A stretch of DNA of 64,000 bases from Xanthomonas sontii (GTDB lineage: Bacteria; Pseudomonadota; Gammaproteobacteria; Xanthomonadales; Xanthomonadaceae): NCBI RefSeq assembly GCF_040529055.1, contig NZ_CP132342.1, forward strand, positions 2,788,001 to 2,852,000, read 5' to 3'. The position numbers and the translations under genes are program-made. Position 1 is the first letter of the stretch; every line of letters begins with the position of its first letter. Below, piece by piece: positions 1 through 64,000 of this stretch. Under the pieces are notes generated by a model, which did no database searches, was not told the DNA's origin, and saw nothing but the letters and a program-made list of their open reading frames with translations.

Positions 1-370
1 GGGCCCCGCACGTCCCGCATTCCTTTCGGCCGCACCGCGCGCCGATGCGCCGGATCGGGCACGCCGCTCCCGCACCCTGTTTTTGCCGCATGTCGGCGCC
101 CTCTGCCTGCAATGCACTCTGTTGCCGTTCCAGCCGCGGTGTTCGCTGGATCGGGTGGCATGCCCCGGCGTGTGGCTCGCCGTGCAGTGCCGACTGTCGC
201 GAGCGGCGACAGGGGAGCGCACCCTCCAATCCCGTGGTAGTTGCATGCGCCGCGGCTGGGTGTTTCCACCTGGTCGGCCTGGGTGCGATACCGGATTGGC
301 CGCGTATCGGCGCGCCCGGCACGCTGCGCTGACCGCCCGCTACGGGCTTCGACGATCCGGAGATTCCGCA
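1..370. other. leader region without a supported gene
   Basis: Reading frames are open through this stretch, but they are arginine/alanine/cysteine-rich translations typical of GC-rich non-coding DNA and match no protein I recognise. The only useful element is a GGAG at 359-362, eight bases before the ATG at 371, which fixes the start of the subtilase. Any promoter for that gene must lie here, but I cannot place a convincing -35/-10 pair. Confidence 0.4.
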
Positions 371-2851
371 ATGTCCATTCGCCGTCCCGTTCTTGCCGTC
401 GGTATCTGCGCCGTCCTCGCCGGCGGTGTGTTCGCCGGCGGCGACGCCCTGGCCGCCGCCCATCTCGACCAGGTACTGGAAGCCAAGCTCGCCGCTGCGC
501 CGGCCGGCGACGCACTGCAGATCGTGATCACCTACGATCAGTCCGGGCCGGTCTCGGCCTCGCAACTCACCGCGCTGCATGCGCTGGGCATCACCCGCGG
601 GATCACCATGCGCACGCTGCCGATCGCCGGCGCGCTGGCCACGCCGGCCGAGATCCGCGCGCTGGCGCAGCGCGACGACGTCGCCTCGATCTACTACAAC
701 GCACCGCTGCGCTATTTCAACAAGGAAGCCCGCGAGCTGACCGGCGTGGACCGCGCGCAGGGCAATCCCGGCGATTTCGGCCGCGCGCTGCCCTACAGCG
801 GCCGCGGCGTCGGGGTGATGATCAACGACTCCGGCATCGATGCCACCCATCGCGATCTCGCCTACGGCACCCGCGTCGTGCAGAACGTGCTGGGCACCAC
901 CAACCTGGCCAACGTCGATGCGATGCTGCCGATCACCTATGCGGAGGGTGTGCCCAATACCGATCTCGGCTCCGGCCATGGCACGCACTGCGCCGGCACG
1001 GTCGGCGGCACCGGCGCGCAGTCCAACGGCGCCTATCGCGGCGTGGCGACCGGCGCCAGTCTGGTCGGCTACGGATCCGGTGCGGTGCTGCTGATCCTGG
1101 ACGCAGTCGGCGGTCTGGATTATGCGGCCACGCATCAGTTCAGCTTCAAGGATCCGATCCGCGTCACCAGCAATTCCTGGGGCTCCTCCGGCAAGTTCGA
1201 TCCGCAGAATCCGGTCAACGTCGCCACCTACGAGCTGTACAAGCGCGGCATCGTCAGCGTGTTCGCCGCCGGCAACGACGGCCCCAACGAGGACACCCAC
1301 AATCCGTACGCGCAGGCGCCGTGGGTGATCTCGGTGGCCGCCGGCGAGAAGGACGGCACGCTGGCCGACTTCTCCTCGCGCGGCAAGCGCGGCGAGAGCG
1401 GCAGCTTCACCATGGCCGACGGCAAGACCTGGACCTATCTCAACGAGCCGACGATCACCGCGCCCGGCGTGGACATCGTCTCCACCCGCGATTCCACCGG
1501 CGCGTTGCCGCCGCTGGCCGCGGACAAGGACAGCAAGCTGATCGCGCCGGCGCAACTGCCGTTCTACACCACCATGAGCGGTACCTCGATGGCCACCCCG
1601 CACGTGGCCGGCATCGTCGCGCTGCTGCTGGAGGCCAACCCGGACCTGACTCCGGACCAGGTCAAGGACCTGCTCGAACGCACCGCCACCAACATCCCCG
1701 GGCGCACGTACTGGGAGGCTGGCGCGGGCTACGTGAATGCCTATGCCGCGCTGTTGGAAGCGAGCAAGCAGCGCAGCGGCTTCGGTAAGACGGTCAATTC
1801 CCTGCATCCGTTCTACAGCAATGCGCTGGTGCTGCCCGGCGGCAGCCAGCCGTTCGAGGTGGCGTTCTCGCCGGTGGGCACGCCGCAGACCCAGTCGTTC
1901 ACCGTCGGCAAGGACGTCGCCTGGATCAGCGCCAAGGCCACCATCGACGCCAACACCCAGGCATTGGTGCTGACCGATCCGGACGGCGTCAGCCATGGCT
2001 CGCCGGTGGCGTTGCCGTTGCTGGGCAGCACGGTCAGCGTTGGTGCGCCGGGCAAGCCGGGCACCTGGACCATCAGCGTGCGCGGCATCGGTTCGATCAG
2101 TGGCGTACCGGTGGCGCCCAAGGGCAGCAACGGCATCGCGGCGCCGGGCACGGTGCGCGGCACCCTGGATTTCCTGCGCAGCGGCGGCTACACCGGCCTC
2201 AACGACGTCGCCAGCGGCGATCGCGATCGCGGCGCGGTGGAGTACGCGGTCGCCAACCGCCTGATCGACGGTTACGCCGACGGCCTGTTCCGTCCGCAGA
2301 ATCCGCTCAAGCGCGCGGAGTTGGCGCGCTATCTGGTGATGGGTGCCGGCGTGCGCCAGGCGCTGCCGGCCACGCCCAGCTTCAGCGGGCTCGGCCGCAA
2401 CGACCCGGCCTATCCGTTCGCCGAGGCGGCGGTGGGCAAGGGCGGGGTGCTGCGCGACCTGCAGCAGAACCAGGCCGCGGTGATGGGGCTGGTCGCCGGC
2501 GATTTCCGCCCCAACGACGCCGTCAGCAAACTGCAGTTGGCGTATTCGCTGGTGCAGGCGCTGGGCCTGCAGACGCAGGCGCTGGCCTTCGACGGCACGC
2601 TGTCGGTGAGCTACAACAACCAGCGCCTGCCGATCGAGGACGTGGCGGCGATCCCGAGCAACCTGCGCGGCTATGTGCAGCTGGCGCTGGATGCCGGCAT
2701 CCTCAACGCGCGTTTCGCGGCGACCCAGGGGCCGCAGGACCTGCAGCCGACCCTGCATGCCTACTTCGATCCGGGCAGCACGGTGTCGCGCAGCGGCTAT
2801 GCGGTGATCGCCGGGCGCTTCCTCGGCGTCAATCGGCAGGCCAAGGACTGA
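371..2851 (+). CDS. secreted S8 (subtilisin-like) serine peptidase with C-terminal SLH-like repeats
   Basis: Predicted 826-residue exported protease. The N-terminus has a classic signal peptide (basic MSIRR, hydrophobic core, Ala-X-Ala near residue 29). The subtilase triad is complete: Asp153 in NDSGID, His203 in GHGTHCAG and Ser406 in GTSMATPHVAG; the oxyanion Asn lies in AAGNDGP. The catalytic domain ends near residue 470 and is followed by a beta-rich region. Three S-layer-homology-like segments then occupy about 622-657 (VANRLIDGYADGLFRP), 704-733 and 767-818. The frame is open further upstream, but the ATG at 371 is preferred because it has a GGAG ribosome site and begins a signal peptide. 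SLH modules normally hold proteins to cell-wall polymers; a cell-surface role is inferred. Substrate unknown. Confidence 0.9.
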   Translation: MSIRRPVLAVGICAVLAGGVFAGGDALAAAHLDQVLEAKLAAAPAGDALQIVITYDQSGPVSASQLTALHALGITRGITMRTLPIAGALATPAEIRALAQRDDVASIYYNAPLRYFNKEARELTGVDRAQGNPGDFGRALPYSGRGVGVMINDSGIDATHRDLAYGTRVVQNVLGTTNLANVDAMLPITYAEGVPNTDLGSGHGTHCAGTVGGTGAQSNGAYRGVATGASLVGYGSGAVLLILDAVGGLDYAATHQFSFKDPIRVTSNSWGSSGKFDPQNPVNVATYELYKRGIVSVFAAGNDGPNEDTHNPYAQAPWVISVAAGEKDGTLADFSSRGKRGESGSFTMADGKTWTYLNEPTITAPGVDIVSTRDSTGALPPLAADKDSKLIAPAQLPFYTTMSGTSMATPHVAGIVALLLEANPDLTPDQVKDLLERTATNIPGRTYWEAGAGYVNAYAALLEASKQRSGFGKTVNSLHPFYSNALVLPGGSQPFEVAFSPVGTPQTQSFTVGKDVAWISAKATIDANTQALVLTDPDGVSHGSPVALPLLGSTVSVGAPGKPGTWTISVRGIGSISGVPVAPKGSNGIAAPGTVRGTLDFLRSGGYTGLNDVASGDRDRGAVEYAVANRLIDGYADGLFRPQNPLKRAELARYLVMGAGVRQALPATPSFSGLGRNDPAYPFAEAAVGKGGVLRDLQQNQAAVMGLVAGDFRPNDAVSKLQLAYSLVQALGLQTQALAFDGTLSVSYNNQRLPIEDVAAIPSNLRGYVQLALDAGILNARFAATQGPQDLQPTLHAYFDPGSTVSRSGYAVIAGRFLGVNRQAKD

Positions 2852-3153
2852 GGACTGCGGTGACCGTGGCGACAGCATGCGCGCAGGTGCAAGGCCTGCG
2901 CCGTGCTGGTTTGCTGCGGTAGGCGTCTGCTGCCGCTACGAGCGCGCCACTGGCAGCCCGTTGTTGCCGCGGCTCGGCGGGATCTGTCCTTGCAACGTGT
3001 GGGCGCGGCTTCAGCCGCGACGCGGTGTAGCAGGAATGCGCGTCGCGGCTGAAGCCGCTCCTGCAAATGACGTTTCGTCGTTGTTGGAGCTGCCCCGAAA
3101 ACCGCTCCTACACGTGAGCCCGCCTGATCGCTGGAGGCCCCATAGGCGCGGCA
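2852..3153. repeat. intergenic REP-like element (GGCTTCAGCCGCGAC family)
   Basis: This convergent gap holds no gene. From about 2962 to 3106 it carries facing copies of the xanthomonad motif GCGGCTTCAGCCGCGAC (near 3007) and GTCGCGGCTGAAGCCGCTCC (near 3043), which can fold into a long stem. A second half-copy ends at about 3106 (CCGCTCCTACA). The segment TTGCCGCGGCTCGGC near 2964 recurs near 55138, so the repeat is composite. Related copies lie at 44797-44910, 55104-55240 and 62255-62280. Confidence 0.75.
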
Positions 3154-4152
3154 TCAGTTTTTCCGCGGATGCACGCTGACCGTGGCAGTCATGCCCGCAG
3201 CGAGCAGGGTGCCCTGCGGCACGCTGGCCGGATCGATGCGGATGCGCACCGGCACGCGCTGCGCCAGGCGGATCCAGTTGAAGGTGGGGCTGACGTTGGC
3301 CAGCAGCGAGGTGCCGGTCGGATTGTCGCTGTCGGAAATGCCGCGGGCGATGCCCTCGACCTGGCCGTGCAGCATCAGCCCGCCGCTCATCAGGCGGATG
3401 TCGGCGCGGTCGCCGACGTGGACCCGCGGCAGCTTGGTTTCCTCGAAATAGCCGTAGACCCACATCGCATCGTCGCGGACCAGCGCCAGGCGTGCATTGC
3501 CGGCCTGGGCGTAGTCGCCGACGCGCACTTCCAGATTGGTGATGTAGCCGTCGGCGGTGGCGCGGACCTGGGTGCGCTGCAGATCCAGCTCGGCCAGGTC
3601 AAGCGCGGCCTGCGCCTGTTCCACCGATGCCACCGCCTGCGCCTGTGCCGCGGTGGCCTGGCCGCGCAGCGCCGCGCTGCGGTGCACGTCGGCCTGCGCC
3701 GAACGCGCGGTGGCTTCGGCGTCCGAGCGCGCTTCGGCGGAGATCACCGCGGCGGCACGCGCGCGCCGTTCGGCCTGGGCGCGGCGCATCTGGAATTCCG
3801 CTTCGCTGGCCGCCTGGGTGGCGGCCGCTGCCGACAGGCTGGCACCGGCCGCACGCGCCTGCGCCTGCGCGACCGCAAGGTTGGCGCGGGCCTTTTCCAG
3901 GGCCAGCTCGTAGCGCTTGCGGTCCACGCTGAACAGCAGGTCGCCGCGCTTGACGTGCTGGTTGTCGCGCACGGCGACCGCATCGACCAGGCCGGACACG
4001 TCCGGCGCGATCCGCACCACTTCCGCGCGCACGCGGCCGTCGCGGGTCCAGGGCGAGAGCATGTAATGGCGCCACAGCGCATGCGCCAGCAGGGCGGCGA
4101 CCAGCACCACGAGGGCGGTCAGGGCGAAACGGATCAGGGCAGGGGTCTTCAT
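3154..4152 (-). CDS. HlyD/EmrA-type periplasmic adaptor of an aromatic-acid efflux system
   Basis: Membrane fusion subunit of about 332 residues, resembling E. coli AaeA. One N-terminal transmembrane helix (about residues 8-25) is followed by a biotinyl-lipoyl-like beta segment, a long Ala/Gln/Arg-rich coiled-coil hairpin (about 75-185) and a beta-barrel domain containing VGDYAQAGNARLALV. It should link the inner-membrane FUSC pump to the outer membrane. It is last in a four-gene operon. The ATG at 4152 gives a standard N-terminus; a GTG at 4164 overlaps the stop of the upstream DUF1656 gene (GTGA) and is an equally possible coupled start. No outer-membrane factor gene follows. Confidence 0.88.
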   Translation of the reverse strand: MKTPALIRFALTALVVLVAALLAHALWRHYMLSPWTRDGRVRAEVVRIAPDVSGLVDAVAVRDNQHVKRGDLLFSVDRKRYELALEKARANLAVAQAQARAAGASLSAAAATQAASEAEFQMRRAQAERRARAAAVISAEARSDAEATARSAQADVHRSAALRGQATAAQAQAVASVEQAQAALDLAELDLQRTQVRATADGYITNLEVRVGDYAQAGNARLALVRDDAMWVYGYFEETKLPRVHVGDRADIRLMSGGLMLHGQVEGIARGISDSDNPTGTSLLANVSPTFNWIRLAQRVPVRIRIDPASVPQGTLLAAGMTATVSVHPRKN

Positions 4153-4160
4153 GGCGGGAC

Positions 4161-4367
4161 TCACGGAAGAAGGAGCAGGCCGAGGGCGGCGAAGGCGCCG
4201 ACGTAGACGGCCAGACGGAACAGGGAGGGATGCCAGGCGTAGCGGTACAGGCCAGCGCGGCCGGCGACCGCGTCCAGCGCCCAGGCCACCAGCAGCAGGG
4301 CCAGGCCCAGCACCAGCAGGCCGGGCACGTACACGCCGGCGATCGAGAGTTCAGCGGGCAGCAGCAT
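4161..4367 (-). CDS. DUF1656 small inner-membrane protein (AaeX-like)
   Basis: Predicted 68-residue protein with two hydrophobic helices (about residues 10-30 and 50-67) separated by a short loop ending YAWHPSLFR. Proteins of this size and pattern (DUF1656/AaeX) sit between the FUSC pump and HlyD adaptor genes in p-hydroxybenzoate-type efflux operons, and that is its position here. It overlaps the FUSC gene by 17 bases and shares GTGA with the adaptor's alternative start, so translation is probably coupled. Exact role unknown; probably a small accessory subunit. Confidence 0.82.
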   Translation of the reverse strand: MLLPAELSIAGVYVPGLLVLGLALLLVAWALDAVAGRAGLYRYAWHPSLFRLAVYVGAFAALGLLLLP

Positions 4368-6522
4368 CGTCGGCTCCTGGGGGGGCGGTGGTCGGCGCAG
4401 GCGTATCGGCCAGCGCGGCGAGAACGGAATCGGCGTCGAGCAGCGCGCCGCGCAGCAGCAGCAGGTGCTCGCGGGTGGGTTTCCAGCGCAGCGGTACCGC
4501 GCCTTCCACCTGGCTGGCGGCCAGCGCCGCCTCCACCCGCTGCAAGGCGTGTCGGTGCCGGTGCGGGCTGGGGTCGAGATACAGGTCGGCCAGCGCCTGC
4601 ACGGCGGCCTCCACCGCGGTGGCCAAAGCCGGCGGCAGCGTGCCTTCGGCCGCATCGCGGCGCAGTTCGACCAGGGTGCGCCCGGTTTCGTGCACCGACA
4701 GCGCCCAGCCGAGCAGGTCGCGCAGTTCGTCGCTGCCCGGCGGGGTGTGCGCGACGATCTGCTGGAACAGGTCGCGGTTGACGCTCTCCAGTTGCAGCGC
4801 CAGCCCCGGCAGCGGCGCACGCGCGGCCAGCGTGGTCTGCCGCCGCAGCCGCTCCAGCAGGCGCCGGCGCTGCCAGCGGGTGCCGATCACCGGCGGTACG
4901 AATACGAACGTCGCGCTCACCGCCAGCGTCCCCAGCAGCAGCGGCACCACGCTGTTGAAGGTGGCCGCGGCGTTGAAGCTTGGTGTCGGCTGGACCGCCA
5001 GGATCGAAACGAAGGCCAGGTTGGCGCCGGTGGCGAAGCCGTACAGCGCCGGTTTCGAGGCCAGGTACAGGGTCACCAGCAGGAACGGCAGGGTGCCGGC
5101 GACGAACAGCACATAGCCGTCCATCTGCGGCAGCACCAGCAACTGGCAGATCACGCCGAGCACGATGCCGAACACGAACCCCTTGAACAGCGAGCGCGCG
5201 GCAGCGGGCGCGTTGGCGCTGGACGACAGGATCGCGCTCAGCGCCACTGCCTGGAACACCGCGGTGGCGCCGCTGATCCAGCCGGCCTGGATCCACAGCC
5301 AGCACATCGTCGCCACCAGCAACGCGCTGCGCAGCGCGGTCAGTGCGGCCGCGGCGTAGTCGTTGCCGCGCACGAACACCGCGGTGTCGCCGCGGTCCTG
5401 CGGCGTGCGCCACTGCTGCGGCGCGACCAGGGTCGCCTCGGTGGCCACGTAGTCGTGCAGGTCGGCGAAGAAGCGCTGCAGCAGCGACACGCCGGTGTCG
5501 AATCCCTCGTGCCGTGCCGCCGGCAGGGTCGCACGCGCTTCGGCCGCACGCGTCGCCAGCGCATCGCGGCACGCCGCCAGCTTGCGCGCGGTCGCGGCCG
5601 CGCCCTCGCGTCCGCCGCGGTCGCTGAGTGCGGCCTTCAGCGGCCGATACAGGCCGATCAGCGCCTCGGCCACCTCCGCATCGCCGCTGCGCAGCAGCCG
5701 GTTGATGTAGTGGTGCAGCGCCTGGAAGCTGGTCGACACCGCCATGAAGCGCTGGTTGAGCAGGCGCAGGCGGCCGCTGCGCACCCGTGCCTCCGGATCC
5801 TCGAACACCACCGAACTGCGCAGGTCCTCGATGGTCACCGCGTCGCGCACGAAGCGCAGGTGCGCCTGCTCCATCGCCTCGCGCGGCAGCTGCCCGCCGG
5901 TGGCGTCGCGGACGAAGTCCAGGAAGCCGTCGGACGCGCGGCGCACGGTGTCGCGCAGGGTCTGGCGCAGCCGGCTGGGAAACACCACGTCGCTGACGAT
6001 GCCGGTCACCAGCAGGCCCAGCACCACCTCGGTCACCCGCGCCACCACCAGGTTGAACACGTTCTGCGGCTGGTTCACCGCCGGCAGCGCGATCAGCGCC
6101 ACCGTGTAGCCGGACAGCACGAAGGCATAGGCCTTGAAGTTGCGGTACAGCAGCGCGCCGCCGGTGCAGGCGCCGATCCACAGCGACAGCGCCAGCACGA
6201 ACAGCACCGGCTCCTGCGGGAACAGCGCCACCATCGTCAGCGCCGCGACGCTGCCGATCAGTGTGCCCAGCACCCGGTAGAAGCCCTTGGCGAAGACCAT
6301 GCCGGTCTGCCGGTGCATCACCACCACCACGGTGATCATCGCGGTCATCGGCGAGGCCAGGTCCAGACGCAGGGCGACCCAGCCGGCCAGATAGATCGAC
6401 AGCAGCGTGCGCAGCACGAACAGCCAGGCCTCGCCTTCGCCGCGCAGGGCGTCGGCCAGCAGGGTGCGCAGGCCTGGCGCTGCCTCGGCAGCGGCGGCGG
6501 CGTTGGGGTGTTGTGCGCTCAT
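4351..6522 (-). CDS. FUSC-family inner-membrane efflux subunit (AaeB-like)
   Basis: Predicted 723-residue pump subunit of the fusaric acid resistance/AaeB family. It has the family's duplicated layout: a block of about six transmembrane helices (residues about 30-180), a soluble helical domain (about 190-370), a second membrane block (about 385-530) and a C-terminal soluble domain. Hydrophobic segments such as FVLSGYTVALIALPAV are visible. Family members export aromatic carboxylic acids; in xanthomonads the related system handles 4-hydroxybenzoate (recalled knowledge, not shown here). Its start overlaps the marR stop (6519-6522), so the two are likely co-translated. Confidence 0.9.
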   Translation of the reverse strand: MSAQHPNAAAAAEAAPGLRTLLADALRGEGEAWLFVLRTLLSIYLAGWVALRLDLASPMTAMITVVVVMHRQTGMVFAKGFYRVLGTLIGSVAALTMVALFPQEPVLFVLALSLWIGACTGGALLYRNFKAYAFVLSGYTVALIALPAVNQPQNVFNLVVARVTEVVLGLLVTGIVSDVVFPSRLRQTLRDTVRRASDGFLDFVRDATGGQLPREAMEQAHLRFVRDAVTIEDLRSSVVFEDPEARVRSGRLRLLNQRFMAVSTSFQALHHYINRLLRSGDAEVAEALIGLYRPLKAALSDRGGREGAAATARKLAACRDALATRAAEARATLPAARHEGFDTGVSLLQRFFADLHDYVATEATLVAPQQWRTPQDRGDTAVFVRGNDYAAAALTALRSALLVATMCWLWIQAGWISGATAVFQAVALSAILSSSANAPAAARSLFKGFVFGIVLGVICQLLVLPQMDGYVLFVAGTLPFLLVTLYLASKPALYGFATGANLAFVSILAVQPTPSFNAAATFNSVVPLLLGTLAVSATFVFVPPVIGTRWQRRRLLERLRRQTTLAARAPLPGLALQLESVNRDLFQQIVAHTPPGSDELRDLLGWALSVHETGRTLVELRRDAAEGTLPPALATAVEAAVQALADLYLDPSPHRHRHALQRVEAALAASQVEGAVPLRWKPTREHLLLLRGALLDADSVLAALADTPAPTTAPPGADDAAAR

Positions 6523-7016
6523 GCGGCGTCCTCGACCCCGCGCAGCAGGGTCTTCAGCAGCGCCTGCAACTGCGCCAGCGCCGCCGGATCCAGATGCTGC
6601 ACATACGTGTCGAGCTGGGCGGAGAGGTCGGGGATCAGCGCCTCGATCAGGCGCTCGCCGGCCTCGGTCAGCCGCAGCAGCAGCATGCGCCGGTCCTCGG
6701 CACTGGGCATGCGCTGGATCAGGCCCTTGTCGACCAACTGACTGGTCAGACGGGTGATGTTGGCCGACTTCTCGCCCGCCGCGTCGCTCAGCTGGGACGG
6801 GTTCAAGGTTCCGTCGGGACTGGCGTCGATCATCATCAGCACGTTGTATTCGGCGTAGCTCAGGCCATAGGGCCGCAACACCTCGTTGCTCTGGTCCAGG
6901 CTGAGCTTGTGCAGCAGCTTGATCAGCCGCAGGACCAGCGCGGCTTGCCGCGGGAAGTGCGGATGCTTGCGGGCGGTCACGTCCAGGCGCTGCTCGGTGG
7001 CGGCGAAGCGGCTCAT
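6519..7016 (-). CDS. MarR-family transcriptional regulator of the efflux operon
   Basis: Predicted 165-residue winged-helix regulator. The HTH runs through LSDAAGEKSANITRLTSQLVDKGL (about residues 80-103), with the wing at SAEDRRMLLLRLT. It is the first gene of the four-gene operon and overlaps the FUSC start by four bases. MarR proteins next to pumps are normally repressors released by the pump's substrate; this is inferred from position. An AT-rich palindromic region lies directly upstream. The recognition helix is nearly identical to that of the MarR at 54520-55053. Confidence 0.92.
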   Translation of the reverse strand: MSRFAATEQRLDVTARKHPHFPRQAALVLRLIKLLHKLSLDQSNEVLRPYGLSYAEYNVLMMIDASPDGTLNPSQLSDAAGEKSANITRLTSQLVDKGLIQRMPSAEDRRMLLLRLTEAGERLIEALIPDLSAQLDTYVQHLDPAALAQLQALLKTLLRGVEDAA

Positions 7017-7030
7017 GCGCGGCTCGATGA

Positions 7031-7064
7031 TTTGTACATGTATAAATAATACATTTATGTATTA
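7031..7064. promoter_or_regulatory. candidate MarR operator and promoter of the efflux operon
   Basis: An AT-rich island in otherwise GC-rich DNA, 15-48 bases upstream of the marR start. It contains a perfect palindrome, TAATACAT-TT-ATGTATTA (7047-7064), and a second one, TACATGTA (7035-7042). Eight-base arms with a two-base spacer fit dimeric MarR binding sites, and the AT-rich sequence also suits a -10 region, so repression by promoter occlusion is plausible. Binding is inferred. Confidence 0.6.
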
Positions 7065-7298
7065 ATTTTGCGGTAACGCCGGCTGAACGCGGCCCGCTGG
7101 AGGAGGTGTGCCTCAGGAAAAGCGCACGGACAGGTCTGCGCCGAGGGCGCCGTGCGTTAGCGTGCCGCGCGGCAGGTCGAGGCAGCGCCTGTGTCCGGTG
7201 AAGCGCGGGTCGACGCGCAGGCGCGTTCCGCGCCCCGGAAGCCGGGACGTCGCGTTGGAGGGAGCGGGGACAGGTGGCGCCTCAGCGCCACCGCCGGG

Positions 7299-7775
7299 TC
7301 AACGCAGCACGCCGTCCAGGCCGGGCGCGGGCGAGAGCATGTTGCGGGTGTCGATCTCGAAGCTGCGCGGCTTCTTGTCTTCGGGTGTCGCGGCGATGCT
7401 GCCCTTCAGGGTGTACTCCAGGCTGCGGCGGCCGGCCAGGGCATCGGCGACGGCCATGCGCGCGCTCGAGCTGGGCTTCAGCGCGACGCTCACCACGTCC
7501 GCCGTCTCCGGGCCGATCGAGATCCCGGGCGCGGCCTGCAGGCTGCCGGCCGCTTCGCCGCCCACACCGAGGTCCAGACGCAGGGTGTCGTAGCGCATCG
7601 GAATGCTGCTGTAGTTCTGCAGGCGCAGGTCCACCTTCCAGCTGCCGTCCATGTTGACCGTCAGTTGCTGCACGCTGGCGGCCGGGTCCGACACACGCCG
7701 CACGATGCCGTCGCTGCAGGCGCCGAGCAACGCGGTGCACAACACGAGCAAGCCGAGGCGGAGCGGGTGACGCAT
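7299..7775 (-). CDS. LEA type 2-like lipoprotein
   Basis: Predicted 158-residue lipoprotein; lipobox LGAC puts the lipidated Cys at position 20. The mature part has alternating beta strands (QLTVNMDGSWKVDLRLQNYS, then MRYDTLRLDLGVGG), resembling the LEA-2/WHy fold seen in bacterial lipoproteins. The start ATG at 7775 is chosen because it begins the lipoprotein signal; the frame upstream is arginine-rich shadow. It is monocistronic, transcribed toward the marR promoter. Function unknown; fold assignment moderate. Confidence 0.72.
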   Translation of the reverse strand: MRHPLRLGLLVLCTALLGACSDGIVRRVSDPAASVQQLTVNMDGSWKVDLRLQNYSSIPMRYDTLRLDLGVGGEAAGSLQAAPGISIGPETADVVSVALKPSSSARMAVADALAGRRSLEYTLKGSIAATPEDKKPRSFEIDTRNMLSPAPGLDGVLR

Positions 7776-8400
7776 GGGCGGAATCCACGGAAAGGAAGAC
7801 CGGCGAAGACTACACCACACCCCTGTCTGCCGTGGTGGCGCAGCGATGGCGGAGCCTCCCCCGGACTGCGCGGGCTGCGGAAAGCTGGCGGCATGCTGGC
7901 GGTCGCGCGCGCGACGTGACATGACGTGACGCAAGGCGGACAGCGGACACGCTCTACTGGCGCCTTCGCTTGGTGTCGTGCGCTTCCGCCACTGGAATGG
8001 CAGGCTCGCCCAACCTAGCTGCGCGATGGCGTCGTCCGCGTCGTGCCATCTGCCGTCAGCCCGCAATCCGGCATGCGGCCGGCCTGTGGGCCGGCCATTA
8101 CCCCGTTCCGTCATGCCATCCACCTCCTTTGCTGCTCCTCCGATCGCCCTTGGCGCAGCAACCCACCAGATCATCCAGGCTGACCCGCACGTCCCTGCGG
8201 ACGTTCAGGTATGGCGGAATGACCGCGGCTGGCCGGGCGTCCAGTCGGTGTCCTCGGCGATCCGGCCAGCGGCCATCACCAAGGCGTCCCTGCCGTGCGC
8301 CGGCCGGATGCCGAGGACGTGTCCAGCATCGCGCCCCCTCGGATCGGACGCAGTCGGCGCAGGCCGCGGCGGTCGGTAGGAAAATTCTGCAACATTGCGC
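7776..8400. other. long intergenic region with an imperfect inverted repeat
   Basis: About 625 bases with no convincing coding sequence on either strand. The one structure I see is an imperfect inverted repeat: GTCCTCGGCGATCCGGCC at 8250-8267 against GGCCGGATGCCGAGGAC at 8302-8318, differing by one deletion. It has no T-run, so I do not call it a terminator. The right end runs into the tRNA-Phe promoter. Confidence 0.4.
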
Positions 8401-8429
8401 TTGCCCAATCCCGATCACCTCGCTATGAT
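8401..8429 (+). promoter_or_regulatory. sigma-70-type promoter of tRNA-Phe
   Basis: TTGCCC (8401-8406) and TATGAT (8424-8429) are separated by exactly 17 bases. A GC-rich stretch (GCGCGTCCTCG) follows the -10, as expected for a stringently controlled stable-RNA promoter, and an A/T-rich patch (GGAAAATTCTGCAACATT) lies just upstream. The predicted start is near 8436, about 30 bases before the mature tRNA. Confidence 0.72.
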
Positions 8430-8465
8430 GCGCGTCCTCGCACCGGTCCTGCCGCGTTGCGCAGT

Positions 8466-8541
8466 GGCCGAGTAGCTCAGTTGGTAGAGCAGGGGATTGA
8501 AAATCCCCGTGTCGGCGGTTCGATTCCGTCCTCGGCCACCA
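8466..8541 (+). tRNA. tRNA-Phe (GAA)
   Basis: Complete 76-base cloverleaf with encoded CCA. Acceptor stem GGCCGAG (8466-8472) pairs with CTCGGCC (8531-8537); the discriminator is A and CCA is 8539-8541. The D arm is GCTCAGTTGGTAGAGC. The anticodon stem GGGGA/TCCCC encloses TT-GAA-AA, giving anticodon GAA at 8499-8501. The T arm carries GGTTCGATTCC. It is a single-gene unit with its own promoter and terminator, and I see no integrated element downstream. Confidence 0.98.
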
Positions 8542-8549
8542 TTCTTTCA

Positions 8550-8580
8550 GGGCTTGCAGCAATGCAGGCCCTTTTCTTTT
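8550..8580 (+). terminator. rho-independent terminator of tRNA-Phe
   Basis: Stem GGGCTTGCA/TGCAGGCCC (one G-U pair) with loop GCAA, followed by TTTTCTTTT. It begins nine bases after the tRNA CCA end. Confidence 0.85.
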
Positions 8581-8876
8581 GCCGCGAGGGTTTGCGGCAT
8601 CTGCATGCCTTGGCGGTGTGTTGTGCTGCCTTGCTCGCCGTCGTCGAAGGTGGCGTACGGCGTCGTCATTCGGCGTCCGGGCCGATCTCCCGCGCTGTGC
8701 AGATTTCCGCATGCGCGAGGCCTGTTGCGACTGTCCTCTGCCCTGATCGGGTGTGAAGAAGGCGTGTCAACGTTCGTAGACAACTGCACCCAGTTCACGG
8801 TTTTTCGGGATCTTCCGCTCAATCAACGGCGCTGGCTGTCGTAATCATAGGCACGGGCAATCGGGGGAACCTGCCA

Positions 8877-9155
8877 ATGACCAGCGGATTCGGACGGAGA
8901 TGTGGCGGCGTGGCCCTGCTGTTGGCCATGGCCGGCAACGCCGTGGCAGCCCCTTCCGACCGGACCGAGCATGCGGGCGAGCAGGGCGGTCACGGTGCCG
9001 ATGCGCCCTACATCGAGCAGGTCGGTTCCGAGTGCGTGATGGTCAATACCTACCTGCAGCGGCGCGACGGGGTGGTCGAGCGCGTGGTGCTGCGCGAGCC
9101 GGTGCAGTGCGCCAGCCGTCCGGACCAGCACTCCATGGCCGATCTGAGCAACTGA
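8877..9155 (+). CDS. small exported protein of unknown function
   Basis: Predicted 92-residue protein. The N-terminus (basic start, hydrophobic VALLLAMAGNAVAA, Ala-X-Ala cleavage near residue 25) is a signal peptide, so the mature product of about 67 residues should be periplasmic. It holds two cysteines (in SECVMV and VQCAS) that could form one disulfide. A GGGGGAA lies 10-16 bases before the ATG. Not recognised as a named family. The roughly 300 bases between the tRNA terminator and this gene show no other feature. Confidence 0.62.
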   Translation: MTSGFGRRCGGVALLLAMAGNAVAAPSDRTEHAGEQGGHGADAPYIEQVGSECVMVNTYLQRRDGVVERVVLREPVQCASRPDQHSMADLSN

Positions 9156-9250
9156 CCGCCGCGCCATGACGGCCGGCGCCTTGCGCCGCGCTTTACATCG
9201 CTGCGCCGCTCCTGCATAAGCTGCTGCTTCCCGTCCATCGGAACCTGCGC

Positions 9251-9796
9251 ATGCGCCTTTCGCCGATCGCGCTGCTGTTGCTGGCGTGCCTGTTGTGCCT
9301 CGCACCGCCGCTGCGCGCCGCGCAGCCGGTGAGCTCGGTCGCCGCGTTCGATCTCGGCCGTTATGCCGGGCAATGGCACGAGATCGCGCATCTGCCGGTT
9401 TCTTTCCAGAAGAAATGCGTCGGCGACGTCACCGCGGCCTATGTGCTGCGCGACGACGGTCAGGTCGGCGTGCGCAACGCCTGCCGCACCGCCAGCGGCG
9501 ACATGCTGGCGGCCGACGGTGTGGCCCGGCGGGTGGAGGGCCATCCCGGGCGGCTGCAGGTGCGCTTCGCGCCGGATTGGCTGGCCTGGCTGCCGATGGT
9601 GTGGGCCGACTACTGGGTGATCGCGCTCGACCCGGATTATCAATGGGCGCTGATCGGCGAACCCGGACACAAGTATTTGTGGGTGCTGTCGCGCTCGCCG
9701 CGCATGCAGCGCAGCGTGTTCGAGGGCATCAAGGCCAAGGCGGTGGCGATGGGGTACGACCTCGACCCGCTGCTGGTGGTCGCGCCGCTGGACTGA
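9251..9796 (+). CDS. blc: bacterial lipocalin (Blc/apolipoprotein D type)
   Basis: Predicted 181-residue exported lipocalin. The diagnostic GxW motif is in RYAGQWHEIAHLP just after the signal sequence, and the later beta strands ADYWVIALDPDYQWALIGEP and KYLWVLSRSP are the conserved Blc segments. E. coli Blc is an outer-membrane lipoprotein that binds lysophospholipids. Here LLAC near residue 13 could be a lipobox, but cleavage after LRA near residue 24 is also plausible, so lipidation is uncertain. Probable role in membrane lipid maintenance. Confidence 0.9.
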   Translation: MRLSPIALLLLACLLCLAPPLRAAQPVSSVAAFDLGRYAGQWHEIAHLPVSFQKKCVGDVTAAYVLRDDGQVGVRNACRTASGDMLAADGVARRVEGHPGRLQVRFAPDWLAWLPMVWADYWVIALDPDYQWALIGEPGHKYLWVLSRSPRMQRSVFEGIKAKAVAMGYDLDPLLVVAPLD

Positions 9797-10063
9797 GTGG
9801 GCGCTGCCGGCGCGTCGTTGCGGGCGGATCGGTGCCACATGGGCCACAGGCGCTGAAGACCGGGCCATCGCTGGGACTTTGCCGCGCGCTGTACGGCAGC
9901 GTGGGGCAGCGACTTGCAGTTCGCTGTGGCCGGCTGCTTCTGTCGGCGGTGGCGGTTGCCCTGGAAAATGCGCATTGGCGCCGGCTGTCTGGCAGCGCAT
10001 CGTGCATGCCGGGGTGGCGCGTCGCTGGTCACCGTGTGTGATGGACGCTGCAACCGCTCGGCG

Positions 10064-10450
10064 TCAGCCGGGAAATGCCGTCAGGGCCGCGGCCAGCAGG
10101 TCTGCGCTGTCGCCGTCGCGCAGCGCCTGCAGGGCGTTGCGGCCATCGGCCAGGCGCACCTCCCGCAGCCATTGCGACAGCGTCGCCAGATCGCTGCCGC
10201 AGCCGTTCCAGGCCACGCAGATGGTGTCGCCGACATTGTGCAGGTCGGCGTGGTTCAGATGCTCCAGGGTGCCGTCATGCGCCAGCCAGGCGAGTGCGCG
10301 TTGCGCATCCTCCGGTGCGCCATAGGCGGCGCCGTCGATCAGCGACAGCAGGTCGCTGCTGTCGGCGCGCCGCTCGGCCCGGCGCCGTTCGGCGCGACGC
10401 ATGCCGTGCAGGATCGCCTTGATCCTTCCTTCGTGAATGCTGTCGGTCAT
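10064..10450 (-). CDS. hypothetical protein downstream of xseA
   Basis: Predicted 128-residue soluble protein, no signal peptide, one pair of cysteines (TICVAWNGCGSD). The N-terminal third is a charged, Arg-rich helix (MRRAERRRAERRA); the rest is helical, with repeated leucines. It lies 28 bases after xseA on the same strand, so it is probably the last gene of the queG-xseA unit. Not recognised. The preceding gap (9797-10063) shows nothing. Confidence 0.6.
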   Translation of the reverse strand: MTDSIHEGRIKAILHGMRRAERRRAERRADSSDLLSLIDGAAYGAPEDAQRALAWLAHDGTLEHLNHADLHNVGDTICVAWNGCGSDLATLSQWLREVRLADGRNALQALRDGDSADLLAAALTAFPG

Positions 10451-10478
10451 GGGTGGCGAGGCGATGCGGGTGGATGGG

Positions 10479-11819
10479 TCACTCTGCGCGCTCGGCGCGC
10501 AGTTGCAGTTCGCCGTCGGCCAGGCGTGCGCGCAGCCGATCGCCGGGCGCCACCTGGGCGGCCGAGCGCACCACGCTGCCGTCGTCGACGCGGGTCAGGA
10601 TGCTGTAGCCGCGCGCCACGGTGGCCAGCGGGCTGACCGTCTCCAGGGCGCGCGCCAGTGCGCGCAGGCGCTGCGCATCGGTCTGCAGTTGCCGCGCCAT
10701 CGCCGCCTGCGGACGTCGGCCCAGCGCCAGCAGGCGCACCCGCAGCATCGCCAGCCGCCGTTGCGGCTGCGCGGCGCGCAGCACCGCGGCGGCATGGCGC
10801 AACTGGGCATGCCGGCGTTCCTGCTGTTGCCGCCACACCGCCGCCAGCCGCCGTCCGATCTCGTGCTGGCGGCGCTGCAGCAACTGCAGGCGCACCTGCG
10901 GGCTCTGCGCCTGCAGGCGCAGCAGGGCGCGGTCGGCGCGTTGCTGCGCTTGCCGCAGCCGGTGCTGCTGCCAGCGCAGCAACGCGGCATGCTGGGAACG
11001 CAGGCGCGCGCCGAGATCGCGCTGGTCGGGGACCAGCAATTCGGCGGCGACCGACGGGGTGGGCGCGCGCAGGTCGGCGGCGAAATCGGCCAGGGTCACG
11101 TCGGTCTCGTGGCCGACGGCCGACACCACCGGGGTGACTGCCGCGGCGATGGTGCGTGCCAGGTGTTCGTCGTTGAATGCCCACAGGTCCTCCAGCGAGC
11201 CGCCGCCGCGGGTCAGCAGGATCGCGTCGTAGCGGCCGCTGGCGTCGGCCTGGCGCAGCAAGGCGGCAATCTGCGCCGCGGCGCTGTCGCCCTGGACCAG
11301 GCTCGGCAGGATGTCCACCTGCAGCAGCGGCATGCGCCGGCCGAGCACGCTCAGCACATCGCGCACGGCGGCGCCGCTGGGCGAGGTGATGACCGCCAGG
11401 CGCCGCACGAAGCCGGGCAGGGCGCGCTTGCGCTCGCTGGCGAACAGACCCTCGGCGGCGAGCCGCGCCTTGAGCTCCTCGAACGCGCGGCGCAGCGCGC
11501 CTTCGCCGGCTTCCTCCAGATGATCCAGCACCAACTGGTAGTCGCCGCGCGCTTCGTACAGGGTCAGGCGCCCGCGCGCCAGTACGCGCAGGCCTTCGCG
11601 CGGCACGAACCGCAGCCATTGGCTCTTGGGCTTGAACATCGCGCAGCGCACCTGCGCGCGCGCATCCTTCAGGGTGAAGTAGAGGTGGCCGGACGAGGGG
11701 CGGGTGACGTTGCCCAGTTCGCCCTCCACCCAGGCCACCGAGAACGTGCTCTCCAGCAGGTCGCGGGCCAGCGTGTTGAGCTGGCTGGGGCTGAGGATCT
11801 GGTCGGTGCGATCGGGCAT
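10479..11819 (-). CDS. xseA: exodeoxyribonuclease VII large subunit
   Basis: Predicted 446 residues, the usual XseA length. The N-terminal OB-fold domain contains [20 protein letters not shown], typical of XseA. The catalytic core has [32 protein letters not shown] and [26 protein letters not shown], all signature segments of the family. A long coiled-coil region (about 280-400), rich in Gln/Arg/Leu, precedes the C-terminal ARGYSIL segment. With XseB it degrades single-stranded DNA in repair. It lies 26 bases downstream of queG. Confidence 0.96.
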
Positions 11820-11845
11820 GCGGGCAGTGCAGGGCGTACGGGCGC

Positions 11846-12970
11846 CTATCCTCGCACGTCGGCTTTCGGCGCCGGTGATGCCGGCGCTGCCACGTCGGCC
11901 GGTGCTTGCGTATGCCTGGCCAGCGCCCACTGCACGTGCTCGCGCACCAGCGGCGACGGATGCTGCGCGCGCGCGCCGAGCGCAGCCAGTACCTGCGGCG
12001 TGGTCGGCGCGTTGCCCAGCGCCACTGCCAGATTGCGCAGCCAGCGCTCGTGACCGCTGCGGCGGATCGCGCTGCCTTCGGTGCGGCGCAGGAACTCGTC
12101 TTCCTCCCAGGCGAACAGCTGCGCCAGCGTGGCCTTGTCCAGGTCGTTGCGCGCACGGAAGTCCGGTTCGTCGCTGCGCTTGGCGAATTTGTTCCAGGGG
12201 CAGATCAGCTGGCAGTCGTCGCAGCCGAAGATGCGGTTGCCGATCGCCGCGCGCAGTTCCTCGGGAATCGCGCCGTCGTGTTCGATGGTGAGGTAGGCGA
12301 TGCAGCGGCGCGCATCGAGCCGGTACGGCGCGACGATCGCCTGGGTCGGGCAGACGTCGATGCAGCGCGTGCAGGTGCCGCAGTGGGCGCTGGCCGGCGG
12401 GTCGATCGGCAGCGGCAGATCGACGTAGATCTCGCCGAGGAAGAACCAGGAGCCGCCGTTGCGGTCGATCAGGCAGGTGTGCTTGCCGATCCAGCCCAGG
12501 CCGGCGTCGCGCGCCAGGGCGCGTTCGAGCACCGGCGCCGAATCGACGAACACGCGGTGGCCGAACGGGCCGATCTCGTCCTGGATGCGCTCGGCCAGCT
12601 TCTGCAGACGGTTGCGCATCAGCTTGTGGTAGTCGCGGCCCAGCGCATAGCGCGCGACGTAGGCGCGCGCGCCGTCGCGCAGCGTGTCCCAGGCCGAATC
12701 GTCGTCGTTGCGGCCGTAGTCCAGGCCCACCGAGATGACCCGCAATGTGCCGGGAATGAGTTCGGCCGGGCGGGAACGCTTGTCGCCATGCTGGACCATC
12801 CAGTGCATCGTCCCGTACAGGCCCTGTTCCAGCCAGTCGCGCAGATGCGCCTCGTCCTGCTGCAGTTCGATGCCGGCGATACCGCAGCGCTGGAAGCCGA
12901 ACGTGCGCGCCAGCGCGCGGATGCGCGCGGCGGCGGCGTGGGGATCGGCGATGTCGAGACGGGCGGACAT
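11846..12970 (-). CDS. queG: epoxyqueuosine reductase
   Basis: Predicted 374-residue enzyme for the last step of queuosine synthesis in tRNA. It carries the family marks: cobalamin-binding N-terminal half with [38 protein letters not shown], and two ferredoxin-type clusters, [12 protein letters not shown] and [13 protein letters not shown]-terminal HEAT-like segment (about 310-350) ends in an Ala/Pro tail. The ATG at 12970 is 23 bases from the divergent nnr start, leaving little room for two promoters. First gene of a queG-xseA unit. Confidence 0.96.
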
Positions 12971-12976
12971 CGCGCA

Positions 12977-12993
12977 AGTATAGAATCCCGTGC
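12977..12993 (+). promoter_or_regulatory. -10 element placing nnr transcription at its start codon
   Basis: GTATAGAAT includes a good -10 hexamer, TAGAAT (12981-12986), that ends seven bases before the nnr ATG at 12994. With normal spacing the transcript would begin at or next to the ATG, so the mRNA would be leaderless. No Shine-Dalgarno sequence is present in the gap. The -35 would lie inside the start of queG. Confidence 0.5.
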
Positions 12994-14481
12994 ATGTACG
13001 ACGGCTTCGATCTCTATGCCACCGCGGACGCGCGCCGCATCGATGCGCAGGCCACCGCGCTGCTGGGCGGCGACGGCTATGCGCTGATGCAGCGCGCCGG
13101 CCAGGCCGCGTGGCAGACGCTGCTGCAGCGCTGGCCGCAGGCGCAGCGCATCCTGGTGTCCTGCGGCAGCGGCAACAACGGTGGCGATGGCTACGTGCTG
13201 GCGCGGCTGGCGCATCGCGCCGGGCGCCAGGTGCGCGTGCTGCAGTTGCCCGGGCGCGGTCCGCAATCGCCGCTGGCGCAGCGTGCCTGCACCGACTACA
13301 TCGGCGTCGGCGGTCGCATCGAGGAGTTCGACGCGGCACTGGCGCCGGCCGACGTGGTGGTCGATGCGTTGCTGGGCATCGGCCTCAATCGCGCGCCGGA
13401 CGCCGAACTGGCGGCGCTGCTCGGCGCGCTGGGTGGACTTGGCGCGCCGGTACTGGCGCTGGATGTGCCCAGCGGCGTGGACGCCGAAACCGGCAGCGTG
13501 CCCGGCGCGGTGTTGCCGGCGACGCTGACCTTGCAGTTCATCGTGGCCCACGCCGGTTTGCATACCGGTGCGGCCTTGAACCATGTCGGCGAGCGCGCGC
13601 TGGCCACGCTGGAGGTGCCGCCCGCCGCATTCGCCAACTGCGCGCCGCGCGCACAGGCCTGGACCGTCGGCGCCTTGCGCCGCCATCTGGCGCCGCGCCG
13701 GCAGGACAGCCACAAGGGCGATTCCGGGCATGTGCTGTGCGTCGGCGGCAACCTCGGCAGCGGCGGAGCGGTGATGCTCAGTGCCGAATCGGCCCTGCGC
13801 AGCGGGGTCGGCCTGGTCAGCGTGGCGACCCGCAGCGCGCACGTGGCGCCGCTGCTGGCGCGCTGCCCGGAAGCGATGGCGCATGCGGTCGACGAGGCGG
13901 CGGCACTGGCGCCGTTGCTGCGCAAGGCCAGTGTGGTCGCGCTCGGGCCCGGGCTTGGCCAGGACGATTGGGCGCAGGCGCTGTGGCAGACGGTCCTGGC
14001 CGATTCGGACCGCGCGCTGATCCTGGACGCCGATGCATTGAACCTGCTTGCGCAGGCGCCGCGGCCCGTCCCGCAGGCGGTACTGACGCCGCATCCGGGC
14101 GAGGCCGGGCGCCTGCTCGGCATCGCCACCGCCGAGGTGCAGCGCGATCGCTTCGCGGCCGCTGCGGCCTTGGCCGAACGCTACCAGGCGACGATTGTGC
14201 TGAAGGGGGCCGGCAGCCTGGTCGCCGCGCCCGGGCAGGTGCCGCGGGTGATCGCCGCCGGCAATCCGGGCATGGCGGTTGGCGGCATGGGCGACCTGTT
14301 GACCGGGGTGGTCGCTGCGCTGCGCGCGCAAGGGTTGCCGGCGTTCGAGGCGGCCAGCGTCGGCGCGCTGCTGCATGCCGGCGCCGGCGATCGCGCGGCC
14401 GCCGACGGCCAGCGCGGCCTGCTGCCCACCGACCTGTTGCCGGCGCTGCGGCGCCTGTCCAATCCGGAATCCGAACCATGA
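12994..14481 (+). CDS. nnr: bifunctional NAD(P)H-hydrate epimerase / ADP-dependent dehydratase
   Basis: Predicted 495 residues, the fused YjeF form. The N-terminal epimerase domain (about 1-210) has [14 protein letters not shown] and [12 protein letters not shown]. The C-terminal ribokinase-fold dehydratase (about 225-490) has [34 protein letters not shown] and [16 protein letters not shown], matching the nucleotide and hydrate site motifs. It repairs damaged NAD(P)H hydrates. Its stop overlaps the tsaE start (ATGA at 14478-14481), the common YjeF-TsaE-AmiC order of proteobacteria. Confidence 0.96.
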
Positions 14482-14960
14482 GCCTCAGCTTGTTCCTGCC
14501 CGACAGCCAGGCCACCGAACGGCTCGGTCGCGCGCTGGCCGCGACCCGCCCGACGCAGGCCGCGGTGCATCTGCACGGGGATCTGGGTGCCGGCAAATCG
14601 ACCCTGGCACGGGCGCTGCTGCGCGCGCTCGGGGTGCAGGGCGCGATCCGCAGCCCTACCTACACCCTGGTGGAGCGTTACCCGCTGGCCGATGGCGAGG
14701 CCTGGCACCTGGATCTGTACCGCATCGGCGCGGCGGGCGAGCTGGATTTCCTCGGGCTGGACGAGGGCGGGGCCACGCTGTGGCTGGTGGAATGGCCCGA
14801 ACGCGGCGGCGACGTGCTGGCGCCCGCCGATCTGGACGTGCGCCTGGCGGTGCACGGCGACGGGCGTCGTGTCGCCCTGCAGGCGCGTACCGATGTGGGG
14901 ACCGCCTGGCTGGCGCAGCTGGCCCAGCAGGCCGACTTGCAGGGACTTTTTGCCGGCTGA
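14478..14960 (+). CDS. tsaE: tRNA threonylcarbamoyladenosine biosynthesis ATPase
   Basis: Predicted 160-residue P-loop protein. Walker A is GDLGAGKSTLARALL, and the SPTYTLVE segment and later WVEW-like strand (LWLVEWPER) are characteristic. TsaE partners TsaB and TsaD in making t6A on tRNAs that read ANN codons. Its four-base overlap with nnr indicates coupled translation; amiC follows after 80 bases. Confidence 0.95.
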   Translation: MSLSLFLPDSQATERLGRALAATRPTQAAVHLHGDLGAGKSTLARALLRALGVQGAIRSPTYTLVERYPLADGEAWHLDLYRIGAAGELDFLGLDEGGATLWLVEWPERGGDVLAPADLDVRLAVHGDGRRVALQARTDVGTAWLAQLAQQADLQGLFAG

Positions 14961-15040
14961 CGCTAGAAAGTGAAGGCAGGTTATGGATTATTAAGGGAAA
15001 ACCGCTTGCCTTTGACTCCCGGCGATGTTTGAATCGCGTT

Positions 15041-16621
15041 ATGCGCCCGGGGACCCGTTTTTTCGCCAGTTTCGCCGCTGCCGCAGGCTGGTGCCTGGCG
15101 GCGCAGACGGCGTTTGCCGGGCAGGTGCAGTCGGTCTCGCTCGACAACGGCGCCACCGGCACCCGCGCCGAGATCCGCCTGCAGGGCAGCGGTGGCTTCA
15201 GCACGCTGTCGCTGGCCAATCCGAATCGCCTGGTCGTCGATCTTCCCGATTCCTCCGCTGCCAAGGGCCTGAAGCTGCCGGCCGGCGGCGGCGTTGTCAG
15301 CGCAGTGCGCACCGGGCATCCGGTGCCGGGCACCTTGCGCATCGTGTTCGACCTGAGCAGTTCGGTGGTGGCGTTCAAGCCGCAGATGCAGACCATCGGC
15401 GGCAGTTCGGTGCTGGTGATCGAGTGGCCGGGCGAGGCCCCGGCGGGCAAGGCGGTCGCCGCCGACGCGCCGGCAGCCGTGGCCCCGCTGCCGCAGGCCA
15501 CGCCTGTTGCAGCGCCCAAGCCGGTAGTGGATGCGCGCGCCGAAGCCGCACGCGCGACCGCGGCGCTGACCTCGTCGGTGGTGCAGCGTGCCAGCCAGCC
15601 AGCGCCGACCCCGGTGCCGCCGCCCGCCGCGCCCACGCCAGCCCCGACCGTCGTTGCCTCTGCGCCGAGCGTTGCTGCCGCGGTGGCCGGCCGTCCTGTG
15701 CCCGGCGTTGTGCCGACGCCGGCGCCTGCGACAGTCGCGCCGCCGGCGAACGCGCCGTCCGAGCGTGACGACGCGGACGACGATGCGGCGGTGGTTGCTG
15801 CCGCCGAAGCACGGCCGGTGATGCCGAGCGCGGCCTCGCGGGTGAAGATGGCGCCCGGCATGCGTCCGCTGATCGTGGCCATCGATCCCGGCCATGGCGG
15901 CCAGGATCCCGGTGCCAGCGGTCCGACCGGCAAGCACGAGAAGGACGTGACCCTGGCGATCGGCCGCGAACTGGCGCGCCAGATCAACGCCACGCCGGGC
16001 ATGAAGGCCTACATGACCCGCACCACAGACGTGTTCATTCCTCTGCCGATGCGCGCGCAGAAGGCGCGTGCGGCCAAGGCCGACATCTTCATCTCGATCC
16101 ACGCCGACGCGGCCGAGAACCGCAGCGCGACCGGTTCCTCGGTCTATGTGCTGTCGACCAAGGGCGCGTCCTCGCAGCGCGCGCGCTGGCTGGCGGACAA
16201 GGAAAACGCCGCCGACCTGATCGGCGGCGTGCGCCTGCAGAAAACCGACAGTACGCTTGCCAACGTCTTGCTGGACCTGGCCCAGAGCGGCCACATGAAG
16301 TCCTCCGAAGATGCGGCCGAGCAAGTGCTGGGCGGACTCAAGCGGATCGGCAACAACCACAAGCCCGAGATCGAGCGCGCGAACTTCGCGGTGCTGCGCA
16401 CCTCGGACATGCCGGCGATGCTGGTCGAGACCGCCTTCATCTCCAACCCGGACGAAGAACGCCGGCTGACCGATCCGGCCTACCAGCGCCGCATCGCCGG
16501 TGCCGTGCTCGATGGCGTCAGCACCTTCTTCACCCGGCAGCCGCCGCCGGGCACGTTGTTCGCCGCGCGCGCGCAGGCCGAGGCGGAAGCGGCCAGCACG
16601 GTGGCCGGCGGCAGCCGCTGA
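15041..16621 (+). CDS. amiC: N-acetylmuramoyl-L-alanine amidase with AMIN domain
   Basis: Predicted 526-residue periplasmic cell-wall amidase used in daughter-cell separation. Order: signal peptide (cleavage after QTAFA), AMIN targeting domain (about 28-125), a long Ala/Pro/Val linker (about 130-270) and an Amidase_3 catalytic domain. Zinc ligands are His285 (DPGHGG), Glu300 (KHEKD) and His354 (SIHAD); the catalytic Glu463 is in VETAFISN. The linker is unusually long and low in complexity. The ATG at 15041 begins the signal peptide. Part of the nnr-tsaE-amiC-mutL cluster. Confidence 0.95.
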   Translation: MRPGTRFFASFAAAAGWCLAAQTAFAGQVQSVSLDNGATGTRAEIRLQGSGGFSTLSLANPNRLVVDLPDSSAAKGLKLPAGGGVVSAVRTGHPVPGTLRIVFDLSSSVVAFKPQMQTIGGSSVLVIEWPGEAPAGKAVAADAPAAVAPLPQATPVAAPKPVVDARAEAARATAALTSSVVQRASQPAPTPVPPPAAPTPAPTVVASAPSVAAAVAGRPVPGVVPTPAPATVAPPANAPSERDDADDDAAVVAAAEARPVMPSAASRVKMAPGMRPLIVAIDPGHGGQDPGASGPTGKHEKDVTLAIGRELARQINATPGMKAYMTRTTDVFIPLPMRAQKARAAKADIFISIHADAAENRSATGSSVYVLSTKGASSQRARWLADKENAADLIGGVRLQKTDSTLANVLLDLAQSGHMKSSEDAAEQVLGGLKRIGNNHKPEIERANFAVLRTSDMPAMLVETAFISNPDEERRLTDPAYQRRIAGAVLDGVSTFFTRQPPPGTLFAARAQAEAEAASTVAGGSR

Positions 16622-16755
16622 GGCGCTATCATTAACGGCTGATCCTCGATGACGGCGTCCGCGCCGCGAGCCGTGCCGATGTCCTTTGCCTGCTGTCGTT
16701 TTCGTCCTGTCGCCACGACCGACGCGCGTCTGTGCGCGCATGGAGCGAGGACGGC

Positions 16756-18636
16756 ATGAGCATCCGTCAGCTGCCCGAGATCCTGATCAACCAGATCGCC
16801 GCCGGCGAAGTGGTCGAGCGTCCGGCCTCTGTCGTCAAGGAACTGGTGGAGAACGCGCTGGACGCCGGTGCGCACCGCGTCGACATCGATCTGGAAGAAG
16901 GCGGCGTGCGCCTGATCCGCATCCGCGACGACGGTGGCGGCATCGCGCCCGAGGAACTGCCGCTAGCCATCTCGCGGCACGCGACCAGCAAGATCGCCTC
17001 GCTGGACGACCTGGAATCGGTGGGCACGCTGGGGTTCCGCGGCGAGGCGTTGCCGTCGATCGCCTCGGTCAGCCGCTTCACCCTGGCCTCGCGCCGATCC
17101 GGAGACGAACACGGCGCTGCCCTGCAGGTCGACGGCGGCAAGGTCGGCGAGGTGCAGCCGCGTGCGTTGCCGCCGGGCACCCTGGTCGAGGTCCGCGAGC
17201 TGTTCTACAACGTGCCGGCGCGGCGCAAGTTCCTGCGCGCCGAACGCACCGAACTGGGCCACATCGAGGAGTGGCTGCGCTCGCTGGCGCTGGCGCGCCC
17301 GGACGTGGAGCTGCGCGTCTCGCACAACGGCAAGCCGTCGCGGCGCTACAAGCCGGGCGATCTGTACTCGGACGCGCGCCTGGGCGAGACCCTGGGCGAA
17401 GACTTCGCAAAGCAGGCACTGCGCGTGGACCACAGCGGTGCCGGCCTGCGCCTGCATGGCTGGATCGCGCAGCCGCATTACTCGCGCGCCAGTGCCGACC
17501 AGCAATACCTCTACGTCAACGGCCGCTCGGTGCGCGATCGCAGCGTCGCCCACGCGGTGAAGATGGCCTACGGCGACGTGCTGTTCCATGGCCGCCAGCC
17601 GGCCTATGTGCTGTTCCTGGAACTGGAGCCGGCGCGGGTCGACGTCAACGTGCATCCGGCCAAGCACGAGGTGCGCTTCCGCGACGCGCGGCTGATCCAC
17701 GATTTCGTCTATCGCACGCTGCAGGACGCGCTGGCGCAGACCCGTGCCGGCAGCCTGCCGGGCACGCTCGGTGCCGAAGCGACGACCGCGGTGCCTGCCG
17801 CGGGCACCGCAGCCTGGGCGCCCGCCGGCCTGCCGAGCGGCGGCAGTGGCGCGGGCGGCGGCGGGCAGGGTTATGGTTACGGCGCGCAGTGGCGCCCGGC
17901 GCAATCGCCGTTGGGTTTGCGCGTGGAAGAGGCGCCTGCAGCGTACGCGGCGCTGTACGCGCCCACCGCCGACGCGGGAAGCGCCGCCGGCCTGCCGCGG
18001 CAGACCCAGGACCTGGCGGGCGGCCTGCCGCCGACTGCCGCCGACAGCGGCGTGCCGCCGCTCGGCTACGCGATCGCGCAATTGCACGGCATCTACATCC
18101 TGGCCGAGAACGCCGACGGCCTGATCGTGGTCGACATGCACGCCGCGCACGAGCGCATCGGCTACGAGCGTTTGAAGACCGCGCACGATGGCATCGGCCT
18201 GCATGCGCAGCCGTTGCTGGTGCCGATCACCCTGGCAGTCGGCGAACGCGATGCCGACACCGCCGAGCGCGAGGCGGAGACGCTGGCCGCGCTCGGGTTC
18301 GAGATCACCCGCAGCGGACCGCAATCGCTGCACGTGCGCAGCATTCCCGCACTGCTGGCGCAGGCCGAGCCGGAGGCCTTGCTGCGCGACGTGCTGACCG
18401 ACCTGCGCGAACACGGCCACAGCGGTCGTGTCGCCGGCGCGCGCGATGCGCTGCTGTCGACCATGGCCTGCCACGGCGCGGTGCGCGCCAACCGCCGCCT
18501 CACCATTCCGGAAATGAACGCACTGCTGCGCGACATGGAAGCCACCGAGCGCTCCGGACAATGCAATCATGGGCGTCCGACCTGGGCACGGTTCACCCTG
18601 GGCGAGATCGATCGTTGGTTCCTGCGGGGGCGGTGA
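16756..18636 (+). CDS. mutL: DNA mismatch repair protein MutL
   Basis: Predicted 626 residues. The GHKL ATPase domain is intact: [57 protein letters not shown] Gly/Ala-rich linker (about 330-430) joins the C-terminal dimerisation domain. That domain holds [12 protein letters not shown], which fits the endonuclease motif D-x-H-A-x2-E-x4-E, and CNHGRPTW near the end, so this MutL probably nicks DNA itself, as expected in bacteria lacking MutH. The ATG at 16756 starts the conserved MSIRQLP; a GAGCGAGG lies upstream. Confidence 0.97.
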
Positions 18637-19565
18637 TGGACAAGCGGATGTGGACGGCAGCGCTGCTGGCGGCGCTCGTCGCCTTGGGTGGTTGCGGCAA
18701 GCAGGCGCCGGCACCGGCCGCGCCGAAGGCGATGGACGCACGGTTCGTTGCGGACGAACAAGCCTGGCGTGCGCAGCGCCAGCGCGAACTGCAGGCGCCG
18801 GACGGCTGGACCAGCCTGGTCGGCCTGCACTGGCTGGAATTGAAGGAGCACTACATCGGCAGCGGCCCGGACAGCGGCATCCGCCTGGCGGTGGGGCCGG
18901 CGAGGATGGCGCTGGTGTCGCAGGCGCAGCGCGAGGTGTACCTGACCCCCGAGCGCGGCGCCGCCCTCAGCGTCGCCGGCGCGCCGGTGCAGGGGCGGAT
19001 CCGCGTGTACAGCGACCACGATCCGCAGCCAACGGTGATCGACTTCGACGACGGCAAGGGCAAGCTCAGCCTGATCGAACGTGGCGGTCGTTATGCGCTG
19101 CGGGTCAAGCACGCCGATGCGCCGACCCGGCTCGGTTTCGCAGGCGTGCCGTACTGGCCGCTGGCCGAATCCTGGCGCGTGCGCGGGCGTTTCGTGCCCA
19201 ATCCACCGGGCACGACCCTGCCCATCGTCGACATCATCGGCGTCACCACGCCATCGCCGAATCCCGGTGCGCTGGAGTTCGAGCGCGGCGGCAAGCGCTA
19301 CCGCCTGCAGGCGATCGGCGAACCCGGCCAGCCGCTGTTCGTGGTGTTCGCCGACCGCACCAGCGGTCACGGCAGCTACCCCGCCGGGCGCTTCCTGGAC
19401 GTGGACCCGCCCGCGGCCGACGGCAGCGTGGTGCTGGATTTCAACCGCGCCTACGACCCGCCGTGCGCGTTCACCCCGTTTGCCACCTGTCCGTTGCCGC
19501 CGCCGGAGAACCGCCTCGACCTGGCGGTGGATGCCGGCGAGAAGGCCTACGCCGCCGCCCATTGA
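18636..19565 (+). CDS. DUF1684 lipoprotein
   Basis: Predicted 309-residue lipoprotein; lipobox LGGC places the lipidated Cys at 20. The body matches DUF1684: WRAQRQRELQAPDGWTSLVGLHWL near the start, LGFAGVPYWPLAESWRVRGRF in the middle, and the C-terminal block SYPAGRFLDVD, LDFNRAYDPPCAFTPFATCPLPPPENRL. Members are found across bacteria without a defined reaction. The start overlaps the mutL stop by one base (TGATG), so it is translated from the mutL message. Role unknown. Confidence 0.85.
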   Translation: MDKRMWTAALLAALVALGGCGKQAPAPAAPKAMDARFVADEQAWRAQRQRELQAPDGWTSLVGLHWLELKEHYIGSGPDSGIRLAVGPARMALVSQAQREVYLTPERGAALSVAGAPVQGRIRVYSDHDPQPTVIDFDDGKGKLSLIERGGRYALRVKHADAPTRLGFAGVPYWPLAESWRVRGRFVPNPPGTTLPIVDIIGVTTPSPNPGALEFERGGKRYRLQAIGEPGQPLFVVFADRTSGHGSYPAGRFLDVDPPAADGSVVLDFNRAYDPPCAFTPFATCPLPPPENRLDLAVDAGEKAYAAAH

Positions 19566-19578
19566 CCCGAGGATGCCG

Positions 19579-20559
19579 ATGACCCCGTTCCCGCGCCTGT
19601 TGCGCCGCCTGCTGCTGGGCCTGTCGCTGTGCCTGGTGCTGCCGGCACTGGCCCGCACGCCGCCGCCGGTGGCCGCGACGCCTGTCGCGCCCGTCGCCGC
19701 AGCGCCCACGGTGGTGCCGCCCACGCCGCTGTTGTGGAAGGTCAGCGGCCCGCGCGGCACGCTGTACCTGCTGGGCTCGTTCCACATGCTCAAGGCCGAC
19801 GACTATCCGCTGGCGCGCGAAGTCGATGCGGCCTACGCGGCGTCGCCGCGGTTGCTGTTCGAACTGGCGCCGAAGGACGTGGATGCGCCGCAGCTGGGTG
19901 CGCAGATGCTGCAGGCGGCGCAACGCCACGACGGCAAGCGGCTGCAGGACGATCTGGACCCGGCGACCTGGGAGCGGCTGCGCCGCTATGCCGCCGGCCA
20001 CGGCCTGCCGCTGGCGCAGATGAGCGGCTTCGAGCCGTGGTTCGTCGGCCTCAGCATCAGCATCGCCGACATGAAGGCGCAGGGCCTGGAGGCCGATGCC
20101 GGGCTGGATCGTCATTTCATGACACTGGCCTTGCAGGACGGCAAGAGTGCCGAGGGCCTGGAGACCGCGCAGGCGCAGATCGACCTGCTCGACGGCATGG
20201 ACCCGGTGGAGCAGAAGCAGATGCTGACCGAGGCGCTGGACGACGCCGAGCAGGGCGCGGCGCAGACCCTGCGCCTGCACGATGCCTGGCGCCGCGGCGA
20301 CGAGCGCCAGCTGTGGCAGGAGATCGGCGCGCAGATGAAGCGCGACTACCCGCGGCTGTACCAGCGCATCGACGTGGAGCGCAACCAGGCCTGGCTGCCG
20401 CGCCTGGAGCAGCGCCTGAAGGACGGCGGCGGCGACACCCTGGTGGTGGTGGGTGCGCTGCACCTGCTCGGGCCGGACGGCGTGGTCGATGGCCTGCGTG
20501 CGCGTGGTTACAAGGTCGAGCGGATCTGCGGGAATTGCAAGCCGGCGAAGTCGCGCTGA
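19579..20559 (+). CDS. TraB/GumN family exported protein
   Basis: Predicted 326 residues with a signal peptide (hydrophobic LLLGLSLCLVLPALA). The family pattern is clear: LLWKVSGPRGTLYLLGSFHML near the front with its Gly-Ser/Thr-x-His motif, and the C-terminal VVVGALHLLGPDGVVDGLRARGYKVERI with a second histidine. The conserved His pair suggests a metal-dependent hydrolase fold (Tiki-like), but the activity is unproven. A GAGG (19569-19572) lies six bases before the ATG at 19579 and touches the ATG at 19573, so 19579 is preferred. Last gene of the mutL cluster. Confidence 0.85.
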   Translation: MTPFPRLLRRLLLGLSLCLVLPALARTPPPVAATPVAPVAAAPTVVPPTPLLWKVSGPRGTLYLLGSFHMLKADDYPLAREVDAAYAASPRLLFELAPKDVDAPQLGAQMLQAAQRHDGKRLQDDLDPATWERLRRYAAGHGLPLAQMSGFEPWFVGLSISIADMKAQGLEADAGLDRHFMTLALQDGKSAEGLETAQAQIDLLDGMDPVEQKQMLTEALDDAEQGAAQTLRLHDAWRRGDERQLWQEIGAQMKRDYPRLYQRIDVERNQAWLPRLEQRLKDGGGDTLVVVGALHLLGPDGVVDGLRARGYKVERICGNCKPAKSR

Positions 20560-20568
20560 CACACGCCT

Positions 20569-20862
20569 GCGAGGCTTCGCCCGTACCCTCATCCGCCCCT
20601 TCGGGGCACCTTCCCCCCAAAAGGGGGCCGTGGTCCCAATGGGAGAAGGGAGAGGTTGGAGCCCCTCTCCCGCCGGGAGAGGGGTTGGGGTGAGGGTAAG
20701 GGCGCGAAGCGCTCCGTCGAATCAAATCCGCGAGGCTTCGCCCGTACCCTCATCCGCCCCTTCGGGGCACCTTCTCCCAACGGGAGAAGGGAGAAGCTGG
20801 AGCCCCTCTCCCATCGGGAGAGGGGTTGGGGTGAGGGTAGGGGCGCGAAGCGCCCCGCCGAA
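20569..20862. repeat. two tandem copies of a ~130-160 bp inverted-repeat-ended intergenic element
   Basis: Copy 1 (about 20569-20728) and copy 2 (about 20729-20862) are close relatives. Each opens with GCGAGGCTTCGCCCGTACCC, contains CCGCCCCTTCGGGGCACCTT and a CCCCTCTCCC/GGGAGAGGGG stem, and closes with GGGGTTGGGGTGAGGGTA then GGCGCGAAGCG. The ends are inverted repeats of each other, as expected for a small non-autonomous mobile or REP-like unit. They fill the convergent gap between the TraB/GumN gene and phaR. A fragment recurs at 31082-31124. Confidence 0.85.
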
Positions 20863-20881
20863 CCTCACCCGGCCGCAATCC

Positions 20882-21400
20882 TCAGCGCGGACGCGACTTC
20901 GGTGCGGCGCCCGCCGGCGGTTCGCCAGGCTTGCCGGTGCCCGCGCCAGCGGCCGGGCGGCCGAAGCCGGCGCCGAGGTTGCGCTGGAATTCCTGCCACA
21001 GCTCCAGGTTGCGCTCGGTGAGCTGGTTCATCATGGTCCACGGGGTCTGCCCCAGCAGATTGCCCATCTGCTGGCGGAACTGCTGCTGCTGGTCGAGGAA
21101 CACCTGCATGCTGCGCTCCAGATAGTTGCCCATGAAGCCCTGCAGCGAGTCGCCGTAGAAGCGGATGATCTGGCTGAGCAACTGCGTGGACAGCATCGGT
21201 TCGCCGTCCTGTTCCTGGTCGGCGATGATCTGCAGCAGCACTGCGCGGCTGAGGTCTTCGCCGGTCTTGGCGTCGCGGACTTCGAATTCCTCGCCGTCGA
21301 TGATCAGCTGGCGGACGTCTTCGATGGTGATGTAACTGGAGATCTCGGTGTCGTAGAGGCGGCGATTGGGATACTTCTTGATGATGCGAATCTCAGCCAT
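20882..21400 (-). CDS. phaR: polyhydroxyalkanoate synthesis regulator PhaR
   Basis: Predicted 172 residues. The N-terminal DNA-binding domain is unmistakable: IIKKYPNRRLYDTEISSYIT at residues 5-24, followed by DVRQLIIDGEEFEVRDAKTGEDLSR. The middle (about 75-140) is the Phe/Gln/Met-rich segment used to contact PHA granules and phasin; the tail is Gly/Pro/Ala-rich and disordered. PhaR usually represses phasin and its own gene and is released by the polymer. A TGC/GCA-rich palindrome cluster lies upstream. phaB follows a 207-base gap on the same strand, upstream in transcription. Confidence 0.95.
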   Translation of the reverse strand: MAEIRIIKKYPNRRLYDTEISSYITIEDVRQLIIDGEEFEVRDAKTGEDLSRAVLLQIIADQEQDGEPMLSTQLLSQIIRFYGDSLQGFMGNYLERSMQVFLDQQQQFRQQMGNLLGQTPWTMMNQLTERNLELWQEFQRNLGAGFGRPAAGAGTGKPGEPPAGAAPKSRPR

Positions 21401-21426
21401 GAAGCGATCGCTCTGTGACGGTAGGC

Positions 21427-21527
21427 GCGCAGCATGGCGCAGCGCAGCAGGGCTTGCAACCGCCGAAAGTACCTGAACACGCGGGTGCAGCAAAAAAATC
21501 ATGCTGCGCAGCATTCGCACCGCAGCA
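21427..21527. promoter_or_regulatory. TGC/GCA motif cluster, candidate PhaR operators
   Basis: The 130 bases upstream of phaR hold repeated GCAGCA/TGCTGC half-sites: GCGCAGCA at 21427, GCGCAGCGCAGCAG at 21437, GTGCAGCA at 21485, a perfect palindrome ATGCTGCGCAGCAT at 21501-21514, and CGCAGCA at 21521. Characterised PhaR proteins bind TGC-containing inverted repeats and repress their own gene. Autoregulation is therefore inferred from motif type and position. Confidence 0.5.
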
Positions 21528-21607
21528 AAAGTCCACAGGCCGCCGTGGCGGCCAATGCGGGATAGCGTTACCTCGCGCGAATGCCGCCGCCTGAGCGATT
21601 CAGCCGC

Positions 21608-22348
21608 TCACCACCCCATGTGGTGGCCGCCGTTGATGTCCAGGTTCGAGCCGGTGATCCACGCGGCCTCTTCGGCGACCAGGAACGCCACGGCGTAGGC
21701 GATCTCCTCCGGCTTGCCGAGGCGCCCGGTGGGGATGTCGGCGGCGATCTTGGCGCGCACTTCCTCCGGCACCGCCATCACCATGTCGGTGGCGACATAG
21801 CCGGGCGAGACCGTGTTGACGGTGATGCCGTAGCTGGCGTTCTCGCGCGCCAGGGAAATGGTGAAGCCGTGCATGCCGGCCTTGGCCGCAGCGTAGTTGG
21901 CCTGGCCGTACTGGCCCTTGAGGCCGTTGATCGAACTGATCTGGATGACCCGCCCCCAACGCTTCTGGCGCATGCCCTCGATCACCGGGCGGGTGACGTT
22001 GAACACCGAGTTGAGGTTGGTGTTGATGACTTCGTGCCATTGCTCGGCGGTCATCTTGTGGAAGGTGGTGTCGCGGGTGATGCCGGCGTTGTTGACCAGG
22101 ATCTCGACCGGGCCGAGTTGGCGTTCGACCTCACGCACCAGGGTCTGCGCGTGTTCGGGCGAGGCGACGTCGCCGGGGACGATGGCGACGTCGTGGCCAC
22201 GTTCGCGCATGCGCTGCTGCCAGGCCAGGGCCTTGGCCTGGTCGCGGTAGTTGCTGGCCACGCGGTGGCCCTGCGCGGCCAGCCGCTCGCAGATTGCGGT
22301 GCCGATGCCGCCGGTGCCGCCGGTGACCAGCGCAACGCGTGATGTCAT
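21608..22348 (-). CDS. phaB: acetoacetyl-CoA reductase (beta-ketoacyl-ACP reductase-like)
   Basis: Predicted 246-residue short-chain dehydrogenase. It has the NADPH motif TGGTGGIG (9-16), NNAG (86-89) and the catalytic Ser139-Tyr152-Lys156 set. The PhaB-type signatures NAGITRDTTFHKM, SSINGLKGQYGQANYAAAKAG and a C-terminal SNLDINGGHHM support reduction of acetoacetyl-CoA to (R)-3-hydroxybutyryl-CoA for polyester synthesis. It lies next to phaR, but no PHA synthase gene is present in the window. FabG activity cannot be excluded. Confidence 0.92.
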   Translation of the reverse strand: MTSRVALVTGGTGGIGTAICERLAAQGHRVASNYRDQAKALAWQQRMRERGHDVAIVPGDVASPEHAQTLVREVERQLGPVEILVNNAGITRDTTFHKMTAEQWHEVINTNLNSVFNVTRPVIEGMRQKRWGRVIQISSINGLKGQYGQANYAAAKAGMHGFTISLARENASYGITVNTVSPGYVATDMVMAVPEEVRAKIAADIPTGRLGKPEEIAYAVAFLVAEEAAWITGSNLDINGGHHMGW

Positions 22349-22410
22349 GGATGTCGCTCCGGATAGAAATGGTGGGAAAGGACGGCCGCGGCGCGGCCCA
22401 GGGTCCGATT

Positions 22411-23337
22411 CTAGTCAGCCTTGATGTCGCTGGGGATAGCTGGTGCGACCGGCGCCGCATCGTCCACGCGTCGGTCCTGCGCCGGCAACCGCGCCGGGTC
22501 GAAGGCGCGCAGCGCGGCGGCCAGCAGCGCCGGCACCGACCCGGCGCCGGCCAACGCTGCCGGCGGCTGGCCCAGCGTCGCCCAGGCCAGGCGCAGCGCC
22601 GGCAGCGGGTCGGCATCGTCCAGCGGCAGCGCCGCGTGCGACTTGGACAGCTTGCGGCCATCGGCGTCGAGCAGCAGCGGCAGGTGCAGGTAGCGCGGCG
22701 TGGGCAGGCCCAGCGCACGCTGCAGCAGGATCTGCCGTGGCGTGGAGTCCAGCAGGTCCGCGCCGCGCACCACGTCGGTGATGCCTTGCGCGGCATCGTC
22801 GACCACCACGGCCAGTTGGTAGGCCCAGCAGCCGTCGGCGCGCAGCAGCACCACATCGCCGACCTCGGCATGGACGTCCTGGGCCAGCCGGCCGCGCACC
22901 GCGTCGTCGAAGGCCACCACGCTGGCCGTACCGGGCGGCACGCGCAGACGGATGGCCGGCTGTGCGCGTGGCGCATCGGTGACGCAAGCGTGGTGCACGC
23001 CGCCCTGCGCCGCCAGGGCGCTGCGGCTGCAACTGCAGGGGAAGGCGAGGCCGGCCTGCAGCAGCCGCTGCAGGGCGTCGCGGTAGACCGGGTCGCGCTC
23101 GCGCTGCCGCAGCACCGGTCCGTCGGCCTCCAGGCCGCAGGCGCGCAGGCTCGCCAGTTGCCGCTCGGCGGCGCCGGGCACGCTGCGCGGGCGGTCCACG
23201 TCCTCGATGCGCAGCAGCCACTGGCCGCCGGCGTGGCGGGCGAGCAACCAACTGCCGAAGGCGGCGAGCAGCGAACCCAGGTGCAGCGGGCCGGTGGGCG
23301 AGGGCGCGAAGCGGCCGCGGTAGGGAGGCGGGGACAT
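22411..23337 (-). CDS. gluQRS: glutamyl-Q tRNA(Asp) synthetase
   Basis: Predicted 308 residues: a truncated GluRS lacking the anticodon domain. The class I motifs are present: [14 protein letters not shown] (HIGH region), and KLSKS in [27 protein letters not shown] segment with a downstream HHAC provides candidate zinc ligands. The enzyme attaches glutamate to queuosine in tRNA-Asp, which fits queG being encoded nearby. The ATG at 23337 is preferred over a TTG six bases upstream. A 16-base palindrome lies just upstream in the gap shared with divergent htpX. Confidence 0.93.
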
Positions 23338-23365
23338 GGACAAGCTGAATCCTCGGTCAGGTGCG

Positions 23366-23381
23366 CGCTTGAATTCAAGCG
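23366..23381. promoter_or_regulatory. 16-bp perfect palindrome between gluQRS and htpX
   Basis: CGCTTGAATTCAAGCG is perfectly self-complementary and lies 29 bases upstream of gluQRS and 60 bases upstream of htpX. Each half contains CTTGAA, the -35 core of heat-shock promoters, but I see no matching CCCCAT-type -10, so I list it as a candidate operator for one or both divergent genes. Confidence 0.4.
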
Positions 23382-23440
23382 GCCGACACCGCAGATTCGA
23401 GCCAATCCTTCCATTTGATCTGTGCGGAGCCCACGCTCAC

Positions 23441-24325
23441 ATGTTCAATCGTATCGTCCTGTTCCTCATCACCAACCTGGCGGTGCTGGTGCTGGCCGGC
23501 ATTGTCATGTCCGTGTTCGGGGTCAACCCCAACCAGATGGGCGGCCTGCTGGTGATGGCCGCGATCTTCGGCTTCGGCGGCTCGCTGGTGTCGCTGCTGC
23601 TGTCCAAGTTCATGGCCAAGCGCGCCACCGGTGCGCAGGTGATCACCGAGCCGCGCAACCACACCGAGCGCTGGCTGCTGCAGACCGTGCAGCGCCAGGC
23701 GCAGGCCGCCGGCATCGGCATGCCCGAGGTTGCCGTGTACGACGGTCCGGAAATCAACGCCTTCGCCACCGGCGCCAACCGCAACAATGCGCTGGTCGCC
23801 GTTTCCACCGGCCTGCTGCAGAACATGACCGAGGACGAGGCCGAGGCGGTGCTGGGCCATGAGATCAGCCACATCGCCAATGGCGACATGGTGACCATGG
23901 CATTGCTGCAGGGCGTGCTCAACACCTTCGTGATCGTATTGGCGCGCGTGGTCGGCGGCGTGGTCGACAGCTACCTGTCCGGCAACCGCGACGGCCGCCG
24001 CGGCCTGGCCTACTACGCGATCGTGATGGTGCTGGAGCTGGTGTTCGGCCTGTTCGCGACGATGATCGCGATGTGGTTCTCGCGCTACCGCGAGTTCCGC
24101 GCCGACGCCGGCGGCGCCAGCCTGGCCGGCCGCGCCAAGATGATCGCGGCGCTGCAGCGGCTGGAACTCAACCATGGCCAGAGCACCTTGCCGTCGCAGG
24201 TGCAGGCCTTCGGCATCGCCGGTGGCCTGGGCCAGGGCCTGCGCAAGCTGTTCATGAGCCACCCGCCGCTGTCCGAGCGCATCGCCACCCTGCGCGCCTC
24301 GCACGTCAACGCGACGGTGAGCTGA
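23441..24325 (+). CDS. htpX: membrane zinc metalloprotease HtpX
   Basis: Predicted 294 residues. Two N-terminal membrane helices (about 5-25 and 35-55) precede the catalytic region; the zinc motif is His140-Glu141-x2-His144 in [12 protein letters not shown], with the third ligand Glu218 in REFRADAGG. Two further hydrophobic segments (about 155-175 and 190-212) form the active-site membrane hairpins. HtpX degrades damaged inner-membrane proteins with FtsH. The ATG at 23441 begins the conserved MFNRI; upstream reading of the open frame is non-coding. Confidence 0.96.
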
Positions 24326-24347
24326 TAGTTCGCTAGATCGACATGCC

Positions 24348-24384
24348 GGCCGGCGGAGCGCAGGCTCCGCCGGCCGTTGCTTTT
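24348..24384 (+). terminator. terminator of htpX
   Basis: A perfect 12-base stem, GGCCGGCGGAGC (24348-24359) with GCTCCGCCGGCC (24364-24375), loop GCAG, followed by GTTGCTTTTG. It begins 23 bases after the htpX stop. The T-run is short but the stem is very stable. Confidence 0.75.
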
Positions 24385-24386
24385 GC

Positions 24387-24419
24387 GACTCCCCAATCCC
24401 CAATCCCGAATCGCGGCCC
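24387..24419. repeat. mini-repeat of the GACTCCCCAATCCC family
   Basis: CGACTCCCCAATCCC, CAATCCC and CGAATCGCGGCC form a short run of related 7-9 base units directly after the htpX terminator and before the fimX stop. The same units appear at 26551-26580 and 26649-26699. Confidence 0.6.
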
Positions 24420-24420
24420 C

Positions 24421-26493
24421 TCAGGCAAAATCGAACGTCATCCCCGGCGCCGCCAGGCCGACGAACTCGCCCTGCACGTAATCGACGCCGGCACTGAACA
24501 GCAGGCTCATCGAGGTGGCGTCGGAGACGAACTCGGCGATGGTGCGGATGCCGGCAGACTGCGCGCGCCCAGTGATCTCGCGGATCTTGTCCTGGTGTTC
24601 GCGGGTCTGGGTCAGGTCCTGGGTGAAGCCGCGGTCCAGCTTCAGGAACGAGGGCTGGAAGTGCGCCAGCAACTGGAACGAGTCCAGGCCGGAGCCGAAC
24701 TGTTCCAGCCCGACCTTGCAGCCCAGGGCGGTGGCGTCGGCCAGGAACTGCTGCGCGTTGCGCAGGTGGGTGAACACCTTGGCCTCCGGCGTCTGCAGCC
24801 ACAGGCGGTCGCCGGGCACGCCGTGCGTCTCCAGTTCGCGCCGGATCAGGTCGACCATCTGCGTGTCGGCGAAGGCTTCCGGGCTGACCTTGACCAGCAG
24901 GCTGGTGGCGTGGCCGGCGCGCTGGCGTTCGCCGATGACGGCGATCGCACGCGCGACCACCCAACGGTCGATCTCGGCAGTCAGGCCATGCTCGGCGGCG
25001 ATGCCGAGGAAGGTCGACGGGCCGATCAGTTCGTCGTTGCGCTCCAGGCGCAGGTAGGCCTCGTACAGCTCGTGCTGGTCGCCCTGCAGGTTCAGCACCG
25101 GCTGGTAGTGCAGCAGGAAGCCGTCGCCGGCCAGGGCCTCGCGCAGGTGCTGCACCCAGCGCTGCACGCGCTCTTCCTCGAGTCGGTCGGCCGCGCCCGG
25201 GTCGAAGATCTTGCAGGCGTTACCGCCCAGTTCGACGGTCGCCTGCACGTTCTCGCTGGCGCGGGCCAGGACCTGGCCGACGCTGGCGATCTTCTCGCCG
25301 ATCTGCACGCCGCCGATGCTGACGGTGACCGTGGCCGAGCGCTCGCCGACGCTGAACACCTGGCTGGCGTAGGCCTGCAGCAGGCGCTCGGCCAGCGCCG
25401 CGGTGCGTGCGTAGTCGCCTTCCAGCAGCAGCGCGAAGTTGTGCTCGCCGAAGCGCGCCGCCTGCACGTCGCCGTCGATGGCCGCGGCCAGGTGCTGGGC
25501 CAATGCGGCGACCAGCGCATCGGCCGAATCCAGGCCGATGTCGGCCAACAGGCGCGCGTAATGATCCGGCTCGACCAGCAGGAAGCCGTACTGGCCCTCG
25601 CCGCGGCCGACCTGGGCCACCGCGGTTTCCAGCGCCAGCATGAAGGTCGGGCGGTTGAGCAGACCGGTGACCTGGTCGCGCTGGCGCAGGTCCTCGACCT
25701 CGCGCGCCAGTTCCGGGTCGAACTCCTCGCGGCGGCGGAACACCACCTGCACGCAGGCCTCGCCCTCGTAGCTGGCGGTGGCGAATTCCATCGTCGCCGG
25801 AAAGCTGTCGCCTTCCAGGGTGCGCGCGTCCACCTGGTACTGCGCCGGCGGCGGCTCGCCCTTGCTTAGCGACTTCAGCAACTGCTTGAAACCTTCCACG
25901 TGTTGCGGGGCGACCATGTCCAGCAGCGACACGCCTTCGACGTCGTCGAACGACTCGAACCCGAACATCTCCATGTAGGCGTCGTTGGCGCGGATGTGCA
26001 TGCCCTCGTGGATGTAGGCGATCGGATCGCGCGAGGAGGCGATCAGCGCGTCGCAGCGGCGCTCGGTCTCGCGCATCTGCGCCTCGATCCGGCGCAGGCC
26101 GCGCCGCGCCTGCAGGTCGGCCCAGGTGGTGCGGACCACGGCCAGCAAGTGCTCGGGCCGCTGCCGCAGCGCGATCGCGCGCGCGCCGCCGGCCACGGCC
26201 TCCAGCCATTCCTGTTCGTCGATGCGCTCGGCCAGCACGATGACCGGGATGTCCTTGCCGCTGGCGGCGACCCGTTGCAGCACCTGCGGCAGCGGGATCG
26301 ACTGCGCCTGCGCGCTGAGCACCAGGTCGATCGGCTGTGCGGTCAGCATCGCCGACAACTCCTCGGCGTGCTGCGGCCGCGACGGGCGCACCGCGATGCC
26401 GCTGTTGCGCAGGCTGCTGACGATCGCCTCGGCGTCTTCGCCGCTGTCGTCGACGATCATCAGGCGGAGGGTGATGTCTTTGCCTGTGTGCAT
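24421..26493 (-). CDS. fimX: FimX-type degenerate GGDEF/EAL c-di-GMP receptor for type IV pili
   Basis: Predicted 690 residues, the length of Xanthomonas FimX. Domains: REC-like (about 10-130, LMIVDDSGED), PAS (about 145-255), GGDEF (about 270-430) and EAL (about 440-690). Both catalytic sites are degraded: the GGDEF position reads GEHNF (349-353), EAL reads EAY (478-480) and the DDFGTG loop reads EQFGSG (597-602). In FimX such an EAL domain binds c-di-GMP without cutting it and, with a PilZ protein and PilB, controls pilus assembly and twitching. Here this is inferred from homology. A GGGAGG ribosome site precedes the ATG at 26493. Confidence 0.92.
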   Translation of the reverse strand: MHTGKDITLRLMIVDDSGEDAEAIVSSLRNSGIAVRPSRPQHAEELSAMLTAQPIDLVLSAQAQSIPLPQVLQRVAASGKDIPVIVLAERIDEQEWLEAVAGGARAIALRQRPEHLLAVVRTTWADLQARRGLRRIEAQMRETERRCDALIASSRDPIAYIHEGMHIRANDAYMEMFGFESFDDVEGVSLLDMVAPQHVEGFKQLLKSLSKGEPPPAQYQVDARTLEGDSFPATMEFATASYEGEACVQVVFRRREEFDPELAREVEDLRQRDQVTGLLNRPTFMLALETAVAQVGRGEGQYGFLLVEPDHYARLLADIGLDSADALVAALAQHLAAAIDGDVQAARFGEHNFALLLEGDYARTAALAERLLQAYASQVFSVGERSATVTVSIGGVQIGEKIASVGQVLARASENVQATVELGGNACKIFDPGAADRLEEERVQRWVQHLREALAGDGFLLHYQPVLNLQGDQHELYEAYLRLERNDELIGPSTFLGIAAEHGLTAEIDRWVVARAIAVIGERQRAGHATSLLVKVSPEAFADTQMVDLIRRELETHGVPGDRLWLQTPEAKVFTHLRNAQQFLADATALGCKVGLEQFGSGLDSFQLLAHFQPSFLKLDRGFTQDLTQTREHQDKIREITGRAQSAGIRTIAEFVSDATSMSLLFSAGVDYVQGEFVGLAAPGMTFDFA

Positions 26494-26550
26494 GAAGCCT
26501 CCCGGGGACGGGGTTTAATACACGATGGCCGCTGTCGCGTCCATGTTGTT

Positions 26551-26699
26551 CGGGAATGGGGAATCGGGAATGGGGAGTCGCAAGAGCGGGCTGTCGTGTC
26601 TGAACGTTCGCGCTCGGACCGGGACGCGCGCGCAACAAGCGGTGTTTCGAGTCCCGATTCCCGATTCCCGATTCCCCATTCCCCATTCCCCATTCCCCG
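26551..26699. repeat. inverted mini-repeat arrays flanking a ~70 bp core
   Basis: The left arm (26551-26580) reads CGGGAATGGGGAATCGGG then AATGGGGAGTCG. The right arm (26649-26699) is its reverse complement, expanded: GAGTCCCGATTCCCGATTCC followed by several CATTCCC units. The seven-base units GGGAATC and GGGAATG alternate in each arm, so copy number can vary by slippage. They fill the gap between fimX and the BaiN gene. The same architecture with different units lies at 40545-40654. Confidence 0.75.
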
Positions 26700-26702
26700 C
26701 CG

Positions 26703-27899
26703 CTAGGCCGCCAAACCAGCCGCATGGCCCGAGGCCCAGGCCCACTGGAAGTTGTAGCCGCCCAGCCAGCCGGTGACGTCGAGCACTTCGCCGACGAAGT
26801 ACAGGCCGGGCACGCGCCGCGATTCCATGGTCGAGGACGACACCTGGTCGGTGTCCACGCCGCCCAGGGTGACTTCGGCGGTGCGGTAGCCCTCGGTGCC
26901 GCTGGCCACCAGCGGCCAGGCGCCGAGCAGCTCGGCGGCGGCGCGCAGCTGTGGCTCGTCCAGCTGGCGCACCGGCTTGTCCGGCAGCCACACCTCGCAC
27001 AGGCGTTGTGCGAAGCGGCGCGGCAGTGCCTCGCCGAGTACCGTGCGCAACTCGGCGGCGCCGCGCAGGCGTTTCTGTTCGCGCAGCCAGGTCGCCGCGT
27101 CCTGCCCCGCCAACAGGTCCAGGCGCAGGTCGTCGCCCGGTTGCCAGTACGAGGAGATCTGCAGGATCGCCGGGCCGCTGACGCCGCGGTGGGTGATCAG
27201 CATGAAGTTGCGGAAGCGCGCACCGTTGCAGCTGGCCTCCACCGGCAGCGCCAGGCCGGACAGGTCGTGCAGGCGTTCCTGGTGCTTGCCGCTCAGGGTC
27301 AGCGGCACCAGCCCGGCGCGGGTCGGCAACACCGCGTGGCCGAACTGCCGCGCCAGCTCGTAGCCGAAGCCGCTGGCGCCGAGGCTGGGGATCGACAGGC
27401 CGCCGGTCGCCACCACCAGCGAGGCCGCATGCACCGGGCCATCGTCGGTGTCCAGGCGGAACCCCTCGCTGCCGCGTTCCACCGCGCGCACGCTGCAGTC
27501 GGTGCGCACCGTCACCCCCGCCGCGGCGCACTCGTCCACCAGCATGCGCACGATCTGCTTGGAGGAGATGTCGCAGAACAGCTGGCCCAGTTCCTTCTCG
27601 TGATAGGCGATGCCGTGGCGCTCGACCAGGTCGATGAAGTCGTTGGGGCGGTAGCGGGCCAGCGCCGATTTGCAGAAGTGCGGATTGGCGGACAGGAAGT
27701 TGCCAGGCCCGGTGCCGGTATTGGTGAAGTTGCAGCGGCCGCCGCCGGACATCAGGATCTTCTTGCCGACCTTGTTGGCATGGTCGATCACCCGCACCCG
27801 GCGCCCGCGCTGGCCGGCGGCGATCGCGCACATCAGCCCGGCGGCGCCGGCGCCGAGTACCACGACATCAGTGCGGAGGGGAGCGGTCCCGGCGCTCAT
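26703..27899 (-). CDS. BaiN/RdsA (HI0933) family FAD-dependent oxidoreductase
   Basis: Predicted 398-residue flavoprotein. An N-terminal FAD-binding Rossmann motif (VVVLGAGAAGLMCAIAAGQRG) is followed by the family hallmark KILMSGGGRCNFTN, and the C-terminal FAD block GLYFVGEVLDVTGWLGGYNFQWAWASG is complete. Substrate is unknown: relatives act on rRNA or steroid-like substrates in other bacteria. It shares ATGA with the yaeQ stop (27896-27899), so the two are translationally coupled. The start gives the standard family N-terminus. Confidence 0.92.
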   Translation of the reverse strand: MSAGTAPLRTDVVVLGAGAAGLMCAIAAGQRGRRVRVIDHANKVGKKILMSGGGRCNFTNTGTGPGNFLSANPHFCKSALARYRPNDFIDLVERHGIAYHEKELGQLFCDISSKQIVRMLVDECAAAGVTVRTDCSVRAVERGSEGFRLDTDDGPVHAASLVVATGGLSIPSLGASGFGYELARQFGHAVLPTRAGLVPLTLSGKHQERLHDLSGLALPVEASCNGARFRNFMLITHRGVSGPAILQISSYWQPGDDLRLDLLAGQDAATWLREQKRLRGAAELRTVLGEALPRRFAQRLCEVWLPDKPVRQLDEPQLRAAAELLGAWPLVASGTEGYRTAEVTLGGVDTDQVSSSTMESRRVPGLYFVGEVLDVTGWLGGYNFQWAWASGHAAGLAA

Positions 27900-28441
27900 G
27901 CCGCGGCTTTGCGCACCGTGGGGGTGAAGGCGAAGCTGCCGCTGTCGCCCAGCCACTGCACCTCGCCGTCCTGGATCACCACGTCGAAGCGCATGCTGCG
28001 CTGGATCAGCTCGGCCGCCGCAGCGACGGCGTCGGCCGGCAAGTCGATCACCTGTACCGGCTTGAGCTTGATCAGCGCGGACGCGTTCTTGTCCCACCAG
28101 ATGTCCGCGGCGCGGCCGCCGTAGTTGGCCACCACCACCGAGCGCGCCCGGCCGCAGGCCTTGCGTACCCGCGATTCGTCGGGCTGGCCGACCTCGATCC
28201 ATTGCTCGATCGCGCCGGTGTAGTCCATCCGCCACAGGTCGGGTTCGTCGTCGCTGCTCAGGCCCTTGCCGAACAGCAGGCGCTCCTCGGCGTACAGGGC
28301 GAAGGTCAGCAGGCGCGCCATCAGCCGCTGATCGGTTTCGGACGGGTGTTGCGCCAGGGTCAGCGAATGGGCGGCGTAGTAGCCGCGGTCCATGTCGGAA
28401 ATCTGCAGCTCCGCCTTGCGGAGGGTGGCGGTGAGGGCCAT
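27896..28441 (-). CDS. yaeQ: YaeQ family protein
   Basis: Predicted 181 residues, matching YaeQ along its length: MALTATLRKAELQISDMDRGYY at the front, TLAQHPSETDQRLMARLLTFALYAEE in the middle and ALIKLKPVQVIDLP then a C-terminal WLGDSGSFAFTPTV. YaeQ has a PD-(D/E)xK-like nuclease fold; its biological role is not settled. First gene of a two-gene unit with the flavoprotein. Confidence 0.93.
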   Translation of the reverse strand: MALTATLRKAELQISDMDRGYYAAHSLTLAQHPSETDQRLMARLLTFALYAEERLLFGKGLSSDDEPDLWRMDYTGAIEQWIEVGQPDESRVRKACGRARSVVVANYGGRAADIWWDKNASALIKLKPVQVIDLPADAVAAAAELIQRSMRFDVVIQDGEVQWLGDSGSFAFTPTVRKAAA

Positions 28442-28932
28442 GCGGCTACCGGGATCGAGGGCGCACTAGGATACGGTGTGGGGCCGCCGCTGGCCGGGGA
28501 CTTGTGGGGGAGCGGGAGAATCGAGGCCGGGGGCGCGTGTCCGACCCGGGGGCCTGGCGGGGGCAGGGGGGAGCCACGGCCACCTCCGGCGTGGTCGCAG
28601 GCTCAGTCGCCGTTGTCCGGATCCTGGGCGGATTTGCGCAGTTTCCGCGGATCGGCAGGCGGATCGGCAGCGCTGGCGTTAACTTTAGGGTGGGGTTCAG
28701 CTTCCTTGTGGTGGATCCCGGTTTGTCTACACAAACATGTCGCTTTTTGATCACGACCCGCGTATGGTGGCCCCACTGTGTTTGCTAGAGTCACCGTGAA
28801 TCGTGGCTTGGTGCAGTAGATCTCACGATCCACTTCATCGTTCCGCTCGCTTTACTAACGCCTGCAACTCAGTCTCGGCCTCGATTTCCGATGGCTGCGA
28901 TTTCTTCAATTCAATGTTTCAGGAGTTAGCAA
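28442..28932. other. gap between yaeQ and the cold-shock gene, with a possible small minus-strand gene and a long 5' leader
   Basis: The left part (28442-28600) is extremely G-rich and shows no gene. On the minus strand a frame ending at 28603 has coding-like composition near its end (ADPPADPRKLRKSAQDPDNGD, GC-rich third positions), but its start is unclear. From about 28780 the sequence becomes less GC-rich and probably includes the cold-shock promoter and a long untranslated leader, as is usual for csp mRNAs. An AGGAG lies at 28921-28925. Confidence 0.45.
28603..28725 (-). CDS. possible small protein, start uncertain
   Basis: The last 25 or so codons before the TGA at 28603 (AADPPADPRKLRKSAQDPDNGD region) have the strong GC third-position bias of genes in this window and yield a charged, plausible C-terminus. 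The frame stays open upstream to at least 28833. No ATG with a ribosome site is obvious; the coordinates begin at a TTG-like position and are only a guess. It may be a degraded gene remnant. I do not recognise a family. Confidence 0.22.
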   Translation of the reverse strand, partial: QTGIHHKEAEPHPKVNASAADPPADPRKLRKSAQDPDNGD

Positions 28933-29142
28933 ATGTCTGAGCGTCAGAACGGTACCGTGAAGTGGTTCAACGATGCCAAGGGCTTCGGCTTCATCACCCC
29001 GGAAAGCGGCCCGGACCTGTTCGTGCATTTCCGCGCGATCCAGGGCACCGGCTTCAAGTCGCTGCAGGAAGGCCAGAAGGTGACCTTCGTCGCCGTGCAG
29101 GGCCAGAAGGGTATGCAGGCTGACCAGGTGCAGGCCGTCTAA
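28933..29142 (+). CDS. cold-shock domain protein (CspA family)
   Basis: Predicted 69-residue single cold-shock domain. RNP1 is KGFGFITP and RNP2 is DLFVHFRAI, preceded by [10 protein letters not shown]. It binds single-stranded RNA or DNA and acts as an RNA chaperone. RNP2 has VHFRAI where many CspA proteins have VHFSAI. A strong AGGAG lies eight bases before the ATG and a good terminator follows, so the gene is monocistronic. Confidence 0.96.
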
Positions 29143-29167
29143 GGACGTCTGCCACCGCAAGGTGCCG

Positions 29168-29199
29168 AACGCCGGGAGCGCAAGCTTCCGGCGTTTTTG
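29168..29199 (+). terminator. terminator of the cold-shock gene
   Basis: Stem AACGCCGGGAGC/GCTTCCGGCGTT (one G-U pair) with loop GCAA, followed by TTTTTGT. It starts 25 bases after the stop codon. Confidence 0.88.
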
Positions 29200-29346
29200 T
29201 TTGGGTGTTTCTTTTTTCGGGCAGCGAACTTCCGCTGATCGCGGCGCCGTCGCCATGGCGCCAGATGCAGCGACCATGCCCTGCATGCGCGGGTTCACAC
29301 CTGCATCCGGCTACCATGGCGGCCCCCGAGCTCCGGAGCCGTCGCC

Positions 29347-30039
29347 ATGATCACCGTGCATCACCTCAACCAGTCCCGGTCGCAGCGCGTGCTGTGGTTG
29401 CTGGAGGAACTGGCGCTGCCGTACCAGGTGATCAAGTACCAGCGCGATTCCAAGACCATGCTGGCGCCGCCGGAGCTGCGCGCGATCCATCCGCTGGGCA
29501 AGTCGCCGGTGCTGGTGGACGACGGTCACGTCCTCGCCGAGTCCGGGGCCATCCTCGACTATCTGGTGGACCGCTACGACACCGGCAGCACGCTGTCGCC
29601 GGCGCCGCAGCCGCTGGATTCGCCCGAGCGCCTGCGCTACCGCTACTGGATGCACTACGCCGAGGGGTCGGCGATGCCGCCGCTGCTGATGAGCCTGGTA
29701 TTCGGGCGGATCCGCTCGGCGAAGATGCCGTTCTTCGCGCGGCCGATCGCCAAGGCCATCGTCGACAAGGCGATGCATGGTTTCGTCGGTCCGCAGGTGC
29801 GTCTGCACCTGGACTGGATGGAGCGCGAACTGGCCGAGACCGGCTGGTTCGCCGGCGACCGCTTCACCGCCGCGGACGTGCAGATGAGCTTCCCGGTGCA
29901 GGCCGCCGCGGCGCGCATCGGCCTGCAGACGCATCCGAACCTGGCCGGGTTCGTGCAGCGGATCGAGCAGCGCCCCGCCTATCAGCGCGCGCTGCAGCAG
30001 GGTGGTCCATTCGAACTGCTCGGCAGCGCGGACGGCTGA
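29347..30039 (+). CDS. glutathione S-transferase family protein
   Basis: Predicted 230 residues. The N-terminal thioredoxin-like domain (1-80) has HHLNQSRSQRVLWLLEEL, with catalytic Ser/Arg candidates, the cis-Pro in KSPVLVDD and the Glu-Ser glutathione site LAESGAILDYL. The helical C-terminal domain contains WFAGDRFTAADVQMSFPV, a typical GST segment with its N-capping motif. A general detoxification role is likely; substrate unknown. The ATG at 29347 begins a compact GST start. Confidence 0.92.
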   Translation: MITVHHLNQSRSQRVLWLLEELALPYQVIKYQRDSKTMLAPPELRAIHPLGKSPVLVDDGHVLAESGAILDYLVDRYDTGSTLSPAPQPLDSPERLRYRYWMHYAEGSAMPPLLMSLVFGRIRSAKMPFFARPIAKAIVDKAMHGFVGPQVRLHLDWMERELAETGWFAGDRFTAADVQMSFPVQAAAARIGLQTHPNLAGFVQRIEQRPAYQRALQQGGPFELLGSADG

Positions 30040-30060
30040 GTTCCGTCCGCGTCATCCGGG

Positions 30061-30954
30061 TCAACGGGCGGCGGGACGTGCCCGGCAGGCACGCACGAAG
30101 GCGATGCTGTCGGCCATGACCGGCAGCGCCGGGTCGTCCTTGCGCAGCGCCAGCACCAGGCGCATGTGGCCGACGCCGGGATAGGTCTTCAGTTCGGCCG
30201 GTACCCCGGCGCGCTGCAGCGCGGCCTGCAGCGACTGGCTGTTGTGCGGCTCCACCACGGTGTCGGCGTCGCCGTGCAGCAGCAGCGCCGGCGGCTCGTC
30301 GCCGTCGACGAAGTTCACCGGCTGCGAGCGCCGCTGTTGCGCCGGGTCCTGGCCGAACATGCCGATCAGGTCCGGATCGGTCAGCGGCAGGAAGTCGTAG
30401 GGGCCGGCCAGCCCGACCAGGCCGCACAGTTGCCGCGGCGACAGGCCCTGCGCCTGCAGCCAATGACCGTCGGTGGCCAGCAGCGCGGCGATGTGCGCAC
30501 CGGCGGAGTGGCCCATCAGCACCAGCCGTTGCGGATCGCCGCCGTAGTCGGCGGCATGGCGCCGGCTCCAGGCCACCGCCGTGGCGGCATCGCGCATGAA
30601 GCCGTCCAGGGTCACCTGCGGATACTTGCGGTAGTCCGGCACGATCGCGACCACGCCGTGCCGCGCCAGCGCTTCGCCGGCCCAGCGGTAGTTCTGGCGG
30701 TCGCCGGTCTTCCAGGTACCGCCGTGGAAGAACACCACCACCGGCGCGTGCTCCACCCCGGCGGGGCGGTACACGTCCAGTGCCAGGCCATGCGCCGCGT
30801 CGTAGACGATCCCACGTTGCTCGTGGAGGCCATGCCGCGAGGAACTGGCGTTGAGGCCGCCGAAGAACAGGCTGCTGCAGGCCGAGACCAGCAGCGAGGA
30901 GAGGGCGATCAGGGCGTTGCGGGGCCAGCGGGGCGAAGACGGTCGGTCGGACAT
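30061..30954 (-). CDS. alpha/beta-hydrolase esterase, predicted lipoprotein
   Basis: Predicted 297-residue carboxylesterase of the HSL/BD-FAE type. The oxyanion motif HGG is at 77-79 in VVFFHGGTW, the nucleophile Ser150 is in MGHSAGAH, the acid Asp231 in [11 protein letters not shown] and the base His263 in GVGHMRL. The N-terminus carries a lipobox (VSAC, Cys26), so the enzyme is probably anchored in the envelope. It is transcribed away from selO, with a repeat fragment in the shared gap. Substrate unknown. Confidence 0.88.
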
Positions 30955-31081
30955 GGGCGATCCCTGAGAGGAGCGCGGAGCATGCCGGATGCCCATGTCG
31001 GCGGCGAGTGGAGGTGGGGCGGGGAGTGGGGATTGGTCAAAGCGGGGGTTACTGCGCGTACGCTGGGTTCGCGGTGGTCGG

Positions 31082-31124
31082 ACCCTCACCCCAACCCCTC
31101 TCCCGGGGGGAGAGGGGCTTTTCG
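31082..31124. repeat. single fragment of the CCCTCACCCCAACCCCTCTCCC repeat
   Basis: GACCCTCACCCCAACCCCTC, a CCCCTCTCCC/GGGAGAGGGG stem (31095-31117) and a CTTTT tail. It is one arm of the element found twice at 20569-20862. It lies in the gap upstream of selO; the tail gives it a terminator-like look, but no plus-strand gene ends here. Confidence 0.7.
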
Positions 31125-31205
31125 GGCTCTCGCGATACCTGGCGTGCACTGGATGCTCACCTCGCGGACTTTCCAATGAAGCCCGCGACTTCTACGCTCT
31201 TGCCC

Positions 31206-32777
<1,572 letters not shown>

Positions 32778-32796
32778 GCGGGGCCGGCGCGTGCGC

Positions 32797-33501
32797 TCAG
32801 GGCGCGGTCGCGCCGCGATAGCGCCAGGCGGCCAGGAAGGTCGCCACCACTTCCTCCGCCAGCGCCTGCTGCGCGGCCGCGTCCGGCGCCTGTCCGTTGA
32901 GCATCGCGCCGGGATAGGCATAGCCGAAGGTGGCGCCGATGAACGCGGTGGCGGCGAGGGTGGGGCGTGCGACCTGCACGTCGCCGCGCGCGTGCAGGGT
33001 CTGCAGCAAGGCGCTCAGGCGCTCGCGCAGGCGGCCGGCGCGGCGCTGGTGCAGCGACTGCAGCAGGTCCGGCATCTGCGCGCTGGCCTGCACCAGCAGG
33101 CGATGCAGGCGCAAGGCGTCGGGCGCGTACAGGTGCGCCGGCACGGTCAGCGCGATCTGCCGCAGGGTCGCGGGCAGGTCCTGCGCGGTGGCGCTGCCGA
33201 TGTTTTCGAAGCGCGCCTGCAGTTCCTCGTTCAAGGCCTCGAACACCTGCATCAGCAGCTCGGCCTTGCTGGAAAAATGGTTGTACAGGCTCTGCCGGGT
33301 GAGTCCGGCCTGGCTGGCGATCTGTTCCAGCGACACGTCCAGCCCGTGTTCCAGCAGCAGGGTGCGTGCCGCTGCCAGCAGGCGTGGCCGCGCCAGTGCC
33401 GGCCGTCCACGCGGGCGCGCGGGGACGCCCGTTGTCGCCGGCTCGGCCGTCGCCGTCGCAGTTTGCGCATCCTGGCGGCGAAGGGTTGTGCTTCCCTTCA
33501 T
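32797..33501 (-). CDS. TetR-family repressor, divergent from an RND pump
   Basis: Predicted 234 residues. The HTH is LEQIASQAGLTRQSLYNHFSSKAELL (about 57-82), preceded by an Arg/Pro-rich tail. The C-terminal ligand domain is helical and contains FIGATFGYAYPG. It is encoded back to back with the RND adaptor, the standard position for the local repressor of an efflux pump. The shared promoter region is short and AT-rich. Confidence 0.92.
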   Translation of the reverse strand: MKGSTTLRRQDAQTATATAEPATTGVPARPRGRPALARPRLLAAARTLLLEHGLDVSLEQIASQAGLTRQSLYNHFSSKAELLMQVFEALNEELQARFENIGSATAQDLPATLRQIALTVPAHLYAPDALRLHRLLVQASAQMPDLLQSLHQRRAGRLRERLSALLQTLHARGDVQVARPTLAATAFIGATFGYAYPGAMLNGQAPDAAAQQALAEEVVATFLAAWRYRGATAP

Positions 33502-33563
33502 GATTGTTTTTTTGTCTTTGAGTAAATTAAATGATCCTCCCCGCCGTCCCCAGGATCAAGCGC
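33502..33563. promoter_or_regulatory. AT-rich divergent promoter between tetR and the RND operon
   Basis: About 35 bases (33501-33535) are A/T-rich (TTTTTTTGTCTTTGAGTAAA, TTAAATGAT), unlike surrounding DNA. Both promoters and the repressor site must fit here. AGGA at 33552-33555 is the ribosome site for the adaptor ATG at 33564. No perfect palindrome is seen, so the operator is not defined. Confidence 0.5.
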
Positions 33564-34727
33564 ATGCCCGCGCCTTTCGTCCAGCGCCGCCGCGCGCTGC
33601 CGTTGCTGCTGTCCGTCGTCGTGCTCGCGTTCGCCGGCTGCAAGGGGGGAGGCAAGGCCCCGGCGCCGGCAGCGAAGACGGTGGAGGTGGTGACCCTGCA
33701 GCCGCAGAGCGTGCCGCTGAGCGTGGAACTGGCCGGGCGTACCGTGGCCTCGGAAGAATCGGAGGTGCGGCCGCAGGTCAGCGGCATCCTGCGCCAGCGG
33801 CTGTTCGAGGAGGGCGCCACGGTGCGGGCCGGGCAGCCGCTGTTCCAGATCGAGCCGACCCTGTACCAGGCCGCGGCCAACCAGGCGCAGGCCAACCTGG
33901 CCACCGCCGAGGCCACGCTCGCCGCCGCCACGCTGCGCGCCGAGCGTTACCGCACCCTGGGCAAGACCCGGCTGGCCGCGCAGCAGGACGTGGACGATGC
34001 GCAGGCCGCCTACAAGCAGGCGCTGGCCAGCCGCGACGCGCAACGCGCGGCGCTGGACACCGCGCGCACGCAGCTGCGCTTCGCCACGGTGCTGGCGCCG
34101 ATCGGCGGGCGCATCGGCCGCGCGCGGGTGACCCCCGGCGCGCTGGTCACCGCCAATCAGACCGATGCCATCGCCAAGATCCAGCAACTGGATCCGATGA
34201 ACGTGGACATCACCCAGTCCGGCAATCAGTTCCTGGCGCTGCGTCGGGCGATTGCCGCCGGCGGCGTGCAGCCGGCCAGCACGCAGGTACGGCTGACCCT
34301 GTCCGACGGTACTGCGTATCCGCTGCCGGGCACGCTGGAGTTCGCCGACCTCGACGTGGAGGAGACCACTGGTGCGGTGACCCTGCGCGCGCGTTTCCCC
34401 AATCCCGATGCGCAACTGTTGCCGGGCATGTATGTGCGCGCGCTGGTCGGGCAGGGCGTGCGCCAGCAGGCGCTGCTGGTGCCGCAGGCGGCGGTGGACC
34501 GCACCCCGCGCGGCGAGGCGGTGGCCTGGGTGGTGGGCGCCGACGACGTGGTGCGCCAGCGCGAGTTCACCACGCTGCGCGCGGTCGGCGACCGCTGGCT
34601 GGTCGGCGATGGCCTCAAGCCCGGCGAGCGGGTGGTGGTGGCGGGCCGGCAAGGCCTCAGCGACGGTGCCAAGGTGACGGTGAAGACCGCCGCCGCCGCG
34701 GCCGCGCCTGCCGCCGGCCAGGGCTGA
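33564..34727 (+). CDS. RND efflux periplasmic adaptor (MexA/AcrA-like)
   Basis: Predicted 387-residue lipoprotein: lipobox FAGC with Cys26. The membrane-fusion layout is clear: beta segment VELAGRTVASEESEVRPQVSG, lipoyl-like ILRQRLFEEGATVRAGQPLFQIE, a coiled-coil hairpin (about 100-170), then FATVLAPIGGRIGRARVTPGA and the C-terminal barrel ending with GLSDGAKV. It ties the RND pump to an outer-membrane channel. ATG 33564 is preferred over 33531 because of the AGGA eight bases upstream. Confidence 0.93.
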   Translation: MPAPFVQRRRALPLLLSVVVLAFAGCKGGGKAPAPAAKTVEVVTLQPQSVPLSVELAGRTVASEESEVRPQVSGILRQRLFEEGATVRAGQPLFQIEPTLYQAAANQAQANLATAEATLAAATLRAERYRTLGKTRLAAQQDVDDAQAAYKQALASRDAQRAALDTARTQLRFATVLAPIGGRIGRARVTPGALVTANQTDAIAKIQQLDPMNVDITQSGNQFLALRRAIAAGGVQPASTQVRLTLSDGTAYPLPGTLEFADLDVEETTGAVTLRARFPNPDAQLLPGMYVRALVGQGVRQQALLVPQAAVDRTPRGEAVAWVVGADDVVRQREFTTLRAVGDRWLVGDGLKPGERVVVAGRQGLSDGAKVTVKTAAAAAAPAAGQG

Positions 34728-34733
34728 GCCGGC

Positions 34734-37700
34734 ATGCTGCCGCGTTTCTTCATCCACCGCCCGATCTTCGCCTGGGTCCTGGCCATCTGCATCATGGCCG
34801 CCGGCGCCATCGCCGTGTTCACCCTGCCGATCGAGCAGTACCCGGACATCGCGCCGCCCTCGGTCAACGTCACCGCCACCTACAACGGCGCCTCGGCGCA
34901 GACCGTGGAGGACAGCGTCACCCAGGTGATCGAACAGCAGATCAAGGGCATCGACCACCTGCTGTACTTCTCCTCGACCAGTTCCTCGTCGGGGCAGGCG
35001 CGGATCAGCATCACCTTCGACCAGGCGGCCAACCCGGACATCGCCCAGGTGCAGGTGCAGAACGCGGTCAACCAGGCGCTCAACCGGCTGCCGCAGGAAG
35101 TGCAGCAGCAGGGCGTGACCGTGGCCAAGTCGCAGGGCGACAGCCTGATGGCGGTGGCGATCTACGACCGCACCGACCGCATGGACAACGTCGACATCTC
35201 CGACTACTTGGTCAGCACCCTGCAGGACCCGATCAGCCGCATCAACGGCGTCGGAGAGATCAACGTGTTCGGCGCGCAGTACGCGATGCGGGTCTGGCTG
35301 GACCCGCACAAGCTCAACGCCTACCAACTGATGCCCGGCGACGTGCGCAGCGCGATCCTGGCGCAGAACACCCAGGTCACCGCCGGCGAACTCGGCGCGC
35401 TGCCCACCGGCGCCGAGCAGGAACTCAACGCCACGGTCACCGCGCAGTCGCGGCTGCAGACGCCCGAGCAGTTCCGGCAGATCATCCTGGCCACGCGCGC
35501 GGACGGTTCCAGCGTGCGCCTGGGCGATGTGGCGCGGGTGGAGATCGGCGCGGAGAACTACCAGAACAACGCCACGCTCAACGGTCACCCGGCGTCCGGC
35601 TTCTCGGTGACGCTGTCCGCCGGCGCCAATGCGATCGCCACCTCCGACGCGATCCACGCCACCATCGAACGGCTCAAGCCGACCTTCCCGCCGGGCCTGG
35701 ACGTGGCCTATCCGCGCGACAGCACGCCGTTCGTGCGCATTTCGATCGAGAACGTGGTGCACACACTGGCCGAGGCCATCGTGCTGGTGGTGGTGGTGAT
35801 GTTCCTGTTCCTGCAGAACGCGCGCGCCACGCTGATCCCCGCGATCACCGTGCCGGTGGTGCTGCTGGGCACCTTCGGCATCCTCGCCGCGGCAGGCTTC
35901 ACCATCAACACGCTGACCCTGTTCGCGATGGTGCTGGCGATCGGCCTGCTGGTCGACGACGCCATCGTGGTGGTGGAGAACGTCGAGCGGATCATGCATG
36001 AGGAACACCTGCCGCCGCGCGAGGCCACCGAGCGCTCGATGGGCGAGATCACCGGTGCGCTGATCGGCATCACCGTGGTGCTGGGCGCGGTGTTCCTGCC
36101 GATGGCGTTCTTCGGCGGCTCCACCGGCATCATCTACCGGCAGTTCTCCATCACCATCGCCTCGGCGATGGCGCTGTCGGCGCTGGTCGCGCTGACCCTG
36201 ACCCCGGCGCTGTGCGCGACCCTGCTCAAGCCGGTGGAGCAGGAGCGCAAGCTCGGCCGTTTCTTCCAGTGGTTCAACCGCAGCGTCGAGCGCGGCCAGC
36301 AGGCCTACCAGCGCCGCCTCGGCACGGTGCTGCAGCGGCCGCGGCGCTGGATGGCGCTGTATGCGCTGGTAGCGCTGGCGATGGTGGTGCTGTACATGCG
36401 CATGCCGACCGGCTTCCTGCCGGTGGAGGACCAGGGCCAGGTGCAGATCCAGTTCACCACCCCGGAAGGCACGCCGCTGGCCAAGACCCAGGCGCTGGGC
36501 AAGCGCATCAGCGATTACTTCATGACCCACGAGAAGGCCAATCTCACCGCGATCTTCATGGTGGTCGGCCGCAACAACGCCGGCACCGGGCAGAACGCCG
36601 GCCAGGCCTTCGTGGCGCTCACGCCGTGGGGCGAGCGCAACCGCGACAACACCGCACAGGCCATCATCGACCGCGCCAACGCGCATTTCCGCGGGGTCAG
36701 CGATGCCAAGATCAGCGTGCTGTCGCCGCCGGCGGTGCGCGGCCTGGGCCAGTCCAGCGGCTTCGAGCTGTGGATCCGCGACAGCGACGGCGCCGGCCGC
36801 GCGGCGCTGCTGAAGGCGCAGCAGCAGGTGCTCAAGGAGGCCGGCGACGATCCGCAGCTGACCGCGGTGCGGCTCAACGGCCTGGGCGACAAGGCGCAAC
36901 TGCAGGTGGACATCGACCACGCCCAGGCCAGCGCGCTGGGCCTGGCGCAGAGCGACATCAACGCGACCCTGGCCACCGCCTGGGGCGGCAGCTACGTCAA
37001 CGACTTCATCGACCGCGGCCGGGTCAAGCGCGTGTACGTGCAGGGCGATGCGCCGTACCGCGCGCTGCCGGAGGACATCGCGCAGTGGTACGTGCGCGGC
37101 AGCGGCGGGCAGATGGCGCCGTTCGCCAGTTTCGCCAGCACCCACTGGACCCGCGGCCCGCAGTTGCAGCAGCGCTTCAACGGCCTGCCGGCATCGCAGA
37201 TCCAGGGCGGCGCGGCGGCCGGCAGCAGTTCCGGCGAGGCGATGCAGCGGATGCAGGCGCTGGTGGCCAAGCAGGAGGGCTTCGATCTGCAATGGAGCGG
37301 GCTGTCCTACCAGGAGCAGTTGTCCAGCAACCAGACGCTGTGGCTGTACACCGCCTCGATCCTGTTCATTTTCCTGTGCCTGGCGGCGCTGTACGAAAGC
37401 TGGTCGATCCCGGTGGCGGTGCTGCTGGTGATTCCGCTGGGTGTGGTCGGCACCGTGCTGGCGACCACCCTGGCCGGGTTCGTCAACGACATCTACTTCC
37501 AGGTCGGCCTGCTGACCACGATCGGCCTGTCGGCGAAGAACGCGATCCTGATCGTCGAATTCGCCGAGGCGCGGCAGCGTGCCGGGCGACCGTTGCTGGA
37601 AGCAACACTGGAAGGCGCGCGGCTGCGCCTGCGGCCGATCGTGATGACCTCGCTGGCGTTCGTCGCCGGTGTGTTGCCGCTGGCGCTGTCCACCGGCGCC

Positions 37701-37856
37701 GGCGCCTCCAGCCGCCGCGAGATCGGCGTGTGCGTGATCGGCGGCATGGTCACCGGCACCGTGCTGGCAGTGTTGCTGGTGCCGTTGTTCTTCGTGCTGG
37801 TGCGCGGCCTGTTTCGCGGGCCCGCGCGGCAGGACGCCAGCGCAGCGGCGGCGTAA
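34734..37856 (+). CDS. RND multidrug efflux transporter (AcrB/MexB-like)
   Basis: Predicted 1040-residue inner-membrane pump of the HAE1 family. It begins with the canonical FFIHRPIFAWVLAI. Proton-relay residues are in place: Asp408-Asp409 in LLVDDAIVVVENVER (TM4) and Lys935 in GLSAKNAILIVEFAEARQ (TM10). The twelve-helix plan with two large periplasmic loops is visible. It lies six bases after the adaptor gene. No outer-membrane channel gene follows, so a shared channel encoded elsewhere is inferred. Likely substrates are hydrophobic toxicants, controlled by the divergent TetR. Confidence 0.95.
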   Translation: MLPRFFIHRPIFAWVLAICIMAAGAIAVFTLPIEQYPDIAPPSVNVTATYNGASAQTVEDSVTQVIEQQIKGIDHLLYFSSTSSSSGQARISITFDQAANPDIAQVQVQNAVNQALNRLPQEVQQQGVTVAKSQGDSLMAVAIYDRTDRMDNVDISDYLVSTLQDPISRINGVGEINVFGAQYAMRVWLDPHKLNAYQLMPGDVRSAILAQNTQVTAGELGALPTGAEQELNATVTAQSRLQTPEQFRQIILATRADGSSVRLGDVARVEIGAENYQNNATLNGHPASGFSVTLSAGANAIATSDAIHATIERLKPTFPPGLDVAYPRDSTPFVRISIENVVHTLAEAIVLVVVVMFLFLQNARATLIPAITVPVVLLGTFGILAAAGFTINTLTLFAMVLAIGLLVDDAIVVVENVERIMHEEHLPPREATERSMGEITGALIGITVVLGAVFLPMAFFGGSTGIIYRQFSITIASAMALSALVALTLTPALCATLLKPVEQERKLGRFFQWFNRSVERGQQAYQRRLGTVLQRPRRWMALYALVALAMVVLYMRMPTGFLPVEDQGQVQIQFTTPEGTPLAKTQALGKRISDYFMTHEKANLTAIFMVVGRNNAGTGQNAGQAFVALTPWGERNRDNTAQAIIDRANAHFRGVSDAKISVLSPPAVRGLGQSSGFELWIRDSDGAGRAALLKAQQQVLKEAGDDPQLTAVRLNGLGDKAQLQVDIDHAQASALGLAQSDINATLATAWGGSYVNDFIDRGRVKRVYVQGDAPYRALPEDIAQWYVRGSGGQMAPFASFASTHWTRGPQLQQRFNGLPASQIQGGAAAGSSSGEAMQRMQALVAKQEGFDLQWSGLSYQEQLSSNQTLWLYTASILFIFLCLAALYESWSIPVAVLLVIPLGVVGTVLATTLAGFVNDIYFQVGLLTTIGLSAKNAILIVEFAEARQRAGRPLLEATLEGARLRLRPIVMTSLAFVAGVLPLALSTGAGASSRREIGVCVIGGMVTGTVLAVLLVPLFFVLVRGLFRGPARQDASAAAA

Positions 37857-37939
37857 GTCGTAGACCGACGAGGCGGCTCCGCGACGCGGTGCCGCCTTGC
37901 GACTAGACTTTGCGTTCCCCCACGGCATACGACTGTGCG

Positions 37940-38497
37940 ATGAACGATTCCTCCTGCTGCGGCGCGCCCAGCGACGCACCGGCCCACTGGTCCGGCCGCA
38001 TTCGCGATATCGCCGATTTCCCGAAGCCGGGCATCGTGTTCAAGGACATCACGCCGCTGCTGGCCGACGGCCCGGATTTCGCCTCGGCGCTGGACGAGAT
38101 GGCGCGTCCGTGGCGCACCACGCCGCTGCAGGCGGTGCTGGGCATCGAGTCGCGCGGCTTCATCCTGGGCGCGGCGCTGGCGCACGAACTGCGTACGGGC
38201 TTCGTGCCGGTGCGCAAGCCAGGCAAGCTGCCGGGCAGGACGGTGACCCAGGAGTACGCGCTGGAGTACGGCAGCGACCGCATCGAAATGCACGCCGATG
38301 CGCTGCCGGCCGGTTCGCGCGTGCTGCTGGTCGATGACGTGCTCGCCACCGGCGGTACCTTGCGCGCGGCCCTGGCGTTGGCGCAGCAACTGGAACTGGA
38401 AGTGGTCGGCGCCGCGGTACTGGTGGAACTGCAGGCGCTGCGTGGACGCGATCGCTGGAGCGAGACCTTGCCGCTGCTGGCGACGCTGACGTACTGA
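37940..38497 (+). CDS. apt: adenine phosphoribosyltransferase
   Basis: Predicted 185 residues. The PRPP-binding loop is [17 protein letters not shown]; the purine site region is [21 protein letters not shown] and the flexible loop includes [21 protein letters not shown]. It salvages adenine to AMP. The ATG at 37940 adds a short Cys-containing tail (NDSSCCG) that is not part of the common core. Monocistronic, 83 bases after the RND gene with a hairpin-like stretch between. Confidence 0.95.
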
Positions 38498-38631
38498 GCA
38501 AGGCCACTGCTCCTGGCAGCGCAGGTGGCGCGGCCGGGGATCGACGCATTGGGCGCGGCCGCGGCGCACATGCGTCGTGGCGATCGCGCATGGCGCGGGC
38601 GACGCCTGACGCCGCAACCGCAGGCGCCGTG

Positions 38632-39150
38632 TCAGGTCGGGTAGATCACCGTTTCCAGGCTGGGGTCCGCATGCGCGGCGGCATGGCTTAGGTGGCCATC
38701 GAACGGACCGACCTTGCAGATCCGGCCGTCGTCGGCGAACACCAGCTGCAGTCCGTGTTCGGCTTCCCAGTCGCAGTTGCATTCCAGGCTGATGCGCAGG
38801 CGGCCGTCGCGGTAGCGGCGTAGATACGCCTCGCTGCCGAACTGCACGTGCGCCCACACCTCGGCGGGGTCGGCGATGTCCGGCGAAGGCCATCCGTATT
38901 TGGCGCACAGCGCCTGCGTGTGCCGGTAGTAGGCGAACACGTGCGGCGCCGCCGCGTCGAAGACCGCGGCATCGAGTTGCAGGAAGGTCTCGATGGCGGG
39001 CGCCGCGTCGACCGGAACGTCGCCAGCCTCGCAGCCCACCAGCACGAAGCAGCAACTGTCGCGCATCCACGGGACCGGCACCGCCTCGCTCCACAGGTTG
39101 CCGTCCTCGTCCGGTTGCAGCGACGCCAGGACCTGCTGCGTCGCGCTCAC
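38632..39150 (-). CDS. hypothetical protein coupled to dbpA
   Basis: Predicted 172-residue soluble protein without a signal peptide. It is acidic and aromatic-rich, with repeated short beta-like segments (NLWSEAVPVPWM, AEHGLQLVFADDGRICKVGPFDG). It resembles the loosely defined DUF6985-type proteins, but I am not certain. It starts with GTG in a GTGA overlap with the dbpA stop (39147-39150), which implies translation coupled to the helicase. Five cysteines, including a Cys-Cys and a Cys-x-Cys (CNCDWE), are notable. Confidence 0.7.
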   Translation of the reverse strand: MSATQQVLASLQPDEDGNLWSEAVPVPWMRDSCCFVLVGCEAGDVPVDAAPAIETFLQLDAAVFDAAAPHVFAYYRHTQALCAKYGWPSPDIADPAEVWAHVQFGSEAYLRRYRDGRLRISLECNCDWEAEHGLQLVFADDGRICKVGPFDGHLSHAAAHADPSLETVIYPT

Positions 39151-40523
39151 AGCTTGGCGACCCGGAACCGGCGGCCCTTGATCTTGCCGGCCTGCAGCTG
39201 CGCCAGCGCCTTGCCGGCATGGGCGCGGGCGATGGCGACGTAGGAGCGGGTGGCGTAAATCGCGATCTTGCCGATCGCCGCGCCGGACAGCCCGGCATCG
39301 CCGGTCAGTGCGCCGAGGATGTCGCCGGGGCGCAGCTTGTCGGTCTTGCCGCCGTCGATGCGCAGGGTGACCATTGCCGCCTGCGGCAACTGCGCCGGCC
39401 GTGCGGTGGCCAGCGGCGCGCGCGACCAGCGCAGCGGCTGGCCCTGCTCGGTTTCCAGCGCCTGCGCGCGCGCGGTCTCGCGCGGCGCCACCAGGCTCAG
39501 GGCCAGGCCGTGCTTGCCGGCGCGCGCGGTGCGGCCGATGCGGTGGCGGTAGGTCTCGGTGTCGGTCGGCAGTTCGTAGTTGATCACCGCCGCCAGGTCT
39601 TCCACGTCCAGCCCGCGCGCGGCCACGTCGCTGGCGACCAGCACGTTGCAGCTGCGGTTGACGAAGCGCACCAGCACCTCGTCGCGGTCGCGCTGTTCCA
39701 TGTCGCCATGCAGCGCCAGCGCGGAGAAGCCGAACTGCTGCAGCGAGCCGGCGACCTCGTCGACCTCCTTGCGGGTGTTGCAGAACACCACGCTGGACTC
39801 GGGGGTGAAGCGCAGCAGCAGGCCGGCCACCGCCTTCTGTCGGTAGGTGGGGTCGACCTCGAAGAACTGCTGGTCGATCTCCGGCGCGCTGTCGGCGCCC
39901 TCGACGGTGATTTCCGCCGGTTCCTTGAGCAGGTCGCGCGCCAACGCGCGGATTTCCTCGGGAAAGGTGGCCGAGAACAGCAGGCTCTGCCGATGCTTGT
40001 CGCAGCGGCTGGCGATCTCGCGGATCGGCTCCTCGAAGCCCATGTCGAGCATGCGGTCGGCCTCGTCCAGCACCAGCGTGCGCACCCCGCCCAGGTGCAG
40101 CGCGCGTTTGCGCGCCAGTTCCTGGATGCGGCCGGGCGTGCCGACCACCACCTGCGGGTCGTGCGCCTCCAGCGAGGCCAGTTGCGGCGCCAGCGGCATG
40201 CCGCCGGTCAGCACCACCAGCTTCATGTTGGGAATGCCGGTGGCCAGCTTGCGCAACTGCTTGCCGACCTGGTCGGCCAGTTCGCGGGTCGGGCACAGCA
40301 CCAGCGCCTGCGCACGGCTCATCGCCGGATCCAGCTTGTGCAGCAGGCCCAGGCCGAACGCCGCGGTCTTGCCGCTGCCGGTGGGCGCCTGCACGATGAC
40401 GTCCTGGCCGGCCAGGATCGGCGGCAGGCTCTGCGCCTGCACCGGGGTCATGCGGGTGTAGCCGAGCGCGTCGATGCCGGGCGCGAGCGCCTGGGAAAGG
40501 GAGAGGGTGGCGAAATCGTTCAT
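39147..40523 (-). CDS. dbpA: ATP-dependent RNA helicase DbpA
   Basis: Predicted 458-residue DEAD-box helicase. Motifs in order: Q motif MTPVQAQSLP, Walker A APTGSGKTAAF, PTRELA, TPGRI, DEAD in VLDEADRMLDMGF, SAT in LFSATFPEE, then ASDVAARGLDV and HRIGRTARAG. The C-terminal RNA-binding domain (about 385-458) has LRIDGGKTDKLRPGDILGAL and ends KIKGRRFRVAKL, which marks DbpA, the helicase that targets the 23S rRNA hairpin 92 during 50S assembly. Confidence 0.95.
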   Translation of the reverse strand: MNDFATLSLSQALAPGIDALGYTRMTPVQAQSLPPILAGQDVIVQAPTGSGKTAAFGLGLLHKLDPAMSRAQALVLCPTRELADQVGKQLRKLATGIPNMKLVVLTGGMPLAPQLASLEAHDPQVVVGTPGRIQELARKRALHLGGVRTLVLDEADRMLDMGFEEPIREIASRCDKHRQSLLFSATFPEEIRALARDLLKEPAEITVEGADSAPEIDQQFFEVDPTYRQKAVAGLLLRFTPESSVVFCNTRKEVDEVAGSLQQFGFSALALHGDMEQRDRDEVLVRFVNRSCNVLVASDVAARGLDVEDLAAVINYELPTDTETYRHRIGRTARAGKHGLALSLVAPRETARAQALETEQGQPLRWSRAPLATARPAQLPQAAMVTLRIDGGKTDKLRPGDILGALTGDAGLSGAAIGKIAIYATRSYVAIARAHAGKALAQLQAGKIKGRRFRVAKL

Positions 40524-40544
40524 GCGGCATTTTAGCTGGTGGGG

Positions 40545-40654
40545 CCGGGACTCGGGACCCGGGACCCGGAACGTCAACAGCAAAAGGGCATTTCGACTCG
40601 CACGACGCGCCGCTTTTTGCTTTCCGGGTACCGGGTCCCGGGTCCCGGGTCCCG
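40545..40654. repeat. inverted mini-repeat arrays (GGGACCC units) upstream of uup
   Basis: The left arm (40545-40571) reads CCGGGACTCGGGACCCGGGA followed by CCCGGA. The right arm (40623-40654) is the reverse complement type, CCGGGTACCGGGTCCCGGGT repeated to CCCG. The core of about 50 bases contains AAAAGGGC and GCTTTTTGCTTT. The plan matches the element at 26551-26699, but the unit sequence differs, so the two may be diverged members of one class. The right arm abuts the uup -10 element. Confidence 0.7.
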
Positions 40655-40660
40655 TACAAT
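40655..40660 (+). promoter_or_regulatory. -10 element of uup adjacent to its start codon
   Basis: TACAAT lies five bases before the uup ATG at 40666 and is framed by the palindrome CGTA-CAA-TACG (40653-40664 region). With ordinary spacing transcription would begin at the ATG, giving a leaderless message; no Shine-Dalgarno sequence is present. Confidence 0.5.
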
Positions 40661-40665
40661 ACGGC

Positions 40666-42564
40666 ATGCCTCTTATCACTCTGCAGAACCTCGACTACAG
40701 CGTCGGCGGCCCCTTGCTGCTGGAAAAGACCGACCTGTCGATCGAGCCGGGCGAACGCATCGCCCTGATCGGCCGCAACGGCGCCGGCAAATCCACCCTG
40801 ATGAAACTGATCGCCGGCGAGCTCAAGCCCGACGACGGCGAGGTCCGCGTGCAGCAGGGCGTGCGCATCGCCCGGTTGGAGCAGGAGGTGCCGCATGGCG
40901 CTGCCGGCAGCGTGTTCGACGTGGTCGCCGACGGCCTGGGCGAACTCGGCCATTGGCTGGCCGAGTTCCATCGGCTCAGCCATGCCGCCGAGTTCGACGG
41001 CGATGCGCTGGGCGCGGTGCAGTCCAAGATCGATGGCGCCAATGGCTGGGCCCTGGACCAGCGGGTCAACGAGACCCTGACGCGGCTTGAACTGGACGGC
41101 GACGCCGAATTCGCGCGGCTGTCCGGCGGCATGAAGCGCCGCGTGCTGCTGGCGCGCGCGCTGGTCTCGGCGCCGGACCTGTTGTTGCTGGACGAACCCA
41201 CCAACCACCTCGACATCGAGGCCATCGACTGGCTGGAAGGCTTCCTCAAGGGCTGGAACGGCAGCGTGGTATTCGTGACCCACGACCGGCGGTTCCTGCG
41301 TGCCCTGGCCACGCGCATCGTCGAGATCGACCGCGGCCAGGTCAGCAGTTGGCCGGGCGACTGGGCCAACTACGAGCGCCGCCGCGAGGAGCGGCTCAAT
41401 GCGCAGGCGCAGGAGAACGCGCGCTTCGACAAGCTGCTGGCGCAGGAGGAAGTGTGGATCCGCCAGGGCATCAAGGCCCGGCGCACCCGCGACGAGGGCC
41501 GGGTGCGGCGGCTGGAAGCGATGCGCCGCGAGCGCACCCAGCGCCGCGAACTCGGCGGCAACGTGCGCATGGAGGCCGCGCAGGGCGAGTCCTCCGGCAA
41601 GAAGGTGATCGAGGCCAAGGAGCTGAGCTTCGCCTTCGGCGCGCGCAGCATGGTGCGCGACTTCTCCACCACCATCCTGCGCGGCGACCGTATCGGCCTG
41701 ATCGGCCCCAACGGCAGCGGCAAGACCACGCTGCTGAAGCTGTTGCTGGGCGAACTGACGCCGGACGGTGGCGAAGTGCGCGCCGGCACCAATCTGCAGG
41801 TAGCGTATTTCGACCAGTACCGCGCCACCCTGCGCGAGGACTGGAGCGCGATCGAGAACGTGGCCGAGGGCCGCGACTTCATCGAGATCAACGGCAAGCG
41901 CAAGCACGTGCACGCCTACCTGCAGGACTTCCTGTTCACCCCGGAGCGTGCGCGCGCGCCGATCACCCGCCTGTCCGGCGGCGAGCGCAACCGCCTGCTG
42001 CTGGCGCGGCTGTTCGCGCAGCCGTCCAACCTGCTGGTGATGGACGAACCGACCAACGACCTGGACGTGGAAACCCTGGAGCTGCTGGAAGAACTGCTCG
42101 GCGACTACAGCGGCACGCTGTTGCTGGTCAGCCACGACCGCGACTTCATCGACAACGTGGTCACCTCGACCATGGTCATGGAAGGCGACGGCCGCATCGG
42201 CGAATACGTCGGCGGCTACAGCGACTGGGTACGCCAGCGCCCGGCGACGCCGGCCAGCGCGATGGCGGTGGCCAAGGCCTCGGCCACCGCGGCGGCGACC
42301 ACGCCGGTGGCGTCCGCTGCAGCGGCGCCGGCGCCCGCGCCGGCCAAGCGCAAGCTCAGCTACAAGGACGCGCGCGAACTGGAGCAGTTGCCGGCGCGGA
42401 TCGAAGCGCTGGAACAGCAGGTCGCGGCGCTGACCGAGGCGATGGCCGACCCGGCGTTCTACCAGCGCGACGCGGCGGCGGTGACCGCGCACACGCAGGC
42501 GCTGAGCCAGGCGCAGGCGGACCTCGATGCGGCGTATGCGCGGTGGAGCGAGCTGGACGGTTGA
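40666..42564 (+). CDS. uup: ABC-F family ATPase Uup
   Basis: Predicted 632 residues: tandem ABC domains without membrane helices. Domain 1 has Walker A GRNGAGKSTL, signature LSGGMKRRVLLARAL and Walker B LLLLDEPTNHLD; domain 2 has GPNGSGKTTLLKL, LSGGERNRLLLARL and LLVMDEPTNDLD. An Ala/Pro linker leads to a C-terminal coiled coil (about 560-632), the Uup-specific DNA-binding region. Uup acts on ribosomes or branched DNA and limits precise transposon excision in E. coli. Transcribed divergently from dbpA across the repeat. Confidence 0.94.
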   Translation: MPLITLQNLDYSVGGPLLLEKTDLSIEPGERIALIGRNGAGKSTLMKLIAGELKPDDGEVRVQQGVRIARLEQEVPHGAAGSVFDVVADGLGELGHWLAEFHRLSHAAEFDGDALGAVQSKIDGANGWALDQRVNETLTRLELDGDAEFARLSGGMKRRVLLARALVSAPDLLLLDEPTNHLDIEAIDWLEGFLKGWNGSVVFVTHDRRFLRALATRIVEIDRGQVSSWPGDWANYERRREERLNAQAQENARFDKLLAQEEVWIRQGIKARRTRDEGRVRRLEAMRRERTQRRELGGNVRMEAAQGESSGKKVIEAKELSFAFGARSMVRDFSTTILRGDRIGLIGPNGSGKTTLLKLLLGELTPDGGEVRAGTNLQVAYFDQYRATLREDWSAIENVAEGRDFIEINGKRKHVHAYLQDFLFTPERARAPITRLSGGERNRLLLARLFAQPSNLLVMDEPTNDLDVETLELLEELLGDYSGTLLLVSHDRDFIDNVVTSTMVMEGDGRIGEYVGGYSDWVRQRPATPASAMAVAKASATAAATTPVASAAAAPAPAPAKRKLSYKDARELEQLPARIEALEQQVAALTEAMADPAFYQRDAAAVTAHTQALSQAQADLDAAYARWSELDG

Positions 42565-42668
42565 AGAGCCGGGGCTCGGGACAAACACCCTGGGCCTGCG
42601 GCGGCAACGAACACGGCGGCCGCTTTGCCGAGATCGAAGACCGGATGCGTGGGCGTTGGGGGGATCGC

Positions 42669-42692
42669 GTCGGGGCTGAAGCCCCTCCCACA
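42669..42692. repeat. single arm of the GTCGGGACTGAAGTCCCTCCCACA family
   Basis: GTCGGGGCTGAAGCCCCTCC followed by CACA is a half-copy of the repeat whose full 27-base inverted form lies at 62147-62213. It lies in the convergent gap between uup and the barstar gene. Confidence 0.6.
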
Positions 42693-42747
42693 GGGGGCAT
42701 GTGCGGTGGCCTGTTGTGCGAGCGGTTCTCGGCGCAGCGCGGTCAGG

Positions 42748-43191
42748 TCAATCCGACTCGGCGGGTGCTTCCGCTTCCTCGCTGCCGCCCACGAACGCGA
42801 CGAAGCTGACGCCGTCCTGCGCCCACTCGCGGGCGACGTCGTCGAGGATCTCCAGCAGCACGTCGAAGGCCGGCTGCGCCACCGCCTGCAACTGCCCGGC
42901 ATCCTCCAGCAGCAAGGCGTAGCCGCGCGGCGAGGGCAGCCAGGACAGGTCGCGCAGGCCGTCGGTCAGCGCGTCCCAGTTGCGGCCGAAGCCGGGCGGG
43001 AAGTCCAGTTGCGCGGCCAGCCGCATCAGCAGCATGGCCTTGCCGGTGCAGCCGTGCAGGTCGATCCGGCACAGCCGCAGGCCGGCGTCGCGGGCCAGGG
43101 CGGCGACGCTGTCCAGGTCGCGGTTGGCGACGCGGTAGACGCCGGAGGCGGCCGGCTCGGCCAGGTTCAGCGCGAACGGGAAGCCGCTCAT
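42748..43191 (-). CDS. barstar-family ribonuclease inhibitor
   Basis: Predicted 147 residues. The barstar fold is indicated by LRLCRIDLHGCTGKAMLLMRLAAQLDFP followed by GFGRNWDALTDGLRDLSWLP, the conserved inhibitor core. It overlaps the upstream RNase gene by four bases (ATGA, 43188-43191), so immunity is translated with the toxin. No signal peptide is seen: it should stay in the cytoplasm and protect the cell from its own RNase before export. The acidic C-terminus (EEAEAPAESD) fits a mimic of RNA charge. Confidence 0.9.
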   Translation of the reverse strand: MSGFPFALNLAEPAASGVYRVANRDLDSVAALARDAGLRLCRIDLHGCTGKAMLLMRLAAQLDFPPGFGRNWDALTDGLRDLSWLPSPRGYALLLEDAGQLQAVAQPAFDVLLEILDDVAREWAQDGVSFVAFVGGSEEAEAPAESD

Positions 43192-43658
43192 CGCGCCGGC
43201 CCCGCGCCACCGACCTGGAAGCTGCGGAAACTGTCGTAGTGGTCGTCGCTGTAATACCAGACTTGCGGCGGCGTGCCGCCGGTGACGATGCGGCGCGTGC
43301 CGCGATGCGACAGTCCGGGCGTCTCGACGGTGTACTCGCGGTAGTAGCCGCGCGGTTGCGCGGGCAGCCGGTTCTCGCGGTTGCCGAACACGCTGCCGTC
43401 CTGGCGGTGCGGGAACGGGCCGCCGCGCTGGATCAATGCCACCGTGGCGCGCGCTTCTGGCGGCAGGAACGCGGGCAGCTCCGGCGCCGCGGCTTCCGAT
43501 GCCGCGGCTGCCTTGCCGGGCGCGGTGTACGGCGCCTGCGCGGCCGCGTCGAGCGAGGGCGCGAATTGCTGGTGCGGCGGATGCTGCAGTCCGCGGATGC
43601 CCCACAGCCCGCCCACCAGCAACACGATGGCGGCGATCAACAGCACGGGCTTGCGCAT
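43188..43658 (-). CDS. membrane-anchored barnase/RNase T1-like ribonuclease
   Basis: Predicted 156 residues. An N-terminal hydrophobic helix (about 4-22) is followed by a 45-residue Ala/Pro linker and a C-terminal RNase domain. That domain shows the N1/T1 microbial RNase pattern: GNRENRLPAQPRGYYREYTV with general base Glu108, TRRIVTGG with Arg123 and SDDHYDSF with acid His140. It should cut RNA after guanine. It is exported or anchored outside by the N-terminal helix, while its barstar gene follows at once. A role in defence, competition or RNA scavenging is inferred. Confidence 0.9.
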   Translation of the reverse strand: MRKPVLLIAAIVLLVGGLWGIRGLQHPPHQQFAPSLDAAAQAPYTAPGKAAAASEAAAPELPAFLPPEARATVALIQRGGPFPHRQDGSVFGNRENRLPAQPRGYYREYTVETPGLSHRGTRRIVTGGTPPQVWYYSDDHYDSFRSFQVGGAGPAR

Positions 43659-43873
43659 GGACTCTCCTGCAGGAACGGCGTCGGCGCGCGGCGTGGCGCC
43701 ATCGCGCACAGTATGGGCCGGCCTGCCTGTTCGCGCTCTAAACGCCGCCGGTCACGGTGGTGACGCGTGCGATTCACATCCGACTAACCGGGGCGTGGGG
43801 CATGGTAGGCGCCGATTCGCAGGCCGGCCGGCACCGCCGCCGCGGGATGGGACGATTTTCCCCAGCCGCGCCC

Positions 43874-43902
43874 TTGGTAAGGTCGCCGACCGTCCCTACC
43901 AT
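43874..43902 (+). promoter_or_regulatory. putative sodA promoter
   Basis: TTGGTA (43874-43879) and TACCAT (43897-43902) are separated by 17 bases, about 50 bases before the sodA start. The strong ribosome site AGGAG follows at 43940-43944. Confidence 0.5.
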
Positions 43903-43951
43903 TGCTCACGCAACGCTCGTCCTTTCGACGGCGAAAGTCCAGGAGAACCGC

Positions 43952-44563
43952 ATGGCCTACACCCTCCCCAAGTTGCCCTACGCCTACGACGCGCTGGAAC
44001 CGCACATCGATGCGCAGACGATGGAGATCCATCACACCAAGCATCACCAGACCTACATCAACAACGTCAACGCCGCGCTGGAAGGCACCGAGTACGCCGA
44101 CCTGCCGATCGAGGCGCTGGTGTCCAAGCTGAAGTCGCTGCCGGAGAACCTGCAGGGCCCGGTGCGCAACAACGGCGGCGGCCATGCCAACCACTCGCTG
44201 TTCTGGACGGTGATGGCGCCCAACGCCGGCGGCACCCCCAGCGGCGACGTCGGCAAGGCGATCGACAGCGAGCTGGGTGGCTTCGACAAGTTCAAGGAGG
44301 CCTTCACCAAGGCTGCGCTGACCCGCTTCGGCAGCGGCTGGGCCTGGCTGAGCGTCACCCCGGACAAGAAGCTGGTGGTCGAGAGCACCGCCAACCAGGA
44401 CAGCCCGCTGTTCGAGGGCAACACCCCGATCCTGGGCCTGGACGTGTGGGAACACGCCTACTACCTGAAGTACCAGAACCGCCGTCCGGACTACATCGGC
44501 GCGTTCTTCAACGTGGTCGACTGGAAGGAAGTGGAGCGCCGCTACCACGCCGCGATCGGCTGA
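43952..44563 (+). CDS. sodA: superoxide dismutase [Mn/Fe]
   Basis: Predicted 203 residues. Metal ligands: His27 in [11 protein letters not shown], a His in [11 protein letters not shown], and Asp and His in [30 protein letters not shown] and a QDSPL glutamine region favour the manganese form, though cambialism cannot be excluded by eye. It converts superoxide to peroxide in the cytoplasm. Preceded by a good promoter and followed by a strong terminator, so it is monocistronic. Confidence 0.95.
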
Positions 44564-44590
44564 TCGCGCGCCAGCGCTGCACCATGAAGA

Positions 44591-44616
44591 AGGCCGGGTT
44601 CGCCCGGCCTTTTTTT
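44591..44616 (+). terminator. terminator of sodA
   Basis: AGGCCGGG/CCCGGCCT stem around TTCG, followed by six T. It begins 28 bases after the stop codon. Confidence 0.9.
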
Positions 44617-45053
44617 CGTGTGGATGCCCGCCATAAGCGCTGGAAGTGCGGGTGGGGCGTGGCTGCCAGGTTGGTACGTACGCTGCCATCTCGCGCGTGA
44701 CCAGCGTGCTTCGGCAGCGATGGCGGCCTATGCCGCATTGGCCGCCGCTTGCGCCGCTGCGTCGCCAGGGCGCGCTAAACCTTTGGCGTGCAGGCGCAGG
44801 AGCGGCTTCAGGGCAGCTCTGCCAACGACGAAAGACAACTGGCAGCAGCGGCTTCAGCCGCGATGGGCGTTACCGGGAATGCCTTGTCGCGGCCGAAGAC
44901 GCTCCTGCAGATGACGCTGTGCGTGACGAAAGCAGGGAATCGGCGATGCCCGATCGTTCCGGTCCGATGGCATGCCGATGCCGATCCACCCCCAGGCGCC
45001 GCATCGCAAGGCGCTGATCGCACGGCGCGCGAACGTGCCCAGCCTGCCGTCCG
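44617..45053. repeat. intergenic region with a composite REP-like element
   Basis: No gene is supported. From about 44797 to 44910 there are copies of CAGGAGCGGCTTCAG, CAGCGGCTTCAGCCGCGATG and the inverted TGTCGCGGCCGAAGACGCTC, with the linking words GGGCGTTACCGGGAATGCC. The linker also recurs near 55198 (GGGCGTTCCCGGTAACGCC). The rest shows no feature. Confidence 0.7.
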
Positions 45054-45941
45054 CTATGGCGCCGGTTGCAGCGATGTCGGTATCGGGTCCAGCGGCTGAA
45101 GTGCCATCAGCAGGCCGCGCGTGCCGGCCACGGGCAGGTCGGGCGCCGGCGCGAGCAGGCGTGCGCCGTGCAGCGGGCGGAAGTGGCCGCGTTCGAAGAA
45201 CACGTGGTCGGCGGACGCCGCCGTGCCGGGCGCACGCACGTCGATCCGGTTGCGCGCCGATTCGCCGCGCACGCCGGCGTCCTCGAAGCGCACCGCCAAC
45301 GGCGCCAGCTCGGGCGCGCGCGCCGCCGCAAAGAAGCCACCGGCCAGCAGCGAGGGCACGCCCTCGGCGGTGGCATCGATCCAGGCCATCAGGTCCTCGG
45401 CCTGTTCGCGGCGGCTGGCGCCGCCGTCGCGCGTCGCGTGCAGGCGGGTGAAGTACAGGTTCACCGGCTGCCCGTGCAGGTCCACCCGCACCAGGCCGGC
45501 GACGCTGTAGTCCTCCAGCGGATGCAGCAAGGTCTCGGCCTCTTCCAGCACCGGCAGGCGGGTCAGCAGCGCATTGCCGCGGCGTTGCGGCCGGCTGGGC
45601 GGATCGGGGCTGATGAAGTGGCAGTGGTAGCCCAGGCGCGCGGCCAGCCATTGCGCCTGGTTCGGCATTTCCGGCGTCTGCAGCACCTCCTGCAGGGCGA
45701 TGGCGTCGGGATGCAGGCGCTGCAGGGCCACGGCAATGCGCTCGCGGCGCGCGATCCAGTCGTCGCCGTCCTGCGTGGCGCGCGGATCCGGGGCGAGCGT
45801 GAGCGTGACCACGGTGAGGGCGGTGTCTGCCGTGGCCGAGGCCGTCGGCACCGCGTCCGCCGCCACGTGCGCCTGCGCCAATGCCGCCACGGCCAGCAAC
45901 AGCCAGCCGGTGCGATGCCATTGGAAGACGCGGGGAGTCAT
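45054..45941 (-). CDS. endonuclease/exonuclease/phosphatase-fold protein with degraded active site
   Basis: Predicted 295 residues with a signal peptide (hydrophobic WLLLAVAALAQAHVAA). The overall EEP pattern is present: AIALQEVLQTPEMPNQAQWLAARLGY, then RGNALLTRLPV, a strand NLYFTRLHATRDGGASRREQ, and SADHVFF near the end. However several key residues are changed: the first-strand Asn is absent (TVVTLTLAPD), NTHL reads FTRLH and GDFN reads GGFF (201-204). Glu85 and the final Asp-His remain. It may be catalytically weak or a binding protein. Confidence 0.75.
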   Translation of the reverse strand: MTPRVFQWHRTGWLLLAVAALAQAHVAADAVPTASATADTALTVVTLTLAPDPRATQDGDDWIARRERIAVALQRLHPDAIALQEVLQTPEMPNQAQWLAARLGYHCHFISPDPPSRPQRRGNALLTRLPVLEEAETLLHPLEDYSVAGLVRVDLHGQPVNLYFTRLHATRDGGASRREQAEDLMAWIDATAEGVPSLLAGGFFAAARAPELAPLAVRFEDAGVRGESARNRIDVRAPGTAASADHVFFERGHFRPLHGARLLAPAPDLPVAGTRGLLMALQPLDPIPTSLQPAP

Positions 45942-46123
45942 GCGGGCGATGCTACGGCGCAGCGTCTCAGGGTTGCGTATACAGCCGATGGTGCTGCGGC
46001 GTCCGCCACACAATCGGTGGCGCGCAGGTGGCAATGACGAACATCGCCCCACCTCCGGCGCGCACAGGCGCGGAGGCGGGGCGGGGACCGGTACACACGG
46101 CGCGCGTGCGCCGCGCGCCTCGG

Positions 46124-48373
46124 TCAATGCTGCAGCACGCCGTCCTTCAGGTGCAGCGGCGCGCGCGCCTCCACCTGCGTCGCCGAACGGCCCAGCAGCA
46201 GTTCGTAGTCGCCGGCGACGATGTGCCAGTGGCGCTGCTTCGGGTCATAGTCGGCCAGGGTCTTGGGCTCGGCGACGATGCTGACGTGGCGGCTCTCGCC
46301 CGGCTTGAGCAGCACCTTGTCCCAGCCGACCAGGCGGATCGGGGTGTGATGGCCCTGCGGCAGGCGCAGGTACAGCTGCGGCACGTCGGCCCCTTCACGA
46401 TCGCCGGTGTTGCGCACGTCGAAGCTGGCGACGACACGGTGACCGTCCGCCTGCACCTTGAAGTTGCTGTAGGCGAACGTGGTGTAGGACAGGCCGTAGC
46501 CGAACGGATACACCGGCTCCAGACCGCGTGCGGCGAACCAGCGATAGCCGACATTGGCGCCTTCGATGCTGTAGTCGACGTTGCTGCCGGCCGGTTGCGC
46601 CGGCTTGAAGCCCAGGCCGGGAATCGACGGCCGCGGCAGTTGCGACACGTCGCGCAGCCAGGTCACCGGCAGGCGGCCGGACGGGTTCACCTCGCCCAGC
46701 AGCAGCCGCGCCAGGCCTTCGCCACCGCGGATGCCCGGATACCAGGCTTCCAGCACCGCCGGCACCTGCTGCAGCCACGGCATGGCGACCGGGCCGTTGG
46801 TCTCCAGTACCACCACGGTCTTCGGGTTGGCCTTGGCCACGCCGGCGATCAGCGCGTCCTGCTTGTCGGGCAGGGCGATGTCCGGCAGGTCCACCGACTC
46901 GGCCGACCATTGCGTGGCGAACACGATGGCCACGTCGGCCTCGCGCGCGAGCTTGGCCGCCGCCGCCGGGTCGTCGCCGCTGGCGTAGTCGATCTGCGCG
47001 TCGGGCAGGGCCTTGCGCAGCGCCTGCAGCGGCGAGGACGGATGGAACATCACCGGGCCCGGCCAGGTGGTCGGGGCGATCCCCGGCACCGCGTTGCCGC
47101 CGTTGACGGTGATGCCGACCATCGAGGAACCACCGCCGCCGATCACGCCCTTGTCGGCATGGCCGCCGATCACCGCGATGCGGCGCACGTTGCGCGACAG
47201 CGGCAGCAGCTTGCCCTCGTTGCGCAACAGCACCGTGCCTTCCTCGACCACGCGCTGCACGGCCAGGCCGCCGGCGGCGTCGTCGATCGGCTGGTGCTGC
47301 GGCGGGTTGTCGAAGCTGCCGGTGGCGATGAAGGCGCGCAGGATGCGCTTGACCATGTCGTCCAGGCGCGCCTGCGGCACGGTGCCGGCGGCCACCGCCA
47401 TGCGCAGCGGCTGGTCGAAGTACACCGCCTTGTCGAACACTTCGCCGGCCGACTGCTGGTCCAGGCCGGCCAGCGCCGCCTTGGAGCCGCTGTGCACGCC
47501 GCCCCAGTCGGACATCACGTAGCCGGGGAACTTCCATTCCTGCTTCAGCACCTGGTTGAGCAGGTAGTCGTTCTCGCAGCCGTACACGCCGTTGATGCGG
47601 TTGTAGGAGCACATCACCGAGCCGGGCTGGCCGATCTTCAGCGCCAGCTCGAAGGCCAGCAGGTCCGACTCGTGCATGGCCTGCTCGCCGATGTCGGCGC
47701 TGTGGGTGTTGCGCCCGGTCTCCAGGTCGTTCATCGCGAAGTGCTTCATGGTCGAGACCACGTGCTGGCTCTGCACGCCGCGGATCGATTCGCCGACCAT
47801 CGTGCCGGCCAGCAGCGGATCTTCGCCGGCGTACTCGAAGTTGCGGCCGTTGCGCGGGTCGCGCTGCAGGTTGACGCTGCCGGCCAGCAGCACGTTGAAA
47901 CCCTGCTGCCAGGCCTCGCGGCCCATGGTGGCGCCGCCGGCGAAGGCCAGTGCGCGGTTCCAGGTGGCGGCGGTGGCCGGGCCGGAGGGCAGCGCAGTGG
48001 CGTGGTCGCCGGGGCGGATGTTGCCGGGGTTGGTCACGCCGAGGCCGGCATCGGCCAGTTGCTGCGACGGGATGCCCAGGCGTTCGATCGCCGGCACGTA
48101 GCCGGCCGAGCCGAGCGCACCGGCCGGCTTCGGGCCGCCGTCCTTGCCCAGGCCGAAGTAGCTGTGCAGCATCTGGAACTTCTCGTCCGGGGTCATCGCC
48201 TGCACCAGCAGCGCGGCGCGCCGGTCCGGCGACAGGTTGCGATCGTTCCACGGGCGCTGCGCAGCGGCGGCGTTCGGCGTGGACGCCGTGCCCGCGGCCG
48301 CCGCCGGCGGCGCGGCGACGGCAGGCGAGGCCAGCGCGAGGGTCAGGCAAAGGGATCCTGTAAACGTTTTCAT
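46124..48373 (-). CDS. bglX: periplasmic beta-glucosidase, GH3 family
   Basis: Predicted 749 residues. Signal peptide (cleavage near ASPAVAA), GH3 N-terminal barrel with KHFAMNDLETGRNTHSADIGEQ, the nucleophile Asp in PGYVMSDWGGVHS, the GH3 C-terminal sandwich with VVLETNGPVAMPW, and a fibronectin-III-like end (PQLYLRLPQG). It releases glucose from beta-glucosides or xylose-type saccharides taken up from plants; exact substrate unknown. A LacI-type palindrome overlaps its start codon. Upstream the M14 peptidase gene lies 75 bases away on the same strand. Confidence 0.92.
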   Translation of the reverse strand: MKTFTGSLCLTLALASPAVAAPPAAAAGTASTPNAAAAQRPWNDRNLSPDRRAALLVQAMTPDEKFQMLHSYFGLGKDGGPKPAGALGSAGYVPAIERLGIPSQQLADAGLGVTNPGNIRPGDHATALPSGPATAATWNRALAFAGGATMGREAWQQGFNVLLAGSVNLQRDPRNGRNFEYAGEDPLLAGTMVGESIRGVQSQHVVSTMKHFAMNDLETGRNTHSADIGEQAMHESDLLAFELALKIGQPGSVMCSYNRINGVYGCENDYLLNQVLKQEWKFPGYVMSDWGGVHSGSKAALAGLDQQSAGEVFDKAVYFDQPLRMAVAAGTVPQARLDDMVKRILRAFIATGSFDNPPQHQPIDDAAGGLAVQRVVEEGTVLLRNEGKLLPLSRNVRRIAVIGGHADKGVIGGGGSSMVGITVNGGNAVPGIAPTTWPGPVMFHPSSPLQALRKALPDAQIDYASGDDPAAAAKLAREADVAIVFATQWSAESVDLPDIALPDKQDALIAGVAKANPKTVVVLETNGPVAMPWLQQVPAVLEAWYPGIRGGEGLARLLLGEVNPSGRLPVTWLRDVSQLPRPSIPGLGFKPAQPAGSNVDYSIEGANVGYRWFAARGLEPVYPFGYGLSYTTFAYSNFKVQADGHRVVASFDVRNTGDREGADVPQLYLRLPQGHHTPIRLVGWDKVLLKPGESRHVSIVAEPKTLADYDPKQRHWHIVAGDYELLLGRSATQVEARAPLHLKDGVLQH
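48359..48372. promoter_or_regulatory. near-palindrome TGTAAACG-TTTTCA over the bglX start
   Basis: TGTAAACGTTTTCA has arms that differ at one position and a central AAACGTTT like many LacI/GalR operators. It spans bases coding the first residues of bglX (MKTFT), so it could simply be coding sequence. No LacI gene is nearby. Confidence 0.25.
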
Positions 48374-48448
48374 ATCGGGGCGAACAGCCTCTTCAGCAGA
48401 TGACGGGAAGGCGCATCGGGGGAGTCGGGGGGAGGGTGGAACCGCGCG

Positions 48449-50221
48449 TCAGGACGGTGCTTCGTCGCCGCGCATGACCGGGTACAGGCGGTAGCGCTCG
48501 TCCCAGGAACTGTGGCGGCGGTAGAAGAACTCCAGCCGCGCCTGCGGATCCTTGGCGAAGGCCGCGTCGTGTTCGAGCTTGTCCTCGAACTCGGCCTTGA
48601 GCGCCGGGTCGCTGGCCAGCATCTGCCGCGCCACGTCCTCGGCGACGTAGTCCTCCATGTACTCGGCGCGCTCGAACGCGCTGTTGAACTCGCCCCATTG
48701 CAGCAGCGAGTCCGGCGCCTGCGGTTCCAGCAGCGCCATCAACAGCCGCGCCTTGGGTTGGGCGATCGGCACGAACAGCGCGCCGGCGCCGACGGCGCGG
48801 GTCTCCGGCTTCCAGGCGCCGGCGACGCTGAGCCGCTGGTGGCCTTCGGACGAGCGGGCGGCGAAGCTGGCGGTGTCGGCGCGGAAGGTCTGCACCGGCA
48901 GGGTGGCGTCGTGCTCCAGCGTGCGGAAGGCGATGCCGTGCTGGCGCAGCTTGGTGCCGACCAGGGCGGCCTGCGCCGCAGGCACCAGGTAGCCGGCGCG
49001 CGGCGCCGCGACTTCCACGCTGGGCACGATCTGGTCGCGCAGCGGCACGCGCCAGAGTTGTGGGGTGCGCTCGTCGTAGCGAGTCATCAGCGCGCCGGAC
49101 ACCGGCGAGGGCGTGCGCGTGTAGGCATAGCCGCGGAAATCCACCAGATGCGAGGCGTCGGTGGTGCGGTAGTCCAGCGCCACGGTCTTCCCGCCCAGGG
49201 CTTGCGCACGGGTGTCGGCCGCCAGCGCGTCGGCGCGCCACTGCGCACCGTGCCGCGCCACCTGCTGCAGCACCGAGACGATGGTGTTGCGGGTGATGCG
49301 CACGCGCTCGGGGTAGCGCTTCCAGGAATGCGTTTCCACCAGCATGCCGAAGCGGTTGCGCAGCTGGAAATAGCCGTGCGAGAAGCGCGGCGTCGGCACC
49401 CCGTCCTCGAAGCCGGAGGCGGGGTCGTCGTTGACCACGAAGGAGGGGTAGTAGGGCAGCGGCAGCGAGCCCTGCCGCTTCAGATCGGCCAGCACGCTGT
49501 CGCGCAGGCGCAGGCCGTCGCCGCGCAGCGCGGTATCGCCGGCGTGCAGCGGTTCCACCTGGATCGACACGTCGTGCTCGAACTGCGCGCCGTCGGTGAC
49601 GTGCAGGTCCACATACACGAGCGGGTCCCACTGCTCGACCAGGCGCAGCATCGCCTGCATCTCCGGCGCGTCGGCCTTGACGTAGTCGCGGTTGAGGTTG
49701 AGGTTCTGCGCGGTGGTGCGCCAGCCCATCTGTTCCGGACCACGCTGGTTGGGCCGGTTCCAGGCGCCGAAGCGCTCGTGCCCGTCGACGTTGAACACCG
49801 GTACGAACAGCCACACTTGCTTGTCCAGCGCGCCGCGCGCGGCCTGGCCGTCGAGCAGTTGGCGCAGCGCCAGGAAGCCAGCGTCCTTGCCGTCGATCTC
49901 GCCGGCGTGGATGCCGCCCTGGATCAGCACCACCGGCAGCTTGCGCGCCTGTGCGGCCGCCGGATCCAGCGCGCCGGAGGTGGATACCGCCAGCGCCTTC
50001 ATCGGCCGGCCTTCCGGGGTGGTGCCGAAGTCGAAACAGCGCACCGCCTGTGGATAGCGCTGCGCGAAGGCATCGCACAGCGCGATGGTTTCGGCGTAGC
50101 GGCCGGTGCGCGCGAATCCGCTGCGCTCGGCTTCGGTGGACAGGCCCGCCTCGCTGGCCAGCGACGGCATGCTGCAGAGCAGCATCGGCAGCAACAGGGT
50201 GGCCAGCCAGGGTCGGATCAT
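48449..50221 (-). CDS. exported M14 zinc carboxypeptidase
   Basis: Predicted 590 residues with a signal peptide (LATLLLPMLLCSMPSLAS). The M14 zinc site is complete: His105 and Glu108 in GIHAGEIDG, His207 in YVDLHVTDG, and catalytic Glu296 in MLVETHSWKRY. NLNLNRDY provides the substrate-carboxylate Arg/Asn set. The remaining 280 residues form a C-terminal region seen in large bacterial M14 enzymes. It should trim peptides or peptidoglycan stems in the periplasm. A divergent POT transporter gene follows upstream, suggesting linked peptide use. Confidence 0.92.
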   Translation of the reverse strand: MIRPWLATLLLPMLLCSMPSLASEAGLSTEAERSGFARTGRYAETIALCDAFAQRYPQAVRCFDFGTTPEGRPMKALAVSTSGALDPAAAQARKLPVVLIQGGIHAGEIDGKDAGFLALRQLLDGQAARGALDKQVWLFVPVFNVDGHERFGAWNRPNQRGPEQMGWRTTAQNLNLNRDYVKADAPEMQAMLRLVEQWDPLVYVDLHVTDGAQFEHDVSIQVEPLHAGDTALRGDGLRLRDSVLADLKRQGSLPLPYYPSFVVNDDPASGFEDGVPTPRFSHGYFQLRNRFGMLVETHSWKRYPERVRITRNTIVSVLQQVARHGAQWRADALAADTRAQALGGKTVALDYRTTDASHLVDFRGYAYTRTPSPVSGALMTRYDERTPQLWRVPLRDQIVPSVEVAAPRAGYLVPAAQAALVGTKLRQHGIAFRTLEHDATLPVQTFRADTASFAARSSEGHQRLSVAGAWKPETRAVGAGALFVPIAQPKARLLMALLEPQAPDSLLQWGEFNSAFERAEYMEDYVAEDVARQMLASDPALKAEFEDKLEHDAAFAKDPQARLEFFYRRHSSWDERYRLYPVMRGDEAPS

Positions 50222-50389
50222 CTCGGCACCGTCTCGGGACAGGCCACCATGATGCGGGCAGCGCGCCGATTGCGAAAGCACCTAGGGCGTGTCCTAGCGG
50301 TTCGATTCGCCGGAACGATCGGGTAACCTTCTGAAAATTTTGCCTGGACGAGGGCCCGTGAGCAGCCAAGCCACCACGAGACACGCCGC

Positions 50390-51946
50390 ATGAGCGCGGC
50401 GCAAGAGCGCGCCACGGCGCGCATGCCGCGGCAGATTCCGTACATCATCGGCAACGAGGCCTGCGAGCGCTTCAGCTTCTACGGGATGCGCAACATCCTG
50501 GTGCAGTTCCTGATCACCTCGCTGCTGCTGCAGGAGGTGACGGCGCCCGGCCGCGAGGCCGAAGCCAAGCACATCATGCACAGCTTCATGATCGGCGTGT
50601 ACTTCTTCCCGCTGCTCGGCGGCTGGCTGGCCGACCGCTTCTTCGGCAAGTACAGCACCATCCTCTGGTTCAGCCTGATCTACTGCGTGGGCCACCTGTG
50701 CCTGGCGCTGTTCGAGGGGCATCGCAACGGCTTCTTCCTCGGCCTGGGCCTGATCGCGCTGGGCGCGGGCGGGATCAAGCCGCTGGTGGCCTCGTTCATG
50801 GGCGACCAGTTCGACCAGGGCAACAAGCACCTGGCCAAGGTGGTGTTCGACGCCTTCTACTGGATCATCAACTTCGGCTCGCTGTTCGCCTCGCTGCTGA
50901 TCCCGCTGGCGCTGAAGAACCTGGGGCCGGCGTGGGCGTTCGGCATCCCCGGCATCCTGATGCTGGTGGCGACCCTGGTGTTCTGGGCCGGGCGTCACCG
51001 CTACGTGCGCGTGCCGCTGCCGCCCAAGGATCCGCACGGTTTCGCCCAGGTGGTGCGCACCGCGCTGCTGCGGCAGGCGCCGGGGCAGGGGCGTCCCGGC
51101 CTGGCCCTGGCCGGCGTGGCGGTGCTGCTGGCGCTGGCGACGTTCGCCCTCGTGCCGACCCTGGGCCTGGTGATCTGCCTGTGCCTGGCGCTGGTGCTGC
51201 TGCTGGCCGGCATCGGCGGCGGCACCTGGTGGCAACTGGAGCGCGCCCGCGCGCTGCATCCGGACGCGGCGGTGGACGGCGTGCGCGCGGTGCTGCGGGT
51301 GCTGGTGGTGTTCGCGCTGGTCACCCCGTTCTTCTCGCTGTTCGACCAGAAGGCCTCGACCTGGGTGCTGCAGGGCCAGCAGATGCAGATGCCGGCGTGG
51401 TTCAGCGCTTCGCAGATGCAGGCGCTGAACCCGGCGCTGGTGATGCTGCTGATCCCGTTCAACAACCTGGTGCTGTATCCGCTGCTGCGCCGGCGCGGCT
51501 ACGAGCCGACCGCGCTGCGGCGGATGACCGCCGGCATCGCCTTCAGCGGCCTGGCGTGGATCGTGGTCGGCACGCTGCAGGTGATGATGGACGGCGGCGA
51601 CGCCCTGTCCATCGCCTGGCAGATCCTGCCGTACGCGCTGCTGACCTTCGGCGAAGTGCTGGTCTCGGCGACCGGCCTGGAATTCGCCTACAGCCAGGCG
51701 CCGCAGTCGATGAAGGGCGTGGTGATGAGTTTCTGGAACCTCACCACCACCGTCGGCAACCTGTGGGTGCTGCTGTCCAACGCGGCGGTGCGCAACGACC
51801 GCGTCACCGCGCACATCGGCAGCACCGGGCTCAGCGAGACCGCGTTCCTGATGTTCTTCTTCGCCGCCTTCGCGTTCGTCGCCGCACTGCTGTTCGGGCT
51901 GTACGCGCGCCGCTACCGCATGGTCGACCACTACCGCCCCGCCTGA
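50390..51946 (+). CDS. POT-family proton-coupled peptide transporter
   Basis: Predicted 518 residues with about 14 membrane helices. It has the POT signatures NEACERFSFYGMRNIL (the ExxERFxYY-type helix 1 motif) and GGWLADRFFGKY, and FSLIYCVGHL and FDAFYWIINFGSLFASLL in the second block. It imports di- or tripeptides with protons. The gene diverges from the M14 peptidase across 168 bases that include the hairpin CTAGG-GCGTGT-CCTAG (50282-50297). The rhomboid gene follows after eight bases. Confidence 0.93.
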   Translation: MSAAQERATARMPRQIPYIIGNEACERFSFYGMRNILVQFLITSLLLQEVTAPGREAEAKHIMHSFMIGVYFFPLLGGWLADRFFGKYSTILWFSLIYCVGHLCLALFEGHRNGFFLGLGLIALGAGGIKPLVASFMGDQFDQGNKHLAKVVFDAFYWIINFGSLFASLLIPLALKNLGPAWAFGIPGILMLVATLVFWAGRHRYVRVPLPPKDPHGFAQVVRTALLRQAPGQGRPGLALAGVAVLLALATFALVPTLGLVICLCLALVLLLAGIGGGTWWQLERARALHPDAAVDGVRAVLRVLVVFALVTPFFSLFDQKASTWVLQGQQMQMPAWFSASQMQALNPALVMLLIPFNNLVLYPLLRRRGYEPTALRRMTAGIAFSGLAWIVVGTLQVMMDGGDALSIAWQILPYALLTFGEVLVSATGLEFAYSQAPQSMKGVVMSFWNLTTTVGNLWVLLSNAAVRNDRVTAHIGSTGLSETAFLMFFFAAFAFVAALLFGLYARRYRMVDHYRPA

Positions 51947-51954
51947 GACCCCGC

Positions 51955-52590
51955 ATGCCCTCCGTCACCCCCGTCAACCTGATCCTGATCGTCCTCACCG
52001 TGCTGGTGTCGTGGGCGGCGTTCAACAACCGCCGGCTGCTCGACCGGCTGATCCTGTGGCCGCCGGCGATCGACCGCCACAAGCAGTACGACCGGCTGGT
52101 GACCTACGGCTTCATCCATGCCGATTTCCCGCACCTGCTGTTCAACATGGTCACGCTGTACTTCTTCGGCGGCCCGATCGAGGTGCTGATGGAGCGGCTG
52201 ACCGGCAACATGCTGGTGTATCCGCTGTTCTACCTGTCGGCGTTGGTGGTCTCGATCCTGCCCAGCTACCTGAAGAACCAGAAGAACCCCAACTACATGA
52301 GCCTGGGCGCCTCCGGCGCGGTGTCGGCGGTGCTGTTCGCCTTCATCCTGATGGCGCCGTGGACCGGGATCTTCTTCTTCTTCATCCCGATTCCGATCCC
52401 GGCGATCCTGTATGCCGTGTTCTATGTCGGCTACAGCATCTGGATGGACCGCCGCGGCGGCGACAACGTCAACCACAGCGCGCACCTGGCCGGCGCGGCG
52501 TTCGGCGTGATGTTCCTGCTGATCATGGAGCCGTCGGTGCTGCAGCACTTCCTGGGCGAGCTGGCGAACCCGCGCTTCGGGCGCGGCTGA
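51955..52590 (+). CDS. rhomboid intramembrane serine protease
   Basis: Predicted 211 residues, six membrane helices. The catalytic Ser120 is in SLGASGAVSAVLF and the catalytic His177 in NHSAHLAGAAFG; FIHADFPHLLFNMVTLYFFG is the typical helix-2 motif with its Asn and two His. It cleaves membrane proteins within the bilayer. It lies eight bases after the POT gene and may be co-transcribed. Substrate unknown. Confidence 0.95.
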   Translation: MPSVTPVNLILIVLTVLVSWAAFNNRRLLDRLILWPPAIDRHKQYDRLVTYGFIHADFPHLLFNMVTLYFFGGPIEVLMERLTGNMLVYPLFYLSALVVSILPSYLKNQKNPNYMSLGASGAVSAVLFAFILMAPWTGIFFFFIPIPIPAILYAVFYVGYSIWMDRRGGDNVNHSAHLAGAAFGVMFLLIMEPSVLQHFLGELANPRFGRG

Positions 52591-52743
52591 TCCGCGACGC
52601 GGTGGCGTCCGCACGGGCGCGCGGCGCCGCGCGATCGGCGCATCTCTCATTCGCTGCGCTGGGTATGCGCCGTGGCGCCGATGCGGTCGTGGGCACGCAT
52701 CGCGCATGGGGCAGGTGGCGGTCCGTCAGGCCGCCCTCTGTGT

Positions 52744-52950
52744 TCAGCGGGTCTGCTGCCCGCGCAACTGCACCTTGGCGCTGCCGATGGCGGCGTTCTC
52801 GTAGGTGCGCTTGAGGCGCTGGTAGACCTCGTCGTCGAGCTGCTGGAACTCGCCGCCCTGGTGGTCGCCGCTGACCGACAGTTGGAACAGCCCTTCCAGC
52901 AAGGAGGCGTTGTGGTCGCCCTGGTCGTATTTGCTCTCGGTCTCGCTCAT
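52744..52950 (-). CDS. small conserved-looking hypothetical protein
   Basis: Predicted 68 residues, polar and acidic at the front (SETESKYDQGDHN) with a central helix and a basic end (KRTYENAAIGSAKVQLRGQQ). Codon use is typical of the genome, and the start has a preceding GGAACC-type weak ribosome site. No signal peptide or membrane segment. Not recognised. A 20-base perfect palindrome lies 31 bases upstream of its start, which argues that the gene is real and regulated. Confidence 0.65.
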   Translation of the reverse strand: MSETESKYDQGDHNASLLEGLFQLSVSGDHQGGEFQQLDDEVYQRLKRTYENAAIGSAKVQLRGQQTR

Positions 52951-52980
52951 GCGCGTGGTTCCCTGTTGGATCGCTGCGTG

Positions 52981-53000
52981 ATGGGAGTTGCAACTCCCAT
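52981..53000. promoter_or_regulatory. 20-bp perfect palindrome ATGGGAGTTGCAACTCCCAT
   Basis: The 20 bases are exactly self-complementary with no spacer. They lie 31 bases upstream of the 68-residue gene (minus strand) and 167 bases upstream of the GNAT gene (plus strand). The length and position fit a homodimeric repressor site; no terminator-like T-run follows. No matching regulator is encoded next to it. Confidence 0.55.
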
Positions 53001-53166
53001 GCCAGGTTTTCGGCCTGTCCTGGTGGTATCGGCCGCGCGCGGCACGACTTGAGCGGCGTACGGCTGACGCGCCGCGTCGGCGGCGTGACGCCCTGGGGCA
53101 GGTGTTTCACATCGCCGCGGCAAGCCGCAGCGGACACTGCCTGCTCCGCGACACATCCACTTCCCC

Positions 53167-53451
53167 ATGTCCGCACCGAACGTCCCGATCGCGCACGATC
53201 CGCAGCAGCACCGCTTCAGCCTGCAGGTCGACGGCCACCGCGCCGAACTCGACTACGTGCTGGAGCAGGGGCGCATGGTCATCGCCCACACCGGGGTGCC
53301 TGGCCCGATCGGTGGGCGCGGGCTGGCGGCGCAACTGGTCGCCGCCGCGCTGGACCATGCGCAGGCACAAGGGTGGAAGGTGGTGCCGGCGTGTTCGTAC
53401 GCGGCCGTGTTCATCCAGCGGCATCCGCAATACGCGGCGCTGCTCGATTGA
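53167..53451 (+). CDS. GNAT-like small N-acetyltransferase (NATD1 type)
   Basis: Predicted 94 residues. The pattern AELDYVLEQGRMVIAHTGVPGPIGGRGLAAQLVAAALDHAQAQGWKVVPACSYAAVFIQRHP matches the minimal GNAT family (Gcn5-related, YjdJ-like), including the acetyl-CoA pyrophosphate loop G-x-G-R-G-L-A and CSYAAxFIxRHPxY. Substrate unknown. It stands alone between the 68-residue gene and the DUF3298 lipoprotein. Confidence 0.88.
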   Translation: MSAPNVPIAHDPQQHRFSLQVDGHRAELDYVLEQGRMVIAHTGVPGPIGGRGLAAQLVAAALDHAQAQGWKVVPACSYAAVFIQRHPQYAALLD

Positions 53452-53540
53452 GCATCGGGCACCGCAACGGCGCGATAATGCGCGCCACTTTTACAGGCAT
53501 TGCAGGAACAGGGGCAGTCGACGTGAGCAGGGCAGAGACG

Positions 53541-54383
53541 ATGGGCAACGGGCGGATGGCATGGACGGCACTGGCGGTCGCCGCGGCGCTGGCACTGGCC
53601 GGCTGCAAACGCGAGGAACCGGCCGCCGTACCGGCGCCCGCCGCGGCACCGGCACAAAGCGAGGCTTCCGCGGCGCCGGAGCCGGCGCAGGCCACGCCGC
53701 CGGAACTGAAGGACATCGTCGAACACAGCCCCAGCTATGTGGTCGGCATCACTTTCCCGCCGTCGATCAACCGCTATCCCGGACTGGCCGAGGCGGCCAA
53801 CCGCTACGCGCAGAGCGCGCGCAGCGAGCTGATGGAAGCGGTCGACGGGCTCGGCAACGATCGCCCGCGCGCGCCCTACGAACTCTCGCTGCAGTTCGAG
53901 ATGCTGCTGGAGCGTCCGGACCTGGTCGCGCTGAGCGCCGACGGCAGCCGCTACACCGGCGGTGCGCACGGCGAACCGCTGGTGGCGCGTTGGGTGTGGC
54001 TGCCGCAGCAGCAGCGCATGCTCACCGCCGAGACACTGATCCCGGATGCGTCGCATTGGAAGCAGGTGGCCGGCTATGTCGCCGCGCAACTGCGCCAGGC
54101 GGTGCAGACGCGGGTGGATGCCGAACAGGTGCCGCCGGAGGACCAGGACGAGCAGGTGCGCAGCGCCAGCAAGATGATCGCCGAAGGCACCGAGCCGCAG
54201 CCCGGCAACTTCAGCCAGTTCCAGCCGTTGGTCGACGCGGCGGGCAAGATCACTGCCTTGCGCTTCGTGTTCCCGCCGTACCAGGTGGGGCCGTACGCCG
54301 ATGGCACGCAGACGGTGGACGTGCCGGCCAGCGTGCTGCGCGAGCTGGTGGCACCGGAATACGCGCCGCTGTTCGCCGCCTGA
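53541..54383 (+). CDS. DUF3298/RsiV-like lipoprotein
   Basis: Predicted 280 residues. Lipobox LAGC places the lipidated Cys at 22, followed by an Ala/Pro linker and a DUF4163/DUF3298 domain (about 60-270) including RYTGGAHGEPLVARWVWLP, a segment typical of the RsiV-type fold, and the C-terminal FVFPPYQVGPYADGTQTVDVP. Such domains bind glycans or lysozyme in some bacteria, but no sigma factor is adjacent here. An in-frame GTG at 53523 is an alternative start. Confidence 0.85.
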   Translation: MGNGRMAWTALAVAAALALAGCKREEPAAVPAPAAAPAQSEASAAPEPAQATPPELKDIVEHSPSYVVGITFPPSINRYPGLAEAANRYAQSARSELMEAVDGLGNDRPRAPYELSLQFEMLLERPDLVALSADGSRYTGGAHGEPLVARWVWLPQQQRMLTAETLIPDASHWKQVAGYVAAQLRQAVQTRVDAEQVPPEDQDEQVRSASKMIAEGTEPQPGNFSQFQPLVDAAGKITALRFVFPPYQVGPYADGTQTVDVPASVLRELVAPEYAPLFAA

Positions 54384-54519
54384 GCGGTGGCCGGCGCGCC
54401 AGCGCGCGTCGGCGTGCGGTGCACCGCGTCGACAGCATGCGGGAACGCAACGCGTGCCCTCGTCGGAACGATGCGCAATGGGTAGCATTGGCGGCTACCC
54501 CACTTGCAATCGATTTCTT

Positions 54520-55053
54520 ATGGGCAGTTTCGATCAGACCGAGCGGCGCGTGGCGCACACCTGCGCGCGCTATCCGGCCTTCCCGCGCGAGCCCGCCGTC
54601 CTGGTCCGGCTGGTCAAGCACCTGTACAAGCGCGTGCATGCCAACGCCAGCGGCGTGCTCAAGGCGTACGGCATCAGCCCGCCGGAGTACGAGATCCTGA
54701 TGATGCTGTACGGCACGCCCGAGCAGTGCATCACCCCCACCGAGGTGGCCGAGGCCGCCAGCGAGAAGCCGGCCAACATCACCCGTCTCACCGACAGCCT
54801 GTGCAGCAAGGGGCTGCTGTCGCGCACGGCCAGTCCGGAAGACCGGCGCAAGGTCGCGCTGACCCTGCAGCCGGCCGGCATCGCCCTGATCGAACGCTTG
54901 CTGCCGGACGTGTGTGCGTTCCTGGAGACGGAAACCGCGGCGCTGGATGCCGGCGAGCAGCAGCAACTGGAGAGACTGCTGAAGAAGATGCTGGCCGGCA
55001 TCGACGGCCTCGACGCTGCCACCGAGTCGAAGACGCAGGCAGCGCTGCCCTGA
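54520..55053 (+). CDS. MarR-family regulator, paralogue of the efflux MarR
   Basis: Predicted 177 residues. The HTH contains EAASEKPANITRLTDSLCSKGLLSR, almost the same as the efflux regulator (EKSANITRLTSQLVDKGLIQR). The wing is SPEDRRKVALTL. Three or four cysteines (TPEQC, CSKG, DVCAF) could sense oxidants. No pump gene is adjacent. An inverted repeat CAATG-GGTAG-CATTG (54476-54490) lies 30 bases before the start and may be its operator. Confidence 0.9.
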   Translation: MGSFDQTERRVAHTCARYPAFPREPAVLVRLVKHLYKRVHANASGVLKAYGISPPEYEILMMLYGTPEQCITPTEVAEAASEKPANITRLTDSLCSKGLLSRTASPEDRRKVALTLQPAGIALIERLLPDVCAFLETETAALDAGEQQQLERLLKKMLAGIDGLDAATESKTQAALP

Positions 55054-55103
55054 GGGCACCTCGAAGAAGGTACGTCCGCGGCATCGAGCGTGAGGCGATG
55101 TGC

Positions 55104-55240
55104 TGTAGGAGCGGCTTCAGGACGTCTCTAATAACGCGTTATTGCCGCGGCTCGGCATGATGTCCTTTCTCGATTGTAGGAGCGGCGTCAACCACGACGG
55201 GCGTTCCCGGTAACGCCTGTCGCGGCTGAAGCCGCTCCTA
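55104..55240. repeat. composite REP-like element
   Basis: TGTAGGAGCGGCTTCAGGAC, TTGCCGCGGCTCGGC, GTAGGAGCGGCGTCAACCAC and the inverted TGTCGCGGCTGAAGCCGCTC together form a long imperfect stem-loop between MarR and the anti-sigma gene. The segment from TTGCCGCGGCTCGGC on resembles 2964-3004, so the two elements share internal modules. Confidence 0.75.
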
Positions 55241-55319
55241 CCGAACGTGTTCCGGCGTGCTTCGGAGGTGCGCCAAGGCGCGTTGTCCATCCCGAAGCAA
55301 GCGGGGCATCGGCCTGTTG

Positions 55320-56102
55320 CTAGCGCCAGCCGCGCGCGCGCGCGCGCTGTTCGCCGTCGGCATCCAGCGCCTCGCCGGCGATCCGTGCATCCACCGCCTG
55401 CAGCACGGCGGCCGGCATCGGGCTGGCCGCCATGCGCATGCCGCCGCCGTCGTGGCGTTCGCCGGCGGGCACCAGCAGTTCCACCCGCCATGCGCCGTCG
55501 CGTTGGCAGGCCAGGCCGGCGCTTGCACTCGGCAGGGCGAAGGTGCGGCAGTAATGGCCGTCGTGATCGCGGAAGCTCAGGCCGATGCGCACGCTTCCCT
55601 GGGACTGGCCGGACAACTGCTGCGTCAGTGCCTGCGCCAGCGCGCCCTCGGCGACGCCACCCTGGGCCGCCGCGACCGTCGGGCCGTGCGCATCGCCCTG
55701 CGGCAATTGCCGCTGCGCGATCCACAGCCCCAGCAACAGCGCCGCCGCCAAGGCCGCCGGCAGCGCCCAGCGGCGCCGCGCACGCGGCCGCAGCGGCGTC
55801 GGCCGGCTGGCTTGCGCCGTTACCGGGACGGGCGAGGACGGCAGCGCTGCGACATCGGCGTGCTGGCCGGGCGCGCCAGTGGGCCGTGCACGCGCAGCGG
55901 CGAGCAGGCGCGCGGGTACCGCTTCGTCCAGCACCGGGGCGAAGCCGGCGCGCAGCCGCGCCTGCAGGCTGCGCAGCCGTTCCAGGGCCTGTGCCAGCTG
56001 CGGGTCGCTGCGCAACGCCGCTTCCACCTGGGCGGCCTGCGCCGCATCCAGTTCGCCGTCGGCGTAGGCCTGCAGCGTGAGTGCGTCGATCGTGGTGTTC
56101 AT
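55320..56102 (-). CDS. anti-sigma factor (transmembrane), partner of the ECF sigma
   Basis: Predicted 260 residues. The cytoplasmic N-terminal helical domain (LTLQAYADGELDAAQAAQVEAAL) is the common anti-sigma fold, without a zinc Cys motif. A membrane helix runs about 112-129 (WALPAALAAALLLGLWIAQ). The periplasmic part contains two cysteines (GHYCRTFAL, GLACQRDG) and ends ARARGWR. It overlaps the sigma gene by four bases (ATGA, 56099-56102), giving balanced expression. Release signal unknown. Confidence 0.9.
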   Translation of the reverse strand: MNTTIDALTLQAYADGELDAAQAAQVEAALRSDPQLAQALERLRSLQARLRAGFAPVLDEAVPARLLAAARARPTGAPGQHADVAALPSSPVPVTAQASRPTPLRPRARRRWALPAALAAALLLGLWIAQRQLPQGDAHGPTVAAAQGGVAEGALAQALTQQLSGQSQGSVRIGLSFRDHDGHYCRTFALPSASAGLACQRDGAWRVELLVPAGERHDGGGMRMAASPMPAAVLQAVDARIAGEALDADGEQRARARGWR

Positions 56103-56632
56103 GCGGTCGCCTCCAGTGATGCCTGCAGGGCTTCGCGTCCGCGCGCGAGCCGGCTGGTGAGTGTGCCGAGCGGAATCTCCAGCACCGCCGCGGCATCCTT
56201 GTAGGACAGGCCTTCGATCAGCACCAGTGCGATCGCCAGGCGTTGTTCCTCGGGCAGGCCGGCCATCGCGGCCTGCACGGCCATCCAGTCCTGCTGCCGC
56301 TCCAGCGGCGTGTCGCCGACGTGTTCGCCCTCGGTGGCATCCACGAAGACCTGTCGCCGTCGCCGCTGCGCCCGCACCTCGTCGATCCAGGCGTGGCGGA
56401 TGATGCCGTACAGCCAGTACTGCAGCGGCGTCTCCGGCCGCCATTGCCCGGCGCGGCGCAGGGCGCGCTCGATCGCGATCTGCAGCAGGTCGTCGGCGTC
56501 CTCGCGATGGCCGGCGACGGCACGCGCGAAGCGCCGCAACTGCGGCAGCAGGGTACAGATGCCGTCGCCGACGGCGGCCGTGGGATCGGCGTGCATGTCG
56601 GTGATACGTTCGGCGGAGGGGTTTTCTTCCAT
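56099..56632 (-). CDS. ECF-type RNA polymerase sigma factor
   Basis: Predicted 177 residues. Region 2 contains RRFARAVAGHREDADDLLQIAIERALRRAGQW and LQYWLYGIIRHAWIDEVRAQRRRR; region 4 contains AMAGLPEEQRLAIALVLIEGLSYKDAAAVLEIPLGTLTSRLARGREAL. The short linker and absence of regions 1 and 3 make it ECF class. It is bound by the downstream anti-sigma. The gene diverges from the subtilase, with only 81 bases between starts, so the sigma may control that promoter too. Confidence 0.93.
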   Translation of the reverse strand: MEENPSAERITDMHADPTAAVGDGICTLLPQLRRFARAVAGHREDADDLLQIAIERALRRAGQWRPETPLQYWLYGIIRHAWIDEVRAQRRRRQVFVDATEGEHVGDTPLERQQDWMAVQAAMAGLPEEQRLAIALVLIEGLSYKDAAAVLEIPLGTLTSRLARGREALQASLEATA

Positions 56633-56713
56633 GGGCGCGGCGCGGCGTTCACCGCGTGTCGGGATGGCAGGATTAGTGTGGCACGCCAACAGGGGCGGAC
56701 AACGGAGCGGGGC

Positions 56714-58009
56714 ATGGCGACGGGCAGGCGAATGCGCTGGATGGCCGTGGCATGGCTGGCGGTGGCGACACCAGCGTTGGCGCAGCTGGCGCTGCCGTCG
56801 GCCGGCGGGCTGGTGCAGGACGTCACCCAGGGCATGCAGGGCGGCATGAATCGGGTGGGAGAATCGCTGCAGGACGCGCGCGGCGAGGTCGAACGGCTGC
56901 GGCTGAAACGCCTGCAGGCGCTGCTGCGCAGCGATCCGCGCGGGCTGGAGCGCGACGAGGGCGGCGCGGTGGTGATGCGCGGGCAGGTGGTGGCGCTGGA
57001 GCCGGATCCGGCGGCGCTGCAAGCGGCGCAGGCGGCCGGCTTCGCGGTGCTGGAGCAGCGCAGCTTCGGCGAATTCGGCCTGCGCCTGGTGGTGCTGCAG
57101 GTGCCGTCGGGCCTGTCCACGCGCCGCGCCCTGCAGCAACTGCGCGAGCGCGATCCGCAGGGCGAGTACGACTACAACCACGTCTACAGCGGATCGGCGG
57201 CGGTGCCACCGGCGCCAGCCAGCGCGTCCGCCGTTCGCGCAGCCGAGGGTGCCGCGACGGGCGGCTTCGTGGTCGGGCTGATCGACAGCGGCGTGGACGC
57301 CGCGCATCCGGCGCTGGCCGGCGTGCAGGTGCAGACCTGGGGCTGCGACGGGCAGGTGCGCGCGCAGCCGCATGGCACGGCGGTCGCCTCGCTGCTGGCG
57401 GGACGCGCGGTGGCGCACGGGCCATTCGCGCGGACCCTGTATGCGGCCGACATCTATTGCGGACAGGCCGATGGCGGCACCGTGGTCGAGCTGGTCGGGG
57501 CACTGGCATGGATGGCGCAGCAGCAGGTGCCGGTGATCAACATCAGCCTGATCGGCGGGCCCAACCGTGCGCTGCAACTCGCCGTGCAGCGCATGCTCGC
57601 GCGCGGCCACGTGCTGGTCGCGGCCGTGGGCAACGACGGCCCGGCGGCACCGCCGCTGTACCCCGCGGCCTATCCCGGGGTGATCGGCGTCACCGCGGTG
57701 GATGCGCGTGCGCGGGTCTTGCCGGAGGCGGGGCGAGGGCCGCAGGTGGCCTTCGCCGCGGTCGGCGAACTGATCGCCGCGGCACCGCAAGGCCGCTGGC
57801 AGACGCAGCGCGGCACCTCCTTCGCGGCGCCGCTGGTGGCGCGGCTGGCGGCGCAGGCACTGTCGCAGCCGAATCCGCAGGCGGCCGCGCAGGTGCGCAC
57901 GCAGTTGCAGGCGCAGGCGAGCGATCTCGGTGCGCCCGGCACCGATCCGGTGTACGGCGCCGGGCTGCTCGGCGCGGACCTGCCGCTGCAGCGCGCGCCG
58001 GGCGGCTGA
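56714..58009 (+). CDS. exported S8 serine peptidase, divergent from the ECF sigma
   Basis: Predicted 431 residues with a signal peptide (AVAWLAVATPALAQ). A distinct N-terminal region (about 25-180) with RLRLKRLQALLRSDPRGLERD precedes the catalytic domain: Asp191 in LIDSGVD, His220 in PHGTAVAS, oxyanion Asn307 in AVGNDGP and Ser369 in GTSFAAPLV. Two Cys residues (CDG, YCGQ) sit near the active region. It has no C-terminal extension. Its place opposite sigma/anti-sigma suggests a regulatory or stress-response protease; substrate unknown. Confidence 0.92.
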   Translation: MATGRRMRWMAVAWLAVATPALAQLALPSAGGLVQDVTQGMQGGMNRVGESLQDARGEVERLRLKRLQALLRSDPRGLERDEGGAVVMRGQVVALEPDPAALQAAQAAGFAVLEQRSFGEFGLRLVVLQVPSGLSTRRALQQLRERDPQGEYDYNHVYSGSAAVPPAPASASAVRAAEGAATGGFVVGLIDSGVDAAHPALAGVQVQTWGCDGQVRAQPHGTAVASLLAGRAVAHGPFARTLYAADIYCGQADGGTVVELVGALAWMAQQQVPVINISLIGGPNRALQLAVQRMLARGHVLVAAVGNDGPAAPPLYPAAYPGVIGVTAVDARARVLPEAGRGPQVAFAAVGELIAAAPQGRWQTQRGTSFAAPLVARLAAQALSQPNPQAAAQVRTQLQAQASDLGAPGTDPVYGAGLLGADLPLQRAPGG

Positions 58010-58113
58010 ACGCATTCTGTCTGCGTCCCGCCTGCACGGGATGTTCTGCGTCGCTCGATTCGTAGGGAGACATGAGAGCCGCAGATGGCCTGCGGCGACA
58101 CGAGGAGAATGCG

Positions 58114-58914
58114 ATGAACGGCAAGACTCTGTTGGCGAGCGCGGTGCTGGTGGCGTCGGTGGCGCTGATCCCGGGCGTGGCCGGCGCGCAGTTGCTGGGC
58201 GGTGCGGGCAGCGTGGGCGGTGCGGTCAACGGCACCCTGGGCGGCCTGGGGGGCGGCAGCCTCGGCGGCAACGGCATGGGCGCAGGCCGCCTGGACGCCG
58301 GGGTTCCGCTGGATCGCGCCCGCAGCGGCATCGAGCAGTCGTCGCAGCGTGCGCGGATGGCGGCGCAGCGGGCGGCGGCGCGTGGCGCGGCCACCGCGGA
58401 CGGCGCGGCGCATACCGCCGACGCTGCGGTGAACCAGGGCCGCACGCTGGCCGGCAATGCCGCCGCCAGCGGCAGTGCGGCGGCACGCAGCGCGGCCGGT
58501 AGCGCGATGGGCCAGGCCGACGGCGCGCTCGGCGCGGCGACCAGCGCGGCCAATCCCACCGCGGCGCTGGCGACCGCCGGCAATGCCGCCGGTGCAGTCA
58601 ATGGCATGACCGGTAACGGTGCTGCGTCGAGTGCGGCCGGTAACGGCAGCGGCAACGGCGCCGCCAGCGGCGGCAGCCTGCCGACGGTGCCGACGGTGCC
58701 GACGGTGCCGGCGCTGTCCGGCAGCGGCAGTGCCAACGGTGCGGCCAGCGGCAGCGCCTCGCACAGCGCGGGCACCCATGGCGGGTCGGTGTCGGGCCAG
58801 GCGGGTGCGGGTGGCCAGGGCGGTGTGCAGGCCGGTAGCGGTCAGGCGCAGGGGCAGGCCGGCGGCAATGCTTCGCTGGGTGCCAGCATCAACGCCTCCA
58901 GCGACGGCCAGTAA
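58114..58914 (+). CDS. Gly/Ala-rich low-complexity exported protein
   Basis: Predicted 266 residues. A signal peptide (LLASAVLVASVALIPGVAGA) is followed by Gly/Leu repeats (SVGGAVNGTLGGLGGGSLGG), an Ala/Arg-rich helix (about 70-150) and a Gly/Ser/Ala tail with the triplet VPTVPTVPTVP. A GAGGAG lies seven bases before the ATG. It follows the subtilase on the same strand by 104 bases. The composition is that of a disordered or fibrous surface polymer; it resembles no enzyme. It may be the subtilase's substrate or partner, by position only. Confidence 0.8.
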   Translation: MNGKTLLASAVLVASVALIPGVAGAQLLGGAGSVGGAVNGTLGGLGGGSLGGNGMGAGRLDAGVPLDRARSGIEQSSQRARMAAQRAAARGAATADGAAHTADAAVNQGRTLAGNAAASGSAAARSAAGSAMGQADGALGAATSAANPTAALATAGNAAGAVNGMTGNGAASSAAGNGSGNGAASGGSLPTVPTVPTVPALSGSGSANGAASGSASHSAGTHGGSVSGQAGAGGQGGVQAGSGQAQGQAGGNASLGASINASSDGQ

Positions 58915-58969
58915 GCCGCTGACGGTCACGCGCGGCGTACCGCGCGTCGCCATCGCGACGGCAGGCTGA

Positions 58970-59002
58970 AAAACACGACGCCCGGCTGAGCCGGGCGTCG
59001 TG
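58970..59002 (-). terminator. terminator for the dcp gene (minus strand)
   Basis: A perfect 13-base stem, CACGACGCCCGGC/GCCGGGCGTCGTG (58974-59002), loop TGA. Read on the minus strand it is followed by TTTTTC, so it terminates dcp, whose stop is at 59097. It could also stop plus-strand reads weakly. Confidence 0.75.
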
Positions 59003-59096
59003 CGTGTTGCGTTCTGCGGTCAGTCGCGGGTGTGTTCCGCCGCGACCTCGTCGCGACGTGGCGGCACGGCCGCACGGGCCGTGCCGCGCTGCGCCC

Positions 59097-61283
59097 TCAG
59101 CGTGCGCTCGGCGTCGCCGCCGGCGTGGCGTTGAGGCCGCGCTTCTCCAGCAAGGGTTCGATCTGCGGCGCGTGCCCGGCGAAGTCCTGGAACAACTGCA
59201 TCGCATCGACGCTGCCGCCGCGCGAGAGCAGGGTCTTGCGGAAGCGGTCGCCGTTGGCGCGGCTCAGCCCGCCATGCTGCTTGAACCACTGCTGGGTGTT
59301 GGCGTCCAGCACCTCGGCCCAGATGTAGGCGTAGTAGCCGGCCGCGTAGCCGCCCATGATGTGGCTGAAGTACGGCGTGCGGTAGCGCGGCGGCACCGGC
59401 GCATAGGCGATGCCGTCGGCGGCCAGCGCCTTGGCCTCGAAGTCCATCACGCCCGATGCCGGCGGCACCTGGCCGGCGCTCAGCTGGTGCCAGCGCTGGT
59501 CGAGCATCGCCGCGCCCAGGTACTCGGTGGTGGCGAAGCCCTGGTTGAACTTGGCGGTGGCCACCACCTTGTCCAGCAGCGCCTGCGGCATCGGCGCGCC
59601 GCTCTGGTAGTGCTTGGCGTAGTGCTTGAGGATGGCCGGATCGTCGGCCCACATCTCGTTGACCTGCGAGGGGAACTCGACGAAGTCGCGCGGCACGCTG
59701 GTGCCGGAGAAGTACGGGTACTTCACGTTCGAGAACATGCCGTGCAGCGCATGGCCGAACTCGTGGAAGGCGGTAGTGACCTCGTCCCAGGTCAGCAGGG
59801 TCGGTTGCCCGGCCGGCGGCTTGGGAATGTTGAGGTGGTTGGCGACCACCGGCTTGTCGCCGGTCAGCGCCGACTGCGACACGTAGGAGCTCATCCAGGC
59901 GCCGCCGCGCTTGGACTCGCGCGCGTACATGTCGGCGATGAAGATCGCCAGCTGGCTGCCGTCGGCGTCGAACACGTCGTAGACCAGCACGTCGTCGCGG
60001 TAGGTGGGCAGGTCGGTGCGCTGCTTGAAGGTCAGCCCGTATTCCTGGTTGGCGGCGTAGAACACGCCGTTTTCCAGCACGTTCTTCAGTTCGAAGTAGG
60101 GCTTGAGCTGGGCCTCGTCGAAGTCGTACTTGGCCTGGCGCACCTTCTCGGTGTAGTAGGCCCAGTCCCAGGCCTCGAGCTTGAAGCTGGGCTTGCCGGC
60201 GGCCTTCTGCTCCTGGTCGATCATCGCCTGCAGGTCGGCGGCCTCGCGCTTGGCGTTGGCCACCGCGGCCGGGGCCAGCTTGCCGAGCATGGCGTTGACC
60301 GCTTCGGGCGTCTTCGCCGTTTGGGTTTCCAGCGAATAGGCGGCGTGGTTCGGATAGCCGAGCAGCTTGGCGCGGTCGGCGCGCAGGGTCATGATCCGCG
60401 ACACCAGCGCGGTGTTGTCGTAGGGGCCGCCGTGGCTGCCGCGCGACACCGAGGCTTCGTAGATCTTCTGCCGCAGGGCGCGATCCTTGAGCTGGGCCAG
60501 CGGCGGCTGGCCGGTGGTGTTGAGCAGGGCGATCACGTACTTGCCGTCGAGCTTGCGCGCCTTGGCTGCTTCGGCGGCCGCGGCGATCTGCGCGTCGGAC
60601 AGGCCGTCGAGCTGCTTGACGTCGTCCACCACCACCGCGGCGGCGTTCACTTCGGCCAGGACGTTCTGGCTGAACTTGGTGCCCAGTTCGGCCAGTTCGG
60701 CGTTCATCGCCTTGAGCTTGGCCTTGTCGGCGTCGTTGAGCTTGGCGCCGTCGCGGACGAAGTCGCTGTGGTACTTCTCGATCAGGCGCACGCCCTCCGC
60801 GTCCAGGCCGAGCTGGTTGCGGGTGTCGTACAGCGTCTGGATGCGCGCGAACAGCTTGGGATTGAGCGCGATCGCGTCGCGGTGCGCGGCCAGCTTGCCG
60901 GCGTACTCGGCCTGCAGCTTCTTGCGGGTGTCGTTGGTGTCGGCGCCGACCAGGTTGAAGAACACGGTGGTGGCGCGGTCCAGGACCTGCCCGCTCTTCT
61001 CCATCGCCACGATGGTGTTGTCGAAGGTCGGTTTGGCGGTCTGATCGGCGATGGCCTGCATTTCCTTCAGCTGCTGCGCCATGCCGGCGTCGAACGCGGG
61101 CGCGAAATCGCTGTCCTTGATCTTGTCGAACTGCGGGTAGTGCAGCGGCAGCGGGCTTTCGGCGAAGAACGGGTTGGCCTGCGTGGCCGCCGTGGCGGCG
61201 GTGGGCGTGGTGGCCGGAGCGGCGTAGGCGGGCATGGCGAGTCCGAGCGTGGCGGCGAGGGCAAGGGCGAGGCGAGAGGTCAT
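59097..61283 (-). CDS. dcp: peptidyl-dipeptidase Dcp (M3 family)
   Basis: Predicted 728 residues with a signal peptide (LALALAATLGLAMPAYA), so it is likely periplasmic. The zinc motif is His507-Glu508-Phe-Gly-His511 in TAFHEFGHALHGMFS, with the third ligand region downstream at DFVEFPSQVNEMWADD. GGYAAGYYAYIWAEVLDAN is the conserved M3 C-terminal block. It removes dipeptides from peptide C-termini. Monocistronic with its own terminator. Confidence 0.95.
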   Translation of the reverse strand: MTSRLALALAATLGLAMPAYAAPATTPTAATAATQANPFFAESPLPLHYPQFDKIKDSDFAPAFDAGMAQQLKEMQAIADQTAKPTFDNTIVAMEKSGQVLDRATTVFFNLVGADTNDTRKKLQAEYAGKLAAHRDAIALNPKLFARIQTLYDTRNQLGLDAEGVRLIEKYHSDFVRDGAKLNDADKAKLKAMNAELAELGTKFSQNVLAEVNAAAVVVDDVKQLDGLSDAQIAAAAEAAKARKLDGKYVIALLNTTGQPPLAQLKDRALRQKIYEASVSRGSHGGPYDNTALVSRIMTLRADRAKLLGYPNHAAYSLETQTAKTPEAVNAMLGKLAPAAVANAKREAADLQAMIDQEQKAAGKPSFKLEAWDWAYYTEKVRQAKYDFDEAQLKPYFELKNVLENGVFYAANQEYGLTFKQRTDLPTYRDDVLVYDVFDADGSQLAIFIADMYARESKRGGAWMSSYVSQSALTGDKPVVANHLNIPKPPAGQPTLLTWDEVTTAFHEFGHALHGMFSNVKYPYFSGTSVPRDFVEFPSQVNEMWADDPAILKHYAKHYQSGAPMPQALLDKVVATAKFNQGFATTEYLGAAMLDQRWHQLSAGQVPPASGVMDFEAKALAADGIAYAPVPPRYRTPYFSHIMGGYAAGYYAYIWAEVLDANTQQWFKQHGGLSRANGDRFRKTLLSRGGSVDAMQLFQDFAGHAPQIEPLLEKRGLNATPAATPSAR

Positions 61284-61603
61284 CAAGCGGTATCCGCAAT
61301 CATGGTGATCGGGCAGGCTACCCCAGGCCGGCAGGCGTGACCCGTGACGAAAGCCATGGGAGCGCTGCAGCATCGACGCTTGTTTCGCAAGGCTTTGCGG
61401 CATTTGGCGTGAACCTTGATGCAGTGCGCTTTCGCGCGTGGCGGCGCCGGTGCGGCCACGCATCGGTGATGCGTTGGCGCGTTCGCGCCAACCTCTGCGA
61501 CGCCGCCTCGCGTATCGGCCCCGGTTGGCTGGCGACGCGTGCGGCCACCGCGTAGCATCGCCTCGACCCAGCGCCGCTGCGGCGCGCCGCACCACGAGGA
61601 TCC
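61284..61603. other. divergent promoter region between dcp and gpx
   Basis: About 320 bases without a supported gene on either strand. Both flanking promoters must lie here. I see GC-rich sequence and a few short direct words, but no strong -35/-10 pair, palindrome or repeat. Confidence 0.4.
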
Positions 61604-62095
61604 ATGGACACGCCGACCACCGCCTACGCCTTCACCGCGACCACGCTCGACGGGCAGGCGCAGCCGCTTGCCGACTACGCCGGCAAGGTGCTGTTGATCG
61701 TCAACGTCGCCTCCAAGTGCGGTTTCACCCCGCAGTACGCCGGACTGCAGGCGCTGTGGCAGCGCTACCGCGAACGCGGGCTGGTGGTACTGGGCTTTCC
61801 CTGCGACCAGTTCGGCCACCAGGAACCGGGCGATGCCGCCGAGATCCGCCAGTTCTGTTCGCTGAGCTACGACGTCGATTTCCCGATGTTCGCCAAGGTG
61901 CAGGTCAACGGCGACGGCGCACATCCACTGTGGCGCTGGCTCAAGCAGCAGAAATCCGGGCTGCTCGGCATCGCCGCGATCAAGTGGAATTTCAGCAAGT
62001 TCCTGGTCGGCCGCGATGGCCAGGTGCTGGCGCGTTATGCGCCGACCGACAAGCCGGAAGCGCTGGCTGACGAGATCGAGCGGGCGCTGGGGTGA
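61604..62095 (+). CDS. glutathione peroxidase (Cys type)
   Basis: Predicted 163 residues. The peroxidatic Cys39 is in NVASKCGFTPQYAGL, the Gln of the active site in CDQFGHQEPG, and Trp in AIKWNFSKFLV; this is the cysteine-type GPx fold, which often uses thioredoxin. It reduces lipid or hydrogen peroxides. The convergent fpr-side gap after it contains a large inverted repeat. Confidence 0.95.
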   Translation: MDTPTTAYAFTATTLDGQAQPLADYAGKVLLIVNVASKCGFTPQYAGLQALWQRYRERGLVVLGFPCDQFGHQEPGDAAEIRQFCSLSYDVDFPMFAKVQVNGDGAHPLWRWLKQQKSGLLGIAAIKWNFSKFLVGRDGQVLARYAPTDKPEALADEIERALG

Positions 62096-62146
62096 CGATT
62101 CGCCGGGGAACTCCCGGCGTGATCCCGGGCTGCCGTGATGCGGCTC

Positions 62147-62213
62147 TTGTGGGAGGGACTTCAGTCCCGACGCTTTTCAGCTAAACGCGTCGGGACTGAA
62201 GTCCCTCCCACAA
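62147..62213. repeat. 27-bp perfect inverted repeat (GTGGGAGGGACTTCAGTCCC family)
   Basis: Arms 62147-62173 and 62187-62213 are exactly complementary over 27 bases, with a 13-base loop. Each arm reads TTGTGGGAGGGACTTCAGTC then CCGACGC. It lies between convergent genes (gpx and fpr) and may act as a two-way terminator. A REP-like fragment (GGCTGAAGCCGCTCCTATGA) follows at 62258-62278. A half-copy of the family lies at 42669. Confidence 0.85.
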
Positions 62214-62297
62214 TGTTTCGTCACTATTCGCTTTGACCTGCTGCCGTGTCGCTTATCCGGCTGAAGCCGCTCCTATGATCGGAGACGCGCAGCGCCG

Positions 62298-63077
62298 TCA
62301 CTTCTCGACGAACGCGCGCTCGAACACGTAATGCCCCGGCGAGCCGATGCGCGGCGAGGCGACGAAGCCGCGGGCGTCCAGGGTGTGGCGCAGGTCGGCC
62401 AGCATCTGCGGGCTGCCGCAGATCATCGCGCGGTCGTGTTCCGGGTTCAGCGGCGGCAGGCCGAGGGTGCGCTGCATTTCGCCGCTCTCGAGCAACTCGG
62501 TGAGGCGGCCGCGGTTGCGGAAGTCCTCGCGGGTCACCGCCGGGTAGTACAGCAGCTTCTCGCGGATGGTCTCGCCGAGGAACTCGTGCTGCGGCAGTTC
62601 CTTCTCGAAATAGTCGCGGTAGGCCAGGTCCTTCTCGAAGCGCACGCCGTGGGTGAGGATCACCTTGTCGAAGCGCTCGTAGGTTTCCGGATCCTTGATC
62701 ACCGACAGCCACGGCGCCAGGCCGGTGCCGGTGCCCAGCAAGTAAAGGTGGCGGCCCGGGTGCAGGTCGCTGATCAGCAGGGTGCCGGTGGGCTTCTTGC
62801 CGACCAGCACCGAATCGCCCGGCTTGATGTGCTGCAGGCGCGAGGTCAGCGGGCCGTCCGGCACCTTGATGCTGAAGAACTCCAGTTGCTCTTCCCAGTT
62901 GGCGCTGGCGATGGAATAGGCGCGCAGCAGCGGCCGCGTCTCCGTCTCCAGGCCGATCATCACGAACTGGCCGTTGTCGAAGCGGAAGCCGTCGTTGCGG
63001 GTGGTGGTGAAGCTGAAGTAGTCCTCGGTCCAGTGGCGGACATCGAGCACCGTTTCGGGGCCAAAAGCGGAAGACAT
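62298..63077 (-). CDS. fpr: ferredoxin/flavodoxin-NADP+ reductase
   Basis: Predicted 259 residues. The FAD motif RAYSIAS (about 54-60) and the NADP-binding YLLGTGTGLAPWLSVIKD are conserved; the C-terminus ends VFERAFVEK as in bacterial type I FPRs. It transfers electrons from NADPH to ferredoxin or flavodoxin, often in iron and oxidative-stress metabolism. A perfect palindrome with Fur-box-like arms lies upstream. Confidence 0.95.
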   Translation of the reverse strand: MSSAFGPETVLDVRHWTEDYFSFTTTRNDGFRFDNGQFVMIGLETETRPLLRAYSIASANWEEQLEFFSIKVPDGPLTSRLQHIKPGDSVLVGKKPTGTLLISDLHPGRHLYLLGTGTGLAPWLSVIKDPETYERFDKVILTHGVRFEKDLAYRDYFEKELPQHEFLGETIREKLLYYPAVTREDFRNRGRLTELLESGEMQRTLGLPPLNPEHDRAMICGSPQMLADLRHTLDARGFVASPRIGSPGHYVFERAFVEK

Positions 63078-63128
63078 GCCGTTGATCGTGATGGGGAAGG
63101 AACGGCGGCCATTCTACCCCATGCCGGT

Positions 63129-63153
63129 TCAAATGAGATCAACTCTCATTTGA
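63129..63153. promoter_or_regulatory. Fur-box-like palindrome upstream of fpr
   Basis: TCAAATGAGA and its exact complement TCTCATTTGA are separated by five bases (TCAAC). The AATGAGA/TCTCATT arms with a five-base gap match the outline of gammaproteobacterial Fur boxes. The site is 52-76 bases upstream of the fpr start codon, and just beyond the end of the 63181 gene. No T-run is present, so a terminator is unlikely. Regulation by Fur or a related metal regulator is inferred. Confidence 0.55.
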
Positions 63154-63180
63154 GGGTCGGGCCGATCCCGGCGATCCGGC

Positions 63181-63579
63181 TCACTTCTCGAACGAGACCT
63201 CGTAGGACAGGTACAGCGGCGCCTGCGGCGGCGCCAGCAGCGGGCGCTGGCGCAGGAAACGTTCCAGGCACAGGGCCAGCGGCGTGGTGCCGTTGCGCCA
63301 GCTGGCGCCGACGCTGCCGTCGGCCTGCACCTGCACCACCACGGTGAACGGCGAGGTGTCCGGACGCGGCGTGGCGCAACTGGCCACGCCCTCGTCCAGC
63401 GCCGCGCGCTGCAGGGTCTGCAGGCGTTCCTGCATGGCCGCCGGCAGGCCGGCCTCGTCGCGGTCGGCCAGGGCCTTGGCCGCGGCGTAGTCGGACGGTG
63501 CCGGCGTGTCGGCGGCGGGAGCGGCGAGCGCCGGGACGGCGAGGGCGGCGGCGAACAGGCAGGGCAGGGTGCGGAGCAT
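63181..63579 (-). CDS. small exported protein of unknown function
   Basis: Predicted 132 residues with a signal peptide (LRTLPCLFAAALAVPALA). The mature part has two Cys (VASCATP, LALCLER) and a pattern like the TonB C-terminal domain: VVVQVQADGSVGASWRNGTTPLALCLERFLRQRP ending in YLSYEVSFEK. Such periplasmic domains often bind partners. It lies 27 bases after the ABC exporter gene on the same strand, so co-transcription is likely. Function unknown. Confidence 0.68.
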   Translation of the reverse strand: MLRTLPCLFAAALAVPALAAPAADTPAPSDYAAAKALADRDEAGLPAAMQERLQTLQRAALDEGVASCATPRPDTSPFTVVVQVQADGSVGASWRNGTTPLALCLERFLRQRPLLAPPQAPLYLSYEVSFEK

Positions 63580-63606
63580 GGCGGTGTCGGAAGGGGCGGA
63601 CCAGGC

Positions 63607-64000
63607 TCAACGATACCCAGCGGCCTGCAGTTCGAACAGTTCCGCGTAGCGGCCGCCCTGCGCCATGAGTTCGTCGTGGGTGCCGCTGGCTTCGATCCGC
63701 CCGTCGGCCAGGACCAGGATGCGGTCGGCCATGCGCACGCTGGAGAAGCGGTGCGAGATCAGCACCGCGGTGCGGTTGTCGGACAGCTCCTTGAAGCGCT
63801 GGAACACCTCGAACTCGCTGCGCGCGTCCAGCGCGGCGGTCGGTTCGTCGAGGATCATCACCTGTGCGTCGCGCATGTAGGCGCGGGCGATGGCGATCTT
63901 CTGCCACTGCCCGCCGGACAGGTCCACGCCGGTCTTGAAGCGGCGCCCGATCACCTGCGCGTAGCCCTGCGGCAGTCCGTCGATCAACTCGGCGGCCATC
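63607..64000 (-). CDS. ABC exporter ATPase, C-terminal part (runs out of the window)
   Basis: The final ~130 residues of a nucleotide-binding domain; the gene continues past 64000. Signature LSGGQWQKIAIARA, Walker B VMILDEPTAALDARSE, the H-loop in VLISHRFSSVRMADRI and a D-loop are all present; Walker A must lie outside. The ending GTHDELMAQGGRYAELFELQAAGYR is typical of fused membrane/NBD exporters (MsbA/HlyB type). Substrate cannot be judged from this part. Confidence 0.9.
   Translation of the reverse strand, partial: MAAELIDGLPQGYAQVIGRRFKTGVDLSGGQWQKIAIARAYMRDAQVMILDEPTAALDARSEFEVFQRFKELSDNRTAVLISHRFSSVRMADRILVLADGRIEASGTHDELMAQGGRYAELFELQAAGYR

Follow-up and report, generated by a model that had tools for sequence, protein, structure and literature searches.

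The four-gene module analysed here, located in a 64,000-nucleotide stretch of the Xanthomonas sontii genome (the window), is likely to be a compact envelope-response circuit, almost complete in itself, that belongs with the ECF26 systems of RpoE6-EcfR6 type. Gene conservation, a shared promoter motif, promoter geometry, the near-restriction of that motif to the locus, and protein architecture were all computed; we infer export and cellular location, the mechanism of sigma release and the role of the protease. A single-pass anti-sigma factor would keep the sigma factor at the membrane, and upon sensing of a signal by its periplasmic domain the sigma factor would be released to transcribe both its own operon and the gene for a Gly-rich exported protein, each from a shared ECF promoter. 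Across many alpha- and betaproteobacteria, and in some gammaproteobacterial lineages, the sigma factor would also transcribe a divergent subtilase gene, whose promoter often overlaps that of the sigma operon, so that the two transcripts should compete. The subtilase itself would be exported as a propeptide-inhibited zymogen.

The layout of the locus, read from the reading frames, places the sigma and anti-sigma genes on the minus strand, and the divergent subtilase gene followed by the Gly/Ala-rich gene on the plus strand; all four frames listed in an earlier note on this DNA were present in the order that it gave. Genes for the anti-sigma factor (260 aa, 55320..56102, minus strand) and the ECF sigma factor (165 aa from its likely start, 56099..56596, minus strand) share four bases, ATGA, as the same note had described. 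Its figure of 81 bases between the sigma and subtilase genes holds from the annotated sigma start at 56632, which gives a protein of 177 aa, to the subtilase start at 56714. However, a strong ECF promoter, TGGAAGAAAACCCCTCCGCCGAACGTA (56605..56631, minus strand; score 28.2, threshold 2.5), covers this annotated ATG. The following in-frame ATG, at 56596, lies 8 nt beyond the end of the promoter's CGTA and is probably the true sigma start; the gap would then be about 117 bases.

The sigma factor matches Pfam Sigma70_r2 and r4_2, and its best NCBIfam model, under the cut-off, is PRK12511, as is also the case for the sigma factor on pSymA of Sinorhizobium meliloti. The anti-sigma factor has a weak match to Pfam zf-HC2 (21.7 bits, under the cut-off of 22.2), and comprises an N-terminal anti-sigma domain (residues ~1-71), one membrane helix (117-131) and a periplasmic domain of alpha+beta type (153-256), in which two cysteines, C185 and C199, are invariant and the tail, ...LDA..E..AR..GWR, is conserved. 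Class I anti-sigma factors of the RseA/MucA/RslA type are among the closest known systems.

The subtilase (431 aa, 56714..58009, plus strand; export predicted) matches Pfam Peptidase_S8 (PF00082) at 99.1 bits vs a cut-off of 21.8, and all 53 sequences of an alignment share its Asp-His-Ser triad, D191/H220/S369, which bears out the claim that the triad is intact. On these sequence features it is an S8 peptidase, with proteolysis predicted. The best NCBIfam match, the mycosin model TIGR03921, was rejected as an identification at 102.9 bits vs a curated cut-off of 278.75. A signal peptide (~1-23), a helix (45-73), a propeptide fold (~86-159) and a catalytic domain (~184-417) make up the protein. 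Its N-terminal region had been called unusual, a description that we do not uphold, since residues 86-159 (56969..57190, plus strand) model as a subtilisin-type propeptide of beta-alpha-beta-beta-alpha-beta topology, ending in a conserved NHVY (...NHVY158), and the best structural match of the modelled protein is unprocessed pro-subtilisin E (3whi). Subtilisins cleave themselves at the end of the propeptide, and by analogy NHVY is the presumed self-cleavage site. The fold of propeptide and catalytic domain is that of pro-subtilisins (subtilisin E, fervidolysin), but the window protein carries an extra N-terminal helix. All 20 family homologues compared have a cysteine pair, C211/C249, but across the wider set of 53 this pair is no longer invariant.

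Downstream lies the gene for a Gly/Ala-rich protein (266 aa, 58114..58914, plus strand) that is predicted to be exported by the Sec pathway, with a signal peptide, a Gly-rich head straight after it (QLLGGAGSVGG...), a low-complexity body and no Pfam match. Of 75 loci that could be scored, 65 have a predicted exported Gly-rich protein encoded next after the subtilase, and among 815 other predicted genes 8 pass the same test, three of them being displaced copies of the Gly-rich gene (in loci L038, L058 and L091) and three the subtilases themselves. We propose a family of Gly-rich exported outputs, defined by a signal peptide and a Gly-rich head directly after it. The earlier note had pointed out that the mature parts of the subtilase and of this protein both start with Gln-Leu. 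Gln is found at the mature N-terminus, by a crude cleavage rule, in 68 of 79 homologues with the Gly-rich head; this is an ordinary signal-peptidase context and thus no shared processing signature. In some alphaproteobacterial lineages the Gly-rich protein is a fusion with a domain of OmpA-like or PRC-barrel type.

An ECF motif shared by the sigma operon and the Gly-rich gene, which had been suggested as a check, is present at the sequence level upstream of both. Its bipartite consensus is (G/T)GGA(A/T)(G/T)AAA-N14-CGT(T/A), i.e. KGGAWKAAA-N14-CGTW. When 83 dereplicated regions upstream of Gly-rich genes were searched with a matrix built solely from 62 sigma-promoter sites, with Gly-gene sites kept out of training, 78 matched at 3% null (3 on the opposite strand) and 75 at 1% null (0 on the opposite strand), and 69 of the 78 sites lie 70-80 nt before the start. 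The window copy, GGGATGTTCTGCGTCGCTCGATTCGTA (58038..58064, plus strand; score 14.9; 76 nt before the ATG), is one of the five misses among the 83, and rises above threshold only with the matrix that had this promoter among its starting sites; in six loci GGGA.G and CGTA are retained while the spacer drifts. Consensus scans gave 25 matches in nine alphaproteobacterial genomes vs 1 for a reversed-pattern control, 21 of them at the locus. In 11 Xanthomonadaceae there were 19 matches vs 7, with the locus accounting for 17 of the 19, as expected given that the motif came from those same 11 genomes. With a looser pattern, the own genome gave 11 matches vs 21 for the reversed control, and the case for a regulon there therefore rests on position, not excess. 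Taken together, the scans suggest a regulon nearly restricted to the locus.

The order of genes proved to be conserved in three proteobacterial classes. With the subtilase as anchor, and hence present by construction, 80 loci were collected from alpha-, beta- and gammaproteobacteria; the sigma gene adjoins it in 80 and the anti-sigma gene in 79 (the exception, L105, is cut off by a contig end within the anti-sigma gene), and sigma and subtilase genes are divergent in 78, being co-directional in L061 and L079. When the search was anchored on the anti-sigma factor instead, that factor was found in 13 of 398 phylum genomes, with a subtilase beside it in 11 of the 12 other than the own genome; one of these (G324) duplicates the DNA of locus L078, which leaves 10 of 11 as new loci. 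Genomes G161 and G177 have the anti-sigma gene with neither sigma nor subtilase within 8.5 kb, and G024, whose contig begins inside the anti-sigma gene, was not counted as an exception. At family level, 198 genomes yielded 22 with the subtilase, each of which also has the anti-sigma factor. The loci are not all independent, six of those from the family being repeats of ones in the genome scan. Against wide conservation, only 7 of 20 genomes of the genus, own included, carry the module.

The claim that the trio is uncharacterised did not survive comparison with the ECF26 trio RpoE6-EcfR6-SMa0142 of S. meliloti, a locus already studied by overexpression (PMC6180224). Module profiles recover homologous sigma (1.8e-49, A3), anti-sigma (9.7e-41, A4) and divergent S8 peptidase (2.9e-88) genes on pSymA of strain ml46, where the exact promoter GGGAATAGACCGACGACTCAGCCGTT identifies the peptidase as SMa0142. 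The EcfR6 homologue carries the same two-Cys motif, and the RpoE6 promoters (-35 GGAATA / -10 GT; PMC6180224) resemble the module motif with spacing one nt shorter. Assigned by similarity to these members, the module is of the ECF26 kind: sigma similarity, a downstream anti-sigma factor with cytoplasmic domain, one membrane helix and periplasmic domain, a divergent serine protease and promoter fit were all found. The gene annotated after the S. meliloti peptidase is VOC-family rather than Gly-rich, and the N-terminal region of that subtilase is Asp/Gly-rich, unlike that of the module. According to PMC6180224, a sigma/anti-sigma pair facing a serine protease gene is widely conserved in ECF26, and RpoE6 overexpression increases SMa0142 and ecfR6 mRNA; it raises 40 genes, more than a near single-locus regulon. 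The group is large, more than 100 members being listed in a classification to which PMC3511301 refers. In PMC3511301 the ECF26 factors RpoE1 and RpoE4 are described as responding to sulfite-generating compounds and driving sulfite oxidation through small regulons, with COG5662-type anti-sigma factors and, in the portion consulted, no mention of a subtilase; preliminary data in that source indicate no induction of rpoE6 by these compounds. The rpoE1 operon promoter is of GGGAATAAA type, like that of the module (table in PMC6180224). We found neither the Gly-rich output nor the overlapping promoter geometry in the published literature, nor a function for the divergent protease in that on RpoE6-type members. 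The Gly-rich partner thus appears new; the sigma-inhibitor-protease core was already known.

Sigma control of the divergent promoter, as proposed earlier, is borne out in part: a good ECF motif precedes the subtilase in 55 of 84 dereplicated loci, and in many alpha- and betaproteobacterial loci the subtilase promoter overlaps that of the sigma operon with a constant offset, either 13 nt (28 loci, dominated by Massilia and Duganella) or 33 nt (15), together 43 of the 65 loci with both promoters. An offset of 33 recurs in 9 of 12 phylum loci (8 of the 11 outside the training set). In the window and in closely related Xanthomonas, however, the subtilase lacks a good ECF promoter and is preceded only by a weak GGGATG-N17-CGCC site (56661..56687, plus strand, in the window; score -6.2, threshold 2.5). 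We give about even chances to a Xanthomonas circuit that is partly decayed or rewired, with the subtilase read from a housekeeping promoter and the sigma factor controlling only its own operon and the Gly-rich gene. No ECF motif precedes the subtilase in 37 of 102 loci, these relatives among them (six of the 102 being repeats, and a few subtilase starts maybe misplaced); TAGTGTGGCA (56674..56683, plus strand), a possible housekeeping -10 region, is invariant upstream of the subtilase in six aligned Xanthomonas-type loci, and TGCTAGCA precedes the subtilase in 8 of the 37. Yet the -10 readings were made by eye, and GGGATG at the right spacing is retained in the nearest relatives. That the genes simply remain adjacent through lineage inertia, with no functional linkage, is very improbable: close Xanthomonas relatives do also retain a neighbouring M3-type peptidase gene, but the module is scattered across species of the alpha, beta and gamma classes with differing outer neighbours, and all three displaced Gly-rich genes keep the motif ~75 nt upstream, the promoter moving with the gene.

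As to the protease, a place in the regulatory core is slightly favoured over a role as effector only, because outputs vary by lineage while sigma, anti-sigma and subtilase stay together. The subtilase would then cut or trim the anti-sigma periplasmic domain in the manner of a site-1 protease, amplifying or triggering sigma release, a role to which we assign somewhat less than an even chance. It is the one exported protein kept with the pair where outputs change, and the periplasmic domain is joined by a linker (133-145) modelled at low confidence; G572, on the other hand, keeps sigma and anti-sigma without the subtilase, and the site-1 proteases of anti-sigma factors known to us belong to other families. 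Not far behind in probability is a subtilase that acts outside the cytoplasm as an effector only, maturing or turning over the Gly-rich protein along with any other exported outputs, and does not contribute to sigma release. Export is predicted for both proteins, the subtilase has an intact triad and propeptide, and in the 79 Gly-head loci (a few repeated species included) the Gly-rich gene begins 40-272 nt (median 105) 3' of the subtilase gene and in the same orientation, with co-regulation in many. But in L058 the two genes are up to ~4 kb apart, the subtilase persists beside a different annotated neighbour in Sinorhizobium, and 78 aligned Gly-rich sequences have no invariant column and no conserved cleavage motif. 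A bolder combination, which we regard as unlikely, is a self-amplifying envelope switch, where the sigma-made zymogen cuts its own anti-sigma factor, a disordered Gly-rich envelope protein is both output and substrate, and overlapping, mutually exclusive promoters balance holding against firing.

Under the preferred reading of a nearly self-contained ECF26 circuit, the commonest output would be a single Gly-rich exported protein whose promoter travels along with its gene, and the regulon would be nearly the locus alone. In a closed system of this size, three or four gene deletions would be enough to test signal, cleavage of the anti-sigma factor and output, and the overlapping promoters would lend themselves to testing whether divergent ECF promoters compete.

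The four genes proved to lie as the earlier note described them, with ECF sigma (56099 to a probable start at 56596) and anti-sigma (55320-56102) genes on the minus strand, divergent from a subtilase gene (56714-58009) and a gene for a predicted exported Gly/Ala-rich protein (58114-58914, here the fourth gene) on the plus strand; the window covers 2,788,001-2,852,000 of a 5.02 Mb, single-contig genome. Regions 2 and 4 were both detected in the sigma, and the anti-sigma comprises a weakly matched zinc-finger-type anti-sigma domain and a periplasmic domain, with a single membrane helix (AlphaFold model, mean pLDDT 80.8) and with C185 and C199 present without exception across 66 aligned sequences. 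The catalytic triad of the subtilase, rightly called intact, is invariant in 53 aligned sequences, and the protein was modeled as a propeptide plus catalytic domain, with unprocessed pro-subtilisin E as its best PDB match. Of the named genomes scanned, a Xanthomonas is the nearest relative, its subtilase being 94% identical. In L026, a locus of the draft genome G143, the module subtilase carries one in-frame TGA. S8 matches number 13 genome-wide, including a further one near 800-1729. Judged by sequence appearance, positions 48400-61600 hold many peptide-handling genes, e.g. carboxypeptidase-like (48449-50281), POT-type transporter (50390-51946), M3-type peptidase (near 59097) and rhomboid-like genes, together with the module subtilase. 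REP-like repeats (GTAGGAGCGGCTTCAG...) were seen by eye at 55105-55245, between a MarR-like gene and the anti-sigma gene.

Conserved gene order was among the checks proposed, and the sigma/anti-sigma/subtilase grouping does recur in other genomes. A subtilase query matched in 23 of 198 family genomes, and sigma and anti-sigma adjoined 22 of these matches; the exception (G089) is a distant match with a weakly similar, co-directional sigma and anti-sigma. At the genus level, 7 of 20 genomes carry the module. Among the best 80 of 473 relatives that the subtilase alignment matched in named genomes, which span alpha-, beta- and gammaproteobacteria, sigma adjoins 80 subtilases and anti-sigma 79 (at the remaining locus, L105, the contig ends within the anti-sigma), and the subtilase is divergent in 78 and co-directional in 2. 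Profile searches of the 198 family genomes, our own included, detected 22 with the subtilase and 25 with the anti-sigma, the latter at E 1e-40 or better. In two of the extra anti-sigma genomes, G161 and G177, neither sigma nor subtilase was found within 8.5 kb, and this lone anti-sigma is possibly a remnant or a rewired regulator; by eye, it lies downstream of a purA-like gene (L143, L144). In the third, G024 (L145), the anti-sigma is cut by the contig start. Weaker anti-sigma matches in G025 and G106, left out of this count, have a sigma-like gene nearby and no subtilase in 6.5 kb. Because the first scan was anchored on the subtilase, a second was anchored on the anti-sigma, giving 13 matches in 398 phylum genomes; the subtilase lay about 1 kb or less from the sigma in 11 of the 12 non-own loci, one of which (G324) duplicates L078 of the first scan with identical DNA. 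No subtilase was found at the sigma/anti-sigma locus of G572 (L154), where the facing gene resembles, by eye, a penicillin-binding protein.

In most loci a same-strand signal-peptide gene closely follows the subtilase. A fixed Gly-rich rule, requiring a signal peptide and a Gly content of 20% or more within residues 19-80, held for 65 of 75 scorable fourth genes vs 8 of 815 other predicted genes, 6 of the 8 being displaced fourth genes or subtilases. The 75 are 80 loci minus L058 and L064 (no call) and L063, L083 and L091, whose signal scores fell short; of these unscored loci, L063 is visibly Gly-rich, and L058 and L091 have displaced copies. In the window's protein a Gly-rich head follows the signal peptide, and the body is rich in Ala, Gly and Ser; the mature parts of 79 Gly-head proteins contain 1 Cys in 17,817 residues. 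At Luteimonas-like loci the fourth gene encodes another exported protein, and at several of them an outer-membrane-like protein (sub-threshold DUF3187 match, one scanned) comes next; in L038 a Gly-rich gene lies beyond both.

A shared ECF motif upstream of both transcripts, as earlier suggested, was found for the sigma and fourth-gene regions and less regularly for the subtilase. Word counts recovered GGGAT-N18-CGT on both strands upstream of the subtilase. Refinement over the fourth-gene, sigma and subtilase regions together gave a matrix that hit 81/83 fourth-gene (opposite strand 2), 75/84 sigma and 55/84 subtilase regions. It scored the very DNA used to refine it, so a matrix trained on 62 sigma promoters only is the cleaner test; this second matrix hit 78/83 fourth-gene regions at a 3% null (opposite strand 3) and 75/83 at 1% (opposite strand 0). 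It missed the window's own fourth-gene region (L009) at both levels; the site there is correctly placed and spaced and retains both GGGATG and CGTA, and across six Xanthomonas-type loci GGGA.G and CGTA are constant while the spacer drifts. The Xanthomonas subtilase may be expressed from a housekeeping promoter. The sigma -10 ends 8 nt upstream of the probable ATG at 56596; many lineages show a distance of 6-8 or 12 nt to the first in-frame start. By analogy to the start that PMC6180224 gives for SMa0142, sigma mRNAs of this kind may have almost no leader.

Both sigma and subtilase sites occur in 65 of 102 loci (six of them repeats), the sigma site alone in 33 and neither in 4. The two sites are offset by 13 nt, with -35 boxes back-to-back, in 28 betaproteobacterial loci (mostly Massilia and Duganella), overlap at 33 nt in 15 alphaproteobacterial loci, and have other offsets in the remaining 22; the exact 33 nt offset recurs in 9/12 phylum loci (8/11 outside training).

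A consensus scan of nine alphaproteobacterial genomes, eight of them outside training, gave 25 matches vs 1 for the reversed pattern, 21 being at the locus; 11 Xanthomonadaceae gave 19 vs 7, with 17 at the locus. A looser pattern in our own genome showed no excess (11 matches vs 21 reversed). Of the six sites away from the locus, two lie ahead of signal-peptide genes and the other four do not. The G164 site precedes a gene for the outer-membrane-like protein, 30 kb off the module locus. A search of 12 genomes found this protein (L042 8102-8911, L197, L199-L204) in 4, with two copies each in G164 and G174, and gave no match in the window's genome. The G419 site precedes a gene for a small exported protein (about 113 aa, PIAGIENxLWFDYRID...EAQKEL.SDLRRASD; no Pfam match over cut-off, one scanned); in G336, G455 and G556 its relatives also carry a site, there beside the locus (the first two among the 21). 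This gene and promoter occur in four genomes, all from a single alphaproteobacterial family (L134 929, L136 994, L139 968, L179 1501), once away from the locus.

The trio itself, thought uncharacterised, turned out to be a known arrangement: PMC6180224 describes the divergent layout of rpoE6 and SMa0142, a serine protease gene, as one widely conserved in ECF26, and all three proteins of the S. meliloti ml46 pSymA locus are homologous to ours. RpoE6 overexpression raises SMa0142 by 4.7 and ecfR6 by 3.6 (log fold change column, S. meliloti; same source); the literature consulted gives no function for the trio. In open-licence papers nothing was found about a Gly-rich output, overlapping promoters or a regulon confined nearly to one locus. 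Beyond the conservation, promoter sharing and protein architecture observed here, the proteins would be exported, the anti-sigma would act as a sensor and the protease would have a role in the system. In three proteins (L171 1559-2551, L099 7166-8077, L206 6494-7405) the Gly-rich head is fused to a C-terminal domain, OmpA at two alphaproteobacterial loci and a PRC-barrel in one Novosphingobium, which suggests that the Gly-rich protein is anchored in the envelope.
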